Shown here: positions 1 through 64,000 of the stretch, piece after piece | Layout of the letters: each line of letters begins with the position of its first letter | Numbering within the stretch: the stretch's first letter is position 1 | NCBI RefSeq assembly: GCF_027622855.1 | Contig: NZ_JAPZVR010000002.1 | Span: 229,035 to 293,034, forward strand | From: Glycomyces algeriensis | GTDB lineage: Bacteria; Actinomycetota; Actinomycetes; Mycobacteriales; Micromonosporaceae | Direction of reading: 5' to 3' | DNA length: 64,000 nucleotides | Made by a program: the position numbers and the translations under genes | The notes under the pieces: model-generated | Databases searched by the model: none | The model's input: only the letters and a program-made list of their open reading frames with translations | What the model was told of the DNA's origin: nothing

Positions 1-65
1 CCCCCGCGGGGCGCCCCCCCCCCCCCCCCGCCCCCCCCCGCCCCCCGCCCCCCCCCCCCCCCCCC
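1..65. repeat. C-rich homopolymer tract
   Basis: Almost pure C with scattered G. C-only runs of 16 (14-29), 9 (31-39) and 18 (48-65) can be counted. It ends about 20 bases before the likely ribosome binding site of the sensor kinase. It could be a hypermutable tract or a sequencing or assembly artefact at a contig edge. It has no coding potential. Confidence 0.85.
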
Positions 66-86
66 GCTCCTCTTACGCTTGGAGGC

Positions 87-1226
87 GTGCTGCACCGCTT
101 CTCGATCTCCCGGATGGACCTGCTCGTCGGGGCCGTCAACGCCGTGATCGTGCTGACCTGGACGTTCGCGCAGTGGGTGCTCCACGTGCGCGACACGCAG
201 GGGCTCAACGAGGACCTGGCGTGGGCGATGATGTTCGTCTCAGTGGCGGTCCTGTTCTTCCGCAGCGCTTTCCCGCTCACCGTGGCGCTGGTGTCGATGG
301 CGGCGACGATCGTGTACTACCCGGCGTCGTCGACGGACGGGCCGATGCTCATGGCGTTCGTGATCGCCCTGTACACGCTGGCCGCGCTGGGGCGCATCGC
401 CGCCGCGGCGGTGATCGCCGGGCTGGTGTTCCTGATCGTGGTGATCTCGGAGTACCTGGCGGGCTTCGCGCACATGACCGCGAGCGAGACGCTCATGCTC
501 AGCGGGTGGATCATCGCGGTCCCGGCGATCGGCGCGGTCGTGGCGCACTACCGGCGGTACCGGGCGGAGACCGAGGTGGCCCTGGCGGAGACGCAGCTGC
601 GGAGCGTCGCGGAGGAGCGGCTGCGGATCGCGCGGGAGCTGCACGACGCGGTCGGGCACCACCTGTCGCTCATCAACGTGCAGACCTCGGCGGCGCTGCG
701 GAAGCTGCGCAAGGACCCGCTGTACCGGACCGAGGAGACGCTGCAGGTGATCGCCGAGACGAGCCGGTCGTCGCTGCGGGAGCTGCGGGCGATGGTCGGG
801 GTGCTGCGCGAGCCCGGGGAGGACTCGCCGACCGGTCCGGGGCCGAGCCTGGAGCAGCTGCCGCTGCTGGTCGACGCGGCGCGGGCGTCGGGGCTCGAGG
901 TGGAGCTGCGCGTGGACGGCCGGGCGGTGCTGCCGGTGGCGGTGGACGCGGCGGCGTACCGGGTGGTGCAGGAGTCGCTGACGAACGTGCTGCGGCACGC
1001 GAAGGCGCAGCGGGTGCAGATCAAGGTGGTCACGGGGACGTCGACGCTGGCGGTGGCCGTGCTCGACGACGGGGTGGGCGACGGCAAGGGCGCCAAGGGG
1101 CCGGGCAACGGGCTGACGGGTATGCGCGAACGGGCCGAGAGCCTCGGCGGTACCTTCAACGCGGGGCCGCGCGGTGACGGCGGCTTCTCGGTCGAGGCCA
1201 CGTGGCCGCTGGAGGTTGACAAGTGA
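87..1226 (+). CDS. NarL-type sensor histidine kinase
   Basis: Membrane sensor kinase that would autophosphorylate and pass the phosphate to the regulator encoded next. The N-terminal half (to about residue 155) has five or so hydrophobic segments. It is followed by a HisKA_3 dimerisation region with the phospho-acceptor His in ARELHDAVGHH (about residue 186), then a HATPase domain with an N-box-like ESLTNVLRHA and a glycine-rich GNGLTGMRERAE. The end overlaps the regulator start as GTGA. The start is uncertain: GTG at 87 lies only one base after GGAGG (81-85), and an ATG at 114 is an alternative, about 9 residues shorter. The signal sensed cannot be told from sequence. Confidence 0.88.
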   Translation: MLHRFSISRMDLLVGAVNAVIVLTWTFAQWVLHVRDTQGLNEDLAWAMMFVSVAVLFFRSAFPLTVALVSMAATIVYYPASSTDGPMLMAFVIALYTLAALGRIAAAAVIAGLVFLIVVISEYLAGFAHMTASETLMLSGWIIAVPAIGAVVAHYRRYRAETEVALAETQLRSVAEERLRIARELHDAVGHHLSLINVQTSAALRKLRKDPLYRTEETLQVIAETSRSSLRELRAMVGVLREPGEDSPTGPGPSLEQLPLLVDAARASGLEVELRVDGRAVLPVAVDAAAYRVVQESLTNVLRHAKAQRVQIKVVTGTSTLAVAVLDDGVGDGKGAKGPGNGLTGMRERAESLGGTFNAGPRGDGGFSVEATWPLEVDK

Positions 1227-1894
1227 TCCGGGTGATGCTGGTTGATGATCAGCGGCTGGTGCGGGCGGGGTTCGCCTCGATCCTCGGCGACGAGGAGGAC
1301 ATCGAGCTGGTCGCGGAGGCGGGCGACGGGTCCGAGGCGCTGGAGCTGGCGCGGCGGCACCGCCCCGACGTGGTGCTCATGGACATCCGCATGCCCAATG
1401 TGGACGGCCTGGAGGCGACCGAGCGGATCGGCCGGGACCCCAAGCTCGACGGCGTCAAAGTGGTGATCCTGACGACCTTCGACGAGGACGACTACGTGTA
1501 CCGGGCGCTGCGCGCGGGCGCGAGCGGATTCCTCGTGAAGGACACCGATCCGGACGAACTGATCCACGCGATCCGGGTGGTCGCCGTGGGCGAGGCGCTC
1601 ATCGCGCCGCGGGTGACGCGGCGGCTCATCGCGGAGTTCGCCGGGCGCGTGGCCCGGCCGGAGCCGAGTTCGAAGCTGAACGCGCTCACCGAGCGCGAGA
1701 CCGAGGTGCTCAAGCTCGTGGCCACGGGCATGAGCAACGACGAGATCGCCGGGTCCCTGTTCCTCTCTCCCGCGACGGCGAAGACGCACGTCAGTCGCAT
1801 CATGTCGAAGCTCTCGGCGCGCGACCGGGCGCAGCTGGTCGTCACGGCGTACGAATCGGGGCTCGTGCGTCCTACCTGGACAGACGGGTCGTAA
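1223..1894 (+). CDS. LuxR/NarL-family response regulator
   Basis: Two-domain regulator of 223 residues. The receiver domain has the acidic pair D8-D9, phospho-acceptor D54 in VVLMDIRMP, the conserved T in LTTF, and the Lys of FLVKD. The C-terminal LuxR-type helix-turn-helix starts at LTERETEVLKLVATG and includes SPATAKTHVSRIMSKL. The GTG start overlaps the kinase stop by 4 nt, so the two are translationally coupled and almost certainly partners. Its stop TAA abuts the stop of the convergent gene on the other strand with no base between and no terminator hairpin. Targets are unknown. Confidence 0.92.
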   Translation: MIRVMLVDDQRLVRAGFASILGDEEDIELVAEAGDGSEALELARRHRPDVVLMDIRMPNVDGLEATERIGRDPKLDGVKVVILTTFDEDDYVYRALRAGASGFLVKDTDPDELIHAIRVVAVGEALIAPRVTRRLIAEFAGRVARPEPSSKLNALTERETEVLKLVATGMSNDEIAGSLFLSPATAKTHVSRIMSKLSARDRAQLVVTAYESGLVRPTWTDGS

Positions 1895-2506
1895 CTACCG
1901 GTCGCGGGGGGCTTTGAGGAGCTCTTCGTAGTCGGCGGCCTCGACGGGGTCGAGCACGGCGAGGCGCCTGAGGAGCTCGGCCTCGGCCGAGCGGCTCTCG
2001 GCCTCTTCGGGTGACGCCGCCTGCCAGGCGAGGCGGTGGGTCTCGGCCTCGGTGGCCGGGTCGAGCACGACCAGGGTCTCGGCGAGATCGACGACGTAGT
2101 GCGCCGGGCGCGCCAGCGGCGCGACCTCCCGGATCACGTCCTCCGGGCGGGCCTTGCCGCCCGCGCGGCGGTGGGCGAGGACGTCGGCGGCTTTGACGAG
2201 GATCGCGGCCGCGACTCCACCGGCGATGAGCCCGAGGAAGATCGCGGGGCCGGCCTCGAGCGGGGTCAGCAGGACCGCGCTCGTCGCGCCGATCGCCGAG
2301 ACGAGGACGTACACCAGCATGCTCTCGGGGCGGTGCATGAAGTCGTACCAGGGCGGCACGGGGCCGGCGAACCCGTCGAGGGCCCGGTCCAGCCGGGTCG
2401 CGGCCTCGTCCGTGCCGGACGACCGGTCGGGGGCGGTGATGATCGCCTTCTTGGTGCGCGCGCCGCGCACGATCCAGGCGATGCCTTCGACGTAGGGCTC
2501 GTTCAT
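1895..2506 (-). CDS. two-TM membrane protein of unknown function
   Basis: 203 residues. The start at ATG 2506 is chosen because AGGA lies about 8 bases upstream and the upstream in-frame extension has no protein-like composition. An N-terminal soluble part (about 70 residues) is followed by two hydrophobic segments in the middle (around MLVYVLVSAIGATSAVLL and AIFLGLIAGGVAAAILV), then a charged C-terminal tail rich in Ala and Glu. I do not recognise the family. It converges directly on the response regulator and is divergent from the MMPL transporter. Confidence 0.7.
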   Translation of the reverse strand: MNEPYVEGIAWIVRGARTKKAIITAPDRSSGTDEAATRLDRALDGFAGPVPPWYDFMHRPESMLVYVLVSAIGATSAVLLTPLEAGPAIFLGLIAGGVAAAILVKAADVLAHRRAGGKARPEDVIREVAPLARPAHYVVDLAETLVVLDPATEAETHRLAWQAASPEEAESRSAEAELLRRLAVLDPVEAADYEELLKAPRDR

Positions 2507-2679
2507 GCGGGGGTTCCTGTCCAGGGGCGACGGGGGCAGGAGCAGTCTATGCGGCCCCGTCCAGGCTCCCGTGCGACTGGTGGCGTAGGCCGGACGGTGC
2601 GGCTCATCCCTGGGACGTAGTGCGAATACCGCTGCTGAGGCGATGCGGCGGAGCGCGTCCGACGGCGAGAGTTGCCGGC

Positions 2680-4809
2680 ATGGAACCACACCTTGCCTCG
2701 AAGCCCTCGGCGCTCGCGCGGCTGTCCGGCTGGACGCAGCGCCGCCCGCTGATCGCACTCCTCCTCTGGGTCCTCGTGTTCGCCGCCGCGATCGGCGCCT
2801 CCGGCGCGGTCGGCTCGGCCTTCGAAGACGACAACTCGATGCCCGGCACCGAGTCGCAGGAGCTCTCCGACCTGCTCGACGAGCGCGCCCCTGAGGCGAA
2901 CGAGCTCACCGTGCAGGTGGTCTTCGGCGCCGAGGACGTCGCCGCCGAGCAGGACCGCATCGCGGCCTTCCTCGCCGACCTGGGCGACGAGCCGGGCGTG
3001 ACCGGCGTGAACGACCCGTTCGCCGAGTACGGCGCCGTCAGCGAGGACGGCACGGTCGGCTACGCCACGCTGACCTGGGACGGCACCACCGCCGAGGCGG
3101 CCGACCTGATCCCGAAGGCCGAGGAGGCCTCCAGCGACGGCCTCGAGTTCGCACTGGGCGGCGACGTCATCCGCGAGGCGGGCGAAGGCGGCGGCGGTGC
3201 GGCCGAGGGCATCGGCATGCTCGCGGCGCTCGTCATCCTCGTGTTCATGTTCGGGTCCCTGCTGGCCGCGAGCCTCCCGCTCATCACCGCGCTGTTCGCG
3301 GTGGGCACCGCGTTCTGCCTGTCGATGCTCGTGTCCCATGCGGTCACGCTGCCGACGTTCCTGACGCCCATCATGTTCCTCGTCGGCTTCGGCGTGGGCG
3401 TGGACTACGCGCTCCTGATCTTCGCCCGCTTCCGCGCCGAGATCCAGCACGGCGCGAGCCGCAGGGCCGCCGCCGCCATCGCACTCGACACGGCCGGACG
3501 CTCGGTCCTGTTCGCCGGCTCCGTGGTGATCGTGGCGCTCATGGGCCTCTTCGCGCTCGGCCTCGGCTCGCTCCAGGCGGTCGCGATCGCGGTGGCGCTC
3601 ACCGTGCTCGTGACGATGCTCGCCTCGGTGACGCTGCTGCCCGCGCTGCTGGCGCTGTTCGGCAAGCGGATCGAGAAATCGGTGCGCAAGAAGGCCGCGA
3701 GGGCCAAGCGCGCCCCCGGCTCGCGCTGGGTCGGCTGGTCGCGGTTCGTGGAGAAGCAGGCGTGGCTCGCGATCATCGTGGTCACCGCCGGACTCGTCGC
3801 CCTCGCGACGCCGCTGCTGGACCTGCGCCTCGGCTTCGCCGACGCCGGGACCGACACCGAGGGCACGACCAGCCGCGAGGCGTACGACCTGCTCTCCGAC
3901 GGGTTCGGGGAGGGCTTCAACGGCCCGCTCATGGTCGTCACCGACGGCACCGAGGCCGAGGCGAACGCCGCGTTCGCGGCCATGAACGGCCTCGACACGG
4001 TCGCGATGGCCTCCCCGCCGTTCGCGATCGGCGACGACCTGTGGATGTCGACTGTCGTGGGCACCGCCGGACCCGCCGACCAGGCCACTGTTGACCTCGT
4101 GCATGAACTGCGCGACGACGTGCTGAACGAGGTCGAGGGCACGCAGCTCGTCGGCGGCTCCACCGCCGCCGCGATCGACTTCAGCGACATCATGATCGAG
4201 AAGGCGCCGCTGTTCCTGCTGTTCGTGGTCGGGCTCTCGCTCCTGCTGCTGATGGTCGTGTTCCGGTCGGTCCTCATCCCGATCAAGGCCGCGATCCTCA
4301 ACCTCATGACGATCGGCGCGAGCCTCGGCGTGGTCGCGTGGATCTTCCAGGAGGGCATGTTCGGCATCCCGGCCGGCCCGGTCGAGGCGTTCGTGCCGGT
4401 GATGTCCTTCGCGATCATCTTCGGCCTCTCGATGGACTACGAGGTGTTCCTCATGTCGCGGATGCGCGAGGAGTGGCAGCGCACCGGCGACCCGGTCGAA
4501 GCGGTCCGCAGGGGCCTGGCGTCCACGGGCGGCGTGGTGACCGCCGCGGCCGCGATCATGATGGCGGTCTTCGGATCGTTCGTCCTCGACGACGCCCGCC
4601 TGCTCCAGCAGTTCGGCATCAGCATGGCCGTCGCGATCTTCATCGACGCCTTCGTGATCCGCTGCCTCCTCGTCCCGGCGATCATGAAGGTCATGGGCCG
4701 GGGCGCCTGGTGGATGCCGAAGTGGCTCGACAAGGCCATGCCGCACGTGACCGTGGAGCCCGAGACCGAGGCCAGGCCGCTCGAACGCGAACCGGTCCCC
4801 GCCCGCTAG
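2680..4809 (+). CDS. MMPL/RND-family transporter
   Basis: 709-residue membrane protein with the duplicated RND layout: TM1, a large extracytoplasmic loop, TM2-6 and a linker, then the same again. Each half carries the acidic intramembrane motif of the family, FGVGVDYALLIFARFR in the first and LSMDYEVFLMSRMREEW in the second, which would couple export to proton flow. Actinobacterial MMPL proteins export lipids or hydrophobic compounds; the substrate here cannot be told. ATG 2680 is chosen over the longer frame opening at 2620 because MEPHLASKPSALARL is a typical cytosolic N-terminus. A hairpin terminator follows at once. Confidence 0.92.
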   Translation: MEPHLASKPSALARLSGWTQRRPLIALLLWVLVFAAAIGASGAVGSAFEDDNSMPGTESQELSDLLDERAPEANELTVQVVFGAEDVAAEQDRIAAFLADLGDEPGVTGVNDPFAEYGAVSEDGTVGYATLTWDGTTAEAADLIPKAEEASSDGLEFALGGDVIREAGEGGGGAAEGIGMLAALVILVFMFGSLLAASLPLITALFAVGTAFCLSMLVSHAVTLPTFLTPIMFLVGFGVGVDYALLIFARFRAEIQHGASRRAAAAIALDTAGRSVLFAGSVVIVALMGLFALGLGSLQAVAIAVALTVLVTMLASVTLLPALLALFGKRIEKSVRKKAARAKRAPGSRWVGWSRFVEKQAWLAIIVVTAGLVALATPLLDLRLGFADAGTDTEGTTSREAYDLLSDGFGEGFNGPLMVVTDGTEAEANAAFAAMNGLDTVAMASPPFAIGDDLWMSTVVGTAGPADQATVDLVHELRDDVLNEVEGTQLVGGSTAAAIDFSDIMIEKAPLFLLFVVGLSLLLLMVVFRSVLIPIKAAILNLMTIGASLGVVAWIFQEGMFGIPAGPVEAFVPVMSFAIIFGLSMDYEVFLMSRMREEWQRTGDPVEAVRRGLASTGGVVTAAAAIMMAVFGSFVLDDARLLQQFGISMAVAIFIDAFVIRCLLVPAIMKVMGRGAWWMPKWLDKAMPHVTVEPETEARPLEREPVPAR

Positions 4810-4828
4810 ACCTCAACGGAAACAGGAG

Positions 4829-4865
4829 CATCAGGGACCCGGCGCTCCGCGCCGGGTCCCTGATG
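4829..4865 (+). terminator. hairpin terminator after the MMPL gene
   Basis: A perfect 15-bp stem, CATCAGGGACCCGGC with GCCGGGTCCCTGATG, and a short loop, 20 bases after the stop codon. There is no clear T-run, which is common in high-GC actinomycetes. Confidence 0.85.
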
Positions 4866-4954
4866 TTCTCCGCGCGCAATGCCCGGCCCTCCCTGCGGCC
4901 CCACCCGCGTTGGGCGCAGGTCGGGTTCACCGTGAATAATCGTCGTTCAACAGG

Positions 4955-4972
4955 GCTCAGCGATCGTTGAGC
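4955..4972. promoter_or_regulatory. possible LysR operator
   Basis: Near-palindrome with arms GCTCA and TGAGC around GCGATCGT, 26 bases upstream of the LysR-type start codon. LysR proteins usually bind such dyads and repress their own gene. The match is short and has one off-symmetry base pair. Confidence 0.35.
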
Positions 4973-4998
4973 GAGATTGAACGGTGGAGGTGAACGCG

Positions 4999-5940
4999 TT
5001 GGAGCGGCAAGAGATCGAGGCGTTCCTCATCTTGTGCGAGGAGCTGCACTTCGGGCGCACCGCCAAGCGCATGCTCATCTCTCCAGCCCGCGTCACCCAG
5101 CTCATCCAGAAGGCGGAGCGGCTGGTCGGGGCGCCGCTCTTCGAGCGCACCAGCCGGGGTGTGGTCCTCACCGAGCTCGGGCAGCGCTTCCGGCAGGACC
5201 TCGAACCCGCTCATGAGGCCGTCCAGGAGGCCGTGCGCCGCGCGGTCGACTCAGGCCGCGGCATCACCGGCGTGCTGCGACTGGGCTTCCTCGGCACCAC
5301 GAACGGCATGCACCTGCTCGAACTCGGCCGCGCCTTCGAGGCGAAGCATGAGGGAGCCACCACCAGGCTGCTGCTGGAATCCGAGGTCGGCGACCGGCTT
5401 CGCCCCCTCGTCGAGGACCGGGTGGACCTCATGGCCACGCTCCTCCCGGTCTCCGACCACGACATCGTGGTCGGACCGGTCATCCTCCGCGAGCGGCTGG
5501 TCATGGCCATGTCGGCCGACCACCCGCTCGCGAAGCGGGAGCAGTCCTCCATGGAGGATCTCGCCGACTACCCGGTGATCGCCTCCTCGTCCAAGGACGA
5601 GCTGTGGATCGAGCACTTCGTCCCGCGGCGGACGCCCTCGGGGCGACCGATCGATCGCGCCTACAGCGTCGACACGCTCCAAGCGGGAATGGCGTTCATC
5701 GCCTCCAGGCCGACCATCGGCCCGATCATCACGCAGTTCGCCATGTTCAACCAGCACGCGGGCATCACCTACCGCCCGATCGAGCAGGCACCGGTCATCG
5801 AATCGGCGCTCGTCTGGCCCGCGGCCAAGGAGAACGAGCTGATCCGCGCCTTCGCGCGCGTCGCCGAGGAGCACGGCCCGGTGGAACTCGAATGGGACCC
5901 GCTCGCGCCTACCTCGCCCGGCGCGGGCGACGCCGTTTGA
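4999..5940 (+). CDS. LysR-family transcriptional regulator
   Basis: 313 residues from TTG 4999, which sits 8 bases after GGAGG (4986-4990). The GTG codons at 4984 and 4990 overlap that Shine-Dalgarno and are less likely starts. The winged helix is at the N-terminus (ERQEIEAFLILCEELHFGRTAKRMLIS, with the recognition helix ARVTQLIQKAERLVGAPLFERTSRGVVLT), followed by a LysR substrate-binding domain from about residue 90 (GVLRLGFLG). No divergent or downstream partner gene is adjacent, so its target is unclear. Confidence 0.88.
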   Translation: MERQEIEAFLILCEELHFGRTAKRMLISPARVTQLIQKAERLVGAPLFERTSRGVVLTELGQRFRQDLEPAHEAVQEAVRRAVDSGRGITGVLRLGFLGTTNGMHLLELGRAFEAKHEGATTRLLLESEVGDRLRPLVEDRVDLMATLLPVSDHDIVVGPVILRERLVMAMSADHPLAKREQSSMEDLADYPVIASSSKDELWIEHFVPRRTPSGRPIDRAYSVDTLQAGMAFIASRPTIGPIITQFAMFNQHAGITYRPIEQAPVIESALVWPAAKENELIRAFARVAEEHGPVELEWDPLAPTSPGAGDAV

Positions 5941-6290
5941 GACGCACGGCCGCATACCGGCCGCATCGAGCGGGACGCGCCGCACCGGACATCACCTGGC
6001 GGAGCCGGATCCAGTTCAGCCGCAACCGGACTACGGCGAGGGATCGCCGGACCGACCACATGCGGCGCGCACGCAGCAGACAGAGGCGCAGCCGCGTCGC
6101 GACCGCGACGGACCTGGCCGGCGCAGTGCGTTCACGGCCGACGGCCGCCGGAGGGAATGCGACGGCACGCGGTCCGAAGTGCTCTATGTCCATTGCGGTG
6201 GTCCTCGGGGTTCGTTCCGCTTCTGCGGCTCACCCCTCAATCCTCACCGCTCCCACCCGCCCCGGCAATGGCGATCTCCTGAAAGCGGAT
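5941..6290. other. 350 bp without a convincing gene
   Basis: GC-rich spacer between the LysR stop and the convergent kinase-like gene. A 94-codon minus-strand frame (5909-6193) is Arg-rich, overlaps the LysR 3' end and has no good ribosome site, so I do not call it. No strong hairpin or repeat was seen. Confidence 0.6.
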
Positions 6291-6977
6291 TCAGCGAGGG
6301 TCAACGGCCGACGGCGAACACGCGGCCTTCCTGAACGCCTCGATCTCCTCCGGGCTCGACAGCCGCACGACCGCACCGATCTCGGCCATGTACCGGCGCT
6401 GCCCGGCGGGGAAGCGGGCGAACACCTTGGCCGGGTCCGCCAGGAGGTCCGCGTAGATCTCGAGGCCCTCGGCGTAGAAGAGGTCGACCAGGCGCGGCTC
6501 GCCCGCAGGGGTCGCCATGACGTTGCTCGGGTTGCGGTCGAGGCCGCCCCAGTACGGGACCGCCTCCGCCGCTTCGGCGCTCAGCCGCCCGGCCTCGGCC
6601 CGGACCGCCGCGATCGGTCCCTCGGTCTCGGCGTCCCAGTCCCGCCACACCTCGGCGGCCCGGTCCTTGTCCGTGGGGACCAGGAACTCCATCACCGTGA
6701 GCCGCCCGCCGCCCTCGAGCGGCGCGTCGAGCTCGATCCGCGGCAGCAGCGGGTTGCCCGCCAGCGCGCGGCACAGCCGCACGAACACCGCGTAAGCCGG
6801 CTCGAACGGGCTCACCCTCGCGGCCAGCTCGCCGTCCGGAGAGCGCCACACCGTCGCCCAGTCCCCCGCGCCGCACACGTTCCACCCGTCGGCCAGCAGC
6901 CACCCGGCCGCCTCCCGATGGCTCAACGCCGCCAACGCGGCCGGATCGGTCGGGAATCCCCGCAGCACATCACTCAC
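6291..6977 (-). CDS. protein-kinase-fold / phosphotransferase-like protein
   Basis: 228 residues, GTG start. The middle contains LDRNPSNVM (146-154), which resembles the catalytic loop D-x4-N of aminoglycoside phosphotransferase and small-protein-kinase folds. It is followed by LVDLF (D165) at the place of the metal-binding DFG/DxD. An upstream ELAARVSPFEPAYAVF stretch resembles the N-lobe beta strands, but the invariant Lys appears to be Arg. The fold is therefore suggested, activity is not assured, and the substrate is unknown. The gene starts 9 bases after the stop of a small ribbon-helix-helix-like gene, so the two are probably co-transcribed. Confidence 0.6.
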   Translation of the reverse strand: MSDVLRGFPTDPAALAALSHREAAGWLLADGWNVCGAGDWATVWRSPDGELAARVSPFEPAYAVFVRLCRALAGNPLLPRIELDAPLEGGGRLTVMEFLVPTDKDRAAEVWRDWDAETEGPIAAVRAEAGRLSAEAAEAVPYWGGLDRNPSNVMATPAGEPRLVDLFYAEGLEIYADLLADPAKVFARFPAGQRRYMAEIGAVVRLSSPEEIEAFRKAACSPSAVDPR

Positions 6978-6986
6978 GCCCGCAGC

Positions 6987-7214
6987 CTACGCAGCGCCCC
7001 CGCACCGGCGAAACGCCTTTTCCGCCCCGCCGACGCATGCGACTCTCGCCGCGTCGGCCCGCGCTTGTTCTTCCTGGGAGCACTGCTCGAGGCTGCGCAG
7101 CGCGCGTCGGAGCACGTCAGCGTCGCTCTCGCCCTCGTGCGCGAGGGTCCGGATGATGCGCTCGTCATCGGCGTCGGGGCGAAAGCGAATGAACATGTGC
7201 CGAGTTTCCCGCAA
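6987..7214 (-). CDS. small ribbon-helix-helix-like protein
   Basis: 75 residues from a TTG start at 7214, with GAGG about 7 bases upstream; ATG 7196 is an alternative giving 69 residues. The segment MFIRFRPDADDERIIRTLAH, then EGESDADVLRRALRSLE, has the strand-helix-helix pattern of MetJ/Arc DNA-binding proteins, as found in antitoxins. The C-terminus has two Cys residues and no recognisable domain. It lies directly upstream of, and co-directional with, the kinase-fold gene. Confidence 0.55.
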   Translation of the reverse strand: MRETRHMFIRFRPDADDERIIRTLAHEGESDADVLRRALRSLEQCSQEEQARADAARVACVGGAEKAFRRCGGAA

Positions 7215-7328
7215 CGGCTCGCCTCGCTCTCGGAGGCGTCCGCCGTGTCGCGTTTTCGGGGAAGGCGCACTGTCCGCCCCGGTTGGGTCTAGCCTCGGGG
7301 ATAGGAGCGTTATCGCAGGTGGAACGGG

Positions 7329-7898
7329 GTGGATGCGATGATCGAATTGCTCGCGAGGAACTGGGCCTGGGTGCTGGTTCGCGGTGCCTTCACGATCATC
7401 TTCGGGGCCATGGCCGTGCTCTGGCCCGGGATCACGCTGTACGTGCTCATCATCCTGTTCGGCGCCTACGCCATCGTGGACGGCATCACCGCGATCGCCA
7501 TGGGCGCGAGGCGGTCCCGAGGGCGGGGCGTCCTGATCGTCATGGGCGTCGTCGGCGTGGTCGCCGGTCTCATCGCCCTGTTCTGGCCCGGGATCAGCGC
7601 GCTCGCGCTGCTCTACGTGATCGCGATCTGGGCGATCATCTCCGGCCTCGTCTCGATCGTGAGCGGCTTCGGCCTCTCGCGGGACGCGGGCGGGCGCTGG
7701 CTGTTCGTCATCTCCGGCCTCGCCGGGGTCGTCCTGGGCATCCTGCTGCTGATCAACCCCGAGGAGGGCGCGGTCGCGCTGGTCGTGACCATCGGGTTCT
7801 TCGCGATCATCTGGGGCTTCTTCACGGTGTTCACCGCGGTGCGGCTGCAGCGCCTGGCCAAGGAGCTTGACGCCCGCCAGGACTTCGCGGATATTTAG
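7329..7898 (+). CDS. HdeD-family (DUF308) membrane protein
   Basis: 189 residues, almost all hydrophobic, with about six transmembrane segments built from repeated units ending in WPGI (VLWPGITLYVLIILFGAYAI and LFWPGISALALLYVIAIWAI) and a third at LLLINPEEGAVALVVTIGFF. This is the DUF308/HdeD pattern of Gram-negative acid-stress protein HdeD and its actinobacterial relatives. GTG 7329 follows AGGTGG by 6 bases. The role in this organism is unknown. Confidence 0.88.
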   Translation: MDAMIELLARNWAWVLVRGAFTIIFGAMAVLWPGITLYVLIILFGAYAIVDGITAIAMGARRSRGRGVLIVMGVVGVVAGLIALFWPGISALALLYVIAIWAIISGLVSIVSGFGLSRDAGGRWLFVISGLAGVVLGILLLINPEEGAVALVVTIGFFAIIWGFFTVFTAVRLQRLAKELDARQDFADI

Positions 7899-7974
7899 GA
7901 CTGTAAATATAAGACGGAGCGCGGGGTTGGGCGCGCCCCCTCAGACGACACACGCCTTAGAACACGGAGTCGCC

Positions 7975-8487
7975 ATGCACCCCCCGCAACACGCCGTCCG
8001 CAATGCCGTGAGGGCCGCCTCGGTGGTCCTCGCAGCGCTGTTCACGATCCTGGCCGCCGCCACCCCCGCCTCGGCCGCGCCGACCTCCTTCAGCGCCTCG
8101 GACCGGGGCGAGGACGGATGCACGGTCTTCGAGACCGCCGGCCAGGCGGACTGGTCCGTCAACAGCATCCCCGAGATGCCGCCGGTCGAGCTCACCGGCA
8201 AGACCTACACGTACGCCGACGGCCACATGTGCCTGCCGGTCGTGCCGCGTGACCGCCACGTCGAGTTCATCGGGTACGACCGGTACGGCAAGCCGATCGC
8301 CGAACTCGCCGTTCCCGTCTCGGTCGACGGCGGGTCCGAGTACACCGAGTACCTCGTCGGGCCCTACGGCACTCGGATCGCGTACGTGACCGTCGCCGTC
8401 TGCGTCACGCAGCCCGCGACCGGTTCGGGCGCGGTGCGCGACTGCGGCGCGACGCAGGTCGTCTATCCGCAGCCCGCCCGCGGCTAG
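7975..8487 (+). CDS. secreted four-cysteine protein of unknown function
   Basis: 170 residues. ATG 7975 with CGGAG upstream. A clear Sec signal peptide (Arg-containing n-region, hydrophobic core SVVLAALFTILAAAT, cleavage near ASAAP). The mature part is about 135 residues with four Cys (in DGCTVF, HMCLPV, AVCVTQ and RDCGAT), which could form two disulfides outside the cell. I do not recognise the family. A strong terminator follows. Confidence 0.75.
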   Translation: MHPPQHAVRNAVRAASVVLAALFTILAAATPASAAPTSFSASDRGEDGCTVFETAGQADWSVNSIPEMPPVELTGKTYTYADGHMCLPVVPRDRHVEFIGYDRYGKPIAELAVPVSVDGGSEYTEYLVGPYGTRIAYVTVAVCVTQPATGSGAVRDCGATQVVYPQPARG

Positions 8488-8495
8488 AACGAGCG

Positions 8496-8526
8496 AAAGC
8501 GGCCCGTGCGTCGCACGGGCCGCTTT
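8496..8526. terminator. bidirectional terminator hairpin
   Basis: A perfect 14-bp stem, AAAGCGGCCCGTGC with GCACGGGCCGCTTT, around a 3-nt loop, lying between the convergent secreted-protein gene and argH. The arms end in AAA and TTT on both strands, so it can serve both genes. Confidence 0.9.
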
Positions 8527-8545
8527 GCTTCGAGCGGGTGGACCG

Positions 8546-9940
8546 CTAGGCGGCCCAGGCCTTCCAGGCGTCGATCTGCTCGCGCACCTGCGCCAGCTGG
8601 TCGGCCACCGGCTTCGGGCCGGTGGAGCCCGGCGTGGTGCGGCCCGCGAGGGCGCCGTCCACATCGAGCACCGCCTTGACCGACGGGTCGAGGTGCGCGG
8701 AGATCCCCGCCAGGTCGGCGTCGGCGATCTCGTGCAGCTCGATGCCGCGCGACTCGCAGTGGGACACGCAGGACCCGGCGATCTCGTGGGCGCTGCGGAA
8801 CGGGACGCCCTTGCGCACCAGCCAGTCCGCGATCTCCGTGGCGAGGCTGAAGCCCGTGGGGGCCGAGGCGCGCGGCACCTCGACGTTGAACCGCATGGTC
8901 GCGACCATGCCCGTGACGGCCGGGAGCAGGAGCGCCAGGTTGTCGAGCGAGTCGAACACCGGCTCCTTGTCCTCCTGGAGGTCCTTGTTGTACGTGAACG
9001 GCAGGCCCTTGAGCGTGACGAGCAGGCCGGTCAGGTTGCCGACGAGGCGGCCGGACTTGCCGCGCGCGAGCTCGGCGACATCCGGGTTCTTCTTCTGCGG
9101 CATGATCGACGAGCCCGTGGAGAACGCGTCGTCGAGCTTGACCCAGCCGAACTCCTGGCTCGACCAGAGGATGACCTCCTCCCCCAGGCGGGAGAGGTGG
9201 ATGCCGACCATCGAGCACACGAACAGCAGCTCCGCCGCGAAGTCGCGGTCGGAGACGCCGTCGAGCGAGTTCGCGACGGGGCCGTCGAAGCCGAGCTCCT
9301 CGGCCACGGCGACCGGGTCGAGCGGCAGCGACGAGCCCGACAGCGCACCCGAGCCCAGCGGGGACAGCGCGGCGCGCTTGTCCCAGTCCCGCAAGCGGTC
9401 CAGGTCGCGCAGGAGGCCCTGCGCATGGGCCAGGAGCTGGTGCCCGAGGGTGATCGGCTGGGCGTGCTGGAGGTGGGTCATGCCCGGCGCGGGCGCGTCC
9501 ACGAGGCCGGCCGCCTGCTCGGTCAGCGCGCTGACGAGGTCCGTGAGGTCGGCGGCGAGGCCCTTCGCGTGGTCGCGGCAGTACAGGCGCAGGTCCGTGG
9601 CGATCTGGTCGTTGCGCGAGCGGCCGGCGCGGAGCTTGCCGCCGAGGTCGCCGAGGCGCTCGACGAGGCCGCGTTCCAGCGCGGTGTGCACGTCCTCGTC
9701 GGCCACGGTGCCGGTGAAGGCCCCGGAGGCGACGTCGTCGCCCAGCTCGTCGAGGGCGGTGAGCATCGTCGCGAGCTCGTCAGCGGTGAGCAGCCCGGCC
9801 CGGTTGAGCACGCGCGCATGGGCTTTGGAGGCTTTGAGGTCGTACGGCGCGAGGCGCCAGTCGAACCCGATCGAGGCGTTCAGGGCCTCGAGGGCGGCGG
9901 CCGGGCCGCCCGAGAAGCGGCCTCCCCACAGTTTCGCCAT
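8546..9940 (-). CDS. argH: argininosuccinate lyase
   Basis: 464 residues, normal length. It cleaves argininosuccinate to arginine and fumarate, the last step of arginine synthesis, in the cytosol. The N-terminus [10 protein letters not shown] and the fumarase/aspartase signature [15 protein letters not shown] are intact, the latter including the flexible loop with the catalytic Ser. ATG 9940 shares its A with the TAA of an 11-codon mini-ORF. It is the last gene of the arg operon. Unlike most actinobacterial arg clusters there is no argG before it. Confidence 0.97.
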
Positions 9941-9975
9941 TACGCCGCGTCTCCCTTGGTGTGCTTGACGGTCAT
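9940..9975 (-). CDS. 11-codon mini-ORF bridging argR and argH
   Basis: ATG at 9975-9973 overlaps the argR stop as ATGA, and its TAA overlaps the argH start as TAATG. The frame reads [11 protein letters not shown]. It sits where argG usually lies. It could pass ribosomes from argR to argH or be chance. It shows no similarity that I can see to the argG N-terminus. Confidence 0.3.
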
Positions 9976-10523
9976 TGCTGGTGCTCCTTGGCGTCGTTCG
10001 CCGACGCGGTCTCGTCGGTGGCGTACGGGTCGGGCCCCTTGCCGGCCCAGTGCAGCATCTGGTCGGCCACGTGCGCGCCGGTGACGCCGTCGCGGGCGAT
10101 TACGGCGATCGTGTCGTCCCCGGCGATCGTGCCGATCACGTCGTGCAGTCCCGAGCGGTCGATGGCGCTGGCCAGGTACTGGGCCGCGCCGGGCGGGCAG
10201 CGCAGGACGGCCATGTTCCCGGAGTGGTCGGCGCCGACGAGGAGTTCGCGCAGGAGCCGCTGGAGCCGGTCCGAGGCGATCTCCGTGTCGCGAAGGGGCC
10301 GTTCGCCTTCCGCGAAGATCGAGTAGACCGCCGAGCCGCCGTCGGTGCCGCGCACCTTGACCGCGCCGAGTTCCTCGAGGTCGCGCGAGAGCGTGGCCTG
10401 GGTGGCCTCGATGCCGTCGGCGGCGAGGAGGTTCGCGAGCTCGGTCTGGGAGCGGATCGGGCTGCCCGAGATGAGCTCGACGATGCGGGCCTGCCGGGCG
10501 GCCTTCGTGGTCGGCTGGTTCAT
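9972..10523 (-). CDS. argR: arginine repressor ArgR
   Basis: 183 residues. The N-terminal winged helix ([24 protein letters not shown], then [18 protein letters not shown]) contains the ArgR signature SRDLEELG. The C-terminal domain carries arginine binding and hexamer formation, with [15 protein letters not shown] matching the family GTIAGDDTI motif. It would bind the tandem boxes upstream of argC when arginine is high. It starts 16 bases after the argF stop. The short C-terminal tail ending KEHQQ is charged and not conserved. Confidence 0.96.
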
Positions 10524-10539
10524 CGTCGCGCACCCCGGT

Positions 10540-11511
10540 TCATCGCTGCTCCTTCAGGAGCCAGGCGAGGAGGGCCTTCTGGGCGTGGAGCCGGTTCTCG
10601 GCCTGGTCGAACACGAGCGAGTGCGGGCCGTCCATCACCTCGTCGGTGATCTCCTCGCCGCGGTGGGCGGGGAGGCAGTGGAGGACGATCGCGTCGTCGG
10701 CGGCGTGCGCGAGGAGTTCGGCGTTGAGCTGGTACGCGGTGAGCGTCTGGATCCGGTTCTCGCTGTCGGCCATGCCCATCGAGACCCACGCGTCGGTCGA
10801 GACGACGTCCGCGCCGGCGACGGCCTCGACCGGATCGGTGGTGACGACCACGGAGCCGCCGGTCTCGGCGTTGATCTCGGCCGCGCGGGCCAGGACCTCG
10901 TCCGCGGGCTGGAAGCCGTCGGGCGCGCCGATGCGGACGTGCATCCCGGCCATCGAGCAGGCGATCACCGTGGAGTTGCCCATGTTGAACGCGGCGTCGC
11001 CGAGGTAGGCGATGCTCGTGCCCTTGAGCGGCTTGTGCTCGGCGATGGTCTGGAGGTCGGCGAGGAGCTGGCAGGGGTGCCAGCCGTCGGTGAGCGCGTT
11101 GACGACCGGGACGCTCGCGTTCGCGGCGAGCTCCTGGATGCGGTCGTCGCCGAAGGTGCGGATCACGATCGCGCTGGTGTACCGCGAGAGGACCCGGGCG
11201 GTGTCGGCGACGGTCTCGCCGCGGCCGAGCTGCGTCGACTGGGCGTCGATCACGACCGAGTGGCCGCCGAGCTCGCTGATGCCGATGTCGAAGGACAGGC
11301 GGGTGCGGGTCGAGGGCTTCTCGAAGACGACCGCGACGGACTTGGGGCCCGCGAGCGCGCGGAAGCCGTAGCGGTCGGCCTTCATCTTCGCGGCGAGGTC
11401 GAGGACCTCGGCCTGCTGCGCGACGGTGAGGTCGTCGTCCCGCAGGAAGTGCTTCAGGTGCGGCGCGGCCGAGCGCTTCGGGTTCGGCGGCGCCGGGGGC
11501 GTGACGGTCAC
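10540..11511 (-). CDS. argF: ornithine carbamoyltransferase
   Basis: 323 residues. It makes citrulline from ornithine and carbamoyl phosphate. Visible motifs: carbamoyl-phosphate loop [23 protein letters not shown], and [11 protein letters not shown] with the ornithine-binding Cys. The start is GTG 11511, which overlaps the argD stop as GTGA. A longer open frame upstream in the same phase is only argD read out of frame. There are about 20 extra residues before the usual HFL(R/K) N-terminus. Confidence 0.96.
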
Positions 11512-12710
11512 GGTCGGCCTCCGGGGGCGGGCAGCACGATGTCGAGGGCTTCGATGAGCTTGTCGCAGAACGTGTCCAACTCCGATGCGGTGATCGTGAG
11601 CGGGGGCGCGATCCGGATCGTGTCGGGGCGGGGGGCGTTGGCGAGCACGCCGAGGCCGACGAGGCGCTCGACCGCTTCGGCCGCGACGGGCTCGGCGAGG
11701 TTGATGCCGCGCCACAGCGCCTGGCCGCGGACCTCGGTGATCCGGGGGTCGGCGAGGAGCCGGTCGTCGAGGCGCTGCCCGAGCTCCAGCACGTTCTCGA
11801 AGAGGTGGTCCCGCTCGATCGTGTCGATCACCGCGAGGGACGCGGCGCACGCGATCGGATTGCCGCCGAAGGTGGAGCCGTGGACGCCCTTGGTGAAGAG
11901 CGCGGCCGCCTCCTCGGTGGCGAGGACCGCGCCGATCGGGACGCCGCCGCCGAGGCCCTTCGCGAGGGTCACGACGTCGGGGACGATCCCTTCGGCGTGG
12001 TGTGCGAACCAGGCGCCGGTGCGCCCGAAGCCGGACTGGATCTCGTCGAGGACCAGCAGTGCGTTGTGCTCGGTCGTGAGGGCCCTGGCGGTCTTGAGGT
12101 ATCCGGCCGGGGCGGGGATGACGCCGGTCTCGCCCTGGGTGGGTTCGAGGAACACCGCGGAGACGGTGTCGTCGACCGCGGCCTTGAGCGCGTCGGCGTC
12201 GCCGTAGGGCACGAACACGACGTCGCGGCCGTAGGGCCCGAAGGGCTCGCGGATGGCGGCCTTGCCGGTGATCGACAGCGCGCCGAGGGAGCGGCCGTGG
12301 AAGCCTTGTTCGGTGGCCACGATCCGGGATCTGCCGTGGGCGGTGCCGTGGAGGATCGCGAGCTTGAGCGCGGCCTCGTTCGCCTCGGTGCCCGAGTTGC
12401 AGAGGAAGGCCCTGCCGGGGTTGCCCCACAGGTCGAGCAGCTTCTCGGCGAGCTCGACCTCCTTCTCGTGCAGGAAGAGGTTCGAGGTGTGGGCGAGGCG
12501 GGCGGCCTGCTGGCTGATCGCCTCGACCAGCGCGGGGTGGTTGTGGCCGAGGCTGGAGACGGCGATGCCGCCGATCATGTCCAGGTACGTGTTGCCGTCC
12601 ACATCGGTCACGTAGCGGCCCTCGCCCTCGCGGATGGCGACGGGGGGGAGGCCGTAGTTGCCCATGAGGGCCGCGGTGTACCGGGCCTTGATCTGCTCCG
12701 AATAGGTCAT
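11508..12710 (-). CDS. argD: acetylornithine aminotransferase
   Basis: 400 residues, class-III PLP aminotransferase that converts N-acetylglutamate semialdehyde to N-acetylornithine. The PLP-binding Asp is in [10 protein letters not shown] (D222) and the Schiff-base Lys is K251 in TLAKGLGGG. The glycine-rich [14 protein letters not shown] phosphate loop is present. The ATG start overlaps the argB stop by 4 nt (ATGA). Related ornithine or GABA aminotransferases are excluded by context. Confidence 0.96.
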
Positions 12711-13609
12711 TTCGACTCCTGGACCATGGTGCCGACGCCGTCGGTCGTGAAGATCTCCAGCAGGGTGGAGTGGGGGACGCGCCCGTCGATGACGTGCGCC
12801 TGGGGGACGCCGCCCTGGACCGCGCGCAGGCAGGCCTCCATCTTGGGGACCATGCCCGCCTGCAGGGACGGCAGCATCTCCGCGAGCCGGTCGGTGGTGA
12901 CCTGCCGCAGGAGCGAGTCCTTGTCCGGCCAGTTCTCGTAGAGGCCTTCGACGTCGGTGAGGACGATGAGCTTCTGCGCGCCGAGGGCCTCGGCGAGCGC
13001 GGCCGCGGCGGTGTCGGCGTTGAGGTTGTAGAGCACGCCGTCGTGGTCGAGCGCCACAGTGGAGACCACCGGGATGCGCCCGGCGTCGATGAGGTCGTCC
13101 ACGGCGGCGGTGTTGACGGACGCGACGTCGCCGACGCGGCCGACGTCGACCTGCTCGCCGTCCACGTCCGCCCAGCGGCGCTTCGCGGTGAACAGCTGCG
13201 CGTCCTCGCCGGACATGCCGACGGCGAACGGCCCGTGGTTGTTGATGAGCCCCACCAGTTCCCGGCCGACCTGGCCGACCAGGACCATCCGGACCACGTC
13301 CGCGGCCTCAGGGGTGGTGACGCGCAGGCCGCCCTTGAACTCGGAGGCGATGTCGAGCCTCGCGAGCATCGAGGAGATCTGCGGGCCCCCGCCGTGCACC
13401 ACCACGGGCTTGATGCCCACGTAGTGCAGGAACACCATGTCGGCGGCGAACGCGGCCTGCAGCTCGGGGTTGATCATGGCGTTGCCGCCGTACTTGACCA
13501 CCACGATGGAGCCGGTGAAGCGCTGGAGCCACGGCAGGGCCTCGATGAGGGTCTCGGCCTTGCCGAGGGCCTTCTGGAGGTGCGGGGCGAGGTCGTCGAT
13601 CGCGCTCAT
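12707..13609 (-). CDS. argB: acetylglutamate kinase
   Basis: 300 residues, amino-acid-kinase fold. It phosphorylates N-acetylglutamate, usually the arginine-feedback step. Motifs: [10 protein letters not shown] (nucleotide-binding Lys), VVHGGGPQI, a C-terminal LTDVEGLY and the [12 protein letters not shown] helix. The N-terminal helix (about residues 1-30) before IVVVKYGG is the type that forms the arginine-sensitive hexamer. ATG 13609 overlaps the argJ stop as ATGA. The longer open frame upstream is argJ read out of phase. Confidence 0.97.
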
Positions 13610-14760
13610 GTGCTGTACGCCGAATTCTCGTGAACGTAGTCGTGGGACAGGTCGTTGGTCCAGATCGTGGCCGAGGCCGGGCCGTTGTGGAGCTCGATGT
13701 CGATCGTCACGTCGCGGCCCTTGAGGTCGACGAGGTCGCGCGGCTCCCCGGCGGCGCCGGCCTTGCAGATCCACACGCCGTTCACGGCCACGTCGACCGC
13801 GTCCGCGTCGAACGGCGCCTTCGAGACGCCGACGGCGGCGAGGATGCGGCCCCAGTTCGGGTCGGAGCCGAACAGGGCGGTCTTGACGAGGTTGTCGCGG
13901 GCGACGCAGCGGGCGACCTCGACCGCGTCGTCCTCGGTCGCCGCGCCCGAGACGGTGATCGCGACGTCCTTCGTGGAGCCTTCGGCGTCCGAGAGCAGCT
14001 GGTGCGCGAGGTCCTTGCACAGCTCGGTGAGCGCGGTGATGAACGCGTCCGCCTCGGCCTCTACGCCGGAGGCGCCCGAGGCGAGGAGGAGCACGGTGTC
14101 GTTGGTGGACATCGACCCGTCCGAGTCGAGCCGGTCGAACGAGTACCGGCAGGCGGTGCCCAGCGCGGCGTCGGCGAGCGGCCCGTCGACCACCGCGTCG
14201 GTGGTGAGCACGACGAGCATCGTGGCGAGGCCGGGGGCGAGCATGCCAGCGCCCTTCGCGATGCCGCCGACCGACCAGCCGGCGGGACTCGTGACGACGG
14301 CGTTCTTCGCCACGGTGTCGGTGGTCATGATCGCGGTCGCGGCCTGCTCGCCGCCATCGTCGTGGAGCGCCGCCGCGGCGGCCTCGACGCCGGGCAGGAG
14401 CTTGTCCATCGGCAGCTGCTCACCGATGAGGCCGGTCGAGCAGACCGCGATCTCGACGGCGCCGCAGCCGAGGAGCTCGGCGGTCTTCTCGGCGGTGGCG
14501 TGCGTGTTCTGGAAGCCCTGCGCGCCGGTGCAGGCGTTCGCGCCGCCCGAGTTGAGGACGACGGCCTTGAGCTGACCGGTGGTGAGCACCTGCTGGGTCC
14601 ACTTGACCGGGGCGGCCTTCACGCGGTTGCCGGTGAAGCGGCCCGCGGCGACCTGCAGCGGGCCCTCGTTCACGACGAGCGCCATGTCCGGCTTCCCGGA
14701 GGCCTTGAGCCCGGCGGTGACGCCGGAGGCCTTGAAGCCCTTGGGGGACGTGATGGTCAC
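13606..14760 (-). CDS. argJ: bifunctional ornithine acetyltransferase / N-acetylglutamate synthase
   Basis: 384 residues from GTG 14760. It recycles the acetyl group from N-acetylornithine to glutamate. It is made as a precursor that cuts itself before the nucleophilic Thr in the GLATMLVV segment (family ATML motif, preceded by KGAGMLAPG). The N-terminal ASGVTAGLK and a C-terminal SDPNWGRIL motif are present. With argJ the cycle does not need argA or argE. The start overlaps the argC stop by 4 nt. Confidence 0.96.
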
Positions 14761-15770
14761 GGTGCCACTCCGTTCACGGTGAGGCCCGCGGCCTCGGGGA
14801 GGCCGAGCATGAGGTTGGCGCACTGCACGACCTGGCCGGCCGCGCCCTTGCCGAGGTTGTCGATTGCCGAGGTCACGATGATCCGGCCCGAGTCCTTGTC
14901 CACAGTGCCCTGGAGCTGCACGGCGTTCGTGCCGAAGGTGGATGCCGTGGAGGGCCACTGACCTTCGCGCAGGACGCGCACGAAGTGCTCGCCGTCGTAG
15001 GCCTTCACCAGCGCGGCGTGCACGTCGGCGGCGGTCACGTCCCCGGTCGCCTTGGCGGTCACCGTGGAGATGATGCCGCGCGGCATCGGCGCCAGCAGCG
15101 GCGTCATCGAGATCGAGGCGGCCCCGGAGGCCTGCTTGATCTCGGGGACGTGCTGGTGCGCGCCCACCTTGTACGGGCTCATCGCGCCCATGACCTCGCT
15201 GGCGAGGAGATTCTTCTTGGGGGCGTTGCCCGCGCCGGAGGTGCCGGAGGCCGCGACGACCACCACGTCCTCGGGCGAGGCGATCCCCGCGTCGAGGAGC
15301 GGCCGCAGGGCGAGAATGGTGGCGACGGCGTAGCAGCCGGTCGCGGCGACCCGCGTCGAAGCGGCGATGGCCTCGCGCTGGCCGGGCAGCTCGGGGAGGC
15401 CGTAAGTCCAGGTCCCGGCGTGCGGGCCCGGGTAGTAGGCTTCCCAGGCCGCGGCGTCCTCGAGCCGGTGGTCGGCTCCGAGGTCCACGATCTTCTGGCC
15501 GGCCGGGAGCTGGGCGGCGAGCGCGGCCGACTGGCCGTGCGGGAGGGTCATGATGACGAGGTCGGCCTCGGCGAAGGCCTCCGGGGTGGTCGGGGTGAAG
15601 CGTCGGTCGCCGTACGCGGTGAGGTGGGGGTGGACTGCGGTGATGTACTCACCGGCGTTGCTGTGCGCGCCCGCGGCGACGACGTCGAGCTGCGGGTGGT
15701 CGGCGAGCAGCCGGAGCACCTCGCCCCCGGCGTAACCGCTGGCACCCGCCACGGCGACCTGATAAGTCAC
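14757..15770 (-). CDS. argC: N-acetyl-gamma-glutamyl-phosphate reductase
   Basis: 337 residues. NADPH-dependent reduction of N-acetylglutamyl phosphate. N-terminal Rossmann motif VAVAGASGYAGGEVLRLL, catalytic Cys in AATGCYAVAT, and the substrate segment GTSGAGNAP. GTG 15770 has a GGAGG 6 bases upstream. It is the first gene of the arginine operon, directly downstream of two ARG boxes. Confidence 0.97.
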   Translation of the reverse strand: MTYQVAVAGASGYAGGEVLRLLADHPQLDVVAAGAHSNAGEYITAVHPHLTAYGDRRFTPTTPEAFAEADLVIMTLPHGQSAALAAQLPAGQKIVDLGADHRLEDAAAWEAYYPGPHAGTWTYGLPELPGQREAIAASTRVAATGCYAVATILALRPLLDAGIASPEDVVVVAASGTSGAGNAPKKNLLASEVMGAMSPYKVGAHQHVPEIKQASGAASISMTPLLAPMPRGIISTVTAKATGDVTAADVHAALVKAYDGEHFVRVLREGQWPSTASTFGTNAVQLQGTVDKDSGRIIVTSAIDNLGKGAAGQVVQCANLMLGLPEAAGLTVNGVAP

Positions 15771-15784
15771 TGGAAACCTCCATG

Positions 15785-15820
15785 CTGAATGACTATGCAG
15801 AGTACTGTATCAGCATTCAG
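15785..15820 (-). promoter_or_regulatory. two tandem ARG boxes (ArgR operator) before argC
   Basis: Two 16-bp dyads, CTGAATGACTATGCAG (15785-15800) and CTGTATCAGCATTCAG (15805-15820). Both fit CTGnAT-N4-ATnCAG in one or other orientation, and 4 bases separate them, so their centres are 20 bases apart. ArgR hexamers bind pairs of 18-bp boxes with a 2-3-bp gap, which this matches. They lie 15-50 bases upstream of the argC start and would cover the promoter, allowing argR in the same operon to repress it. Confidence 0.8.
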
Positions 15821-15859
15821 GCGTAACAGCGCGGTCGTATTCCGGACACTGGGACGTGA

Positions 15860-16240
15860 TCATCGCCCCCTGCTCGCGACCGGCGACCGCCGCCACGGCC
15901 TCCTATTGTTTAGCCTGCTCACGGCAACGACCGGCCGTCGTCCGCCAAGGGTGCCGCCTTCGGCGTACATGCTCACCGGCCAACCGTCCGCCCCGAGACT
16001 CCCCCGGCGCGCCCGGTCGCCACCGACACGCCCCGCCCCCCTTCATCGCGCCTGCTCACGGGCGACGGCCCACCGCTGGCCGCCGAGACGCTGCTCCGCT
16101 TTCAGCCTGCCCGTCGCATCCGACAGGCAACCCGACCGCCCGATCCCACGCTCTCAGGGTGCCTGCTCGCGGGCGACAACGACCGTTGGCCGCCGAGGCC
16201 CGGCCCGCCTTCATCGCGCCTGCTCGCGGGCGAAGATGGC
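15860..16240. repeat. degenerate dispersed repeat copying the 3' end of the adjacent regulator gene
   Basis: Copies of a motif close to TTCATCGCGCCTGCTCGCGG plus GCGAC occur at about 15860-15880, 15913-15932, 15970-15985, 16042-16070 and 16161-16184. The parent sequence at 16209-16240 is the 3' end of the response regulator gene. Spacing is irregular (about 50-120 bp). Frames open through the region but differ between copies, so no gene is called in 15821-16210. Confidence 0.6.
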
Positions 16241-16852
16241 CGCCTGCACCCGGCTCGCCAGACCCAGCTTCGCGAGCACGCGGGTGACGTGCGACTTCAC
16301 CGTCGCCTCGGCCATTCCCAGCTCGCCCGCGATCTCCGCGTTCGACATCCCTTCGCCGATGAGCGCGAGCACCTCGGTCTCGCGCGGCGTGAGGTTCGCC
16401 AGCCCGGCATTGTCGACCGCGATCGGGGCGTAGGCCGGGCGCGAGCGCGCGAACTCGGCGATGAGGCCGCGGGTGACCGCCGGGGAGATGAGGCCGTCGC
16501 CGCGCGCGATCGTGCGCACCGCCTCGACCAGGGTCTCGGCGTCCGCGTCCTTGAGCAGGAACCCGCTGGCCCCGGCCCTGAGCGCGTCGAACACGTTCTC
16601 GTCCTCGCCGTAGCTGGTCAGCACCAGCACGTCCGCGACCCCGCGCAGCTCGGCCGCCGCGGCGATCCCGTCCTTGCGGGGCATCCGGATGTCCATGACG
16701 ACCACATCGGGGCGGAGTTCCCCCGCGAGCGCCACGGCCTCGACGCCGTCGGCGGCCTCGCCGACCACCTCGATCTCCTCGGCGCTGTCCAGGAGCATCC
16801 GCAGCCCGGCGCGGACCGCCGCGTGGTCGTCGGCGAGCAGGACCTTGATCAT
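16211..16852 (-). CDS. LuxR/NarL-family response regulator
   Basis: 213 residues. Receiver domain with D8-D9, phospho-acceptor D54 in VVVMDIRMP, LTSYG and the Lys of FLLKD. The DNA-binding LuxR domain begins at LTPRETEVLALIGEGMSNAEIA, with recognition helix EATVKSHVTRVLAKLG. The start overlaps the kinase stop by 4 nt. The partner kinase and 3'-end repeats set its context; its targets are unknown. Confidence 0.92.
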   Translation of the reverse strand: MIKVLLADDHAAVRAGLRMLLDSAEEIEVVGEAADGVEAVALAGELRPDVVVMDIRMPRKDGIAAAAELRGVADVLVLTSYGEDENVFDALRAGASGFLLKDADAETLVEAVRTIARGDGLISPAVTRGLIAEFARSRPAYAPIAVDNAGLANLTPRETEVLALIGEGMSNAEIAGELGMAEATVKSHVTRVLAKLGLASRVQAAIFAREQAR

Positions 16853-18099
16853 CGTTGCGGGCTCCGTTTCGGGAATCGGCTGGTTCCGGGCGATTGCGGC
16901 TCAGGTGACTCGAGTCCCCCAGTGGGGATCTCGGCGCGCACCCGCCAGCGGCGGCCCTCAGGTCCGGCCCGGACCTCGCCGCCGAGGATCCGCACCCGCT
17001 CGGTCATGCCGACCAGGCCCGCGCCCCCGCTGGGCATGTCGCCGGTGCCCGGGCGCACGGCGTTCTCGACCTCGACGACGATCCACTCGTCCTCGTAGCG
17101 GATCGCGACCGAGGCGTCCGAGCCGTACTTCAGCACGTTCGTCAGCGCCTCCTGCACGACCCGGTACGCGGTGAGCTCCACCTCGCCCGGCAGCGCCCGG
17201 GCGGTCCCCTCCACGGCGAAGTCCACGTCGAGGCCGACCTTGCGCATCCGCTCGACCAGCTCCGGCACCTGGTCGAGCCGGAACGACGCCAGCTCCTCGC
17301 CGGCGCCGCTGTCGGCCGCCCGCAGCAGGCCGATGATCCGCCGCAGTTCCGCCAGGCCCTCCACACTCGAGGAGCGGATGGCGGCCACCGAAGTCCGCAC
17401 CGTCTCGGCGTCCAGGTCCTTGCGGGCCTGGAGCGCCGTGGACTGCAAGGCGATCGCCGACAGATAGTTCGCGACGGTGTCGTGGAGCTCGCGCGCCATC
17501 AGGGTGCGCTCGCGCAGCACCGCCTCGCGGCGGCGCACGTCCGCGAGCCGCGCGGTCTGCTCGGCCCGCTCTGTCTCCAGCGCCGCCCGCTCATGGGCCT
17601 GGCGCACGATGATCGCCGAGAAGATCGGCGAGACCAGCACCAGCGCGGCGATCGCCAGCATGCTGAGCACCGCGGCGGCCCGGCCGTCCTCCGCCGCGAT
17701 GTAGACCCCGGTGGCCAGTACTGCGGCGACCGCGGCCGGCACCATGATCCGCAGCCCGCGCCGCGAACCGTAGCGGGCGTACGCGTACAGGTTGTCGGTG
17801 AACACGAACACGACCGCGAGCGAGAACCCGATCGCGATCTCGGCGCCGAAGCCGATGAGGCCCAGCGCGAGCGTCATCCCCGGCCAGGTGCGGCGCAGCA
17901 CGACGCCGGTGCAGACCAGGACCAGCGGAATGAACCGCACCGCCTGCGGCACCTCGATGCCGAACCGCTCGTAGCTGCCGAGCGCGAGGAGGGCCGAGCC
18001 CAGGGCGAACAGCAGGACGGCGGCGATCACGGAGGGGCGCTGCACGCCGCGGAAGCGGTCGGCGAGGGAGCGGCGCGGCGGACTGGTCATGGAACCCAT
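16849..18099 (-). CDS. NarL-type sensor histidine kinase
   Basis: 416 residues. The N-terminal membrane region (about residues 20-175) holds five or six TM segments, followed by a coiled linker. HisKA_3 has the phospho-acceptor His in ARELHDTVANYLSAIALQ. The HATPase domain has the N-box EALTNVLKYG and G-box GAGLVGMTERVRILGG. It starts at ATG 18099 or at the ATG three codons in (18090); neither has a strong ribosome site. Co-transcribed with, and overlapping, the regulator that follows. Confidence 0.9.
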   Translation of the reverse strand: MGSMTSPPRRSLADRFRGVQRPSVIAAVLLFALGSALLALGSYERFGIEVPQAVRFIPLVLVCTGVVLRRTWPGMTLALGLIGFGAEIAIGFSLAVVFVFTDNLYAYARYGSRRGLRIMVPAAVAAVLATGVYIAAEDGRAAAVLSMLAIAALVLVSPIFSAIIVRQAHERAALETERAEQTARLADVRRREAVLRERTLMARELHDTVANYLSAIALQSTALQARKDLDAETVRTSVAAIRSSSVEGLAELRRIIGLLRAADSGAGEELASFRLDQVPELVERMRKVGLDVDFAVEGTARALPGEVELTAYRVVQEALTNVLKYGSDASVAIRYEDEWIVVEVENAVRPGTGDMPSGGAGLVGMTERVRILGGEVRAGPEGRRWRVRAEIPTGGLESPEPQSPGTSRFPKRSPQR

Positions 18100-18231
18100 C
18101 CCATCATGTCCGGCGGACCGCGGCCTCAGTCTGGATGCCTAACCGCACCTCCGACTTTGGTCGCACCCGCCTCGGCGGCCCCACGTTCGGGCGACCATGA
18201 TGGGCACGTGTCCGAACAGGAGAACCCCTCA

Positions 18232-18654
18232 GTGAACGGCGCGGCCCCGGCCGATGTCGAAGCCAATGTCGAAGCCGACGTCGAATGGGCCCGCTACACC
18301 GGCGCCGCCCGCACCCTCGTGCTCCTCAACTCGCTCCTGGCGCTCGTCTTGGAGCTGGCCATGTTCGGCTTCGTCGTCTGGTGGATCCTCACCCTCGACC
18401 TGCCGCTGCTCGCGCGGATCCCGATCGCGATCGCGGCCTTCGGCGCGTTCGCGACCCTGTGGGGGCTGCTGGTCTCGCCCAAGGCCCGCTACCCCCTGCC
18501 GACGGCGGGAACCGTCGCGTTCAAGCTAACCGCGTACGGCGTCAGCGCGCTGGCGCTGTGGGGCGTGGGCTACCCGTTCGCGGCGCTCGCGTTCGCGGTC
18601 CTCGCGGCCGCGAACACCGCTGTCGTCACGTACGTCAGAACCCGAGCAGCCTGA
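18232..18654 (+). CDS. YrdB/DUF2568-like four-TM membrane protein
   Basis: 140 residues from GTG 18232, preceded by AGGAGA at 8 bases; GTG 18208 upstream is less well placed. Four hydrophobic segments with WWILTLDLPLLARIPIAI and LLVSPKARYPLPTAG resemble the DUF2568/YrdB family. The soluble N-terminus has a 12-bp triplicate (18250-18285) giving ADVE-ANVE-ADVE. The 3' end overlaps the convergent DUF4190 gene by 20 bp. Function unknown. Confidence 0.75.
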   Translation: MNGAAPADVEANVEADVEWARYTGAARTLVLLNSLLALVLELAMFGFVVWWILTLDLPLLARIPIAIAAFGAFATLWGLLVSPKARYPLPTAGTVAFKLTAYGVSALALWGVGYPFAALAFAVLAAANTAVVTYVRTRAA

Positions 18655-19835
18655 GCGCCCAGGTGGGGTCGTCGGTCGGGAAGTCGCTGTACCAGTCGCC
18701 GTTCTCGAGCTCGTTCACCGCGGAGCCGACGAGAGCGATCACGAAGATGTAGTACGCGATCCAGGCGATGGTCGCGGCGATCCCGATCCAGCCGAGCACC
18801 ACGCCCGCTGTCGCCATGCCGTCGCCTTGGTCGCCGGTCTCGCGGATCTGGCGCTTCGCGACGGTGCCGAAGATGAGCGCGAGGATGCCGATCGGACTGC
18901 ACACCCCGACGATCCCGCAGATCATCGCCGCGATCGCCATGCCGTTCGTGGGCCGCGGCGGCACGTACGGCGGGTACCCGTAGGGCTGCGGCGGGTACGG
19001 CACGTACGGCGGCTGGGCGGGCTGCTGGTACGGCTGCTGATATGGCTGCTGCGGGTCCTGTGGCTGGGAGTACGGGTCGGGCATGGTCATCGGGGGCACC
19101 TCTCAGAATGAACTGCCACCAGCTTAAGCGCTCGGAGCCAGTGCTCTGTGCCCCCGCGTCCGCCGTCTCGGGCGCGGTGCCTTCACGTAGGGCCCGTTCG
19201 CGGTCGAGGAGTGGCGCGAGCGCCCACCAGGTGAAGACGGCGACGGCCGCGCCGGTGGCCGAGCCCGCGAGCGTGTCGGTCAGCCAGTGGGCGTGCTGCC
19301 AGTTCCTGGAGACGATCATGGCGCAGGTGAGCACGACCGCGACCGGCCACCAGCGCCGCAGGTGCCGGGCCGGGACCAGGAGCACGGCGATGACGACCAC
19401 GAGCGCGGCCATCCGGGAGCTGTGCCCTGACGGGAACGCCCATGAGTCGGTGTCCACCATGATGTCGGCCGGGCGCGGGCGTTCGCCCACGGCCTTGCCC
19501 ACGTCGGTGATGAGCTTCGTCGCCGTGAGCACCGCGCAGGCGTAGACGGCCGAGCGCCAGCGCCGCACGAGGAGCAGCGCGACCACGCCGACCGCGAAGA
19601 GGACCAGGCCGAGCTCGCCCCCGAGGAAGTCGAAGAACGCCGCGACGTGCCACGCCGGGCTGTCGACGGGGCTGCCGACGAGGCCGTTCCACCAGTCGTC
19701 GAGGCCCTGCCACGGCGGCCCGGTCGGGTCGGTGCGCACCCAGATCGCGTCGCCGAGCACCGCGAGCGGCACGGCGATCGAGAGGATCAGGAGCAGCCGC
19801 GACCGCGGGAAGCCGTTGGGAGTCATGCGCGGCAT
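18570..19835 (-). CDS. PAP2-family phosphatase; frame fails to stop at the expected place
   Basis: Membrane phosphatase of the type-2 phosphatidic acid phosphatase superfamily. All three motifs are present: KAVGERPRP (about 114-122), FPSGHSS (about 134-140) and SRNWQHAHWLTD (about 176-187), between five or six TM helices. The protein-like part ends near residue 240 (about position 19120). The frame then stays open to 18570, fully overlapping the DUF4190 gene, where the translation is Arg/Ala-rich shadow. A TTA codon, rare in such GC-rich genomes, lies in this frame at 19127-19125, and one base over is a TAA (19126-19124). A frameshift, real or a sequence error, that ends the gene at 19124 is likely. 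ATG 19835 or 19826 starts it. Confidence 0.75.
   Translation of the reverse strand: MPRMTPNGFPRSRLLLILSIAVPLAVLGDAIWVRTDPTGPPWQGLDDWWNGLVGSPVDSPAWHVAAFFDFLGGELGLVLFAVGVVALLLVRRWRSAVYACAVLTATKLITDVGKAVGERPRPADIMVDTDSWAFPSGHSSRMAALVVVIAVLLVPARHLRRWWPVAVVLTCAMIVSRNWQHAHWLTDTLAGSATGAAVAVFTWWALAPLLDRERALREGTAPETADAGAQSTGSERLSWWQFILRGAPDDHARPVLPATGPAAAISAAVPAARPAAVRAVPAAALRVPAVRAAAAHERHGDRGDDLRDRRGVQSDRHPRAHLRHRREAPDPRDRRPRRRHGDSGRGARLDRDRRDHRLDRVLHLRDRSRRLRGERARERRLVQRLPDRRPHLGAQAARVLTYVTTAVFAAARTANASAANG
18635..19090 (-). CDS. DUF4190 membrane protein with Pro/Tyr/Gln-rich N-terminus
   Basis: 151 residues from ATG 19090, which has GAGAGG 7 bases upstream; the GTG at 19099 overlaps that site. The first 50 residues are low-complexity Pro-Tyr-Gln with PYQQPYQQP repeats. 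They are followed by the DUF4190 double-glycine helix hairpin (NGMAIAAMICGIVGVCSPIGI, then IFGTVAKRQIRETG and a second TM pair). Such proteins are common, abundant and poorly understood in actinomycetes. The upstream PAP2 frame runs through this whole gene in another phase. Confidence 0.85.
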   Translation of the reverse strand: MTMPDPYSQPQDPQQPYQQPYQQPAQPPYVPYPPQPYGYPPYVPPRPTNGMAIAAMICGIVGVCSPIGILALIFGTVAKRQIRETGDQGDGMATAGVVLGWIGIAATIAWIAYYIFVIALVGSAVNELENGDWYSDFPTDDPTWALRLLGF

Positions 19836-19849
19836 CGTATCCGAGCCGC

Positions 19850-21445
19850 TCAGCACCAGGGCCAGTCGCACGGTTCTGAAGTCGAGGGCTCCGGTTCGGG
19901 CTCCTCCGAGGTCGTGGGTTCGGGTTCGGGTTCGGACGAGGTGGGGTCGGGCTCGGGTTCGGGTTCTTCGGTCGTGTCGTCGGGCGAGGGCGAGTCGGAG
20001 GCGCTCGGGGAGGCGGAGGCGTCCTCGCCGCAGCCTTCGGCGTCGGGGTTGGCCTCGCAGTACGCGCTGTCGGGGTCGATCTGGCCGTCGTCGCCGACGA
20101 TGTCCTCGGTGAGGTCCTCGCCTTCGCCGGAGGCGCCGGGCAGCTGCTCGGCGGCGTAGTCGTTCGTCTCGATGGCGGTGTCGATCACACTGCGCCACAG
20201 GGGTACTCCGCCGTCGGCGGCGGCTTCGCCGTTGGCCCAGGCGGCGACGCTCAGCTGCGGTATCGCGCCGACGAACCAGGCCTGGGTGGTCTCCCCGTGG
20301 TAGTCGGCGCCCGCGCCGAAGAAGTCGCGGTCCTCGATCGCCTGGGCTTCGCCGAGGCCGAGGAATTGCAGGTCCTGGGCGGTGGTGTCGGCGAGGGCCT
20401 GGTTGGTGGCGATCTCCTGCCCGGGCGGGACCTCGTCGTCGCCGTCGTCGATGACGCGTTCGATGAAGTGGGTGTCGGCCTGGAGGCCGCCGGCGGCGAT
20501 GGTGGCGTAGACGCCCGCCATGTCGGCGACGCTCACGGGGTAGGTGCCGAAGTCGGCGGCGCTGAGCCCGCCGTACTCCCCTGTGCTCAGGTCGTAGACG
20601 GTGCCTTCGCCGTCGGCGATGGTGTTGAGCCCCATGCGGTGCGCGGTGTCGAGCACGGCCTGGACGCCGTACTTCCCGGCGACGGCGTCCATGGCGGCGG
20701 TCCGCGACTCCTGGACGGCTTCGGCGAGGGTGACGTCGGTCGTCTCGTCGCTCCACCAGGACTCGATGGAGGCGCCGCCTTCGAGCGCGGTGGCGGCGGT
20801 GATCATGTCGAACACGGAGGACGGCGGGTGCGGCGCGGCGGCGCCGACCTGGTCGGTGCCGGAGGGGCCCTCGGCGCCGTAGTAGCAGCGCACCGCGCCC
20901 GTACCGGGTTCGACGGCGACGACGCCGGCCTCGCCGGGGGTCTGCTCGGCGGCCTCTTGGAGGGCCTGGTCGAGGGTGAGGACGACGCGGAGGCCGTCGG
21001 GCCGGGCGGCCTCGTCGTAGAGCTGCTCGGGGGTGAGGCCGTAGCGCGCCTCGAGTTCGGCGTTGATCTGCTCGACCAGCGAGGGGTGCCGGTCGGCGAA
21101 GTCGGCGGGGAGGGCCTGGCCGCCCGCGTAGAGGTAGGCGGCGTCCTCCTGGTCGGCGCCGCCCGCGCCGCCGTCGGGGAGGTTGGCGAGCACGATCGAG
21201 ACGCCGATGGCGATCACGAGGCCCACGGCGCCCGCGACGGCCAGACGGGTCCGATCGAGCCGCAGGAGGCCGTGGAAGACGTGCGGATCGACCTTGATGG
21301 CCGAGAAGACGTTCGTGGCGTCCTTGCGCCGCGAGCCGTTGTAGGACGCGCCGGCGGTTCCGGCTCTGTGGCTGCCGGCCAGCGCGTCCTGCGAGCCGGT
21401 CCGCCTCCGCCGCCCACCGACGCGAGAGGGGTTCCCGTTATTCAC
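19850..21445 (-). CDS. penicillin-binding-protein-like pseudoenzyme with acidic Pro-rich tail
   Basis: 531 residues: cytosolic basic N-terminus, one TM (about 68-88), then a transpeptidase-like domain and no glycosyltransferase. The landmarks of class-A/B PBPs align (VVAVEPGTGAVRCYYG, TAHRMGLN, VSVADMAGVYATIAAGG, QAWFVGAIPQLSVAAW). The three catalytic motifs do not: SxxK is SVFD (210-213), SxN is SRT (247-249), and the KTG position reads HGE (383-385). From about residue 445 it is a Glu-Pro-Ser/Thr repeat tail, ending in CDWPWC. GTG start with AAGG 8 bases upstream. Probably a surface scaffold or sensor rather than an enzyme. Confidence 0.8.
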   Translation of the reverse strand: MNNGNPSRVGGRRRRTGSQDALAGSHRAGTAGASYNGSRRKDATNVFSAIKVDPHVFHGLLRLDRTRLAVAGAVGLVIAIGVSIVLANLPDGGAGGADQEDAAYLYAGGQALPADFADRHPSLVEQINAELEARYGLTPEQLYDEAARPDGLRVVLTLDQALQEAAEQTPGEAGVVAVEPGTGAVRCYYGAEGPSGTDQVGAAAPHPPSSVFDMITAATALEGGASIESWWSDETTDVTLAEAVQESRTAAMDAVAGKYGVQAVLDTAHRMGLNTIADGEGTVYDLSTGEYGGLSAADFGTYPVSVADMAGVYATIAAGGLQADTHFIERVIDDGDDEVPPGQEIATNQALADTTAQDLQFLGLGEAQAIEDRDFFGAGADYHGETTQAWFVGAIPQLSVAAWANGEAAADGGVPLWRSVIDTAIETNDYAAEQLPGASGEGEDLTEDIVGDDGQIDPDSAYCEANPDAEGCGEDASASPSASDSPSPDDTTEEPEPEPDPTSSEPEPEPTTSEEPEPEPSTSEPCDWPWC

Positions 21446-21530
21446 AACACGTACCTTAAAAGGCGCGGACCATGCCCTAACCCCCGGCTCAGCGCTAACT
21501 GCGCGTAACCATCCGATTTGGACATGTAAA

Positions 21531-21566
21531 TGGGGCGCACCGTCACTCCTGTGACAATGCGCCCCA
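21531..21566 (-). terminator. terminator hairpin after pheT
   Basis: Outer stem TGGGGCGCA with TGCGCCCCA and inner stem GTCAC with GTGAC around a 4-nt loop, 39 bases after the pheT stop on the minus strand. Confidence 0.75.
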
Positions 21567-21604
21567 AGGCGTTCGAGCAGGTCATCCGCGCTCGGCTGCG
21601 CCGA

Positions 21605-24115
21605 TCAGACGCGGATCGCGGCACCGAACCGCTCGGCCGCGACCGCCACGGCGGCGTCGCGCACGGCCACGCCCTCCTCGTTCGTCAGCGTCCGGTCGGC
21701 TGCACGCAGCTCCAGCTTGAACGCGAGCGACTTCTTGCCCTCGCCGAGCTTCGCGTCTCGGTAGACGTCGAAGAGCCGCAGCGAGTCGAGCAGTTCGCCC
21801 GCGCCTTCCCGCAGGGCCGCCTCGACCTCGCCGGCCGGGACCGGCTCGGCGACCACGATCGCCACGTCGATGAGCGTGGCCGGGAAGTGCGAGATCACCG
21901 GCGCGGGCGCCAGGTCCGGCAGCGGCAGGGCCGTCAGGTCCAGCTCCATCGCGGCGGTGCGCCGGGGCAGGCCCAGGCGCTCGCAGACCTCCGGATGCAG
22001 TTCGCCGGCGTGGCCGACGGGAATGCCGCCCACGCGCAGCTCCGCGCACCGGCCGGGGTGCCACGGTGCGGCCTCCCCTTGGGAGACTTCGAGGTGCACG
22101 CCCGATGCGGCGGCCACGACCTCGGCGGCCTCGACCGCGTCGGCCCAGTCGACCGCGCGTCCGGGCGCGTCGACGCCGGCGGGCACGGCCTGGCCGCACA
22201 GCACGGCCGCGACATGGCGCGGCTGCACCGGCAGCCGCCGGATCGCGGCGGCGATGGCCTCGTCCTCGGGCCGCTTGGAGACGGGCAGCTCGACCACTTC
22301 GAGGTCGCTCCAGCCCTCGGCGGGCTGGAAGACCAGGCCCTCCTCGAAGACCGCGAGGTCCTTCGCACCGCGCGCCAGGTTGATGCGGACGGCGTTCACC
22401 AGGCTCGCGAGCACGGTGGTGCGCAGCAGCGGCGCGGCGTCGTCGAGCGGGTTGAGCACCGCCACGGCCTCGCGCTGCGGGTCCTTCTCGTCCAGGCCCA
22501 GCTCGTCGGCGCGGTCGCGCGAGACGAACGGGAACGTGTAGGTCTCGGTGAACCCGTTGTCCGCCAAGGCCCGCGCCACGCGGCGGCGGCGCCGCTGCGA
22601 GGAGGTCAGGCCGGTCCCGGCGATCGCGCGCGGGATGCTCGAGGGGATGTGGCCGTAGCCGTGGAGACGGGCCACCTCCTCTACGAGGTCGGCCGGGTCG
22701 GTCAGGTCGGGGCGCCAGGAGGCGGGCACCACGGTGAGGACGTCGCCGCCCTCCACAGTGCCCTCCTTGACGATCCCGCCGACGACCTCGCAGCCGGCCG
22801 CTTCGAGTATCGCCACGATCAGGTCGCGGCCGTAGTCCACGCCCACGGTGCGCGAGGGCAGGTCCACGGGCATGACGATCGGCGTGATCGGCTCCCGGTT
22901 GTCGATGTCGGCCACGGCGTCCACAAGGGTCCCGCCGCCGTACTCGACCAGGAGGTCGGCCGCGCGTTGGGCGGCGAGCAGCGTGATGCCTGAGTCCGCG
23001 CCGCGCTCGTAGCGCTTGGAGGCCTCGGAGGTGAGCTTGTGCCGCCGCGAGGTGCGGGCGATCGAGGTCGGGTTCCAGTGCGCCGCTTCGATGAGCACGT
23101 TGCGCGTGTTCGGCCCGACCTCGGAGGTCTGGCCGCCCATGACGCCGGCGAGCGAGAGCGGGCCGGTGCCGTCGGTGATGACCATGTCCTCGGGGTCGAG
23201 CTTGCGCACCACGTCGTCGAGGGTCTTCAGGGTCTCGCCCGGCTTCGCCCGGCGCACGACCATGACGTCCTCGAGCGCGTCGCGGTCGAAGGCGTGCAGC
23301 GGGTGCCCCAGTTCGAGCATGAGGTAGTTCGTGACGTCCACGGCGAGGCCCAGCGGGCGCATCCCGGCCTGGGTGAGCCGCTTGGCCATCCACTCCGGCG
23401 ACTCGGCGTTGGCGTCCACGTCGCGCACCTCGCGCAGCGTGAAGCGCGTGCAGCCGTCGGTCTCGACCCGCACCGGGTAGGGCGGGTGCTCGGTCGCGGC
23501 GGGCTCGGCGGCCTTCGCGGCCGGGTCGGTGAACGCGACGCCAAGGCGGTGCGCGACCTCGCGGGCGATGCCGCGCACGGAGAAGCAGTAGCCCATGTCG
23601 GGGGTGATCGCCAGCTCGAACACGACATCGTCGAGGCCGACGACCGGGCGCGCGTCCTCACCGACCGTGACACTGTCGTGAACGGCACTGTCGAGGACGA
23701 TGATGCCCTCGTGGTCGTCGGAGACGCCGAGTTCTCGGGCCGAGCAGATCATGCCGTCCGAGAGGCGGCCGTAGGTCTTGCGCGAACCGATCTTGAAGCC
23801 GCCGGGCAGTTCGGCGCCGGGCAGTGCCACGACGACGAGGTCGCCTTCGGCGAAGTTCCGCGCGCCGCAGATGACCGAGCGCGGCTCGGCCTCGCCGACC
23901 TCGACCCAGCAGTGGCGGATCGGCTTCTTGAACTCGGTCAGCTCCTCGATGGAGGCGACGCGGCCGACCACGAGCGGGCCGGTCACGCGGCCGCGCAGGT
24001 CGTCGACCTCTTCGACCTCGAGCCCGGCCTCGACCAGGGCGGCGTCGAGCGCCGCCGTGGACAGGTCGGCGGGCAGGGCGGCGTACTCGGCGAGCCAGGA
24101 AACGGGAATCCTCAT
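21605..24115 (-). CDS. pheT: phenylalanine-tRNA ligase beta subunit
   Basis: 836 residues, full bacterial length. It forms the alpha2-beta2 enzyme with PheS. Domains in order: N-terminal tRNA-binding/EMAP-like OB fold (about 40-150, GARNFAEGDLVVVALPGAELPG), B3/B4 editing region (about 215-370, with LELGHPLHAFD), B5 helix-turn-helix-like domain (about 405-480), the catalytic-like core, and a C-terminal anticodon-binding FDX-ACB domain (last 95 residues). It starts 3 bases after the pheS stop. The last gene of the infC to pheT block. Confidence 0.97.
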   Translation of the reverse strand: MRIPVSWLAEYAALPADLSTAALDAALVEAGLEVEEVDDLRGRVTGPLVVGRVASIEELTEFKKPIRHCWVEVGEAEPRSVICGARNFAEGDLVVVALPGAELPGGFKIGSRKTYGRLSDGMICSARELGVSDDHEGIIVLDSAVHDSVTVGEDARPVVGLDDVVFELAITPDMGYCFSVRGIAREVAHRLGVAFTDPAAKAAEPAATEHPPYPVRVETDGCTRFTLREVRDVDANAESPEWMAKRLTQAGMRPLGLAVDVTNYLMLELGHPLHAFDRDALEDVMVVRRAKPGETLKTLDDVVRKLDPEDMVITDGTGPLSLAGVMGGQTSEVGPNTRNVLIEAAHWNPTSIARTSRRHKLTSEASKRYERGADSGITLLAAQRAADLLVEYGGGTLVDAVADIDNREPITPIVMPVDLPSRTVGVDYGRDLIVAILEAAGCEVVGGIVKEGTVEGGDVLTVVPASWRPDLTDPADLVEEVARLHGYGHIPSSIPRAIAGTGLTSSQRRRRRVARALADNGFTETYTFPFVSRDRADELGLDEKDPQREAVAVLNPLDDAAPLLRTTVLASLVNAVRINLARGAKDLAVFEEGLVFQPAEGWSDLEVVELPVSKRPEDEAIAAAIRRLPVQPRHVAAVLCGQAVPAGVDAPGRAVDWADAVEAAEVVAAASGVHLEVSQGEAAPWHPGRCAELRVGGIPVGHAGELHPEVCERLGLPRRTAAMELDLTALPLPDLAPAPVISHFPATLIDVAIVVAEPVPAGEVEAALREGAGELLDSLRLFDVYRDAKLGEGKKSLAFKLELRAADRTLTNEEGVAVRDAAVAVAAERFGAAIRV

Positions 24116-24118
24116 CGT

Positions 24119-25186
24119 CTACTCCTCCACCTTCAGCCCGGCGGGGAACCGGACGTCGCCGTCGATGATGTCGCGCAGGTCGGTGATGCCGTGGCGCAGC
24201 ATGAGCGCGCGCTCCACGCCCATCCCGAACGCGAAGCCCGAGTACACGTCGGGGTCGATGCCGCAGGCGCGCAGCACGCGCGGGTTGACCATGCCGCAGC
24301 CGCCCCACTCGATCCAGCGCGGCCCGTCCTTGTGCGCGGCGAACCAGACGTCGACCTCGGCGCTCGGCTCGGTGAACGGGAAGTACGAGGGGCGCAGGCG
24401 CGTGATCGCCTCGGCCCCGAAGACCGACTTCGCGAAGTGGTCGAGGGTGCCCTTGAGGTCGGCCATGGTGATGCCCTTGTCGACCACGAGGCCCTCGGTC
24501 TGGTGGAACACCGGCGAGTGCGTCGCGTCGACCTCGTCGGTGCGGTACACGCGGCCGGGCGCGACCGTGTAGATCGGCGGCTCCTGCGTGAGCATCGTGT
24601 GGATCTGCACCGTGGAGGTGTGCGTGCGCAGCACCATGTTCGAGCCGTACCCGCCCTTGCCGTCGGCGATGTGGAACGTGTCCATCATGGTCCGGGCCGG
24701 GTGGTCGGGGTGGATGTTGAGCGCGTCGAAGTTGAACCACTCGAGTTCGACCTCGGGGCCTTCGCCGATCTCGTAGCCCATCGCGACGAACAGGTCGGCG
24801 ATGCGGTCCATCTGGACGTTGATCGGGTGGCGCGCGCCTTCGCGGCGGCGCGGCGTGCGGGCCGTGACGTCGACGGTCTCCTCACGGAGGATCCGGGCCG
24901 CCTCGGCGGCCTTCAGGATCTCCTCGCGGGCCTCGAACAGGCCGGTGATCTCGGTGCGGGCGGCGTTCACGTTGCGGCCGGCCTCACCGCGCTCCTTGCC
25001 CGGGATCGAACCGATCGCCCTGCGGGCCAAGGAAACCGGGGCCTTGTCGCCGAGCGTGGCGGACTTGGCGGCGGCGAGTTCCCCGAGGTCGGAGGCGGCG
25101 GCGATGATCGCGGCGGCGTCCTTGACGGCCCCGGCGAGGGCCTCGGGCTGGAGCAGGCCAGCCTCGTTCTCAATGTCTGTGCTCAT
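24119..25186 (-). CDS. pheS: phenylalanine-tRNA ligase alpha subunit
   Basis: 355 residues, class-II catalytic subunit. An N-terminal coiled coil (about 1-95) is followed by motif 2 region TSTVQIHTML, motif 3 GFAFGMGVERALMLRHGI and the GGCGMVNPRVL segment. ATG 25186 has AGGAGA about 7 bases upstream and overlaps the stop of the TrmH-like gene as ATGA, so translation may be coupled. Confidence 0.97.
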   Translation of the reverse strand: MSTDIENEAGLLQPEALAGAVKDAAAIIAAASDLGELAAAKSATLGDKAPVSLARRAIGSIPGKERGEAGRNVNAARTEITGLFEAREEILKAAEAARILREETVDVTARTPRRREGARHPINVQMDRIADLFVAMGYEIGEGPEVELEWFNFDALNIHPDHPARTMMDTFHIADGKGGYGSNMVLRTHTSTVQIHTMLTQEPPIYTVAPGRVYRTDEVDATHSPVFHQTEGLVVDKGITMADLKGTLDHFAKSVFGAEAITRLRPSYFPFTEPSAEVDVWFAAHKDGPRWIEWGGCGMVNPRVLRACGIDPDVYSGFAFGMGVERALMLRHGITDLRDIIDGDVRFPAGLKVEE

Positions 25187-26139
25187 ACGTCTTTCTCCTG
25201 GCGGGACCTAAAGGAGTCTAGAAAAGGCAGGCGGCTCGGCCGCAGCCCGCTAGGGAAGACGTGGACGACTAACGCCACAGCCCGCACCCGGCGGGCTGGA
25301 TAAATTCGCGAGAGCCGATTGACATGACACCAGTCTAACTTTCGTCGCTGTGCGGCCGCACTGGCATATAGGCACACCCCGGCGGCGACTGCGAGGTTCA
25401 AGCTCTCGGCCTTGCCCCAGATCGGGACGCCGACCTTGCGGTGCGCCAGGGCGGCGGTGGCCTCGTCGAGGCCGTGGGCCTCGGAGCCGAACAGCCAGAC
25501 CGTGGGCGCGTCCAGGTCCCCTGCGCCGTCGAGGGCGTACAGGTCGTCGCCGTCGGCGGCGGCCGCGAGGATCTGGGCGTGCGGGAACAGGTCGAGCGCG
25601 TCGGCCGTGTCGGCGGCCCGGACCACCGGCAGGTGGAACAGGCTCCCGGCGGAGGACCGCACGCATTTGCCGTTGTACGGGTCGACCGAGTCGGTCGCGA
25701 AGACCACGCAGTCGGCCCCGGCCGCGTCGGCGGCGCGCAGCACCGTGCCGGCGTTGCCGGGGTCGGTGATGCCGTGGAGCACCGCGACCAAGGCCCCCTC
25801 AGCAGGGAGGGACTGGTCGAGGAACCTGCAGACCGCGACGAGCCCCTGCGGGGTCACGGTCTCGGCCAGCGCGGCCAGGCCGTCGTCGGTGCAGGCGTGC
25901 ACGTGGGCGCCCGCACTGAGGGCGGCGTCGATCAGGTCCGAGTGGCGCGTGTCGGCGTCGAGGTCGTAGAAGAGGTCTTCCACCACTCCGGCGCCGATGG
26001 CTTCGCGGACGGCCTGCGGCCCTTCGGCGAGGAACCGCTCGGCCTTGTCGCGGGCGCGGCGGCGCTGCAGCTTCCGGGCATTGACGACCCGGGACGACCG
26101 CGCGGTGAGCGCGTCCGTCCCGGGTGGGTCAAGCTGCAT
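25183..26139 (-). CDS. TrmH/SpoU-family RNA 2'-O-methyltransferase
   Basis: 318 residues. N-terminal substrate-binding domain (about 15-100), then the SPOUT knot with motif 1 HGITDPGNAGTVLRAADA, motif 2 VWLFGSEAHGLDE and motif 3 VGVPIWGKAESLNLAVAA. Orthologues in this position act on 23S rRNA. ATG 26139 follows the rplT TAG with no gap. The last 50 or so residues (after YASAAAQRR) are an unusual basic extension that runs to a 4-nt overlap with pheS; most family members end at about that Arg. The DNA under the extension holds a 7-bp hairpin (25278-25296). Confidence 0.9.
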   Translation of the reverse strand: MQLDPPGTDALTARSSRVVNARKLQRRRARDKAERFLAEGPQAVREAIGAGVVEDLFYDLDADTRHSDLIDAALSAGAHVHACTDDGLAALAETVTPQGLVAVCRFLDQSLPAEGALVAVLHGITDPGNAGTVLRAADAAGADCVVFATDSVDPYNGKCVRSSAGSLFHLPVVRAADTADALDLFPHAQILAAAADGDDLYALDGAGDLDAPTVWLFGSEAHGLDEATAALAHRKVGVPIWGKAESLNLAVAAGVCLYASAAAQRRKLDWCHVNRLSRIYPARRVRAVALVVHVFPSGLRPSRLPFLDSFRSRQEKDV

Positions 26140-26523
26140 CTACTGCTCGGCGGGGGCGTTGACGTCCGCGGGGAGGGCCTGGCGGGCGACCTCGACGAGG
26201 GCGGTGAACGCCGCCGCGTCGTTGACGGCCAGCTCGGCGAGGATCTTGCGGTCGACCTCGACCTCGGCGAGGGACAGGCCCTGCATGAAGCGGTTGTAGG
26301 TGATGCCGTTCGCGCGGGCGGCCGCGTTGATGCGGGTGATCCACAGCTTGCGGAACTCGCGCTTGCGGTTCTTGCGGTCGCGGTACGAGTACGTGTACGA
26401 GTGGAGCAGCTGCTCCTTGGCCTTGCGGTACAGGCGCGAGCGCTGCCCGCGGTAGCCCTTGGCCTCTTCGAGTACGACGCGGCGCTTCTTCTTGGCGTTC
26501 ACCGAACGCTTGACGCGTGCCAC
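26140..26523 (-). CDS. rplT: 50S ribosomal protein L20
   Basis: 127 residues, basic N-terminal half ([14 protein letters not shown]) and conserved [37 protein letters not shown] and [12 protein letters not shown]. An early-assembly large-subunit protein. In several bacteria it represses its own operon by binding the leader. It ends directly at the TrmH start. Confidence 0.98.
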
Positions 26524-26572
26524 AGTTCAGTCTCCTTGCGTTTAAAGCGGATGGGTGGTCAAACGGAGTGGG

Positions 26573-26767
26573 CTAGAGGCCCAGCAGCTTCCGGACCTGC
26601 TTCTGGTCGGCGGGGGCGACTTCGCCGCGGCCCTGCTGCTCGCGCTTGAACCGACCGCTCTTGTGCTCCATGAGGTGGTTCTTGCCGGCCTTGCGGCGCA
26701 TCAGCTTGCCGGAGCCGGTCACCTTGAACCGCTTCTTGGCACCGCTGTGGGTCTTCATCTTCGGCAT
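26573..26767 (-). CDS. rpmI: 50S ribosomal protein L35
   Basis: 64 residues, starting [20 protein letters not shown] and continuing with the family [13 protein letters not shown]-like segment. Standard partner of infC and rplT. Co-transcribed with both. Confidence 0.98.
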
Positions 26768-26850
26768 CGTGCTTCTCCTCTGTGTTCAATGCCGGTCGGG
26801 GCGGGCGCGCTGGGGCGCCCGCGTCCGGCCGGTGAGTCAGGTGCTCGGGG

Positions 26851-27570
26851 TCAGGCCTCGGGCTGCTTCTCGGCAGGCTCCGTGGCAGGCGCCTCGGCGG
26901 GCGTCTCCGCAGGGGCCTCGGCCGCGACTTCCGCGGGAGCCTCAGCCGGAGTCTCCTCGGGGGCCGCCTCCGGGGCCGCTTCGGCCTGCTCGGCGTCGCC
27001 GCCGCCGCGGCTCTTGCGTCCGCCACCGCTGCCGCCGCTGTTGCTCTTGATGATCTCGCCCTTGGGGCGGATCGGAGCGACGACCATGATCATGTTGCGG
27101 CCGTCCTGCTTCGCGGCCGATTCGATGATCGCGAGGTCGGACAGCTCTTCCGCGAGCTTGTCCAGCAGGCGCCGGCCGAGCTCAGGGCGCGACTGCTCGC
27201 GACCGCGGAACATGATGGTGATCTTGACCTTGTCCCCGGCCGTGAGGAACCGCACGATGTGACCCTTTTTGGTCTCGTAGTCGTGCTTGTCGATCTTCGG
27301 CCGGAGCTTCATCTCTTTGATGACGGTCTGCTGCTGGTTGCGGCGGGAAGCACGGGCCTTCTGGGCGGACTCGTACTTGTACTTGCCGTAGTCCATGAGC
27401 TTGCAGACCGGCGGACGGGCGGTGGGTGCGACTTCGACCAGGTCCAGGTCGACGTCGGCGGCCAGTTGCAGGGCTTTGTCGATCGACACGATGCCGACCT
27501 GTTCCCCTGCCGGGCCGACCAGGCGCACTTCCTTGGTCCGAATCTGGTCGTTAATACGCAGATCGCTGAT
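26851..27570 (-). CDS. infC: translation initiation factor IF-3, probable AUC start
   Basis: 239 residues from ATC at 27570-27568. This start is chosen because AAGGAGG ends 4 bases upstream and the canonical IF-3 N-terminus ([10 protein letters not shown]) begins at once. An in-frame ATG at 27609 would add 13 residues encoded by the Shine-Dalgarno region itself. The N domain runs to about residue 75, then the linker, then the C domain ([31 protein letters not shown]). After about residue 175 there is a Gly/Ser stretch and a long Ala-Glu-Pro tail (about 50 residues) not found in E. coli IF-3. Non-AUG infC starts let IF-3 limit its own synthesis. Confidence 0.93.
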
Positions 27571-27893
27571 GGGGCCTCCTTGGTTCGCGATTCTCGCCGA
27601 TGTCAACATCGGCGCCCCTGTGGCTGTTCCGGTCGTCGGGGCGGGAGCCCCGGCGGCTTGTCGTTGCAAGCGTGACCCAGCACAGGCCTCACGCGAGTGA
27701 GGTCCCCAAAAGAAAAGACCCCGGCGTCAGCCAGGGTCCACTCCAAGGGCACGGCGATCATGTCGCCGTACGTGACCCGTTCACCTGTCGGCTCCCCCTG
27801 AAGGGGTCCCGGCTGCGGGTGGGAGCTGGACTCCGCTTGCGGCACCGCTCGCCATAAAGATGGCACGGTGCGATCGACACGCAATACTAGCAC
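27571..27893 (-). promoter_or_regulatory. structured leader of the infC-rpmI-rplT operon
   Basis: About 320 bases with no convincing gene. A possible -10 TAGTAT lies at about 27893-27900 on the minus strand. Downstream are several hairpins, including GGCCTCAC/GTGAGGTC at 27685-27704, a terminator at 27708-27738, and a palindrome CCGATGTCAACATCGG at 27597-27612 just before the ribosome site. A 24-codon upstream frame beginning MASGAASGVQL has no ribosome site. Its layout fits control by attenuation or by L20, but the controlling signal is not identified. Confidence 0.6.
27708..27738 (-). terminator. intrinsic terminator inside the infC leader (attenuator)
   Basis: On the minus strand, a 9-bp stem (GACCCTGGC with GCCGGGGTC, one G-T pair) and a 4-nt loop are followed at once by TTTTCTTTT. 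It lies 138 bases before the infC start, so it would stop transcription early unless melted. The T-tract is unusual in this GC-rich window, which favours a real role. Confidence 0.8.
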
Positions 27894-28337
27894 CTAGCTG
27901 CGGGACTGCTCCAAGAGTGCTCGCAGGTGTTTGATCGCCGCCACAGCGCGTTCCTTGTCGCTGACCTGCACGGCCATGATCGACATCTCGTCGTCGTCCG
28001 CGAGTTCCACGGTGGCCCAAGTCATCTTGTCCGTGAAGTTGATGGCGGTGACGACCTGCCAGGGGAAGAAGCGCTTGGAGGCGACGTTGGTCACCTCGAC
28101 GCCCTTCTCGTCGGCACGCACGCGCAGGCGCAGGAAGCTGAGGGCGATGGCGGCGCCGATGACGCCGAGGCCGATCATCCCGGCCTGGTCGAGCCAGGTG
28201 ATCGCACCGCCCTCGAAGGTCTCGTTGCCGAGGGTGAAGGAGAGGGCGGTGAAGCCGACGAACGCGATGCCCGCGCCGATCCAGGCGCCGATGCGGGACT
28301 TGCGAGGTCGGTAGTCGAGTTGGCCCAGATCGCTCAT
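27894..28337 (-). CDS. PH-domain membrane protein
   Basis: 147 residues from ATG 28337 (AGGAGC 6 bases upstream); GTG 28361 with GGAGGAG is an equally good start giving 155 residues. Two TM helices (IGAWIGAGIAFVGFTALSF and GMIGLGVIGAAIALSFL) are followed by a beta-rich bacterial PH-like domain (VRADEKGVEVTNVASKRFFPWQVV). Such small proteins often sit near infC in actinobacteria; function unknown. The 3' end is close to the infC promoter region. Confidence 0.75.
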   Translation of the reverse strand: MSDLGQLDYRPRKSRIGAWIGAGIAFVGFTALSFTLGNETFEGGAITWLDQAGMIGLGVIGAAIALSFLRLRVRADEKGVEVTNVASKRFFPWQVVTAINFTDKMTWATVELADDDEMSIMAVQVSDKERAVAAIKHLRALLEQSRS

Positions 28338-28393
28338 GGTCTGCTCCTGTACGGCGGTCACGCGCGCTCCTCCATTGTCCTTCGGTTCACGGC

Positions 28394-28789
28394 TCAAGGC
28401 AATTGGTCGATCTCGAGGCCCGAGTCGAATGCAAGCAGCGTCTTCGGCTCGCCCGTCACGATGGGCCAGCCGGGGCGGTTCAGGCCACACCAGGCGACGT
28501 GCCCGGCGGCGATGTTGCCGTGCTGGCGCGAGCGCGAGAGCATGAGGCCGACGTCGCGGGCGGACTTCTGGTCGAGGTCCATGACCACGGTGACGGGCAG
28601 GCCGAGCAGCACGAGGAGGGCGTCGCGGTCGCGGCGGCGGGCCTGCGACCAGGCCTCGGCGAGGGCCCCGGAGGGGATCGCGAGGACCACGTTCTGCTCG
28701 AGCGCGGTGAAGACGACGGCCTGCGGGTAGGGCATGGACGTGGCGAAACCGACGATGGCGGACACGTCCAGGATGCGGCCGCCGATCAC
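28394..28789 (-). CDS. PIN-domain protein, VapC-like toxin candidate
   Basis: 131 residues, PIN fold: ILDVSAIVGFAT with the first acidic residue (D8), then AIPSGALAEAW with the second Glu, and the C-terminal WPIVTGEP. The third acidic residue, normally in an (A)DAxxA helix, is not obvious: the segment reads NIAAGHVAW. The GTG start overlaps the stop of the small gene upstream by 4 nt. If active it would be an RNase held by that protein. Confidence 0.7.
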   Translation of the reverse strand: MIGGRILDVSAIVGFATSMPYPQAVVFTALEQNVVLAIPSGALAEAWSQARRRDRDALLVLLGLPVTVVMDLDQKSARDVGLMLSRSRQHGNIAAGHVAWCGLNRPGWPIVTGEPKTLLAFDSGLEIDQLP

Positions 28790-29091
28790 GTATCGGCCTC
28801 TCCTTCTTTGTCGTCGACGCCGAGTTTCTCGCGGGCCCAGGCCAGGTGCTCGGCGCTGGGGGCGTGGCCCTTGCGCTCGAAGAGGTCCTGGAGCTCGCTG
28901 AGGGAGCGGTCGCGCTCGAGGCGCTCGGCGACGGCGGCGGCGACGTACTCGTCGACCGAGGAGGCCCGCCCGACCGCGACGAGGCGGCGGATCTGCTCGA
29001 GCTGGGAGCCGGAGAGCGTGACGCTCGGCCTCGTGGGCCCGGCCCCCGCGCCGGCGGGAGGATTGAGCGACGAATTGGCGCGATCGGTCAC
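28786..29091 (-). CDS. ribbon-helix-helix antitoxin candidate of the PIN pair
   Basis: 101 residues. After a disordered Pro/Gly N-terminus, RPSVTLSGSQLEQIRRLVAV and SSVDEYVAAAVAERLERDR have the strand-helix-helix pattern of CopG/VapB-type antitoxins. The C-terminal part (SLSELQDLFERKG onward) would wrap the toxin. Order (antitoxin first) and 4-nt overlap match VapBC loci. Confidence 0.7.
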   Translation of the reverse strand: MTDRANSSLNPPAGAGAGPTRPSVTLSGSQLEQIRRLVAVGRASSVDEYVAAAVAERLERDRSLSELQDLFERKGHAPSAEHLAWAREKLGVDDKEGEADT

Positions 29092-29214
29092 GATTTCCAG
29101 GGTAGCGGTGGCTCAGGCGTTCGCACTAGCCGCCATCGCCCGCTCATGTCAGTAGTACCGTCGTGGTGAGGCACATCCACCTCATCTGTCGACGATGGTC
29201 GGGAAGGACCTGTC

Positions 29215-30693
29215 ATGGCTGAGAAGAAGTCCGGCGAGCGGCCCCACGACCCCAAGTTCCCCGAGAAGTTCCTGAACTTCATGCGCACGGGCTGGGGCGC
29301 GACGGAGCTCGACGTGGCCGAGTCGGCGCAGGCGGCCTATACGGCCCGCCGCCGCGAGGCGGTCTCGGCGGCCTTCCCGGGCGAGACGGTCATCGTCCCC
29401 ACGGGGGCCGAGAAGACCCGCTCGAACGACACCTTCTTCCGCTTCCGCGCGGGCTCGGACTTCGCGTGGCTCACCGGCGACCTCGACCCCGAGGGCGTGC
29501 TGGTGCTGCACTCGAACGGGTCCGGCCACGACGCGGTGCTGTACCGGCGCCCGCGCAAGGGCTACGACTCGGACGAGTTCTTCCGCTCCGCGAAGTACGG
29601 CGAGCTGTGGATCGGCCGCAAGCGCTCGCTGCAGGAGACCAGCGTCGAACTGGGCATCGAGGTCCGCGACGTGGAGCGGCTCGACAGCGAGCTGCAGGGC
29701 CTCGAGCGCGGCAAGGTGCGCGTGCTGCGCGGCTTCGACGCGGGCGTCGATGCGCGCTTCGCGGCCGAAGAGGCGGCGCTGGGCGCCGAGGGCCACCCGC
29801 TGCTGACCCGCGACGGCGAACTCGCCGCGGTGCTCTCCGAGCTGCGCCTGGTCAAGGACGCGTGGGAGCTGGAGCAGCTGCAGGACGCGGTCGACATCAC
29901 CGTGCGCGGCTTCGAGGACGTGGCGCGCGTGCTGCCCTCGAGCGGCTCGATCCCCGAGCGGGCCCTTGAGGGCGTGTTCGGGCTGCGGTCGCGCCTGGAG
30001 GGCAACGGCCTCGGGTACGACTCGATCGTGGGCGCCGGCCCGCACGCGACGACCCTGCACTGGATCACCAACGACGGGCGCACGACGCCGGGCGAGCTGA
30101 TCCTCATGGACATGGGCGTGGAGAACAACCACCTCTACACCGCGGACGTCACGCGGACCCTGCCGGTGAGCGGGTCGTTCACGCCGCTGCAGCGGGAGGT
30201 GTACGACATCGTGCACGCGTCGCAGCAGGCGGGCATGGACGTCATCAAGCCCGGTACTGAGTTCCAGGAGATCCACCAGACCTGCATGCGGGTGCTGGCC
30301 GAGGGCCTCAAGGGCCTCGGGGTCCTGCCGGGCTCGGTCGACGAGGCGCTCGACAAGGACTCGCTGATCTACCGCCGCTGGACCCTGCACGGCTTCGGCC
30401 ACATGCTCGGCCTCGACGTGCACGACTGCGCGAACTCGCGCCCCGAGCACTACTACAAGGGCGCCGTGCAGGAGGACTTCGTGCTCACCGTCGAACCGGG
30501 CCTGTACTTCCAGGCCAACGACGAGCTGGTGCCGGAGGAGCTCCGCGGCGTGGGCATCCGCATCGAGGACGACGTGCGGGTCACCGCCGAGGGCTGCGAG
30601 AACCTCTCGGCCGGGCTGCCGCGCACGTCGGACGAGGTGGAGACCTGGCTGGCCGCCCAGCGTGAAGCCGGTCCGCGCCTCGCCGGAGCCTGA
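29215..30693 (+). CDS. pepP: Xaa-Pro aminopeptidase (M24B)
   Basis: 492 residues. It removes N-terminal residues before proline. N-terminal aminopeptidase-P domain (about 40-190), then the pita-bread catalytic domain with the dinuclear metal ligands in LILMDMGVENNHLYTADVTR (two Asp), GFGHMLGLDVHD (His), TVEPGLYF (Glu) and GIRIEDDVRV (Glu). No signal peptide, so cytosolic. The N-terminal KFLNFMRTGWG is typical of actinobacterial PepP. Single gene. Confidence 0.93.
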   Translation: MAEKKSGERPHDPKFPEKFLNFMRTGWGATELDVAESAQAAYTARRREAVSAAFPGETVIVPTGAEKTRSNDTFFRFRAGSDFAWLTGDLDPEGVLVLHSNGSGHDAVLYRRPRKGYDSDEFFRSAKYGELWIGRKRSLQETSVELGIEVRDVERLDSELQGLERGKVRVLRGFDAGVDARFAAEEAALGAEGHPLLTRDGELAAVLSELRLVKDAWELEQLQDAVDITVRGFEDVARVLPSSGSIPERALEGVFGLRSRLEGNGLGYDSIVGAGPHATTLHWITNDGRTTPGELILMDMGVENNHLYTADVTRTLPVSGSFTPLQREVYDIVHASQQAGMDVIKPGTEFQEIHQTCMRVLAEGLKGLGVLPGSVDEALDKDSLIYRRWTLHGFGHMLGLDVHDCANSRPEHYYKGAVQEDFVLTVEPGLYFQANDELVPEELRGVGIRIEDDVRVTAEGCENLSAGLPRTSDEVETWLAAQREAGPRLAGA

Positions 30694-30697
30694 TCCT

Positions 30698-30713
30698 ATA
30701 GGATATATCCTAT
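30698..30713. promoter_or_regulatory. perfect 16-bp palindrome, orphan operator-like site
   Basis: ATAGGATATATCCTAT, perfectly self-complementary, 5 bases after the pepP stop. It overlaps a second 12-bp palindrome ATCCTATAGGAT (30693-30704). AT-rich in a GC-rich setting and similar in style to GntR-family operators. No promoter or regulator gene is next to it. Confidence 0.5.
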
Positions 30714-30817
30714 GTGATCCGGCGCAGTGAGGCTGGGCACAGGGTCGCCGCAGGCCCCGAAAACCTCCCGCGTATAGTCCGAATTAAGACTTATATCCAC
30801 CGCACCGGGCCGGCGGT

Positions 30818-30848
30818 GGCAGGCGCACCGCACACCAAATCGCCTGCC
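30818..30848 (+). terminator. possible terminator hairpin downstream of pepP
   Basis: An 8-bp stem GGCAGGCG with CGCCTGCC around a 15-nt loop, extendable with mismatches. It lies 125 bases after pepP, in the 396-bp pepP-acnA spacer. Confidence 0.4.
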
Positions 30849-31001
30849 GCCGTCGGCCTTCAATCTCCCTCACGGCCCGGACGCGTTCTCCTGCAACAGG
30901 ATCGAGCCTCCCAGTCCCTCGTTAGGCTCGGCTAAGCAACCCCTTGGAAACGCCGGGTGCTACAGTTGGCTCCGTAAATAAGACGGACGTACTGTTTTAG
31001 A

Positions 31002-31062
31002 GTCGGCGGCTCTGCCCGACCCCGGTTCCCGGCCCTTCAGGTTGGGGCAGACTGAAGCCGAC
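31002..31062 (+). promoter_or_regulatory. structured 5' leader before acnA
   Basis: Nested complementary arms: GTCGGC (31002-31007) with GCCGAC (31057-31062), and TCTGCCC (31011-31017) with GGGCAGA (31045-31051). They close 16 bases before the GAGGAG ribosome site of acnA. It could be a terminator, a protein-binding element or an mRNA stability element. The -10 is not certain (TACAGT at 30961-30966 is one option). Confidence 0.45.
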
Positions 31063-31089
31063 CTTCAAATCCTGAATCGAGGAGCTCTC

Positions 31090-33813
<2,724 letters not shown>

Positions 33814-33826
33814 CACCGTGAACGAC

Positions 33827-33862
33827 AGCGAGGGGCGGACCGGCAACGGTCCGCCCCTCGCT
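33827..33862 (+). terminator. terminator after acnA
   Basis: A perfect 15-bp stem, AGCGAGGGGCGGACC with GGTCCGCCCCTCGCT, around GGCAAC, 13 bases after the stop. Confidence 0.92.
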
Positions 33863-33954
33863 TCGTCCCCCGCCTGAATCCGGCGACGCCCGCGCCCGCC
33901 CTCCTCGGCGTGCCCGCCGCCGGCCGACCCCCACCGTTCGCAAAGGAGCGCACC

Positions 33955-34347
33955 ATGAACCCGCAGCGCGGCACCTCGCCGTTCGGATACGGCGTCCACC
34001 ATGTGCAACTGGCCATCCGCCCCGCGGGCGAGGACGCCGCCCGCGCGTTCTACGTCGGGGTCCTCGGCATGACCGAGGTTGCGAAGCCGTCGGAGCTCGC
34101 CAAACGCGGCGGCCTGTGGCTGCGCACCGACGCCCTCGAACTCCACCTCGGCGTCGACGCGGGCCACGTGCCCTCCGCGAAGGCCCACCCCGGCATCCTC
34201 GTCGCCGACCTCGACGCGCTCGCCGCCCGCCTCGCCGCCGCCGGATGCCCGGTCGAGTGGGACGCCGACTTCATCGGCTACCGCCGCTGCTACTCCCGCG
34301 ACCCGTTCGGCAACCGGCTCGAGTTCCTGACGCCCCTCGCCGACTGA
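33955..34347 (+). CDS. VOC/glyoxalase-fold protein
   Basis: 130 residues. ATG 33955 with AAAGGAG upstream. Two beta-alpha-beta-beta-beta modules: GVHHVQLAIRPAGEDAARAFYVGVLGM and HPGILVADLDALAARLAA, ending in RDPFGNRLEFLTP with the metal-binding Glu. Typical of small glyoxalase/dioxygenase-like enzymes; the substrate cannot be assigned. Isolated by the acnA terminator upstream. Confidence 0.85.
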   Translation: MNPQRGTSPFGYGVHHVQLAIRPAGEDAARAFYVGVLGMTEVAKPSELAKRGGLWLRTDALELHLGVDAGHVPSAKAHPGILVADLDALAARLAAAGCPVEWDADFIGYRRCYSRDPFGNRLEFLTPLAD

Positions 34348-34440
34348 GGCCCCGCGCCGAAAACCCGGTCGACTGGGGTGCGACTGGGTTTCGCCCCCGG
34401 CCGTTGACGGCGGGTTCGGAGCGCTGGCAGGCTGCTTCTC

Positions 34441-34896
34441 ATGAGTGCGGATTACGAACTGGCGCAAGTGAACATCGGGCGGATCCTGGCCCCCTTCGAC
34501 AGCGAGGCGATGTACGGGTTCACTTCGAAGCTGGAAGAGGTGAACGCCGTCGCGGACGGCGCCGAGGGGTTCGTCTGGCGCCTGGTCGACGAGGGCGGGG
34601 CCGACGCGACCGACTTCCGGGTGTTCGGCGACGAGTGGCTCGCGGTCAACCTCTCGGTGTGGACCTCGCCGGAGGCCTTGCACGCCTACGTCTTCGGACC
34701 CGAGCACCGCGCGATGCTCAAGCGGCGGCGCGAGTGGTTCGCGCACCTCGCCGAGGCGTACTCCGCGATGTGGTGGGTCCCGGCCGGGCACCGGCCGGCC
34801 CTGCCCGAGGCGGAGAAGCGGCTGACGATCCTGCGTGAGAAGGGCCCGACCGCCGAGGCCTTCACCATGAAGGAATCGTTCCCGGAGCCTGCGTAG
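34441..34896 (+). CDS. DUF3291 protein
   Basis: 151 residues. The N-terminal YELAQVNIGRILAPFDSEAM and central AVNLSVWTSPEALHAYVF, then HRAMLKRRREWF, match DUF3291, a ferredoxin-like (dimeric alpha-beta barrel) fold found in monooxygenase-like proteins. Function unknown. Its last five codons and TAG form the start of the first unit of a 33-bp tandem repeat, so the array grew from this gene's 3' end. Confidence 0.85.
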   Translation: MSADYELAQVNIGRILAPFDSEAMYGFTSKLEEVNAVADGAEGFVWRLVDEGGADATDFRVFGDEWLAVNLSVWTSPEALHAYVFGPEHRAMLKRRREWFAHLAEAYSAMWWVPAGHRPALPEAEKRLTILREKGPTAEAFTMKESFPEPA

Positions 34897-35078
34897 GGAA
34901 CCAGGAAGCAGAGTCCGGAGCCTGCGTAGGGAACCAGGGAGCACAGTCCGGAGCCTGCGTAGGGAACCAGGAAGCGCAGTCCGGAGCCTGCGTACGGAAC
35001 CAGGGAGCACAGTCCGGAGCCTGCGTAGGGAACCAGGAAGCGCAGTCCGGAGCCTGCGTACGGAACCAGGAAGCACAG
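34881..35078. repeat. six-copy 33-bp tandem repeat
   Basis: Units start at 34881, 34914, 34947, 34980, 35013 and 35046. Each begins (T/C)CCGGAGCCTGCGTA(G/C)GG and continues AACCAGG(A/G)AGC(A/G)CAG. Units differ at only four or so positions, and adjacent copies alternate variants, pointing to amplification in blocks. There are no spacers, so it is not CRISPR. The length is 11 codons, so frames stay open through it on both strands. Confidence 0.95.
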
Positions 35079-35147
35079 TGCAGCACCTGGCGAGTGAAGG
35101 GCCTCACCCAGCGGAATCGCCCGCTCGGCGCGGTCGTTCCACTAGAG

Positions 35148-36227
35148 GTGAATCGCGAGGTCGAGGTCGTCGTCATCGGGGCCGGGCAGGCCGGGCTCTC
35201 GGCCGCCTACTACCTGCGCCGGCACTTCGCACCCGGGACCGGGTTTGCGGTCCTCGACCATGCCCCGCACGCGGGCGGGGCGTGGCAGTTCCGGTGGCCG
35301 ACGCTGACGTTCGCGACCGTGAACGGGGTGTACCGGCTGCCCGGCATGGACGTCCCCGAACCCGAGCCGACCACCCCCGTCTCCGGCGTGATCTCGCAGT
35401 ACTTCACCGACTACGAGCGCGAGTTCGACCTGCGCGTGCAGCGGCCCGTGTCCGTGAGCGCGGTGCGGTCCCTCCCCGACGAGCGCCTCGAGGTCGTCAC
35501 CGACCGGGGCACCTGGATCACCCGCGCGCTCATCAACGCCACCGGCACCTGGGAGCGCCCGTTCTGGCCCCGCTACGCGGGGCAGGACCGGTTCAATGGC
35601 AGGCAGCTGCACACCGCGCAGTACCGCGGCCCCGACGAGTTCGCGGGGCGGCGCGTCGCGGTAGTCGGCGGCGGGATCTCCGGGATCCAGCACCTGCTCG
35701 AGATCGACCCGCTCGCCGCGTCCACGCACTGGATCACCCGGCGCGAACCGCAGTGGCGCTCAGGGGACTTCAACCCCGACCGGGGCCGCGAGGCCGTCGC
35801 GATGGTCGAGGAGCGGGTGCGGCGCGGGCTGCGGCCGCAGTCGGTCATCAGCGTCACCGGGGTGCCGATGACGCCCGCGATCCGGGCCGCGCGCGAAGCG
35901 GGCGTGCTCGACCGCCTGCCGATGTTCGACCAGATCACGCCTGACGGTCTGCGCTGGGACGACGGCCGCTTCATCGCCGTCGACACGATCCTGTGGGCCA
36001 CCGGGTTCCGGGCGGCGCTTGACCACCTCGCGCCGTTGAAGCTCCGCGGATCGGGCGGCGGGATAATCATGGACGGCACGCGGGTGGCGGCCGATCCGCG
36101 CGTGCATTTGGTGGGGTACGGCCCGTCGGCCAGCACCGTCGGCGCGAACCGGGCCGGGAGGGCCGCGGTCAGTGCGATCCGCGCGTTCCTCGGTGCGACG
36201 TCCGCTCCCGCCGCGGCACGAGTCTGA
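35148..36227 (+). CDS. flavoprotein monooxygenase-like oxidoreductase
   Basis: 359 residues from GTG 35148; a GTG at 35094 would add 18 residues. Two Rossmann motifs: FAD site VVVIGAGQAGLSAAYYL near the N-terminus and NADPH site VAVVGGGISGIQHL in the middle, with HAGGAWQFRW after the first and TILWATGFR near the end. This is the layout of the CzcO/flavin-monooxygenase-like family. Substrate unknown. The 3' end overlaps the convergent EEP gene by 59 bp. The 33-bp repeat array ends about 70 bp before its start. Confidence 0.82.
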   Translation: MNREVEVVVIGAGQAGLSAAYYLRRHFAPGTGFAVLDHAPHAGGAWQFRWPTLTFATVNGVYRLPGMDVPEPEPTTPVSGVISQYFTDYEREFDLRVQRPVSVSAVRSLPDERLEVVTDRGTWITRALINATGTWERPFWPRYAGQDRFNGRQLHTAQYRGPDEFAGRRVAVVGGGISGIQHLLEIDPLAASTHWITRREPQWRSGDFNPDRGREAVAMVEERVRRGLRPQSVISVTGVPMTPAIRAAREAGVLDRLPMFDQITPDGLRWDDGRFIAVDTILWATGFRAALDHLAPLKLRGSGGGIIMDGTRVAADPRVHLVGYGPSASTVGANRAGRAAVSAIRAFLGATSAPAAARV

Positions 36228-37071
36228 TCAGCGCCTGCACCGGCCAGTGGTCGGAAGGGGTCAGATCGCCCTCGGCGTAAGCGTTCACGCCGGCCCGGTG
36301 GATCTCGACGGCGCAGTCCTCGCTGGACCGGGCGAGGATCCAGTCCATGCGGGTGGGGCCCTCGGTGGGCTGGGAGCGCCAGCGGTTGAACGTGGCCCAG
36401 TCCGGGGTGAGGCGTTCGTCCGCGTGCTCCCAGGCGTCGGCGAGGCCGCCCCCGGTCAGGGCCCGGTGGGTCGCGGAATCGGGGCCGCAGTTGAAGTCCC
36501 CGGCCACGATCACGGGGTCGAGGAAGGGCTCGATCGTGTCCAGGAGTATCCGCGCGCCCTTGCGGCGGGCCTTCTCGGAGCGGTGGTCGAAGTGGTTGTC
36601 GACCACGTAGAGCCGGCGTCCGGTCGCGCGGTCCTCCAGGTGCACCCAGGTGAGCATCCGGATGGTGCCGCTTCCCCAGTTGCGCGAGCCGATCACGTTG
36701 GGGTGCTTGGAGAGCCAGAGGTGGTCGTATTCGAGCGGGAGGAGCCGGGAGGCGTCCCAGAAGATCGCGGTGGCCTCGCTGCGGGAGCCGCCGCCGCGGC
36801 CGAGGTGGACCCAGTCGTAGCCGTCGAGGTCCTCGCGGAGCTCGAGGAGCTGGCGGTAGCGGCCTTCCTGGGTGCAGATGATCGAGGGCAGTTCGTTCTC
36901 GAGCACGGCCTTGACGAGGGGGCGGCGCTTCCACCACGAGTGCGGGGCGCGGCCGGAGGCGGACTTGAGGTTGTAGGTCATGACGTGCAGGAACGGTGGA
37001 TCGACAGGCCCCAGGAGCGAGTGCGGCCCGTTCCTGGCGCCCTCCGGGGCGGCGGTCAGCGCGTCGTTCAC
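36169..37071 (-). CDS. endonuclease/exonuclease/phosphatase-fold protein (cytosolic paralogue)
   Basis: 300 residues. EEP fold with motifs MTYNLKSASG, IICTQEG (Glu for the metal), YVVDNHFDHRS, VIVAGDFNCGP and TPSDHWPVQAL with the catalytic Asp-His. No signal peptide. The family includes DNA repair nucleases, sphingomyelinases and inositol phosphatases; the substrate cannot be told. It is a tandem paralogue of the next gene upstream, 40 bp apart, and overlaps the convergent flavoprotein by 59 bp. Confidence 0.85.
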   Translation of the reverse strand: MNDALTAAPEGARNGPHSLLGPVDPPFLHVMTYNLKSASGRAPHSWWKRRPLVKAVLENELPSIICTQEGRYRQLLELREDLDGYDWVHLGRGGGSRSEATAIFWDASRLLPLEYDHLWLSKHPNVIGSRNWGSGTIRMLTWVHLEDRATGRRLYVVDNHFDHRSEKARRKGARILLDTIEPFLDPVIVAGDFNCGPDSATHRALTGGGLADAWEHADERLTPDWATFNRWRSQPTEGPTRMDWILARSSEDCAVEIHRAGVNAYAEGDLTPSDHWPVQALIRLVPRRERTSHRGTRGSH

Positions 37072-37111
37072 CTTTTCAAGGGTATTAGCGCGGCCGCCGC
37101 CTCGGAGTCCT

Positions 37112-38023
37112 TTACGGGAGCTCGATGAGCGCCTGCGCCGGCCAGTGGTCGGAGGGGGTGCGCCCGTCCCTGGTGTAGGTGTTCACGCCGGCCTTGAGGA
37201 TCCGCACCTCTGGGGTGGTGAGGATCCAGTCGATGCGCCGCTCCTCCTCGGTGGGGACCGGGTTCCAACCGTTCCAGGTGCCGTAGACGGGGGTGACCGG
37301 CTCCTCGGCGGCGAGCATGGTGTCGACGAGGCCGCCGTCGGTGAAGATCTGGTGGATCGGGGTGTCCGGGGTGTTGTTGAAGTCCCCGGCGACGATCACC
37401 GGGGAGGTCCACGCGCTGATGACGTCGAGGTTCATCTGCGCGCCCTGCTGCCGCGAGTCCTCGGACTGGTGGTCGAAGTGGTTGTTGACGACGTAGAAGT
37501 CCTTGCCGGTGCGCAGGTCCTGGAAGCGGACCCAGGTGAGCATCCGGACGACGTTGTTGCCCCAGCTCCGGGAGCCGATGAGCAGCGGTGTGTCCGAGAG
37601 CCACAGGTGGTCGTACTCGAGGGCCTTGAGGCGCCGCCGGTCCCAGAAGACCGCGGTGGCCTCGCTCTTGGAGCCGCCGAGGCGGCCGAGGTGGATCCAG
37701 TCGTGGTCCTTGAGGTCCTCGAGGACGTCCTGGTTCTGCGCGTACAGGCCCTCCTGCGTGAACAGGACGGTCGGCCGCTCCTTCTCGAGGAGCGCCTTGA
37801 CGAGGGGGCGGCGCTCGTCCCAGGTGCGCGGCGAGGGGTCGCCGCCTTCGTAGCGGAGGTTGAAGGTGATGAGGTGGAGCCGGTCGCCGCGGGGTGCGCC
37901 GATGAGGGCGCCGCCGTAGGCCTCCTCGGCCTGGGCGGTGCCGGCGAGCGCGCCGGAGGCTACGGCGGAGGCGCCGACCGCGAGGCCGGCGCCGAGGACA
38001 TTCCGTCTACTGAGGATGGTCAT
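37112..38023 (-). CDS. Tat-exported endonuclease/exonuclease/phosphatase-fold protein
   Basis: 303 residues from ATG 38023 (AGAGG just upstream). A Tat signal (LSRRNVLGAGLAVGASAVAS, cleavage near AQAEE) exports the folded enzyme. The EEP motifs LITFNLRYEG, LFTQEG, YVVNNHFDHQS, VIVAGDFNNTP and TPSDHWPAQAL are complete. It shares long stretches with the cytosolic paralogue downstream, such as EYDHLWLS, IGSR-WG and RMLTWV, so the pair arose by duplication and then gained or lost export. Confidence 0.88.
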   Translation of the reverse strand: MTILSRRNVLGAGLAVGASAVASGALAGTAQAEEAYGGALIGAPRGDRLHLITFNLRYEGGDPSPRTWDERRPLVKALLEKERPTVLFTQEGLYAQNQDVLEDLKDHDWIHLGRLGGSKSEATAVFWDRRRLKALEYDHLWLSDTPLLIGSRSWGNNVVRMLTWVRFQDLRTGKDFYVVNNHFDHQSEDSRQQGAQMNLDVISAWTSPVIVAGDFNNTPDTPIHQIFTDGGLVDTMLAAEEPVTPVYGTWNGWNPVPTEEERRIDWILTTPEVRILKAGVNTYTRDGRTPSDHWPAQALIELP

Positions 38024-38153
38024 GGAACCTCTATATCTCAGGATGCCCTGCATTTCACAGGAAATCGGGTGGAAGGCAAGTCAACGACAAATGCCGCGAA
38101 CCGAACAACCGCCTGCCGGTGAACTCGACGTGAATGCACCTCGGCCCCATGCG

Positions 38154-38198
38154 GAACGCCCTCCCCGTCGCGCCTTCGGCACGGCGGGGAGGGCGTTC
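38154..38198. terminator. terminator hairpin at the end of the glycosyltransferase gene
   Basis: A 14-bp stem, GAACGCCCTCCCCG with CGGGGAGGGCGTTC, around a 17-nt loop. The arm on the gene side overlaps the glycosyltransferase stop (38197-38199). It lies between that gene and the Tat-EEP promoter region (38024-38153), where no other gene is seen. Confidence 0.8.
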
Positions 38199-39885
38199 AC
38201 GCTCCTAAAGCGGCAGTGCTCCTGACGCGAGGATCGCGGTGGCCGCGATCAACCCGGTCCAGGTGAGGGCCGCCGACCAGTGCAGGCGGTTCGGTGACGG
38301 GCTTCTCTTGGGGCTCATGGCCTTCTCCTTCTACGGTGGCGTTCGGTTCCGGGCGCGCGCGGCCGCGTCGACGCAGCGCGCCCCAGGCGGCGGCCACTAC
38401 GGGCGCCGCGAGGTAGGTGTGGACGCCGATGAGCACGGCCGCGCCCCACAGGCGCTCCCAGCCGTGGACGGCGACGTCGTAGGCGAGCAGGGCCCACATG
38501 GCGGCGAGCGTGCCGCCGGTCCACAGCAGCACCCAGTTCACGGCGGTGCGCACCAGCGGGTTGGCGCGGCGGCGCGCACCGGTCGGGACCCACTCGGCCG
38601 CCTTGCCGCCCAGCATGTCCCGCAGTGCGACCAGGTGCGCGAAGCTCGACAGGAGTCCGGCCCGTAGGGTCTCCAGGCGCGTGCGCGAGCGGTGCAGGAG
38701 CGGCAGCAGCACACCCCAGGTCCAGATCGGGACCAGGAACGGCAGCAGGTGCACCGGGCTGATCTGGTCGGGCTGCCAGGCGAGGACGATGAGCATCGGC
38801 AGCGGTACCGCCCAGATGTTCACCACCCCCATGATGTAGCCGCTGATCCCGGCCCAGAATCCGAGCTGCGCCCGCCAGGGCAGACCCATGCCCGGCAGCG
38901 CGCCGGGGCGGGCGAGCTCGAGATTGCCCAGGCACCAGCGGTACTGCTGGTTGAGGAAGGCCTCGAGGGTGTCGGGGCTCAGTCCCTTGGCGAGGGCCAG
39001 CGGCACGTACACGGTGCGCAGGCCGAGCCGGTAGAGGGCGAGCCCGGTGTAGAGGTCCTCGGAGTGGTCGCGCACCACGAAGCCGCCGACCCGGTCGAGG
39101 GCCGAGCGCCGGTACACGGCGTTGGAGCCGCAGCAGACGGCCACGTCGTCGGCGTCGCGGGCGGGCTGGAGCCAGCGGTAGAACTGCTCCTGCGCGGCGG
39201 CGCCGGTGCGCTGGAGCCAGCCCATGGAGCGGCCGGTGTCGAAGACCTGCGGCGACTGGACGATCGCGACGGAAGGCTCTGCGGTGTAGGGCATCAGGTG
39301 GTGGAGGAAGTCCGGGCGCGGGCAGAAGTCCGCGTCGAAGACGACCACGAACTCGGCTTCGGAGCGGCCGAGGCCGTGGTTGAGGTTCCCGGCCTTCTTT
39401 CCGACCCCGGGGTCGGGCCGGTGGACGTACGCGAACCCGTGCCGGGCGGCGAGTTCGCGCACCTCCTCCCGGTCGAGTTCGTCGAGGACGAGGACGCCGA
39501 GCGGGCCGTCCCAGGCGAGCGCGGCGACGTACCGGTAGGTGTTGGCGAGCACTTCGACGGGCTCACCGCAGGTCGGCAGCAGCACATCCACTGAGGGCGG
39601 TGCGTCGGGGCGGTAGGCGCTCGTGAGCAGTTGGTGCCCGGCGGGGGTGATGCGGCGTGCGCGGATGCCGTCGAGCATTGAGAGTCCGACGGCGGCCGTA
39701 TTGAGGATCAGCACGATTCCGAACGGCCATAGTAGAGGATTGGCGAGCGCGAGGGCGACAGTGGCGGCCGCGGGGAAGAGGCACGAGGCGAACATGACCG
39801 CCATGACCCAGCGGCGTTGCGGTCCGAAGTAGTCGTAGAGCTCCGCATCGGTCGGCGGAGCTGGGAGTTCAGGATTGGCAGCCAT
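38197..39885 (-). CDS. cellulose-synthase-like family-2 glycosyltransferase
   Basis: 562 residues. Two N-terminal TM helices (about 28-70), a cytosolic GT-A domain, then at least four C-terminal TM helices. Processive GT2 motifs: D135 in LVLDELD, DAD at 184-186, HSEDLYT (E276/D277) and QQYRW (313-317). This is the BcsA pattern, used to make and extrude a beta-linked polysaccharide. No PilZ domain or BcsB partner is present here. ATG 39885 begins the conserved part; the upstream frame is not protein-like. The C-terminal 60 residues are polar and overlap a small ORF in another phase. Confidence 0.9.
   Translation of the reverse strand: MAANPELPAPPTDAELYDYFGPQRRWVMAVMFASCLFPAAATVALALANPLLWPFGIVLILNTAAVGLSMLDGIRARRITPAGHQLLTSAYRPDAPPSVDVLLPTCGEPVEVLANTYRYVAALAWDGPLGVLVLDELDREEVRELAARHGFAYVHRPDPGVGKKAGNLNHGLGRSEAEFVVVFDADFCPRPDFLHHLMPYTAEPSVAIVQSPQVFDTGRSMGWLQRTGAAAQEQFYRWLQPARDADDVAVCCGSNAVYRRSALDRVGGFVVRDHSEDLYTGLALYRLGLRTVYVPLALAKGLSPDTLEAFLNQQYRWCLGNLELARPGALPGMGLPWRAQLGFWAGISGYIMGVVNIWAVPLPMLIVLAWQPDQISPVHLLPFLVPIWTWGVLLPLLHRSRTRLETLRAGLLSSFAHLVALRDMLGGKAAEWVPTGARRRANPLVRTAVNWVLLWTGGTLAAMWALLAYDVAVHGWERLWGAAVLIGVHTYLAAPVVAAAWGALRRRGRARPEPNATVEGEGHEPQEKPVTEPPALVGGPHLDRVDRGHRDPRVRSTAALGA
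38205..38318 (-). CDS. 37-residue membrane peptide overlapping the glycosyltransferase 3' end
   Basis: ATG 38318 preceded by AGGAGAAGGCC, a better ribosome site than most in this window. The frame begins MSPKRSPSPNR and is followed by one hydrophobic segment (about residues 13-37: LHWSAALTWTGL and IAATAILASGALPL), ending in TAG at 38205. It lies wholly within the glycosyltransferase gene in another phase and would be coupled to it. The polar start followed by one TM helix resembles small accessory subunits, but no family is recognised. Confidence 0.5.
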   Translation of the reverse strand: MSPKRSPSPNRLHWSAALTWTGLIAATAILASGALPL

Positions 39886-40174
39886 GATGAGGGACGGCTC
39901 CGAGGGTGGTGAGGCGGGGAGATGCGGCCGGTCCACGGTGTCCGGCCTCCGATGCCGGATTCGGCAATGCCTTGAGGGTAGCGCTCCCACAACCTTGCGA
40001 GCAAGGGCGCATAGCGTATTTCTCGATCAATATGCCAAGTGCCACAAGGCAATGCCATCGATGATCTTCAGCGTTTCGAATAAATGGATCGACAATTCCC
40101 GATGCATTTCACGGCCCCGCCTGCCGATGCGCCTAAAGAGGACTGTCGATGCCGTTGTCGAACGCGCACGGCGA
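39886..40174. promoter_or_regulatory. spacer with AT-rich promoter-like stretch before the glycosyltransferase
   Basis: No gene seen in about 290 bp. 40015-40130 is clearly AT-richer than its surroundings and contains a dyad TGCC-N11-GGCA (40033-40051). It probably carries the promoter and operator of the minus-strand glycosyltransferase. The box positions are not certain. Confidence 0.4.
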
Positions 40175-40200
40175 CGGCGGCGGGCCGGAGCCCGCCGCCG
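40175..40200 (-). terminator. terminator after the FAD monooxygenase
   Basis: A perfect 10-bp stem, GGCGGCGGGC with GCCCGCCGCC, around CGGA, 17 bases downstream of the monooxygenase stop on the minus strand. Confidence 0.85.
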
Positions 40201-40216
40201 CGGTGGTGTTCGGAGT

Positions 40217-41632
40217 TCAGCTCTTGCCCGCGTGGCTCTCCAGGTAGGCGCGGATCGCGGCGGGGTCGTCCTCGCCGGCCCAGCCGATGTAGGCGTCGGG
40301 GCGGACGATCGTGACGGTGCCGTCGGGGGCGGCCGAGGCGGCGTCGGCGACGAAGCCGGCTGCGTACGACTCGGCGCTGTCGAGGACCACGAACCTGCCG
40401 CCTCGCAGGGCCTCGTAGAGGCGGGTGCCGTCGGCGAGGTCGATGTCGTTGGCGCGGTGGCCCACGAGCCGGCCCTCGCCCTTCTCATGTCCGTAGTGGA
40501 TGCCGATGCCGCTGATCATGCCGGTCATCTTGTGCATGATCGGCTTGATGCGAAGGGCGGTCTCGACGGCGATGCCGCGCACGGCCTGGCCGATCTTGGA
40601 GCGGTTGGCGGCGACGCGGACGAGCGCGCCGCTGGAGCGCAGCACCGCCTTGCCGACCGGGTGCCGTTCGCCTTCATAGGAGTCGAGCACGGCCGGGTCG
40701 GCGCCGCGCAGGGCGGCGGCGAGCTTCCAGGAGAGGTTCGCGGCGTCCTGGATGCCGGTGTTCATGCCCTGACCACCTGCGGGCGAGTGGCAGTGGGCGG
40801 CGTCGCCCGCGAGGAAGACGTTGCGGTCGCGGTAGGTCGGGGCCTGCCGCTCATCCGAGTGGAACCGCGAAGCCCACCGCTGGTCGTGCATGCCGAAGTC
40901 GGTGCCGAGCGCCAGCTTCGCGGCCGTCCGGATCTCCTCGAGCTCGACCGGGGCGTCGTCGGCCTGCTGGTCGGCGCTGTTCCAGGCGATGATCCGCCAG
41001 TAGCCGTCGCCGAAGTCGGTGACGAAGCAGAAGGCGCCGTTGGCACCCGCGGTGATCGGGCTCTGCGCGGGCGGTTCGGCGAGGAGCACGTCGGCGAGCA
41101 TCATCGACTTGAGGACCGAGTCCCCGGGGAACGGGATGCCGACGGCCTCGCGGACCGGGGAGCGGACGCCGTCGGCGCCGACCACGTAGGCGGCGGTGTA
41201 GTCGCCCTGGTCGGTGTGGACGGTGACGCGGCCGCCGGCCTGGTCGACGCCGGTGACGGTGTGGCCGTAGTGGATCGTGACGCCGGCTTTGGCGGCGCGC
41301 TCGCGCAGCACACGCTCCACGTTGTACTGCGGGGTCATGAGCACGCACGGGAACCGGGTGTCGAGGTGGTTCAGGTGGAGCGTGGCCCGGCCGAAGAGGA
41401 AGAGCTCGTCGAGCTTGTTGCCGCCAAGGGCGAACAGGTCGTCGGCGACGCCGCGGGCGTCGAGGACTTCGAGGGTACGGGCGTGGACGGCGAAGGCCCT
41501 GGAGAGGTTCGAGAGCTCGGCACCGCGCTTCTCGAGGACGAGGACGTCCACGCCGGCTTCGGCGAGGTCGCCCGCGAGCAGCAGTCCGGTGGGTCCGGCT
41601 CCGACGACGATGACTTCCGCTTGGGTTGACAT
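40217..41632 (-). CDS. FAD-dependent aromatic-type monooxygenase
   Basis: 471 residues. PHBH-fold class-A monooxygenase: N-terminal VIVVGAGPTGLLLAGDLAEAG (FAD), the central VGADGVRSPVR (DG motif) and NVFLAGDAAHCHSPAGGQGM (GD motif). A truncated thioredoxin-like C-terminus starts near residue 395. This matches polyketide hydroxylases, aromatic hydroxylases and rifampicin monooxygenases (Rox); which one cannot be decided here. It is a single gene behind a strong palindrome at 41663-41686, so it is likely induced by a ligand. Confidence 0.85.
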   Translation of the reverse strand: MSTQAEVIVVGAGPTGLLLAGDLAEAGVDVLVLEKRGAELSNLSRAFAVHARTLEVLDARGVADDLFALGGNKLDELFLFGRATLHLNHLDTRFPCVLMTPQYNVERVLRERAAKAGVTIHYGHTVTGVDQAGGRVTVHTDQGDYTAAYVVGADGVRSPVREAVGIPFPGDSVLKSMMLADVLLAEPPAQSPITAGANGAFCFVTDFGDGYWRIIAWNSADQQADDAPVELEEIRTAAKLALGTDFGMHDQRWASRFHSDERQAPTYRDRNVFLAGDAAHCHSPAGGQGMNTGIQDAANLSWKLAAALRGADPAVLDSYEGERHPVGKAVLRSSGALVRVAANRSKIGQAVRGIAVETALRIKPIMHKMTGMISGIGIHYGHEKGEGRLVGHRANDIDLADGTRLYEALRGGRFVVLDSAESYAAGFVADAASAAPDGTVTIVRPDAYIGWAGEDDPAAIRAYLESHAGKS

Positions 41633-41662
41633 GGCGCTCTCCTTGGGGTGGTCCGCGACGCT

Positions 41663-41686
41663 TTAATTCATCACTTGATGAATTAA
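41663..41686 (-). promoter_or_regulatory. 24-bp operator palindrome before the FAD monooxygenase
   Basis: Two perfect 10-bp arms, TTAATTCATC and GATGAATTAA, around a 4-nt spacer, starting 31 bases upstream of the monooxygenase ATG. The AT-rich dyad looks like a MarR- or TetR-type site. No regulator gene lies next to it; the only MarR gene in the window is 4.4 kb away. Confidence 0.65.
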
Positions 41687-41837
41687 CGGTAGCATCCCGG
41701 ATCCCGCCATGGGAACCGTTGGGAGAGCAGGCTTCGCATGAGCTGAGCCACTCCCGGCGGCGAGCGCCCGGCCGCGCAGCGGCAGAGTCGGCGCTGCGGG
41801 ACACCCGGGCCAATCCAGTTCATTTAGGATGCTTCGC

Positions 41838-42692
41838 ATGCCCAGCCCCGAACACCAGCCAGGCGCCGCAGACGAGCCGCCGGCGCCCGAACCGACGCGC
41901 CCCAGCATGGAGGCCCGCCCGGAGCCGACGCCCCCCGCAGCGCACCTGCCCTTCCAGCCCCCGATGTACGCCGCCGCTCCCCTGCCGCCGCAACCGAAGC
42001 GCAGGAGCGGGCGCGTACTCGCCATCGCGCTCGTGATCGCCCTGATGATCGCCGGCGGGGTGGTCGGCTACCTCGTCACCGGCGACGACGACTCCGGTTC
42101 CGCCGCAGAGGAGTCCGCGTCCGAGGAGCCGAGCAGCGCGGCCGAGCTGAGCGACTCGCCCTCCCCCGAGGCCCCGTTGTTCTCCGGCGAGTTCCTGGAG
42201 GTGGCGACACTGGGCGCCAGCGTGCCGGTCGCGAACGACCGCTGGCAGCTCGACGAGGGGCCGGTCGACTTCGACTACGCGAAGGACGCGTCGCTCTACA
42301 ACATCGAGCTCGCCGAGAACTGGTACGCCGCCTTCTCCGCGGGGCGCTATGCGATTCCCGAGCTGCCGTTCAGCCCGGAGACCATGGGCGACACCGCCTC
42401 CACGGTTGCCCGGGTCTGGGCCGAGAGTTCCGCGTCGGGCGGGGAGAACGGCCGCGCCTCAGACCCGGTGCTCACCGAGGTCACCGTGGACGGTCGCGCC
42501 GGGGTCCTCGCCGAGTCCACCGCCTCGTGGGACGGCTCGCAGTTCACCGCCGACGAGTACGAGCGAATCGTGATCCTGCTGGTCGACGTCGACGGGGTGA
42601 ACGCGTTCGTGGCCGGGGCCTACATGCCGCAGTCGGCCGACGACGAGTACGACCTGCTCGTGGACGCCCTCTTGGCGACCACGTTCGCGTAG
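41838..42692 (+). CDS. single-pass membrane-anchored extracytoplasmic protein
   Basis: 284 residues from ATG 41838 (AGGA 8 bases upstream; ATG 41829 is an alternative). A Pro-rich cytosolic N-terminus (about 55 residues), one TM helix (VLAIALVIALMIAGGVVGYLV), an acidic Ser/Glu linker, then an extracellular domain of about 170 residues with no recognised family. This topology is common for actinobacterial proteins of unknown function. A terminator follows. Confidence 0.72.
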   Translation: MPSPEHQPGAADEPPAPEPTRPSMEARPEPTPPAAHLPFQPPMYAAAPLPPQPKRRSGRVLAIALVIALMIAGGVVGYLVTGDDDSGSAAEESASEEPSSAAELSDSPSPEAPLFSGEFLEVATLGASVPVANDRWQLDEGPVDFDYAKDASLYNIELAENWYAAFSAGRYAIPELPFSPETMGDTASTVARVWAESSASGGENGRASDPVLTEVTVDGRAGVLAESTASWDGSQFTADEYERIVILLVDVDGVNAFVAGAYMPQSADDEYDLLVDALLATTFA

Positions 42693-42704
42693 CCGGAAAC
42701 GGCT

Positions 42705-42738
42705 CAGGGCCGCGGGAGGTGAGAAGCCCGCGGCCCTG
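42705..42738 (+). terminator. terminator hairpin
   Basis: A 12-bp stem, CAGGGCCGCGGG with CCCGCGGCCCTG, around a 10-nt loop, 13 bases after the stop of the anchored protein. Confidence 0.88.
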
Positions 42739-42749
42739 GATCGTACTGC

Positions 42750-42778
42750 CGAAGATAGGTTAGCATAACCTAACTTCG
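42750..42778. promoter_or_regulatory. iron-box-like palindrome between convergent genes
   Basis: The 19-mer at 42755-42773 (ATAGGTTAGCATAACCTAA) matches 16 of 19 positions of the actinobacterial IdeR/DmdR iron box TTAGGTTAGGCTAACCTAA. It lies between two 3' gene ends, where no promoter is expected. The arms extend outward by CGAAG/CTTCG, making a 13-bp stem with one mismatch. It could therefore instead be the terminator of the minus-strand gene. Confidence 0.5.
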
Positions 42779-42793
42779 AACCTCAAGCGGTGC

Positions 42794-43960
42794 TCACCAG
42801 CGCAGGAACGCGCCGACACCCCCCGCCTTCTCGTCGATCCCCACGCCGTCGCTGAGGATCGAGACCCGTGCGTCCGAGGCCAGCGCCATCTCGATCATCG
42901 CCTCGCCGAGCTGGGCGTCCGCGATGGCCGAGGCCAGCTCGGGCTGCCCGGGGGCGATCGCGTCGGCCAGGACCGCGCCTTCCGGGATGCGGCGCCCGCT
43001 CCACACCGAGTCGCGCTCGATGACGAGCCGGTCGACCCGGCCGCCCTGGAGCGCGTCGAGCACGGCCTCGGAGCCCGCCACGGTCTTGCGCGGGGACTCG
43101 GCGAAGTCGGCGGTGAGCCGCGCGTCCCGGGCCGCCCTCGCGGCCGCGATCTCAGGCGCGAGAGCCTGCTGGATCTGCGCGGGCGTGGACTGGCTGAGGA
43201 CGAGCCGCGAGGGCACGACCTCGGCCTTGAGCCCGTTGTGCAGCGACTTGGAGGCCGCCTCGACGAGCTCCGGTTCGCCGGTGACGACGAGCAGCTCCCA
43301 GCCGAACGTCGTCACGTGCTCCTCCAGTGTGGAGTGGGCGGCGGCGAGGAACTTCTGGAGGTGCTCGCCGATGCGGTAGTCGAACAGGTCGTGCTGGTTG
43401 TTCGCGGTGATGCCGTCGCGCCCGCCCCAGGCGCTGCGGGTGGCGCTGGGGCCCTTCATGACCCGCCAGCTGGCGGTGTCGAGCTCGAAGTGCAGCCCGG
43501 AGACCTCCTCGCACCTGCCGAAGCGGCTGTCGAGGAGGCGCATGCCCTTGCCGTCGACGACGGCGATGCCGATCGGCGAGCCCTCGGCCCAGGCGCCGAG
43601 CATCGGGGCGATGTGGGAGCGGGGGGCGAGGGCGACCCGGTCGGTCAGCGGTGTCTGCATCTCGACGCTGTAGGTCTGGCCTGAGGCGAGCCCGATGAAC
43701 AGCGCGCGGCCGATCCCGGGCGCGCCGGGGCGGACGAGCTGCTCGATGTCGAGCTTCATCTCCTCGACGCGGCGGCCGAGCGCGGAGCGCGTGCCGTTGT
43801 CGACGGCTTCGTGCAGTTGCTTCAGCCCCTGGTCGAGCCGGGTCTTCCAGGGCGGCGTGGAACCTTCCTGCCGGGGGTCGGCGTTGACGTAGAGCGAGAG
43901 CACGCCGGTGTCGTCGCGCAGTTTCACCAGCCTGAGTTGCGTCTCGCGGTCCATCGGCAT
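42794..43960 (-). CDS. baeRF-family (archaeo-eukaryotic release-factor-like) protein
   Basis: 388 residues from ATG 43960 (GAGGAGG about 9 bases upstream); the longer frame to 44167 has no ribosome site. Three-part layout like eRF1/Pelota: an N-terminal domain beginning LRLVKLRDDTGVLSLYVNADP, a middle domain (RIGEHLQKFLAAAHSTLEEH, WELLVVTGEPELVEAASKSL), and a C-terminal L7Ae-like domain (AVLDALQGGRVDRLVIER to the end). No GGQ motif is evident. Members of the bacterial baeRF families are thought to act on ribosomes, often in stress; the role here is inferred. Confidence 0.7.
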   Translation of the reverse strand: MPMDRETQLRLVKLRDDTGVLSLYVNADPRQEGSTPPWKTRLDQGLKQLHEAVDNGTRSALGRRVEEMKLDIEQLVRPGAPGIGRALFIGLASGQTYSVEMQTPLTDRVALAPRSHIAPMLGAWAEGSPIGIAVVDGKGMRLLDSRFGRCEEVSGLHFELDTASWRVMKGPSATRSAWGGRDGITANNQHDLFDYRIGEHLQKFLAAAHSTLEEHVTTFGWELLVVTGEPELVEAASKSLHNGLKAEVVPSRLVLSQSTPAQIQQALAPEIAAARAARDARLTADFAESPRKTVAGSEAVLDALQGGRVDRLVIERDSVWSGRRIPEGAVLADAIAPGQPELASAIADAQLGEAMIEMALASDARVSILSDGVGIDEKAGGVGAFLRW

Positions 43961-44054
43961 GGCTAATCGCCTCCTCGATCGAGCGGAATTCGCCTCAGGA
44001 TATTCCCGGAGGTGCCCGTTCGTGAAGGTTTCGCCAGTTACGCCTGAAGTGCCG

Positions 44055-44831
44055 TCAGACGGGGCACCCGTCAGGCCCGCACGCTCCACTAATTGACGAC
44101 TCCGCATGCTCCGTCGAACTGGCGCCTTCAGCGCCGGCGATCGTGGTGATCGCCGGTCGCTTTTCACCCCAAGCCTTCTCGAGGACCTCGGTGAACAGCT
44201 CGGTGGGCTGGGCGCCGGAGACGCCGTACTTCTCGTCGACGACGAAGAAGGGCACGCCGGTGGCGCCGAGCGCGGCGGCCTCGGCCTGGTCGGCGCGGAC
44301 CGCGTCGCGGTAGGCCTCGGGGTCGTCGAGGACCGCGACGACCTCGTCCTTGTCGAGGCCGGCGGCGACGGACACGTCGATCACGCGCCCACGCTCGAAG
44401 ATCGAGGCCTCGTCGGCGAAGTTGGCGACGTAGAACGCCTGCCAGACCTGGGCCTCCAGGCCCCGCTCAGCAGCGAGGTGCAGGATGCGGTGGAGGTCGA
44501 AGGTGTTGCCGTGGTCGCGGCCTTCGGTGCGGTATTCAAGGCCCTCGGCCTTGGCGAGGTCGCCGAGCCGGTACTCCCCGGCCTGCGCCTGGGCGCGGCT
44601 CATGCCGTACTTCTTGACGAGCATGTCGACGACCGGGGCGGTGTCGCCCGGCTCGCGGTGCGGGTCGAGTTCGAAGGACCGGTGCCGGATCTCGACGTCG
44701 ACCTTCCCGTCGAGCTGCTGCACGGCCTTGTCGAACCGGGCCTTCCCGACGTAGCACCAAGGGCAGGCGATGTCGGACCAGATGTCCACGCGTAGCTTTT
44801 CCACGACTCCCCCAACACTTGAAGCTTCCAT
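44055..44831 (-). CDS. DsbA-family (FrnE-like) thiol oxidoreductase
   Basis: 258 residues. Thioredoxin fold with the active site CPWC (about residues 23-26, SDIACPWCYVGKARF), a long helical insertion, and the cis-Pro motif GVPFFVVDEKYGVSGAQP. This is the FrnE/2-hydroxychromene isomerase branch, cytosolic. It also has a C-terminal CGPDGC pair, a second possible thiol centre. Start uncertain: ATG 44831 with GGTGGA is used; GTG 44804 would trim 9 residues. Upstream DNA is a repeat-rich spacer. Confidence 0.85.
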   Translation of the reverse strand: MEASSVGGVVEKLRVDIWSDIACPWCYVGKARFDKAVQQLDGKVDVEIRHRSFELDPHREPGDTAPVVDMLVKKYGMSRAQAQAGEYRLGDLAKAEGLEYRTEGRDHGNTFDLHRILHLAAERGLEAQVWQAFYVANFADEASIFERGRVIDVSVAAGLDKDEVVAVLDDPEAYRDAVRADQAEAAALGATGVPFFVVDEKYGVSGAQPTELFTEVLEKAWGEKRPAITTIAGAEGASSTEHAESSISGACGPDGCPV

Positions 44832-45063
44832 GAAATTCCACCCTGTGCCCCGGGCCTCCCCACCTGCGCCCCAGGCCCCACCAGCGACCGCAAATGCGGC
44901 GAGTCTCGCCACTCGCGCCCAAGCCTTTCCACCCGCCCACGACGCGCGCACCCAGGCCTCTCTCGCCTGCCCACAATGCGAGCACCCACGCCACCCGCCA
45001 CTCGCGCCCAAGCCTCCGTTCAGGTACCCTGTCTCAGGCTCGGCGCGCTCCCGCGCGCCCTCC
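44832..45063. repeat. repeat-rich spacer before tRNA-Val
   Basis: No gene. An exact 20-bp direct repeat, CGCCACTCGCGCCCAAGCCT, lies at 44907-44926 and 44996-45015, with weaker copies of the GCGCCC(C)AGGCC core at 44840-44875 and near 44950. C-rich on this strand. Open frames here change between copies and are not called. Confidence 0.7.
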
Positions 45064-45138
45064 GGGTGCTTAGCTCAGCGGTAGAGCACCTCGCTTACAA
45101 CGAGGTGGTCACAGGTTCGATCCCTGTAGCACCCACCA
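45064..45138 (+). tRNA. tRNA-Val (anticodon UAC)
   Basis: Complete cloverleaf: acceptor GGGTGCT with AGCACCC, D arm with TAGCTCAGCGGTAGAGCA, anticodon stem CCTCG/CGAGG with loop CTTACAA (anticodon TAC at 45096-45098), T arm CAGGTTCGATCCCTG, and encoded CCA at 45136-45138. It reads GUA (and wobble) valine codons. Confidence 0.98.
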
Positions 45139-45148
45139 GCACGAAGAC

Positions 45149-45172
45149 CCCCGGCGGAGCATCCGCCAGGGG
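45149..45172 (+). terminator. terminator after tRNA-Val
   Basis: A stem of GGCGGA with TCCGCC, extended by CCCC/GGGG past one unpaired A, loop GCA, 10 bases after the tRNA. Confidence 0.75.
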
Positions 45173-45198
45173 CCGAGAAGAGCCAGATCAAGAGCCGG

Positions 45199-45588
45199 TC
45201 AGCCTTGGGTGGGCGGGCGGTCGTGGCGGGGCAGGGTTTGGACCGCCAGGTCGTAGGAGTCGCGCACGAGGTCGGTGGCCAGTGCTCGGGTGATGCCGGT
45301 ACCGGGGCCGATCGAGATCCAGTGGTTCTTGTCGAGGTAGCGGCCGGCGGTCACGGTCCGGTGTTGCGCGCGCAGGGCGCGGGCGTCGCTCGGGTCGGCC
45401 TTCACGGTGATGATCTGCTCGTCGGGGTCGTCGGTGACGATCAGGAACACTTTGCCGGCGACCTTGTACACGTCCAGCTTGTCGACGAACGGGCGTCCTT
45501 CGGTGACCTCGGGCAGGGATGCGGCCACCTCCCGTGCGACCGCCTGGAGACGCTCGCCGTTCATTCCCTCGCCGTCCGGTGACTGCAT
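45199..45588 (-). CDS. MmcQ/YjbR-family protein
   Basis: 129 residues, ATG 45588 (AGGA 7 bases upstream; ATG 45564 is an alternative). The pattern LPEVTEGRPFVDKLDVYKVAGKVFLIVTDDP, then ITVKADPSDARALR and the late NHWISIGPG, is the MmcQ/YjbR fold, annotated as DNA-binding-like (CyaY-like) with unknown biological role. Convergent with the tRNA. Confidence 0.85.
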   Translation of the reverse strand: MQSPDGEGMNGERLQAVAREVAASLPEVTEGRPFVDKLDVYKVAGKVFLIVTDDPDEQIITVKADPSDARALRAQHRTVTAGRYLDKNHWISIGPGTGITRALATDLVRDSYDLAVQTLPRHDRPPTQG

Positions 45589-45614
45589 GCGCTGATCCTA
45601 TGTGCAGTCGGGGT

Positions 45615-46031
45615 CTAGTGGTCGAGCCAGCGGCGGATCGCGTCGAGTGCGTTCTGCGGGCTGGTGTTGAAGCTGATCCGGATGCCCGGCTGGAGGTCGA
45701 TGAGGACGTTGACGATCCGCTCCAGCAGCACGGTGTTCTCCGGGAACAGGCGCACGCCGCCGCCGACGAGTGCGACGCCGAAGGTGCCTTCGGCGAACCG
45801 CCGGCGCAGCTCGGCCTCGGCTTCGTCGGGGTCTTTGCTGATGCCGCACAGCTCGCCGGCGATGCCTTCGGCCTGGATCGCTCCCCAGCCGCGCTCGATC
45901 TGCGCGGCCAGCTCCGCGACCGTCATGTTCAGGGGTGCGAGTTCTTCTTCGCTCATCGTCTCCGCGAGGAAGCCGATGAAGAGGACGCGGTCGCTGACCG
46001 GCGCTTTCACTTGCGAGTTCTGGTGGGACAT
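45615..46031 (-). CDS. conserved alpha/beta protein of unknown function
   Basis: 138 residues. It begins with a short polar tail, then VLFIGFLAETM, a long acidic stretch, a central GTFGVALVGGGVRLFP and VLLERIVNVLIDLQPGIRISFN. The strand-helix alternation and glycine-rich VGGGVR suggest a Rossmann-like fold. No catalytic motif is apparent. It lies 52 bp downstream of the MarR gene and is probably in its operon. Confidence 0.6.
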   Translation of the reverse strand: MSHQNSQVKAPVSDRVLFIGFLAETMSEEELAPLNMTVAELAAQIERGWGAIQAEGIAGELCGISKDPDEAEAELRRRFAEGTFGVALVGGGVRLFPENTVLLERIVNVLIDLQPGIRISFNTSPQNALDAIRRWLDH

Positions 46032-46083
46032 CGAAATTCCTCCATAGTGGATCTGGTGTCTTGACCCGGACGCGTGCCGGGAC

Positions 46084-46563
46084 TCAGGCGGGTGCTTCCG
46101 GCGGTTGGTTGCGGGCGTTGATGGCGTCGATGACGGTGTGGGCGGTCCGGACGAACGTCTCGGCCTGCTCGTGCGAGAGGTCCCTCGTGGAGGCCTCCTC
46201 CAGCTCCCGCCACATCGCCGCGATGGGCTCGCGCATGGCGCGCCCCTGCCCGGTGAGGTGGACGACCATGACGCGCCGGTCGTGCTCGGCCGGTTCGCGG
46301 ACGAGCAGCCCCGCGTCCTGCATGCGCCGCAGCGACTTCGAGACGGTGGAGTGGTCGAGGCCGACGGCGTCGAGGAGCTCGGACTGGGTCTGGCCGTCCC
46401 GGTCGAGCAGGTGCATCAGCAGGAGCTCCTGCCCCGGGTGCAGGCCCAACGCACGGAGCATGGCGGCGGCTCGTCCGCGGTGGGCGCGGGCCAGTTCGAA
46501 GATCGCGTAGCTCAGCGGACCCTCGCCTGCTGTGGACGGGACGCGCGGTGCGGGATCGGACAT
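46084..46563 (-). CDS. MarR-family transcriptional regulator
   Basis: 159 residues from ATG 46563 with AAAGGA 6 bases upstream. Winged helix: QELLLMHLLDRDGQTQSELLDAVG, recognition helix HSTVSKSLRRMQDAGLLVRE, wing with DRRVMVVHLTGQG. The long dimer helices are at both ends. It may control its downstream neighbour or the quinone oxidoreductase upstream; the site at 47598-47639 is one candidate operator. Confidence 0.9.
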   Translation of the reverse strand: MSDPAPRVPSTAGEGPLSYAIFELARAHRGRAAAMLRALGLHPGQELLLMHLLDRDGQTQSELLDAVGLDHSTVSKSLRRMQDAGLLVREPAEHDRRVMVVHLTGQGRAMREPIAAMWRELEEASTRDLSHEQAETFVRTAHTVIDAINARNQPPEAPA

Positions 46564-46662
46564 GGTGTTCCTTTGGCGGTGTAGGCGGCACGGCCGGTGG
46601 ACGCGGCCGCTCCGACAGCGTAGAAGGCGGCCGGACCGGGCGCGCTCACTCCACAACAGGGC

Positions 46663-47568
46663 CTACTCGACGGTGAGGACGAGCTTGCCGCGGACGTGCC
46701 CGGCGTCGCTGATCCGCTGGGCTTCGGCCGCCTTGCCGAGCGGGTAGGCGGTGGCGGTCGTGACGAGCCCGCCGTTCGCGGCGTCCTCGGCGAGGGCGGC
46801 GAGGCGGGCGGCCGACTGCTCCTGGGCGCCTGAGGCGAAGACGATGCCGAGCTCGCGGGCGCGGAAGTCGGCGATGGTGACGATGCGCTCGGTGCCGCCG
46901 CGGAGCGCGATGGAGTCCTCCAGGGCCCCCTTGCCGGCCAGGTCGAACACCGCGTCCACGCCCTCCGGCGCGAGTGCCCGGACCCGTTCGACCAGGCCCT
47001 CGCCGTAGACCGTCGGGATCGCGCCGAGCGAGGCCAGGTAGTCCTGGTTCCCCGGGCCGGCGGTGGCGATGACGCGCGCGCCGCGCGCCACGGCGAGTTG
47101 GACGGCGATGGTGCCGACCCCTCCGGCCGCGCCGTGCATGAGCACGGTCTCGCCCTCGGTGACGCCCAGCAGGTTCAGGACCCGCTCGGCCGTCTCGCTC
47201 GCGACGGGCAGCGCCGCCGCGTTTTCCCAGCCGAGCCCGGCGGGCTTGCGGGCCACGGTGGTGGCCAGCGCGTACTCGGCGTAGGCGCCGGTGTCGGACC
47301 AGCCCAGCACCTCGTCGCCCACCTGCACGTCGCTCACGCCGTCGCCGACGGCGTCGACGACACCGGCGAGCTCGCCGCCCGGGATCGCGGGCAGCGGCGT
47401 CGGGCGGACGGCCTCCATCGCCCCGGAGCGGATCTTGCCGTCGATCGCGTTGAGGCCGGCGGCCTTGACGCGGATGCGGACCTGGCCGGAACCGGGGACG
47501 GGGACTTCGACGTCGGTCTCGTGCAGGACCTCGGTGCCGCCGAAGCGGTCGAACTGGATGGCCTTCAT
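46663..47568 (-). CDS. zinc-free NADP-dependent quinone oxidoreductase (MDR family)
   Basis: 301 residues. GroES-like N domain (MKAIQFDRFGGTEVLHETDV, AAGLNAIDGKIRSG, GGELAGVVDAVGDGV) and a Rossmann domain with AAGGVGTIAVQLA. No structural or catalytic zinc cysteines, as in QOR/zeta-crystallin-like enzymes. It probably detoxifies quinones or enones. Single gene followed by the MarR gene; the paired sites 47598-47639 lie 30-70 bp upstream. Confidence 0.9.
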   Translation of the reverse strand: MKAIQFDRFGGTEVLHETDVEVPVPGSGQVRIRVKAAGLNAIDGKIRSGAMEAVRPTPLPAIPGGELAGVVDAVGDGVSDVQVGDEVLGWSDTGAYAEYALATTVARKPAGLGWENAAALPVASETAERVLNLLGVTEGETVLMHGAAGGVGTIAVQLAVARGARVIATAGPGNQDYLASLGAIPTVYGEGLVERVRALAPEGVDAVFDLAGKGALEDSIALRGGTERIVTIADFRARELGIVFASGAQEQSAARLAALAEDAANGGLVTTATAYPLGKAAEAQRISDAGHVRGKLVLTVE

Positions 47569-47597
47569 GACTCCTCCTAGATCGCCACCCGATTAGG

Positions 47598-47639
47598 TGG
47601 CTAGACACATAACTGTAGCGAGAAATGTGTGGCTAGCCA
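47598..47639 (-). promoter_or_regulatory. paired operator-like sites before the quinone oxidoreductase
   Basis: Two copies of TGGCTAGnCA: TGGCTAGACA (47598-47607) and the perfect palindrome TGGCTAGCCA (47630-47639), 32 bases apart, about three helical turns. Inverted ACACAT/ATGTGT lies between them. It looks like a site for a dimeric regulator such as the nearby MarR protein, but the link is inferred. Confidence 0.45.
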
Positions 47640-47695
47640 AGTAAATTATTGATACATCATGCAGATCGTGACCCGGAACACCGCCGGGAATGCGG

Positions 47696-47731
47696 AAGGG
47701 CCGCCGACGCCGATGCGCGTCGGCGGCCCTT
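47696..47731 (-). terminator. terminator after the VOC gene
   Basis: A perfect 15-bp stem, AAGGGCCGCCGACGC with GCGTCGGCGGCCCTT, around a 6-nt loop, 23 bases after the VOC stop on the minus strand. Confidence 0.9.
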
Positions 47732-47754
47732 GCGGGTCCGCAATGCGTAGTGGT

Positions 47755-48192
47755 TCAGCCGAGCTCCTCGACCAGGCCGACGATGACGCCGGCGGGGCCG
47801 CGGACGTAGGCGTAGCGGAGGATGTCCTCGTACTGCGCCACCTCGCCGACGAGTTCGGCGCCGTGGGGCCGCAGCCGGGCGAAGGCGTCGTCGACGTTGT
47901 CGATGACGAACGTGAGGCGCGGGATGCCCGGCGTGCTCACCGGTTCCCAGGGCGCCGGGCTCACGGCCTTCGGGTGGTGGATCGTCGAGAGCTCGACCTG
48001 GCCGTGGCCGTCCGGGGTCCGCAGCATCGCGATGTCGGCCCTCAGGCCCTCCAGCGCGGTGAGCTTGTCCGCCCACTCGCCGCCCACGGGCGCCTGGCCG
48101 ACCAGTTCCATGCCGAGCGCGACGAAGAACTCGATCGCGGCGGGAAGGTCCTCGACGACGATGCCGACGTGGTCCATGCGCTTCAGTGTCAT
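47755..48192 (-). CDS. VOC-family protein (methylmalonyl-CoA epimerase-like)
   Basis: 145 residues. KRMDHVGIVVEDLPAAIEFFVALGMELV, the long RADIAMLRTPDGHGQVELS and the C-terminal RLTFVIDNVDDAFARLRPHGAEL, then YVRGPAGVIVGLVEEL, match glyoxalase/MCE-like VOC proteins with a metal Glu at the end. It starts 9 bases after the cysteine-dioxygenase-like gene, so the two form an operon. Substrate unknown. Confidence 0.83.
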   Translation of the reverse strand: MTLKRMDHVGIVVEDLPAAIEFFVALGMELVGQAPVGGEWADKLTALEGLRADIAMLRTPDGHGQVELSTIHHPKAVSPAPWEPVSTPGIPRLTFVIDNVDDAFARLRPHGAELVGEVAQYEDILRYAYVRGPAGVIVGLVEELG

Positions 48193-48201
48193 GGGAAAGG
48201 C

Positions 48202-48729
48202 TCACTTCTCCGCGTGCGCGGGCTCGTAGTAGCGGCGGGCGCTGCTGCCCACCCTAGTGAGGTCGGTGCCGTAGATGTGGAGCGAGATCGCGGTCTCGGT
48301 GCCGGTGTTGACGATCCGGTGGATGTCGCCGGGCGGGGCGAAGCCGTTGACCTCGCCGGGCCGGTTGTCGCCCGCGCCGATCCGGTTGAGGTGCTCGTCG
48401 AAGAGCTCCTCGTGCTCGACGCCTTGGAGGACGCCGACGACGCACCAGGTGATGTGGTCGTGGATCCGCGTGGTCTGGCCCGGCCGCCAGATCACGGCGG
48501 TCACGGAGAAGCTGCCGTCGGGCTCGGCGTGCAGGACGTGCCCGGTGGGTCCGTCCGGGTCGCCGAGGCGCTGCTCGGGGGTGAGGAGTTCGGGGCCGGG
48601 CAGGACCGGGCGGAGCCCGTCGGCGACCGCGCGGGCGGCCTCGTCCCAGTCGGCGGCGTTGCGGAGCGCGGCGCGGACCGCGGTGGTGACATCGGTCAGT
48701 GCGGGTGTCGCGGTGATGATGGCTGTCAT
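48202..48729 (-). CDS. cysteine-dioxygenase-family cupin protein
   Basis: 175 residues. Cupin fold of the CDO type: SVTAVIWRPGQTTRIHDHITWCVVGVLQG gives the two His of the iron site (HDH), and PPGDIHRIVNTGTETAISLHIYG gives the third. Thiol dioxygenases of this group act on cysteine or 3-mercaptopropionate. Divergent from the LysR gene with 74 bp between starts, so probably its target. Confidence 0.82.
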   Translation of the reverse strand: MTAIITATPALTDVTTAVRAALRNAADWDEAARAVADGLRPVLPGPELLTPEQRLGDPDGPTGHVLHAEPDGSFSVTAVIWRPGQTTRIHDHITWCVVGVLQGVEHEELFDEHLNRIGAGDNRPGEVNGFAPPGDIHRIVNTGTETAISLHIYGTDLTRVGSSARRYYEPAHAEK

Positions 48730-48803
48730 GGTTTCAGCCTCCTACGGATCGATCCATCAGTCCAATGCCAGATCACGTGGAAACCTATAGATACCATTGA
48801 TAC

Positions 48804-49667
48804 ATGCTCGATCTGGTGCGGCTCCGGGTCCTCGCGGCGGTCGCCGCGCACGGCTCGGTCACCAAGGCCGCCAAGCACCTCCACTACGCGCAGCCGTCGG
48901 TGAGCCACCACCTCGCCCGACTCGAGGCCGAGACCGGCGCCCGGCTGGTGCAGCGCGTCGGCCGCGGCATCCGGCTCACCCCTGAGGGCGAGCTGCTGGC
49001 GCGCCGCGCCGCCGAGATCATCGGCCGCGTCGATGCGGCCGAGGCCGAGCTCGAGGCCATGGTGGGCCTGCGGACCGGCCGGGTGCGGGTGGCCGGGTTC
49101 CAGTCGGCGCTGAGCACGCTCGTGCCGGAGGCCGCGGCGGCGCTGCGCCGGGACCATCCGGGCATCCAGCTGCAGCTGGTCGACGCCCATCCTGTGGCGG
49201 CGATGGAGATGCTGCGCACCGGCGAGGTCGATGCGGCCGTGGTGTTCCGGTACGAGGAGGACCTGCCCGGCGACATCCGCGGCGTGCACCTCTTCGACGA
49301 CCCGATGTACCTGCTCAGCGCGCGGGCGGGCGACACGCTGCTCGACCACCGCCGTTCGGCGTGGATCGGCGGGTGCGTGCGCTGCCGCCAGGAGCTCCTC
49401 GAGCTGTGCGAGGCGGCCGGGTTCACCCCCGAGATCGCCTACACCAGTGACGAGATCATCGTCCAGCAGGCGCTGGTCGCGACCGGCCTCGGCGTGACCA
49501 CGGCCCCGGGCCTGGCCCTGCGGACCCACCGCCGGGACGACATCGAGGCGACCGAGATCGACCGCTCCCGCCGGATCCACCTCGTCACCTACGGCGAACC
49601 ACCCGACCCGCCGGCGACCACGGCGTTCATCGCGGCGCTGCACGTCGCCGCGGAGCAGTACGCCTGA
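48804..49667 (+). CDS. LysR-family transcriptional regulator
   Basis: 287 residues. Winged helix at the N-terminus (LVRLRVLAAVAAHGSVTKAAKHLHYAQPSVSHHLARLEAE, split by its turn), followed by the effector domain (GRVRVAGFQSALSTLVP to AAPGLAL). Divergent from the thiol-dioxygenase and VOC operon, with a dyad-bearing spacer, the classical LysR arrangement. It likely activates that operon in response to a thiol or aromatic-like ligand; the effector is unknown. Confidence 0.92.
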   Translation: MLDLVRLRVLAAVAAHGSVTKAAKHLHYAQPSVSHHLARLEAETGARLVQRVGRGIRLTPEGELLARRAAEIIGRVDAAEAELEAMVGLRTGRVRVAGFQSALSTLVPEAAAALRRDHPGIQLQLVDAHPVAAMEMLRTGEVDAAVVFRYEEDLPGDIRGVHLFDDPMYLLSARAGDTLLDHRRSAWIGGCVRCRQELLELCEAAGFTPEIAYTSDEIIVQQALVATGLGVTTAPGLALRTHRRDDIEATEIDRSRRIHLVTYGEPPDPPATTAFIAALHVAAEQYA

Positions 49668-49676
49668 ACGTGCCGG

Positions 49677-49700
49677 AGCGCCGGGCCACGGCCCGGCGCT
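49677..49700. terminator. bidirectional terminator
   Basis: An 11-bp stem, AGCGCCGGGCC with GGCCCGGCGCT, separated by two bases, between the convergent LysR and luciferase-like genes. Confidence 0.85.
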
Positions 49701-49710
49701 TCGCTTCGTT

Positions 49711-50700
49711 CTAGTGGCGGCCCATGGCCTTCGCGGTGAGCTCGACCGAGCGGATGCGGTCGGGGACCTCCTGGGCGTGGTGGGCGGTGATGAGCTCGTC
49801 GGCGCGCACGGACTGGGCGAACGCCTCGAGGTAGGTGCGCACGTCCTCAGGGGAGCCGGTGGCGGTGTACTTGGTCATCGACGCGAGCTGCTGCCCGCCC
49901 GCGGAGGCGAGGAACGCGTCCACCTCGGCGTCGCTGAACTCCTGGCCGCCCTGGCCGCGCTTGATGAACGCGCGGGTCCGGTTGCGGTAGGAGATCTCGC
50001 GCTGGGCCTCGGCCTCGGCGCGGTCCTCGGCGGCGAAGACGTTCACGCCGGCGATCACGTACGGCCGCTCGAGCTGGTCCGAGGGCTGGAACTCCTCGCG
50101 GTAGGCGGCGACCGCCTCGAACAGCGCGTCCGGCGCGAAGTGGGAGGCGAACGCGTACGGCAGGCCGAGCTGCGCGGCGAGCTGCGCGCCGAAGAGCGAG
50201 GAGCCCAGGAGGTACAGGGGCACTTCGGTGTCCGGGACGGGCACGGACTGCACCCCAGGCACCCGCGACTGCCCGCTCAGGTAGCCCTGGAGTTCGAGCA
50301 CGTCCTGCGGGAACGTGTCCGCGGAGGTCGCGTCGCGGCGGATGGCGCGCATGGTCTGGCGGTCGGTGCCGGGCGCGCGGCCCAGGCCGAGGTCGATGCG
50401 GCCGGGGAAGAGGGTCGCGAGGGTGCCGAACTGCTCGGCGATGACCAGCGGGGAGTGGTTGGGCAGCATGATGCCGCCGGCGCCGAGGCGGATGGAGTCG
50501 GTGTGCTCGGCGACGTGGCCGATGACGACGCTCGTGGCGCTGGAGGCGATGGTCGGCATGTTGTGGTGCTCGGCGTACCAGACCCGCCGGTAGCCGCTGC
50601 GTTCGGCGGCGCGGGCGAGTTCGACGCTCGCCGCGAGGCTTTCGCGCGCGGAGCGTCCCGGCGCGATCGGCGCCAGGTCGAGGATCGACAGTGCGGGCAT
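49711..50700 (-). CDS. LLM-class flavin-dependent oxidoreductase
   Basis: 329 residues. Bacterial-luciferase-like TIM barrel: [65 protein letters not shown]. The MsnO8/YhbW-type signature in the first 110 residues is complete. FMN-dependent monooxygenase of unknown substrate. It starts 15 bases after the ArsR-type gene, in one operon. Confidence 0.9.
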
Positions 50701-50715
50701 GGTCGGGGGCCTTTC

Positions 50716-51003
50716 TCAGAGCGTGTGGTGGAGGTCTTCGGCGAACGCGCGGATGCGCGCCTCGTCGCGGCGGTAGTAGATCCACTGGCCGCGCCTGGTG
50801 GCCTGGAGGAACCCGGCCCGCTGGAGGACCGCGAGGTGCGCGGAGACGGTGGAGGCGGAGGCGCCGGTCTTCTGCTGGATCAGGCCCGCGCAGACGCCCA
50901 GCTCCGCCGTGTCCCCGCACGGGAAGTGGGCTTCGGGGTCCTTGAGCCAGTTGAGGATGCGCAGGCGCGTCTCGTTGGAGAGGGCCTTGCACTCGTCGAT
51001 CAC
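50716..51003 (-). CDS. ArsR-family transcriptional regulator
   Basis: 95 residues from GTG 51003 (AGGGGG 6 bases upstream); the much longer frame upstream is a shadow of the FAD-Rieske gene. Winged helix CKALSNETRLRILNWL, recognition helix SASTVSAHLAVLQRAGFL, wing RRGQWIYYRRDEA. Cys at FPCGDTAELGVCAGL could sense metal or thiol stress. It heads the operon with the luciferase-like oxidoreductase and probably represses it through the palindrome at 51021-51038. Confidence 0.9.
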   Translation of the reverse strand: MIDECKALSNETRLRILNWLKDPEAHFPCGDTAELGVCAGLIQQKTGASASTVSAHLAVLQRAGFLQATRRGQWIYYRRDEARIRAFAEDLHHTL

Positions 51004-51020
51004 GTTCGCCCCCTTCGCTA

Positions 51021-51038
51021 TTTCGCTAATTAACGAAA
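51021..51038 (-). promoter_or_regulatory. ArsR operator candidate
   Basis: An 18-bp dyad TTTCGCTAATTAACGAAA with one off-symmetry pair, beginning 18 bases upstream of the ArsR start. It fits a self-regulating ArsR/SmtB site. Confidence 0.7.
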
Positions 51039-51083
51039 CATACCTCGGCGGCGGGCCGGCGGCATCATGAGGCCGGTCACGGG

Positions 51084-52616
51084 TCAGTGGTGCGGGTGCG
51101 CCTCCAGCGGCGCGGCCGCCGGGCCCTGGAGGACGGCGCCGCTGGTGGCGAAGCGCGAGCCGTGGCACGGGCACTCCCAGTTGCGCTCGGCGTCGTTGAA
51201 GCCGACGACGCAGCCGAGGTGGGTGCACGTGGCCGACAGGGTGTGCAGGCCGCCGTCCTCGTCCCGGTAGACGGCCCGGAGCGCGCCCTCGATGCGCATC
51301 ACCGCGCCCTGGCCGGGCGCGAGATCCTCGGGCTCGGACGGGGCGGCGTGCGGCAGGCGGTCGCCGATGAAGTGCTTCACGACCTTCGACTGGGCCGCGG
51401 CGAGCTTGCCGCCCTCGCGCAGCAGGTGGAAGCGCCCGGGGCCGAACAGCCCGGCCCACCGCGGCGGCTCGCCCGCCATCGTCTCGGCGATGGTGCGCGC
51501 GGCCGCGACGCCGTTGCTCATCCCCCAGCCGCCGAAGCCGCAGGCGACGTACACGCCGTCCTCTCCTGAGACTTCGCCGACGAACGGGACCCGGTCGGTG
51601 GTCGTGTAGTCCTGTGCGGCCCAGCGGTATTCGACCGACTCGAGCCCGAACCGGTCGGTCGCCCACGCGGTCAGCCGCTCGAGCCGCTCGGCGGTGCCGG
51701 CGTCGCCGGGCGTGAACGCCTCGCCGGTGACGATGAGCAGGCGCCGCCCGTCGCCGTACGGGGCGGTGCGCACCGAGCGGGTGGCGTGCTCGGTCGTGAG
51801 GTACATGCCGCCGGGGTCCGCCGCCTCGGGGATCGCCCCGGCGACCACCAGTTCGCGGCGGGGTGTGAGCCGCGCGAAGAGCTTGACGCGGTCGATCACC
51901 GGGAACTGGGTGGCGATCACGACCTGCTCGCAGCGGACCTCGCCGCCGCCCGCGAGCGCGAGGACGTGCCCGCCGTCCCTGGACTTCGAGTCGTCGAGGC
52001 CGGTCACGCGCGACTGCTCGAAGATCCTGCCGCCCTGCGCGGTCAGATCCGCGGCCAGCGCGAGGAGGAAGCGGCGCGGGTGGAACTGGGCCTGGTCCTC
52101 GACCCGGACGGCGCCCGCGACGGGGTACGGGAGGCCGGTCTCGGTCGTGAACGAAGCGGGAAGGCCCGCTTCGCGGGCGGCGTCGGCCTCATCGCGCAGC
52201 GCCGCGACGCCGTCCTCGGTCTCGGTGTAGACGTAGGAGGGTGCGCGCTCGAGGTCGCAGTCGATCCCGAGTTCGGCGGCGATCTCGGCGACGCGGGTGA
52301 TGGCGCTGGTCTGCGCCTCCGCGTAGTCGCGGGCGGCCGCGCTGCCGAAGCCGTCCCGCAGGTGCGCGTAGACGGCGGCGTGCTGCGCGCTGAGTTTGGC
52401 CGTGGTGTTGCCGGTGACGGCGGCGGCGATCCGGTCGGCCTCCAGCACCGTGACCGAGCGGCCCGCGCGGGCCAGCTCCCAGGCCGTGCACAGTCCCGCT
52501 ATGCCGCCGCCGACGACGGCGACGTCCGTGGTCACCGGGCCTTCGGCGGCCGGGTAGGTCGTGGCCTCGGTGGAGGCGATCCAGTAGGACTCGGGCAGGA
52601 CCAGCGGCGACTTCAT
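51084..52616 (-). CDS. FAD-dependent oxidoreductase fused to a C-terminal Rieske domain
   Basis: 510 residues. DAO-type FAD domain (VAVVGGGIAGLCTAWEL near residue 35, VYVACGFGGWGMSNGVA), then a Rieske [2Fe-2S] domain with C464-x-H466 and C482-P-C-H485 (CTHLGC, CPCHGSRF). The fusion is known in bacteria but its substrate is not; amine or betaine-like compounds are typical. The start follows a GC hairpin so closely that there is no clear ribosome site. It is read after the GyrI-like gene and may be co-transcribed. Confidence 0.9.
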   Translation of the reverse strand: MKSPLVLPESYWIASTEATTYPAAEGPVTTDVAVVGGGIAGLCTAWELARAGRSVTVLEADRIAAAVTGNTTAKLSAQHAAVYAHLRDGFGSAAARDYAEAQTSAITRVAEIAAELGIDCDLERAPSYVYTETEDGVAALRDEADAAREAGLPASFTTETGLPYPVAGAVRVEDQAQFHPRRFLLALAADLTAQGGRIFEQSRVTGLDDSKSRDGGHVLALAGGGEVRCEQVVIATQFPVIDRVKLFARLTPRRELVVAGAIPEAADPGGMYLTTEHATRSVRTAPYGDGRRLLIVTGEAFTPGDAGTAERLERLTAWATDRFGLESVEYRWAAQDYTTTDRVPFVGEVSGEDGVYVACGFGGWGMSNGVAAARTIAETMAGEPPRWAGLFGPGRFHLLREGGKLAAAQSKVVKHFIGDRLPHAAPSEPEDLAPGQGAVMRIEGALRAVYRDEDGGLHTLSATCTHLGCVVGFNDAERNWECPCHGSRFATSGAVLQGPAAAPLEAHPHH

Positions 52617-52639
52617 GCCCCCGGGGGTACCCCGGGGGC
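52617..52639 (-). terminator. GC hairpin between the GyrI-like and FAD-Rieske genes
   Basis: A near-palindrome GCCCCCGGGG..CCCCGGGGGC centred on GTAC, directly touching the FAD-Rieske ATG and 7 bases after the GyrI stop. It could end transcription partly or hide the ribosome site. Confidence 0.6.
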
Positions 52640-52645
52640 CGCGGC

Positions 52646-53266
52646 TCACTCCACGGGCTTGACGGGCTGGCGCAGGATGGTCCTGAGCTTGGCGGGCGCG
52701 GTGCGGCGGGCGTCGCTGAGGTAGATCTCGTGGTGGTCGCCGTTGAAGGTGAGCTTGTTGTGCGGCAGGTAGTGGTCGTGCAGGCGCTGCAGGACGGGTG
52801 TCTCGGACTCGTACGAGCCGAGGTGCAGGGTCTGGACGCAGAGGCCTTCGGTGAAGGCGACCAGGCGCAGCTGCTCGAAGGCCGGGTTCGGGTGCTTCGC
52901 GGCGGCCTCGCCCGCGGCGGCCACGACCATCTCCTGGGTGATCCACTCGGGCTGGCCGATCATCATGGTCCACTCCCAGGCGCTCTTCTCGCGGGTGAGG
53001 AACACGGCCGGGTCGTCGGCCCGCCAGAGCCCTTCCATGGGGGCGACCACGAAGTCGCGGCCGAGGGTCCGCTTGCTGGCGAACTTCAGCGTGTACGCCG
53101 TGCCGTAGAGGGCCGCGACGGCGTCCGCGTAGGCGGCGCCGGTGTTCGGGTCGCCCTTGCCGTCGACCGCGAGGTACCGGAACTCGGGCACCTCGACGAC
53201 GGCGAACGCGCCCTTCGGGGGCGAGTACAGCTGCTTGTGGGCCTTCTTGACGTCGTACTTCTCCAT
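52646..53266 (-). CDS. GyrI-like small-molecule-binding domain protein
   Basis: 206 residues. It starts EKYDVKKAHKQLYSPPKGAF, with VVEVPEFRYLAVDGKGDPN and a C-terminal GLCVQTLHLGSYESETPVL and YLSDARRTAPAKLRTILR. This is the GyrI-like/SBP-type fold of the YjiK/DUF group used to bind drugs or metabolites, here without a DNA-binding part. Single-domain cytosolic protein. Function unknown. Confidence 0.85.
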   Translation of the reverse strand: MEKYDVKKAHKQLYSPPKGAFAVVEVPEFRYLAVDGKGDPNTGAAYADAVAALYGTAYTLKFASKRTLGRDFVVAPMEGLWRADDPAVFLTREKSAWEWTMMIGQPEWITQEMVVAAAGEAAAKHPNPAFEQLRLVAFTEGLCVQTLHLGSYESETPVLQRLHDHYLPHNKLTFNGDHHEIYLSDARRTAPAKLRTILRQPVKPVE

Positions 53267-53305
53267 GCCCGCAGTCTCCCATCCGGCTCCGACACGCGGG
53301 CGGGG

Positions 53306-54544
53306 TCAGATGGCCGTGGGGACCCGGGTGGTCACGAGCCCGACGTCGCCGAGGAAGCGCTCCAACGCGATGGTCGCGATGCCCGTGGCGACGGAGTTGC
53401 CGCGCACGGTGGAGACCTCGATCGCGAGGTCGGAGGCGGAGTCGCCGGGGGCCTCCTCGAGCACGCGGCGGCGCACGGCCGGCACGAGGTGGTCGCCGAG
53501 GGCCCAGGCGGTCCAGCCGGTGAGGGTGATCATCTCGGGGTTGACGATCGCGCAGAGGTCGGCGATCGCGGAGCCGAGGTACCGGGCGGTGAGTTCGAGG
53601 GTCTCGGTGAGCGCCGGGTGCGCCGGGGCTTCGAGCGCGGCGGCGAAGGCGCCGATGAACTCGCGCTGCATCGGGACGGCGGCGAGCGGGTGGTCCGGGG
53701 CGATCGCCGCGAGGGTCTGCTGGATGCCCGCCGCGCCCACATAGGCCTCGACGCATCCTGAACGGCCGCAGCGGCACCGGCGGCCGTCGAGGGCGAGGAG
53801 GCTGTGGCCCCACTCCCCCGCGCCGTTCTGCGCGCCGCGCAGGATCGTGCCTTCGAGGACGATCCCGGCGCCGACGCCGGTGCCGAGGTTGACGGTGATC
53901 ATGCTCTTGTGGCGCCGGCCCTCGCCGAACCAGAGCTCGGCGGTGGCGATCGCCTTGAGCGGGTTGTCGACGACCATGGGCAGGCCGATGCGCTCGCGCA
54001 GCAGGTCGACGTGGAGCCAGGGCGCGTTCGGGACGACGACGGCGACCTCGGCCCGGCGCTGCATGCCGCCGGGGAGCGAGATGCCGACGCCGAGCACGTC
54101 GTCGCGGGTGGCGGGGGCGCCTTCGAGCGTGCTCTGCTCGAGGGCGAGGTCCAGGGCGCTCACGATGGCGTCGGCGACGTAGTCGTGCTCGTCCTCGCGC
54201 TCGTCGGTGGCGACCTCGGCGGAGGCGAGTTCGTCGAGCGCGGAGTCGAACACGGTCGCGCGCACATAGGTCTCGGCGACGTCGACGCCCACGATCCGGC
54301 CGCGGCTTCCGTTGAGCCGCAATCTGGTCGTGGGCCGCCCGATGCGTCCGCCGGTGCGGCGGGCCTCGGTGACGATGCCGCCTTCGAGCAGGTCGCTGAC
54401 CACCGTGGCCACCGTCGCGTTGCTCAGGCCGGTCGAGGCGGCGAGGTCGCCCCGGCTCGCCTCGCCCGCCGCCAGCAGCGCGTGCAGCACGTCGAGCCGC
54501 GACTCGCTGCGGATGTCGCGCGAGGTGCGCCTGGTGACGGCCAT
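53306..54544 (-). CDS. ROK-family transcriptional regulator
   Basis: 412 residues, ATG 54544 with AGGAGA 6 bases upstream. N-terminal winged helix (LHALLAAGEASRGDLAASTG, LSNATVATVVSDLLEGG), then the ROK domain (VNLGTGVGAGIV, GAGEWGHSLLALDG, and zinc-binding CRCGRSGCVE). The catalytic Asp of ROK sugar kinases is replaced: VDNPLKA in place of DND. This fits a sugar-sensing repressor. Last gene of the sugar locus, behind a strong hairpin. Confidence 0.92.
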   Translation of the reverse strand: MAVTRRTSRDIRSESRLDVLHALLAAGEASRGDLAASTGLSNATVATVVSDLLEGGIVTEARRTGGRIGRPTTRLRLNGSRGRIVGVDVAETYVRATVFDSALDELASAEVATDEREDEHDYVADAIVSALDLALEQSTLEGAPATRDDVLGVGISLPGGMQRRAEVAVVVPNAPWLHVDLLRERIGLPMVVDNPLKAIATAELWFGEGRRHKSMITVNLGTGVGAGIVLEGTILRGAQNGAGEWGHSLLALDGRRCRCGRSGCVEAYVGAAGIQQTLAAIAPDHPLAAVPMQREFIGAFAAALEAPAHPALTETLELTARYLGSAIADLCAIVNPEMITLTGWTAWALGDHLVPAVRRRVLEEAPGDSASDLAIEVSTVRGNSVATGIATIALERFLGDVGLVTTRVPTAI

Positions 54545-54566
54545 GTGGATCTCCTGTGCAGCTACT

Positions 54567-54621
54567 GGGGTGCCCGGTGGTCCCGGCCGGGTGCGGGCCG
54601 GTCGGGACCACCGGACGCCCC
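54567..54621 (-). terminator. terminator between the beta-galactosidase and ROK genes
   Basis: A stem CCGGTGGTCCCG with CGGGACCACCGG, extended outward by GGGG/CCCC with a mismatch, after the GH35 stop. It probably separates the operon from the ROK gene, which then needs its own promoter or read-through. Confidence 0.8.
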
Positions 54622-54627
54622 CTGAGG

Positions 54628-57207
54628 TCATTCCGGCGAGGCGGCGGCGGTGACGCGCGCGAGGCGCGGCCGTTCCCCGCCGGCGGTGCCGTGGACCAGC
54701 AGGCGCACCGCGCCGGTGTTCCATGATCCCGGAATCCACAGTCGACCGGGGTCCCCGCCGGTGAACTTCGGCCGGGCCGCGTCCTCGAGCCACACGCGCC
54801 CGAGCAGTTCGCCGCGTGTGAACGCGCTGACGCGCACCTGCGCGCCCTCGAACCGCAGGGAGCACCCGCCGGACGGGACGGCCACGTCGAGCCACGCCTC
54901 CTCCCCCGGAGCGAGCTCGAGCGGCAGCCCGACCGCCGTTCCCGCACTGTCCTTCTCGGACAGCGCGAGCAGGGCATGGTCGGCTTGCGCCTCGACCTGC
55001 CAGTCTCGCACAGCCTCCAGGCGCAGCAGGGTCGCACCGCCGCTGTCGACCGGCCAGTGCGGCATGGTGATCGCCACTGCACGGCCTTCGCCGGGGGCGA
55101 GGTGCACCCACGGGTCGTTCGGGCTCACGATGCGCGAGGCGCCGTCCACGGTGATCTCGCACGGCGTCTTGAGACCGTCGAGGTGCAGCGCGTAGTGGCC
55201 GGTGCCGTCCACCGGCAGGGCGCGCCGGTACGTGACCGGGCGTCCGATCCGGGTGCTGCTCCAGCCCGCGAGGGTCCGCACGGGGGCGGGGTCGCCGGCC
55301 CACTGCTCGCCGCCGTCGACGGTCCACAGTGCCGTGACGTCCTCGCTGGACGCGATCGCCCAGACGCGGCCGAGGCCGCGCAGCGACCCGATCGCGAGGC
55401 CGGGCAGGCGCGAGTCGTCGAAGTTCGCGTGGCCCCAGGTCTCCACGGTGGCGTCGAGCCGCGAGGCGCCCGCGAGCGGGATCCGCACGGTGGCGCCGAA
55501 CTTCGCGATGCTCGGCAGGGCGGTGCCGTCGAGCGCGAGGTCGACGATGTCGCTCGCGCCTTCGATGAGCAGCTCGCCGAGGCCTTCGACCGCGGTGGCG
55601 TAGTGCGTGCGGCCGCGGTAGACGCCGACGGCCTCGGAGCTCGGTGCGAGCTCGTGGGCCTCGGTCGCGCCGGTGCGGGTCTCGAGGTCGAGCCGGAACG
55701 CCTCGGTGAGGGTCTCCGGTTCGGCCGCAAGGGTTTCGAGCACGATCCGCTCGCCTCCGGGGGCCGGGACGTCGTCGGTGTGGATGAAGGTGATCGTCCA
55801 CTGCTTCGCGCCGGATGACACGGTCATGGTGACGCGCTCGCCGGGTTCGGCGGTGTGCGTGCCGGTGACGACCTGGCCGTCCTCGGTCTCGACCACGGCC
55901 GTGCTCGCGCCCCTGGAAGCGACCACGAGGCCTTCGGGCCCCGCGTTCACGAGGTCCGCCGAGCAGAAGCGCAGCGTGCCCGGCAGGCCGAACCGCGCGA
56001 GCGGCAGGTCGCGGGTGACCAGCGCACACGAGCCCGGGGCCAGCTCGATCACGGTCTCGCCGTGCGCATCGGCGAAGGTCGCCTTGCCCGGCTCCTCGCC
56101 GAGGTTCGGGACGCCCGTCAGCGTGCCGCCGCCGTCGAGCAGCAGCATCGACGGGGAGTCACTGGTGGGAACATCCACGCTGATCCCTTGCGCGGCAGTG
56201 GTGGTCGCGCGGGCGAGTGCCGGGCCGAGCGTGCGGGCGAGTGCCGCCAGCGCGCGGGCGTCGGCGGTCTCGGGCCGCGCTTCGCCGACCGGGGACAGGA
56301 ACCCGCCGAAGTCGTAGTCGTGGGTCATGAACCCGCCGGGGTCGCCCCAGTTGCCGACCGAGGGCGTGTACCCGAGGTCGTAGCCGGACGCCTGGAGGTA
56401 CGGCGCGAGCAGGGTCGCGCCGCTGGCCATGAGGCGGCGCAGCGTGGCGTGGGCCCGGTTGGTCTCGGTGACGAGCAGCGGGAGGCCCTTGGCGCCCAGG
56501 AGATCGGCGTAGTGGCGCACTTCGGCCTCGACGAACGGCGAGCGGTCGTCGGGGTAGAAGTTGAACGCTGGTGCGACGCCGTCGACGCCGCCCGTGGCGC
56601 CGATCAGGTCGCCCTGGCCGGCGCAGGCGATGAGCGGCACGTCGATGCCGTGGCCGGTCGCCATGTCCCGCAGGGCGGTGAAGTAGGCGTGGCGGTCGTG
56701 CGTGTCGAAGAAGTCGAGCTCGTTCTCCAACTGCACGGCCACCACACTGCCGCCGCGGCCCCACTGGCGCTCGGCGAGGAGCGGCATCGCCTGGTCGAAC
56801 CAGCCCTGCACCTGGGCGAGGAACTTCGGTTCCGCTTGGCGCAGTGCGAGTCCGTCTTCGAGCGCGAGCCATGCCGGCAGCGCGCCGCCGTCCCATTCGG
56901 AGCAGATGTACGGGCCGGGGCGGGCGATGACGGCGAGGCCGGCCTCGTGCGCGAGGTCGAGGAACGCGCCGACGTCGCGCCGCCCTTCGAAGTCCCACTC
57001 GCCCGGGGCGGTCTCGTGGAAGTTCCAGGGAAGGTAGACGTCGATCGCCCGGTACCCGGTGGCGCGGACCTGCGCGAGCCGGGCCTCCCAGACCTCGCGG
57101 GGCAGCCGGAAGTAGAACAGCGAGGCGCAGAGCAGGGTCTCCTCGCGGTCGTCGAGGACGAGCCCAGAGCGTCCGAGCCGGACGGTCGCGGTGGACGGAT
57201 CAGTCAC
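54628..57207 (-). CDS. GH35 beta-galactosidase-like glycoside hydrolase
   Basis: 859 residues from GTG 57207, which overlaps the permease stop as GTGA. The N-terminal TIM barrel has GPYICSEWDGGALPAWL, acid/base E163 in QLENEL and nucleophile E248 in LLVTETN. Several beta-sandwich domains follow. No signal peptide, so it acts on imported sugar. With the ABC permeases it suggests uptake and cleavage of a galactose-containing oligosaccharide. Confidence 0.92.
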   Translation of the reverse strand: MTDPSTATVRLGRSGLVLDDREETLLCASLFYFRLPREVWEARLAQVRATGYRAIDVYLPWNFHETAPGEWDFEGRRDVGAFLDLAHEAGLAVIARPGPYICSEWDGGALPAWLALEDGLALRQAEPKFLAQVQGWFDQAMPLLAERQWGRGGSVVAVQLENELDFFDTHDRHAYFTALRDMATGHGIDVPLIACAGQGDLIGATGGVDGVAPAFNFYPDDRSPFVEAEVRHYADLLGAKGLPLLVTETNRAHATLRRLMASGATLLAPYLQASGYDLGYTPSVGNWGDPGGFMTHDYDFGGFLSPVGEARPETADARALAALARTLGPALARATTTAAQGISVDVPTSDSPSMLLLDGGGTLTGVPNLGEEPGKATFADAHGETVIELAPGSCALVTRDLPLARFGLPGTLRFCSADLVNAGPEGLVVASRGASTAVVETEDGQVVTGTHTAEPGERVTMTVSSGAKQWTITFIHTDDVPAPGGERIVLETLAAEPETLTEAFRLDLETRTGATEAHELAPSSEAVGVYRGRTHYATAVEGLGELLIEGASDIVDLALDGTALPSIAKFGATVRIPLAGASRLDATVETWGHANFDDSRLPGLAIGSLRGLGRVWAIASSEDVTALWTVDGGEQWAGDPAPVRTLAGWSSTRIGRPVTYRRALPVDGTGHYALHLDGLKTPCEITVDGASRIVSPNDPWVHLAPGEGRAVAITMPHWPVDSGGATLLRLEAVRDWQVEAQADHALLALSEKDSAGTAVGLPLELAPGEEAWLDVAVPSGGCSLRFEGAQVRVSAFTRGELLGRVWLEDAARPKFTGGDPGRLWIPGSWNTGAVRLLVHGTAGGERPRLARVTAAASPE

Positions 57208-58142
57208 TTCACACCAGCACTTCCACCTTGGAGGTTCATTTCGTAGAGGTACTTCTGGCCGAGGTAGTAGATGACGATCATCGGCAGGGTCAGCATGATC
57301 GACCCGACCATGATGAGGTTCCACGGCGGCAGCTGCATCGCGTTGCTGGTGCTCGTCATGTACTGGAGGCCCAGCGCGAGCGGCATCTGGTTCTCGGCGT
57401 TGAGGTAGATGAGCGGGCCCATGAAGTCGCCCCACGCGTGCGTGAGCGTGAAGATCGCGATGGCGGTGAGGATCGGCCACATCATCGGCAGGATGATCTT
57501 GCGGTACACGCCGAAGTAGCCGAGCCCGTCCATCTGCGCGGCCTCGTCGAGGTCCCCGGAGATGCGGGAGACGAACTGCCGCACCAGGAACACGTTGAAC
57601 GCGTTGGTGAAGAAGTTCGGGATGATGAGCGGCAGGTACGTGTTGACCCAGCCGAGCTCCTTGAACAGCAGGAACTGCGGGATCATCGTGATCTGCGCGG
57701 GGATCATCATGGTGGCGAGCACGAGGATGAACATGAAGTTCTTCCCCGGGGCGCGCAGCCGCGCGAAGGCGTAGCCGACGAGCGAGGACGAGACCACCTG
57801 GCCCACCGCGGACAGGGTCGCGATGACGACCGAGTTGGTGATGAACCGCCCCACGGGCAGCCCGGTCGCGGTGAAGACGTCGGTGAAGTTCCGCCACTCG
57901 AACTCGCTCGGGATGACCGTGAACGCGTTCTGCGAACTGGTCAGGTCGCTCGCCAGCGAGATCGAGATCATGAGGACGAACGGCACGAAGAAGATCGCGG
58001 AGACGACGAGCAGCACCGCGTAGGTGGCGGGCGAGGCCTTGAAGGCCGAGAGCCGCTTCTGGGCGTGGTCGCCCGGGTCTTTCTTCTTGCGGCCGTTCGG
58101 GGCCGTGTGCGCGGGTGTGGTGGTCGGCGTGACGGCGGCCAT
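57204..58142 (-). CDS. sugar ABC transporter permease (MalG type)
   Basis: 312 residues, six TM helices, with the MalG-like N-terminal part and a cytoplasmic loop (LDEAAQMDGLGYFGVYRKIILPMM) that is the EAA motif for docking the ATPase. ATG 58142 overlaps the other permease's stop as TGATG. Subunit of a carbohydrate importer. Confidence 0.95.
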   Translation of the reverse strand: MAAVTPTTTPAHTAPNGRKKKDPGDHAQKRLSAFKASPATYAVLLVVSAIFFVPFVLMISISLASDLTSSQNAFTVIPSEFEWRNFTDVFTATGLPVGRFITNSVVIATLSAVGQVVSSSLVGYAFARLRAPGKNFMFILVLATMMIPAQITMIPQFLLFKELGWVNTYLPLIIPNFFTNAFNVFLVRQFVSRISGDLDEAAQMDGLGYFGVYRKIILPMMWPILTAIAIFTLTHAWGDFMGPLIYLNAENQMPLALGLQYMTSTSNAMQLPPWNLIMVGSIMLTLPMIVIYYLGQKYLYEMNLQGGSAGVK

Positions 58143-59116
58143 CACTTCACCTCCGTCTCGTAGAAGACCCACTTGCCGGCGGTCCGGAACGCGATCAGCG
58201 TGAGCAGCAGGATCACGACGAAGAGCAGCCAGGCGACGGCAGAGGCGTAACCGAAGTGGTAGAAGGAGAACGCCTCCTGGAACAGGAGCGTCACGACCAT
58301 CTGGCTGGCGTTGTCGGGGCCGCCGACGTTGCCGCCGGGGGCGAGGATGTAGACCTGCGAGAAGATCTGGAACGCCCCAATCAGCCCCATGATGAGGTTG
58401 AAGAAGATCACCGGGGTGATCTGCGGGAACGTGACGGACCAGAACTGGCGCCAAGGGCTGGCGCCGTCGATCTCGGCGGCTTCGTACAGCTCGCGCGGGA
58501 TGCCGTTCATGGCCGAGAGCAGGAGCACCGTGGCGCCGCCCGCGCCCCACACGGACAGGATGACCAGCGCCGGTTTGATCCAGGTGGTGCTGAGCAGCCA
58601 CTCGGGCCCGTCGATGCCGAACCAGCCGAGCATGTCGTTGAGCGGGCCGGAGGGCGCGAGCACCATCTTGAAGACCATGGCGGTCGCGACGAGCGGGACG
58701 AGCGTGGGCAGGTAGATGAAGGTGCGGAAGAGCTTGCGGCCGCGAATGCGCTTGTTGAGCAGGTTCGCCAGCCACACGCCGATGATGAGGCCGAGCGGGA
58801 CGGAGATCGCCGAGTAGAAGAAGGTGTTCCAGAGGGCCTTCCAGAAGATGGGGTCCTCGGTGAGCGCCTTGGCGTAGTTGTCCAGGCCGACCCATTCGGG
58901 CGGCGTGAAGGAGTCCCATTCCGTCAGCGAGATGTAGACGGAGGCGATCATGGGGCCGAGCAGGAACCCGACGAATCCGATCAGCCACGGCGAGATGAAG
59001 AGCCAGAAGAAGAGGGCCTCCTTCCTGCGCCGCTTGGACATCTTGGGGCGACGCCTCCCGGCGCCGCGCGACTCGCGCGCGGCGCCGGGGGCTTCGTCGA
59101 CGACGACGTTCGACAT
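58142..59116 (-). CDS. sugar ABC transporter permease (MalF type)
   Basis: 324 residues. A basic N-terminus, then six TM helices with the EAA motif YEAAEIDGASPWRQFWSVTFPQI-like segment. Starts 9 bases after the binding-protein gene. Partner of the MalG-type permease. Confidence 0.95.
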   Translation of the reverse strand: MSNVVVDEAPGAARESRGAGRRRPKMSKRRRKEALFFWLFISPWLIGFVGFLLGPMIASVYISLTEWDSFTPPEWVGLDNYAKALTEDPIFWKALWNTFFYSAISVPLGLIIGVWLANLLNKRIRGRKLFRTFIYLPTLVPLVATAMVFKMVLAPSGPLNDMLGWFGIDGPEWLLSTTWIKPALVILSVWGAGGATVLLLSAMNGIPRELYEAAEIDGASPWRQFWSVTFPQITPVIFFNLIMGLIGAFQIFSQVYILAPGGNVGGPDNASQMVVTLLFQEAFSFYHFGYASAVAWLLFVVILLLTLIAFRTAGKWVFYETEVK

Positions 59117-59125
59117 CGGAGCGTC

Positions 59126-60397
59126 CTACTCGATGATCGACTCGAGTTGGGTCTGGACCTTGTCCAGCTCGGTCTGCGCGTCGCCGCCCTCGTTCCAGAA
59201 GGTGCCGAGGTTGTCGTCGAAGGCCGCCTGCATCTCGTTCCACTCCGGGATGAACGGGGCGCGGAAGATGAACTCGGAGGACTCGCCGAAGGCGCCCATG
59301 TTCAGGCCCTCGGGGGCCCAGGCGGGCTTGAGGAAGGCGTCGGACTGCTGCACTTCGAGGTTGGCCGGGACGTCCTGGGCCTTGTCGATGATGACGGTCT
59401 GCGCTTCGACGTCGGTGAGGAAGTCGATGGCTTCGAACGCCTTCTCGGGGTTCTCCGAGTCGCGGGTGATGGACAGGCCGGAACCGAAGGCGGAGACCGC
59501 CTGCTCCTGGCCGCCCCACATCGGGGCGATGCCCCAGTTGATGTCGGACTCGATGAGCCCGCCGATGCCCCAGAAGCCGGTGGCGTTCATCGCGACGGTG
59601 CCCGCGGCGAAGGCGGGGTCGCCGCCCATGTCCGGGCCCATGTCCGCGTACTCGGTCGCGGTCGGGGCGTAGTGGTACTTGTACTGCAGGTCGTTGGCCC
59701 ACTGGAGGGCTTGGACGACCTCAGGGGAGTTGACCGTGGGCTGGCCGCTGTCGTCGATGATCTGCCCGCCGTTCTGGTAGGCGAAGCTCCACCACTGGGC
59801 CCACCAGCCCGCGCCCGAGAAGCCCCACTGCTCACCGGGGATGGTCAGCTTCTCCATGGCGGCCTGGGCGTCGTCCTGGGTCCAGGCGGCGGTCGGGTAC
59901 TCGACGCCCGCGGCGTCGAACAGGTCCTTGTTGTAGTAGAGGATCATCGCGCCGGAGCGGTCGGGGATCGCGTAGGTCTGGTCCTCGTAGGTGTAGAGGT
60001 CGCCGACGGGGCCGAAGCGCTGCTCCATGTCCAGGCCGGCGGACTCGATGTACTCGTCGAGCGGCAGGAGCTGGCTCTTGGACGAGTAGGAGTTGACGTT
60101 CTCGGCCACCTGCATGATGTCGGGGCCGTCGCCGCCCGCGATCATCGTCTGCACCTTCTGCGCGTACTTGTCCGCGGGGATCAGCTGGAGTTCGATCTTG
60201 GTGTCGGGGTTCGCCGCCTCGTAGAGGTCGATGCGGGCCTGGTAGGTCTCCTTGTCGAGGTCGCCGCCCCAGACGACCATCTTGAGGGTGCCGTCGTCCT
60301 CGGCTTCGCCTCCGCCGCATGCCGCCAGGGCCGCCGCTGCGAGCAGTGCCGTCGCTGCGATCCCGGCGCCTTTGCGCCAATGAGCCTTGTCCACCAT
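59126..60397 (-). CDS. sugar ABC transporter substrate-binding lipoprotein
   Basis: 423 residues from ATG 60397 (AAGGAGG 8 bases upstream). Lipoprotein signal with lipobox LAAC (C27). Mature extracellular solute-binding family-1 fold (TLKMVVWGGDLDKETYQARI, NSPEVVQALQWANDL, AFGSGLSITRDSENPEKAFE). Binds an oligosaccharide for the permeases encoded downstream. First gene of the operon. Confidence 0.95.
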   Translation of the reverse strand: MVDKAHWRKGAGIAATALLAAAALAACGGGEAEDDGTLKMVVWGGDLDKETYQARIDLYEAANPDTKIELQLIPADKYAQKVQTMIAGGDGPDIMQVAENVNSYSSKSQLLPLDEYIESAGLDMEQRFGPVGDLYTYEDQTYAIPDRSGAMILYYNKDLFDAAGVEYPTAAWTQDDAQAAMEKLTIPGEQWGFSGAGWWAQWWSFAYQNGGQIIDDSGQPTVNSPEVVQALQWANDLQYKYHYAPTATEYADMGPDMGGDPAFAAGTVAMNATGFWGIGGLIESDINWGIAPMWGGQEQAVSAFGSGLSITRDSENPEKAFEAIDFLTDVEAQTVIIDKAQDVPANLEVQQSDAFLKPAWAPEGLNMGAFGESSEFIFRAPFIPEWNEMQAAFDDNLGTFWNEGGDAQTELDKVQTQLESIIE

Positions 60398-60430
60398 GTC
60401 TTCCGCCTCCTTGCGGTCGGGGGGTTCGGA

Positions 60431-60494
60431 CGCCGGCGGGCCGCCGGCGCGAGTTAAGACAAGGCAAAATCTAACCCATAGATAAAGGGTTGGA
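60431..60494 (-). promoter_or_regulatory. promoter/operator region of the sugar operon
   Basis: Contains an imperfect inverted repeat TCTAACCC (60470-60477) and GGGTTGGA (60487-60494) 9 bases apart, within an AT-richer stretch, and a 19-bp GC palindrome (60431-60449) nearer the binding-protein start. A ROK repressor dimer would fit the first dyad. Confidence 0.45.
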
Positions 60495-60627
60495 TAGAGG
60501 CCGTCGGATAACGATTTCGACGCGGTGAACACCGGATGACCGGACCCCTTCCCATGTCGCATGCGCCGCGCGACCCGGCCCGGGGGACCGTCCGTTGTGA
60601 AATACAATAGTATTCCTATCGTTTTAG

Positions 60628-60656
60628 TTGACTTTCTTTTCGGGCGGCATTATGGT
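60628..60656 (+). promoter_or_regulatory. strong sigma-70-like promoter of the family-5 binding protein
   Basis: -35 TTGACT (60628-60633), 17-bp spacer and -10 TATGGT (60651-60656), in an unusually AT-rich patch (60598-60670). The start codon is about 50 bases downstream. An upstream dyad ATAG-N5-CTAT lies at 60607-60619. Confidence 0.7.
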
Positions 60657-60707
60657 GTGATGCGTGCGAGTGTGCACTTCCCCCTGTATGACGTGAAAGA
60701 GCCTGCT

Positions 60708-62462
60708 ATGCCCGAGAAAGCACCCCGTCGCGGCCTGCGAGCCACCAGCCTCGCCGCCGCGTCCGCCGTCCTCGCCCTGGGCCTCACCGCCTGCGGCGGC
60801 GACGAAGCCGCCGGCACCGGCGTCGGCTTCGAGGACTGCCTGACCGAACCCACCACCTGCAACTCCGGTCCGCGCGCCGAAGGCGGCGACCTGACCTGGG
60901 CCGTGGGCGGCAAATGGGAGGCCTGGGGCCAGGCCGACATCTACGGCTCCAGCCTCTCCACCTCGATCATCAACCAGCCTTTGCGCCCGACGGTCTTCAC
61001 GTACGACCAGGCCGGCGAGATCCACTACAACGACGGGATCTACTCCGAAGGGCCCGAACTGGTCTCAGAGGCGCCGCTGACGGTGGCCTACCACCTCAAG
61101 CCGGAGGCGACCTGGGGCGAGGGCACCCCGATCGGCATCGACGACTTCCTGTGGCACTGGAAGGCCACGTCGACCGACGAGGCCCAGTGCGCCGGGTGCA
61201 CCCCGGCCACCAGCTACGGGTCCAATGTGGCCTCGATCGAGCCGGGCGTGGCGAACACCGTCGTCGTCACCTACAAGGACGGCTACCTCGACTCCGAGTG
61301 GTACGCCGCGCAGGTCATCACCCACCCCGCGCACATCGCCGAGGCCCGCGGCCACGCCGACTGGCGCACCGACCCGGCCGTGATGGCCGCTTCCGTCGCC
61401 GACTTCTCGGAGAACCCGCCGCTCGACTACAGCGCCGGGCCGTTCCGGATGACCGAGGGCGTGCTGGGCGACTATGCGAAGTACGTGCCGAACCCCGAGT
61501 GGACGGGCTCGCAGCAGTCGACGCTGGACTCCTTGACGCTCAAGTACATCGAGGGCGCCGACGCCATGGCGACCGAGCTGCGGCAGGGCACGATCGACGG
61601 GGCCGCGCCCTCCAGCTTCGACCCCGAGATCCTCGACCAGCTCGCGGCCGACGAGAACCTGAAGTACAGCGTCGCGCCCCAGTCGGGCTGGTCCCACATC
61701 GACGCGAACTTCGACAACCCGTTCCTGGCCGCCGAACCGCTGCGCCGGGCGATCTTCACCGCGATCGACGCCGACGAGATCAACGCCCGCGCCTACGGCA
61801 CCGCGTTCGAGGGCACCGAGACGATGACGAACGTGCTGTTCCGTCCCGGCTCGGAGTTCCACACCGACCAGATCGGCGACTCCGGCCTCGGCTCGGGCGA
61901 CCAGGAGGCGGCCCGCGCGATCCTCGAGGACGCCGGCTACACCTGGGACGGCGACGCGCTCCTCACCCCTGAGGGCGAGCCGGTCTCGCTGCGCTTCCGC
62001 ACCGGCATCGAGGGCGAGGCCTTCACGCCGATCATCCAGGACCTGGTCATCACCTACCTGGGCGACCTCGGCATCGACCTCACCACCGACCCGATCCCCG
62101 GCGGCGAGCTGAACTCCGTGCTCGAGGCCCGCGACTGGGACCTCATCCTGTTCTCCTGGATCGAGACCCCGCTGTTCGCCTCCTCCGCGGCCGACTACTG
62201 GGGCGAGGGCAACCACACCGGGTTCCAGGACGACCGGGTCGACGCGATCGTGGCCGAGCTCGCCACGACCCTCGACCGCGACCGCGCCGCCGAGCTCAAC
62301 AACGAGGCCGCGCAGATCTCCCTCGACCAGTCGGTGCAGCTGCCGCTGGCGTGGACCCCGCAGCTGGTCATGGTCGACAAGGACGTCGTGAACGTCCGCG
62401 ACAACTGGGCCACCACCATGCGGGTCTTCTACAACGTGGGCGAGTGGGGCTTCGCCGAATAG
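60708..62462 (+). CDS. family-5 extracellular solute-binding lipoprotein
   Basis: 584 residues from ATG 60708. Lipobox LTAC (C29). DppA/OppA-like two-lobe fold of about 540 residues, with INQPLRPTVFTYDQAGEI, LRRAIFTAIDADEINA and IDLTTDPIPGGELN. No permease or ATPase gene is next to it. It is read divergently from the sugar operon. It may feed a peptide-type transporter encoded elsewhere or sense a ligand. A pair of Cys near C166/C169 (CAGC) is unusual. Confidence 0.9.
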   Translation: MPEKAPRRGLRATSLAAASAVLALGLTACGGDEAAGTGVGFEDCLTEPTTCNSGPRAEGGDLTWAVGGKWEAWGQADIYGSSLSTSIINQPLRPTVFTYDQAGEIHYNDGIYSEGPELVSEAPLTVAYHLKPEATWGEGTPIGIDDFLWHWKATSTDEAQCAGCTPATSYGSNVASIEPGVANTVVVTYKDGYLDSEWYAAQVITHPAHIAEARGHADWRTDPAVMAASVADFSENPPLDYSAGPFRMTEGVLGDYAKYVPNPEWTGSQQSTLDSLTLKYIEGADAMATELRQGTIDGAAPSSFDPEILDQLAADENLKYSVAPQSGWSHIDANFDNPFLAAEPLRRAIFTAIDADEINARAYGTAFEGTETMTNVLFRPGSEFHTDQIGDSGLGSGDQEAARAILEDAGYTWDGDALLTPEGEPVSLRFRTGIEGEAFTPIIQDLVITYLGDLGIDLTTDPIPGGELNSVLEARDWDLILFSWIETPLFASSAADYWGEGNHTGFQDDRVDAIVAELATTLDRDRAAELNNEAAQISLDQSVQLPLAWTPQLVMVDKDVVNVRDNWATTMRVFYNVGEWGFAE

Positions 62463-62575
62463 CGGCACAGCGCCGAGGGCCGACAGGCCGCGAAGCGCCG
62501 AGTACGAATAGGCGAGCGCCGCAAGGCGCACGACCGCCCAGTGCTCAGAACGGGCAGCGGGCGAACCGATCGGCA

Positions 62576-62607
62576 GGGCCGGGCGCAGCGGGATCAGCGC
62601 CCGGCCC
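62576..62607 (+). terminator. terminator hairpin before the cation transporter
   Basis: An 11-bp stem GGGCCGGGCGC with GCGCCCGGCCC around a 10-nt loop, 114 bases after the binding-protein stop. The 62463-62575 stretch has no gene. Confidence 0.85.
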
Positions 62608-62670
62608 GTCCGTGTGGTTGAGGGGCGAACCGGTCGCCGCGGCGCTGCCGGCTCGCATAGGCTCGGAGCC

Positions 62671-63627
62671 GTGAGCGATGAAGCGGCGACCGTGAACTCC
62701 GAGAGCGTCCTGACCGTGCTCGTCGCCGCGCTCATGAACCTCGGCATCGCGCTCGCGAAGCTCATCGCCGGCATCCTCGGCGGCTCGGCCGCGATGGTCT
62801 CGGAGGCCGCGCACTCGGCGGCCGACACCGTCACGCAGGTCATGCTCTACATCGCGCTGCGCAACAGCGCGAAGCCCGCCGACGACCGGCACCCCTTCGG
62901 CTACGGCAGTACCGCCTACCTGTGGGCCGCGCTCGCGGCGGCCCTCACGTTCGTGGCCGGCGGCCTGTTCTCGATCACGCACGGCTTCCATTCGCTCCAC
63001 GAGGGCGCCGAGGGCGACTTCCTGCTCTCCTACATCGTGCTGGGCATCTCGTTCGTCCTCGAAGCAGTCTCCTTCGGACGGACGATCGTGCAGCTGCGCC
63101 ACGAATCGGAGCGCTGGTCGGTGCGGCCGAGGACCTTCCTGCGGCACACCCCGGACACGAGCCTCAAAGCCGTGTTCCTCGAGGACCTCGCCGCGCTCAT
63201 CGGCCTGGTCCTGGCCGCGACGGGCCTCGCGCTCACCGAGGCCACCGGGAACCCGGTGTTCGACGGCACCGCCTCGATCCTCATCGGCGTGCTCCTGCTC
63301 GTCGTCGCGGTGACGCTCGGCCACGCGAACGTCTCGCTGCTCATCGGCAAGAGCCTGCCGCCGCGCTTCCGCGGGGCGGTGCGGTCCGAGCTCGAGGGGG
63401 GCGAGCACATCACGGCCGTCCAGGACCTCTTGACGCTCCAGCTCGGCCCGACCTCGGTGATCATCGCGGCGAAGATCGACTTCAGCGACAGCGCGAGCGG
63501 CGACCAGATCGAGCGGACCTGCCGGGAGCTGGAGGCGCGCCTGCGCGAGCGGTTCCCGATGGTGATGTACGTGTTCCTGAGCCCGTGGGGCGAGGCGGAC
63601 CCGCGGGTCGGCACTCAGGCGGACTGA
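62671..63627 (+). CDS. cation diffusion facilitator family transporter
   Basis: 318 residues from GTG 62671. About six TM helices with the CDF metal sites (EAAHSAADTVTQ in TM2 and FLEDLAALIGLVL in TM5) and a C-terminal cytosolic domain (IAAKIDFSDSASGDQIERT). Metal-proton antiporter family for zinc, iron or manganese; the metal is not assignable. Single gene with a terminator. Confidence 0.9.
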   Translation: MSDEAATVNSESVLTVLVAALMNLGIALAKLIAGILGGSAAMVSEAAHSAADTVTQVMLYIALRNSAKPADDRHPFGYGSTAYLWAALAAALTFVAGGLFSITHGFHSLHEGAEGDFLLSYIVLGISFVLEAVSFGRTIVQLRHESERWSVRPRTFLRHTPDTSLKAVFLEDLAALIGLVLAATGLALTEATGNPVFDGTASILIGVLLLVVAVTLGHANVSLLIGKSLPPRFRGAVRSELEGGEHITAVQDLLTLQLGPTSVIIAAKIDFSDSASGDQIERTCRELEARLRERFPMVMYVFLSPWGEADPRVGTQAD

Positions 63628-63635
63628 GACGCGAA

Positions 63636-63665
63636 AAGGCCGCCGGGGGCTTCCCCGGCGGCCTT
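63636..63665. terminator. bidirectional terminator
   Basis: A perfect 13-bp stem, AAGGCCGCCGGGG with CCCCGGCGGCCTT, around GCTT, between the convergent cation transporter and peroxiredoxin genes. Confidence 0.92.
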
Positions 63666-63676
63666 CGCGATCAGTC

Positions 63677-64000
63677 CTAAGCGGCCAGCTCGGACAGGGC
63701 CTTCTGCCAGGCGCCCTGGTCACGGGCCTCGCCGGGCAGGTTCATCTCGGCGAAGCGGACGACGCCCTGCTTGTCGATGACGAAGGTGCCGCGGTTCGCC
63801 ATGCCCTTCTCGTCGTTGAAGACGCCGTAGGCCTGGGCGACCGCGCCGTGCGGCCAGAAGTCGCTGAGCAGCGGGAACTCGAAGCCCTGCTGGTTGGCCC
63901 AGACCTTGTGGGCGAACGGGGAGTCCACGGAGACGCTGAGGACCTGGACCTCGTCGCTCTGGTAGGCGTCGAGGTTGTCCCGGATGCCGCAGAGCTCGCC
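63677..64000 (-). CDS. ahpE: AhpE-like peroxiredoxin (partial, runs off the window)
   Basis: The visible C-terminal 107 residues begin GELCGIRDNLDAYQSDEV and include HKVWANQQGFEFPLLSDFWPHGAV and NRGTFVIDKQGVVRFAEM. They closely follow the one-Cys/AhpE peroxiredoxins of mycobacteria, including SDFWPHGAV and YGVFN. The Cys in GELC is the second cysteine of a CxxxxC site; the catalytic one lies beyond position 64000. It reduces peroxides in the cytosol. Confidence 0.9.
   Translation of the reverse strand, partial: GELCGIRDNLDAYQSDEVQVLSVSVDSPFAHKVWANQQGFEFPLLSDFWPHGAVAQAYGVFNDEKGMANRGTFVIDKQGVVRFAEMNLPGEARDQGAWQKALSELAA

Follow-up and report, generated by a model that had tools for sequence, protein, structure and literature searches.

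The window analysed here, a 64,000-nucleotide stretch of the Glycomyces algeriensis genome, carries a pseudo-transpeptidase gene at 19850..21445 on the minus strand. The gene has a GTG start and encodes a 531-residue protein, as defined from the list of open reading frames and from the orthologues. A first-pass annotation had described it as a homologue of penicillin-binding proteins (PBPs); the coordinates, strand, start and stop given there are confirmed. All features located below lie on the same strand. The gene order pheS-pheT followed by the pseudo-transpeptidase gene is found in 20/20 loci, with pheT directly upstream. On its other side, a gene for a PAP2-family phosphatase (18570..19835; PF01569, E 9.1e-17) begins 14 bases past the stop.

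The protein starts with a basic region, residues 1-66 (21248..21445), that contains 12 Lys/Arg for 4 Asp/Glu and is predicted from this charge to be cytoplasmic. Its tip, residues 1-17, is the best-conserved part of the region, with a mean pairwise identity of 0.70 as compared to 0.47 for residues 18-66. A single transmembrane helix is indicated by hydropathy at about residues 67-89 (21179..21247). The hydropathy peak is 2.69, for the 19-residue window from residue 68, and no 19-residue window starting outside 55-100 exceeds 1.6. Next comes a conserved hinge, residues 111-165 (20951..21115), located by alignment to full-length active paralogues, where its counterpart links the GT51 glycosyltransferase domain to the transpeptidase (TP) domain. 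The dead TP domain itself spans residues 172-426 (20168..20932). Finally, residues 471-531 (19853..20035) form a Pro/Glu/Ser/Thr tail. The Glu-Pro tail ending in CDWPWC that had been noted at first pass is present in the translation, and the terminal Cys pair is found in 20/20 orthologues. Acidic or proline-rich C-terminal tails with a close Cys pair are also seen in the class A enzymes PBP-A and PBP-B of Glycomyces and in loci L042, L047 and L060.

The TP domain was assigned by several comparisons. A Pfam search gives a match to PF00905 (Transpeptidase) over residues 175-346, with 29.1 bits and an E-value of 7.4e-7, above the curated cut-off of 22.1. Search of solved structures identified PBP1A 5crf, at 6.5e-10 with the single sequence and at 1.7e-21 with a profile built from the 20 orthologues. 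This is the best solved relative by profile, but its active-site residues are lost in the window protein. We take 5crf to be M. tuberculosis PonA1 and part of an active enzyme. As class A comparators, we used Glycomyces PBP-A (G000:C12, about 596.3-599.2 kb) and PBP-B (G000:C24). The TP domain aligns with that of PBP-A with a profile-profile (hhalign) probability of 100 and 45% identity over 239 columns. An AlphaFold model was computed from five sequences, those of the window and of its close relatives in Glycomyces luteolus, G. niveus, Glycomyces sp. YM15 and G. harbinensis (L037-L040). It has a mean pLDDT of 37.1 and a pTM of 0.28. Viral sequences were scanned for additional relatives that would deepen the alignment used for structure prediction, and none was found in these scans. 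Because the model is of low confidence, an intact TP fold is predicted from sequence.

Catalysis by PBPs requires the Ser and Lys of SxxK, as well as the SxN and KTG motifs. The reference for these motifs was a set of 10 active PBP-A sequences of Glycomyces, which carry them intact in 10/10 cases. In the alignment, SVFD (residues 210-213, 20807..20818) pairs with STFK, and SRT (residues 247-249, 20699..20707) with SKN or SRN, in agreement with the first-pass annotation. HGE, proposed there as the replacement of KTG, is misplaced. It falls, in MAFFT as in hhalign, in a shortened loop after the KTG-equivalent strand. The actual equivalent of KTG is AGA (residues 378-380, 20306..20314): both MAFFT and hhalign, with a probability of 100, align DRDFFGAGADY to DRPLTGKTGTW of the active paralogue.

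These losses are common to all 20 orthologues, as expected if the motif changes seen at first pass are conserved in relatives. At the aligned positions, none of the 20 has an intact SxxK, SxN or KTG. The SxxK Lys (213) is replaced by Asp in 20/20 sequences, and Thr211, next to the nucleophile, by Val in 20/20. The nucleophile position 210 is Ser in 18/20 and Ala in 2/20. The SxN Asn (249) is lost in 20/20, with eight different residues at that position. The KTG Lys (378) is hydrophobic throughout (Val 10, Leu 5, Ala 3, Ile 1, Phe 1), and the strand reads AGA, VGA, VAA, IGA, LSG, LAG or FSG. In six orthologues (L021-L026), LSG, LAG or FSG at this place is accompanied by Trp382, as in active enzymes; this state may be an intermediate between KTG-TW and VAA-DY. 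Intact motifs elsewhere in the protein would argue against a dead domain, and none is conserved across the 20 orthologues. SxxK-like strings occur in only 2/20 (two in the cytoplasmic tail of the window protein, one in L021) and SxN-like strings in 3/20 (window, L021, L023); a KTG string is found nowhere in the 20 proteins.

The window protein also lacks GT51, a point that the first-pass annotation had overlooked: no match to PF00912 is obtained in Pfam at E-values up to 1. When the full-length protein is aligned with the active PBP-A and PBP-B and with L042, a class A PBP from another genus (genome G034), the corresponding gap sits between the transmembrane helix and the hinge. GT51 is found elsewhere, with 5-6 matches in each of the 22 Glycomyces genomes. 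Thus, the hinge, the single transmembrane helix and the Cys-containing tail resemble those of Glycomyces class A PBPs, but PBP-A and PBP-B keep GT51, SxxK, SxN and KTG whereas the window protein has none of the four. By its domains and motifs, it would therefore no longer count as a class A PBP. The hallmark of class B PBPs is an N-terminal dimerisation/pedestal domain (PF03717) together with an active TP domain. No Pfam match to such an N-terminal domain is found in the window protein, and its TP motifs are absent. The same full-length alignment shows that several TP-domain loops, including active-site loops, are shorter than in active PBPs. Because of this shortening, some of the PBP surfaces are altered too.

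In a 44-row tree of TP domains, all 20 dead sequences fall into a single clade with a support of 100/100. The clade is sister to a set in which class A PBPs of Glycomyces are grouped with those of two other genera (G033 and G034). This places the descent of the window protein among class A PBPs. The stem of the clade is long, with 0.92 changes per column, which makes its exact parent unsure.

All 20 orthologue frames are open and free of internal stops. Pairwise codon-model fits, which used base frequencies by codon position, were made for eight orthologue pairs hand-chosen from the 190 possible. For the TP core, omega is 0.017-0.105 in 7/8 pairs; the remaining pair (G012-G018) did not converge and lies outside this range. 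Omega = 1 is rejected with likelihood ratios of 68-116 in the seven fitted pairs. For the same eight pairs, the TP domain of active PBP-A gives 0.048-0.129, and pheT and argC give 0.033-0.066 and 0.035-0.068. The omegas being comparable, the dead domain is constrained about as much as the live one. It is not tighter overall, since amino-acid identity of the dead core is above that of the active paralogue in three pairs, equal in three and below in two. Nei-Gojobori dN/dS ratios, calculated for 16 pairs, were set aside. They range from 0.23 to 0.82 over the whole protein and from 0.25 to 0.89 over the TP core, and exceed 1 in places, for instance in the N-terminal region; given the strong GC bias we took them as inflated and used the codon-model fit instead. 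With catalytic residues lost in all orthologues, and omega well below 1, the protein would qualify as a pseudoenzyme. The initial description of a kept but catalytically dead PBP is borne out by both the shared losses and the purifying selection on the TP core.

Conservation is uneven along the protein. The most constant of the measured stretches is residues 393-406, which contain nearly all of VGAIPQLSVAAW, with a mean pairwise identity of 0.90. Residues 172-235, around the former SxxK helix, reach 0.76 and residues 301-332 reach 0.73. Overall, the measured TP-domain segments range from 0.57 to 0.90 and the tail is at 0.52. Among the residues that are fixed in the dead family and different in the active one are V211, D213, A251, V304, T355 and F376; C187, also different in the active family, is found in 19/20 dead orthologues.

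Conservation at the DNA level was observed at the start of the gene. Upstream alignment of the 20 loci reveals a conserved block across the start codon, GGTCCGCGCCTTTTAAGGTACG..GTG (21420..21470). Within codons 2-10, identical residues are encoded by identical codons in 1073 of 1186 comparisons; for the other measured segments the fraction is 0.58-0.81. TCT is used 23 times across the 20 genes, 17 times as codon 7. TAAGGT, just upstream of GTG, could possibly be the -10 element of a leaderless promoter, and the block may alternatively be a control element of the start region. A scan for standard sigma-70 promoters and terminators found nothing. A shared regulon was considered and is unsupported: the 23-base pattern of the block has a single match in the genome, even with up to 3 mismatches allowed.

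Of the 22 Glycomyces genomes, 20 carry an orthologue. For one of the two others, G011, pheT is not found in the assembly, so that absence of the gene there is uninformative. In G017, PAP2 comes directly after pheT, and both the pseudo-transpeptidase gene and the conserved start block are absent between them. A pheT tree, in which the G017 row covers 552 of 836 residues, places this genome among gene-bearing species, with supports of 97/93 for its group of four and 93/81 for the next fork. The absence therefore corresponds to a loss, and the gene is not always essential. Co-loss with PBP-A was rejected, because a PBP-A-like gene is present in G017. It is cut at a contig end, has a GT51 match and is 62.6% identical to residues 10-426 of PBP-A. 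As PAP2 and this PBP-A-like gene both remain in G017, neither depends on the pseudo-transpeptidase gene there.

The search for relatives was extended to the GTDB family, where 61 genomes (58 non-Glycomyces and 3 Glycomyces) were sampled evenly out of a larger group and at most 24 candidates were scored in each, and to 147 other genomes of the class, with at most 9 candidates each. In this non-exhaustive search, no dead homologue devoid of GT51 was seen outside Glycomyces among the family and class loci inspected. Among these loci, the best matches in the family are either class A PBPs or long frames that reach 500 aa or more. Two of them, L051 and L057, have no visible GT51 signature but carry SxN and KTG; L061 yielded no PBP frame. 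Motifs are intact in the four loci from the class (L102-L105).

The PAP2 gene is co-directional and downstream of the pseudo-transpeptidase gene in 19/20 loci, and in 10 of them its frame can begin no more than 65 bases past the stop. In 9/20 loci (L076-L078, L080-L082, L089, L091, L092), the two genes are separated by one for a small membrane protein whose start is rich in Pro and Gln; it is absent from the window, and the one that was tested, from L076, is a DUF4190 protein. Further downstream are a histidine kinase and response regulator pair (19/20 loci) and argC (20/20). At the corresponding stretch of G033 and G034, neither the pseudo-transpeptidase gene nor PAP2 was found. In the window, the PAP2 frame spans a whole DUF4190 gene (18635-19099, minus strand) that lies in another frame, without meeting a stop, and in several relatives it ends about 720-780 bases past the pseudo-transpeptidase stop.

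That selection has kept the protein, with its TP core and cytoplasmic tip conserved, suggests a binding role. Our preferred reading, to which we give a probability of about 0.6, is that the protein is a genus-specific pseudo-transpeptidase, retained because it partners the cell-wall synthesis machinery without acting as an enzyme. In this scenario, a class A PBP copy would have come to lie after pheT in an ancestor of the sampled Glycomyces. GT51 and the TP catalytic residues would then have been lost, and the protein retained for a non-enzymatic job. The ectodomain would still fold as a transpeptidase and bind cell-wall synthases through its PBP surfaces, while the cytoplasmic tip would tie the protein to an inner organiser. 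In this way, it could recruit, space or regulate active PBPs. Of the roles suggested by the first-pass annotation, a scaffold with a putative partner is the one that fits best; a beta-lactam sensor of the acylation type is very unlikely, the SxxK Lys being lost in 20/20 orthologues.

There are precedents for a PBP serving structurally without catalysis. The catalytically inactive B. subtilis PBP2B (S309A) supports division structurally (PMC5656894), and C. difficile SpoVD S311A and PBP3 are further cases of a non-catalytic role (PMC12713402). PBP2B S309A and SpoVD S311A are laboratory point mutants of class B enzymes, whereas here the loss is natural and affects a class A derivative. Non-catalytic roles have thus been probed with engineered dead mutants. 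In Glycomyces, a dead PBP devoid of GT51 has been fixed by nature across 20/22 sampled species and is under selection; because of this, its partners and phenotype would report on the structural role alone. Within the part of the open-licence literature covered, titles and abstract openings name no natural dead PBP and no Glycomyces PBP.

A different use of the TP fold would be that of a non-covalent receptor. The remodelled cleft, with Asp213 in a new site, would bind a ligand, be it lipid II, a peptidoglycan stem peptide or some other molecule, without performing chemistry on it, and signal through the membrane. Asp213 and Val211 are indeed invariant in 20/20 sequences whereas the former nucleophile varies, residue 248 is always basic (Arg 18, His 2), and the kinase and regulator pair lies downstream in 19/20 loci. 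However, residue 248 is also basic in the 10 active PBP-A rows and is hence inherited, the kinase and regulator match the general HisKA_3 and LuxR-type families, and a variable KTG-equivalent strand flanked by short loops is unlike a retained ligand pocket. We consider such a receptor unlikely. The beta-lactam receptors BlaR1 and MecR1 are membrane proteins whose outer domain resembles PBPs. In BlaR1, sensing relies on acylation, and the protein carries a metalloprotease domain (PMC9834060). The retention of Ser210 in 18/20 orthologues could similarly point to a covalent beta-lactam sensor, a decoy or a residual PBP in which slow acylation persists. Yet the Lys residues of SxxK and KTG are replaced in 20/20 and Ser210 itself becomes Ala in 2/20. 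Moreover, unlike in BlaR1/MecR1, neither an acylatable SxxK nor a metalloprotease or other signalling domain was found in the window protein (Pfam for the domains), which makes this possibility very unlikely.

The protein might instead be a passive wall-spanning spacer, with the TP remnant as a mere stable folded base and the work done by the Pro/Glu tail, including the Cys pair at its end, and by the cytoplasmic tip. The two C-terminal Cys and the tip are conserved, as this idea would predict, but conservation is higher in the measured TP-domain segments (0.57-0.90) than in the tail (0.52). Class A PBPs in the genus and in the family have similar tails, so that the Cys-pair tail is probably inherited, and we regard a spacer as quite improbable. 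As for a decaying pseudogene or a recent gene remnant, the loss in G017 could be taken in its favour. Open frames in 20/20 orthologues, an omega far under 1 in the seven fitted pairs and a start region conserved at the DNA level leave it hardly any likelihood.

The non-enzymatic partner could be further specified as a dedicated adaptor that would join three elements in Glycomyces: an inner organiser of the pole or septum, the active class A PBPs and a phosphatase of the carrier lipid. This extended version is doubtful as it stands, and two of its links, docking of the tip and coupling to PAP2, are treated as leads only. More speculatively, the tip might dock via an SRxxR(R/K)-like motif. GpsB is the Firmicute homologue of actinobacterial DivIVA. 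GpsB binds this motif and docks PBPs (PMC6335420). SRxxR(R/K) is found in the first 60 residues of 10/20 orthologues where shuffles give 0.55 expected, but these ten are related by descent. The window protein has SRVGGRR instead, and the motif lies about 55 residues from the transmembrane helix in the orthologues that have it. Shared descent and distance from the membrane weaken the lead. Equally speculative, the PAP2 phosphatase may be coupled to the dead protein and recycle undecaprenyl pyrophosphate. In E. coli, PgpB binds and is coupled to PBP1B, but it does not bind PBP1A (PMC6053597); such coupling is therefore not general. Polar class A PBPs of Corynebacterium have a partner, CofA (PMC8262863).

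Other PBPs of the family have altered TP motifs. In Glycomyces, L109 (G000:C17:19500-23500) and L111-L117 keep GT51 and have TAFN, TSFN or TAFS in place of SxxK, in 8/8 genomes inspected; the entire protein was read for L109 and the KTG region for L109 and L112. GT51-keeping, TP-degenerate class A PBPs were also found in other genera of the family (L041, L045, L058, L118). They share altered TP motifs with the window protein but, having retained the glycosyltransferase domain, may still polymerise glycan. Loss of TP activity in class A PBPs thus looks recurrent in the family, which hints at repeated repurposing of these proteins. In L047, SSFK is still there and SxN and KTG were not found. L043, from another genus of the family, is TP-degenerate with GT51 kept and still has KTG.
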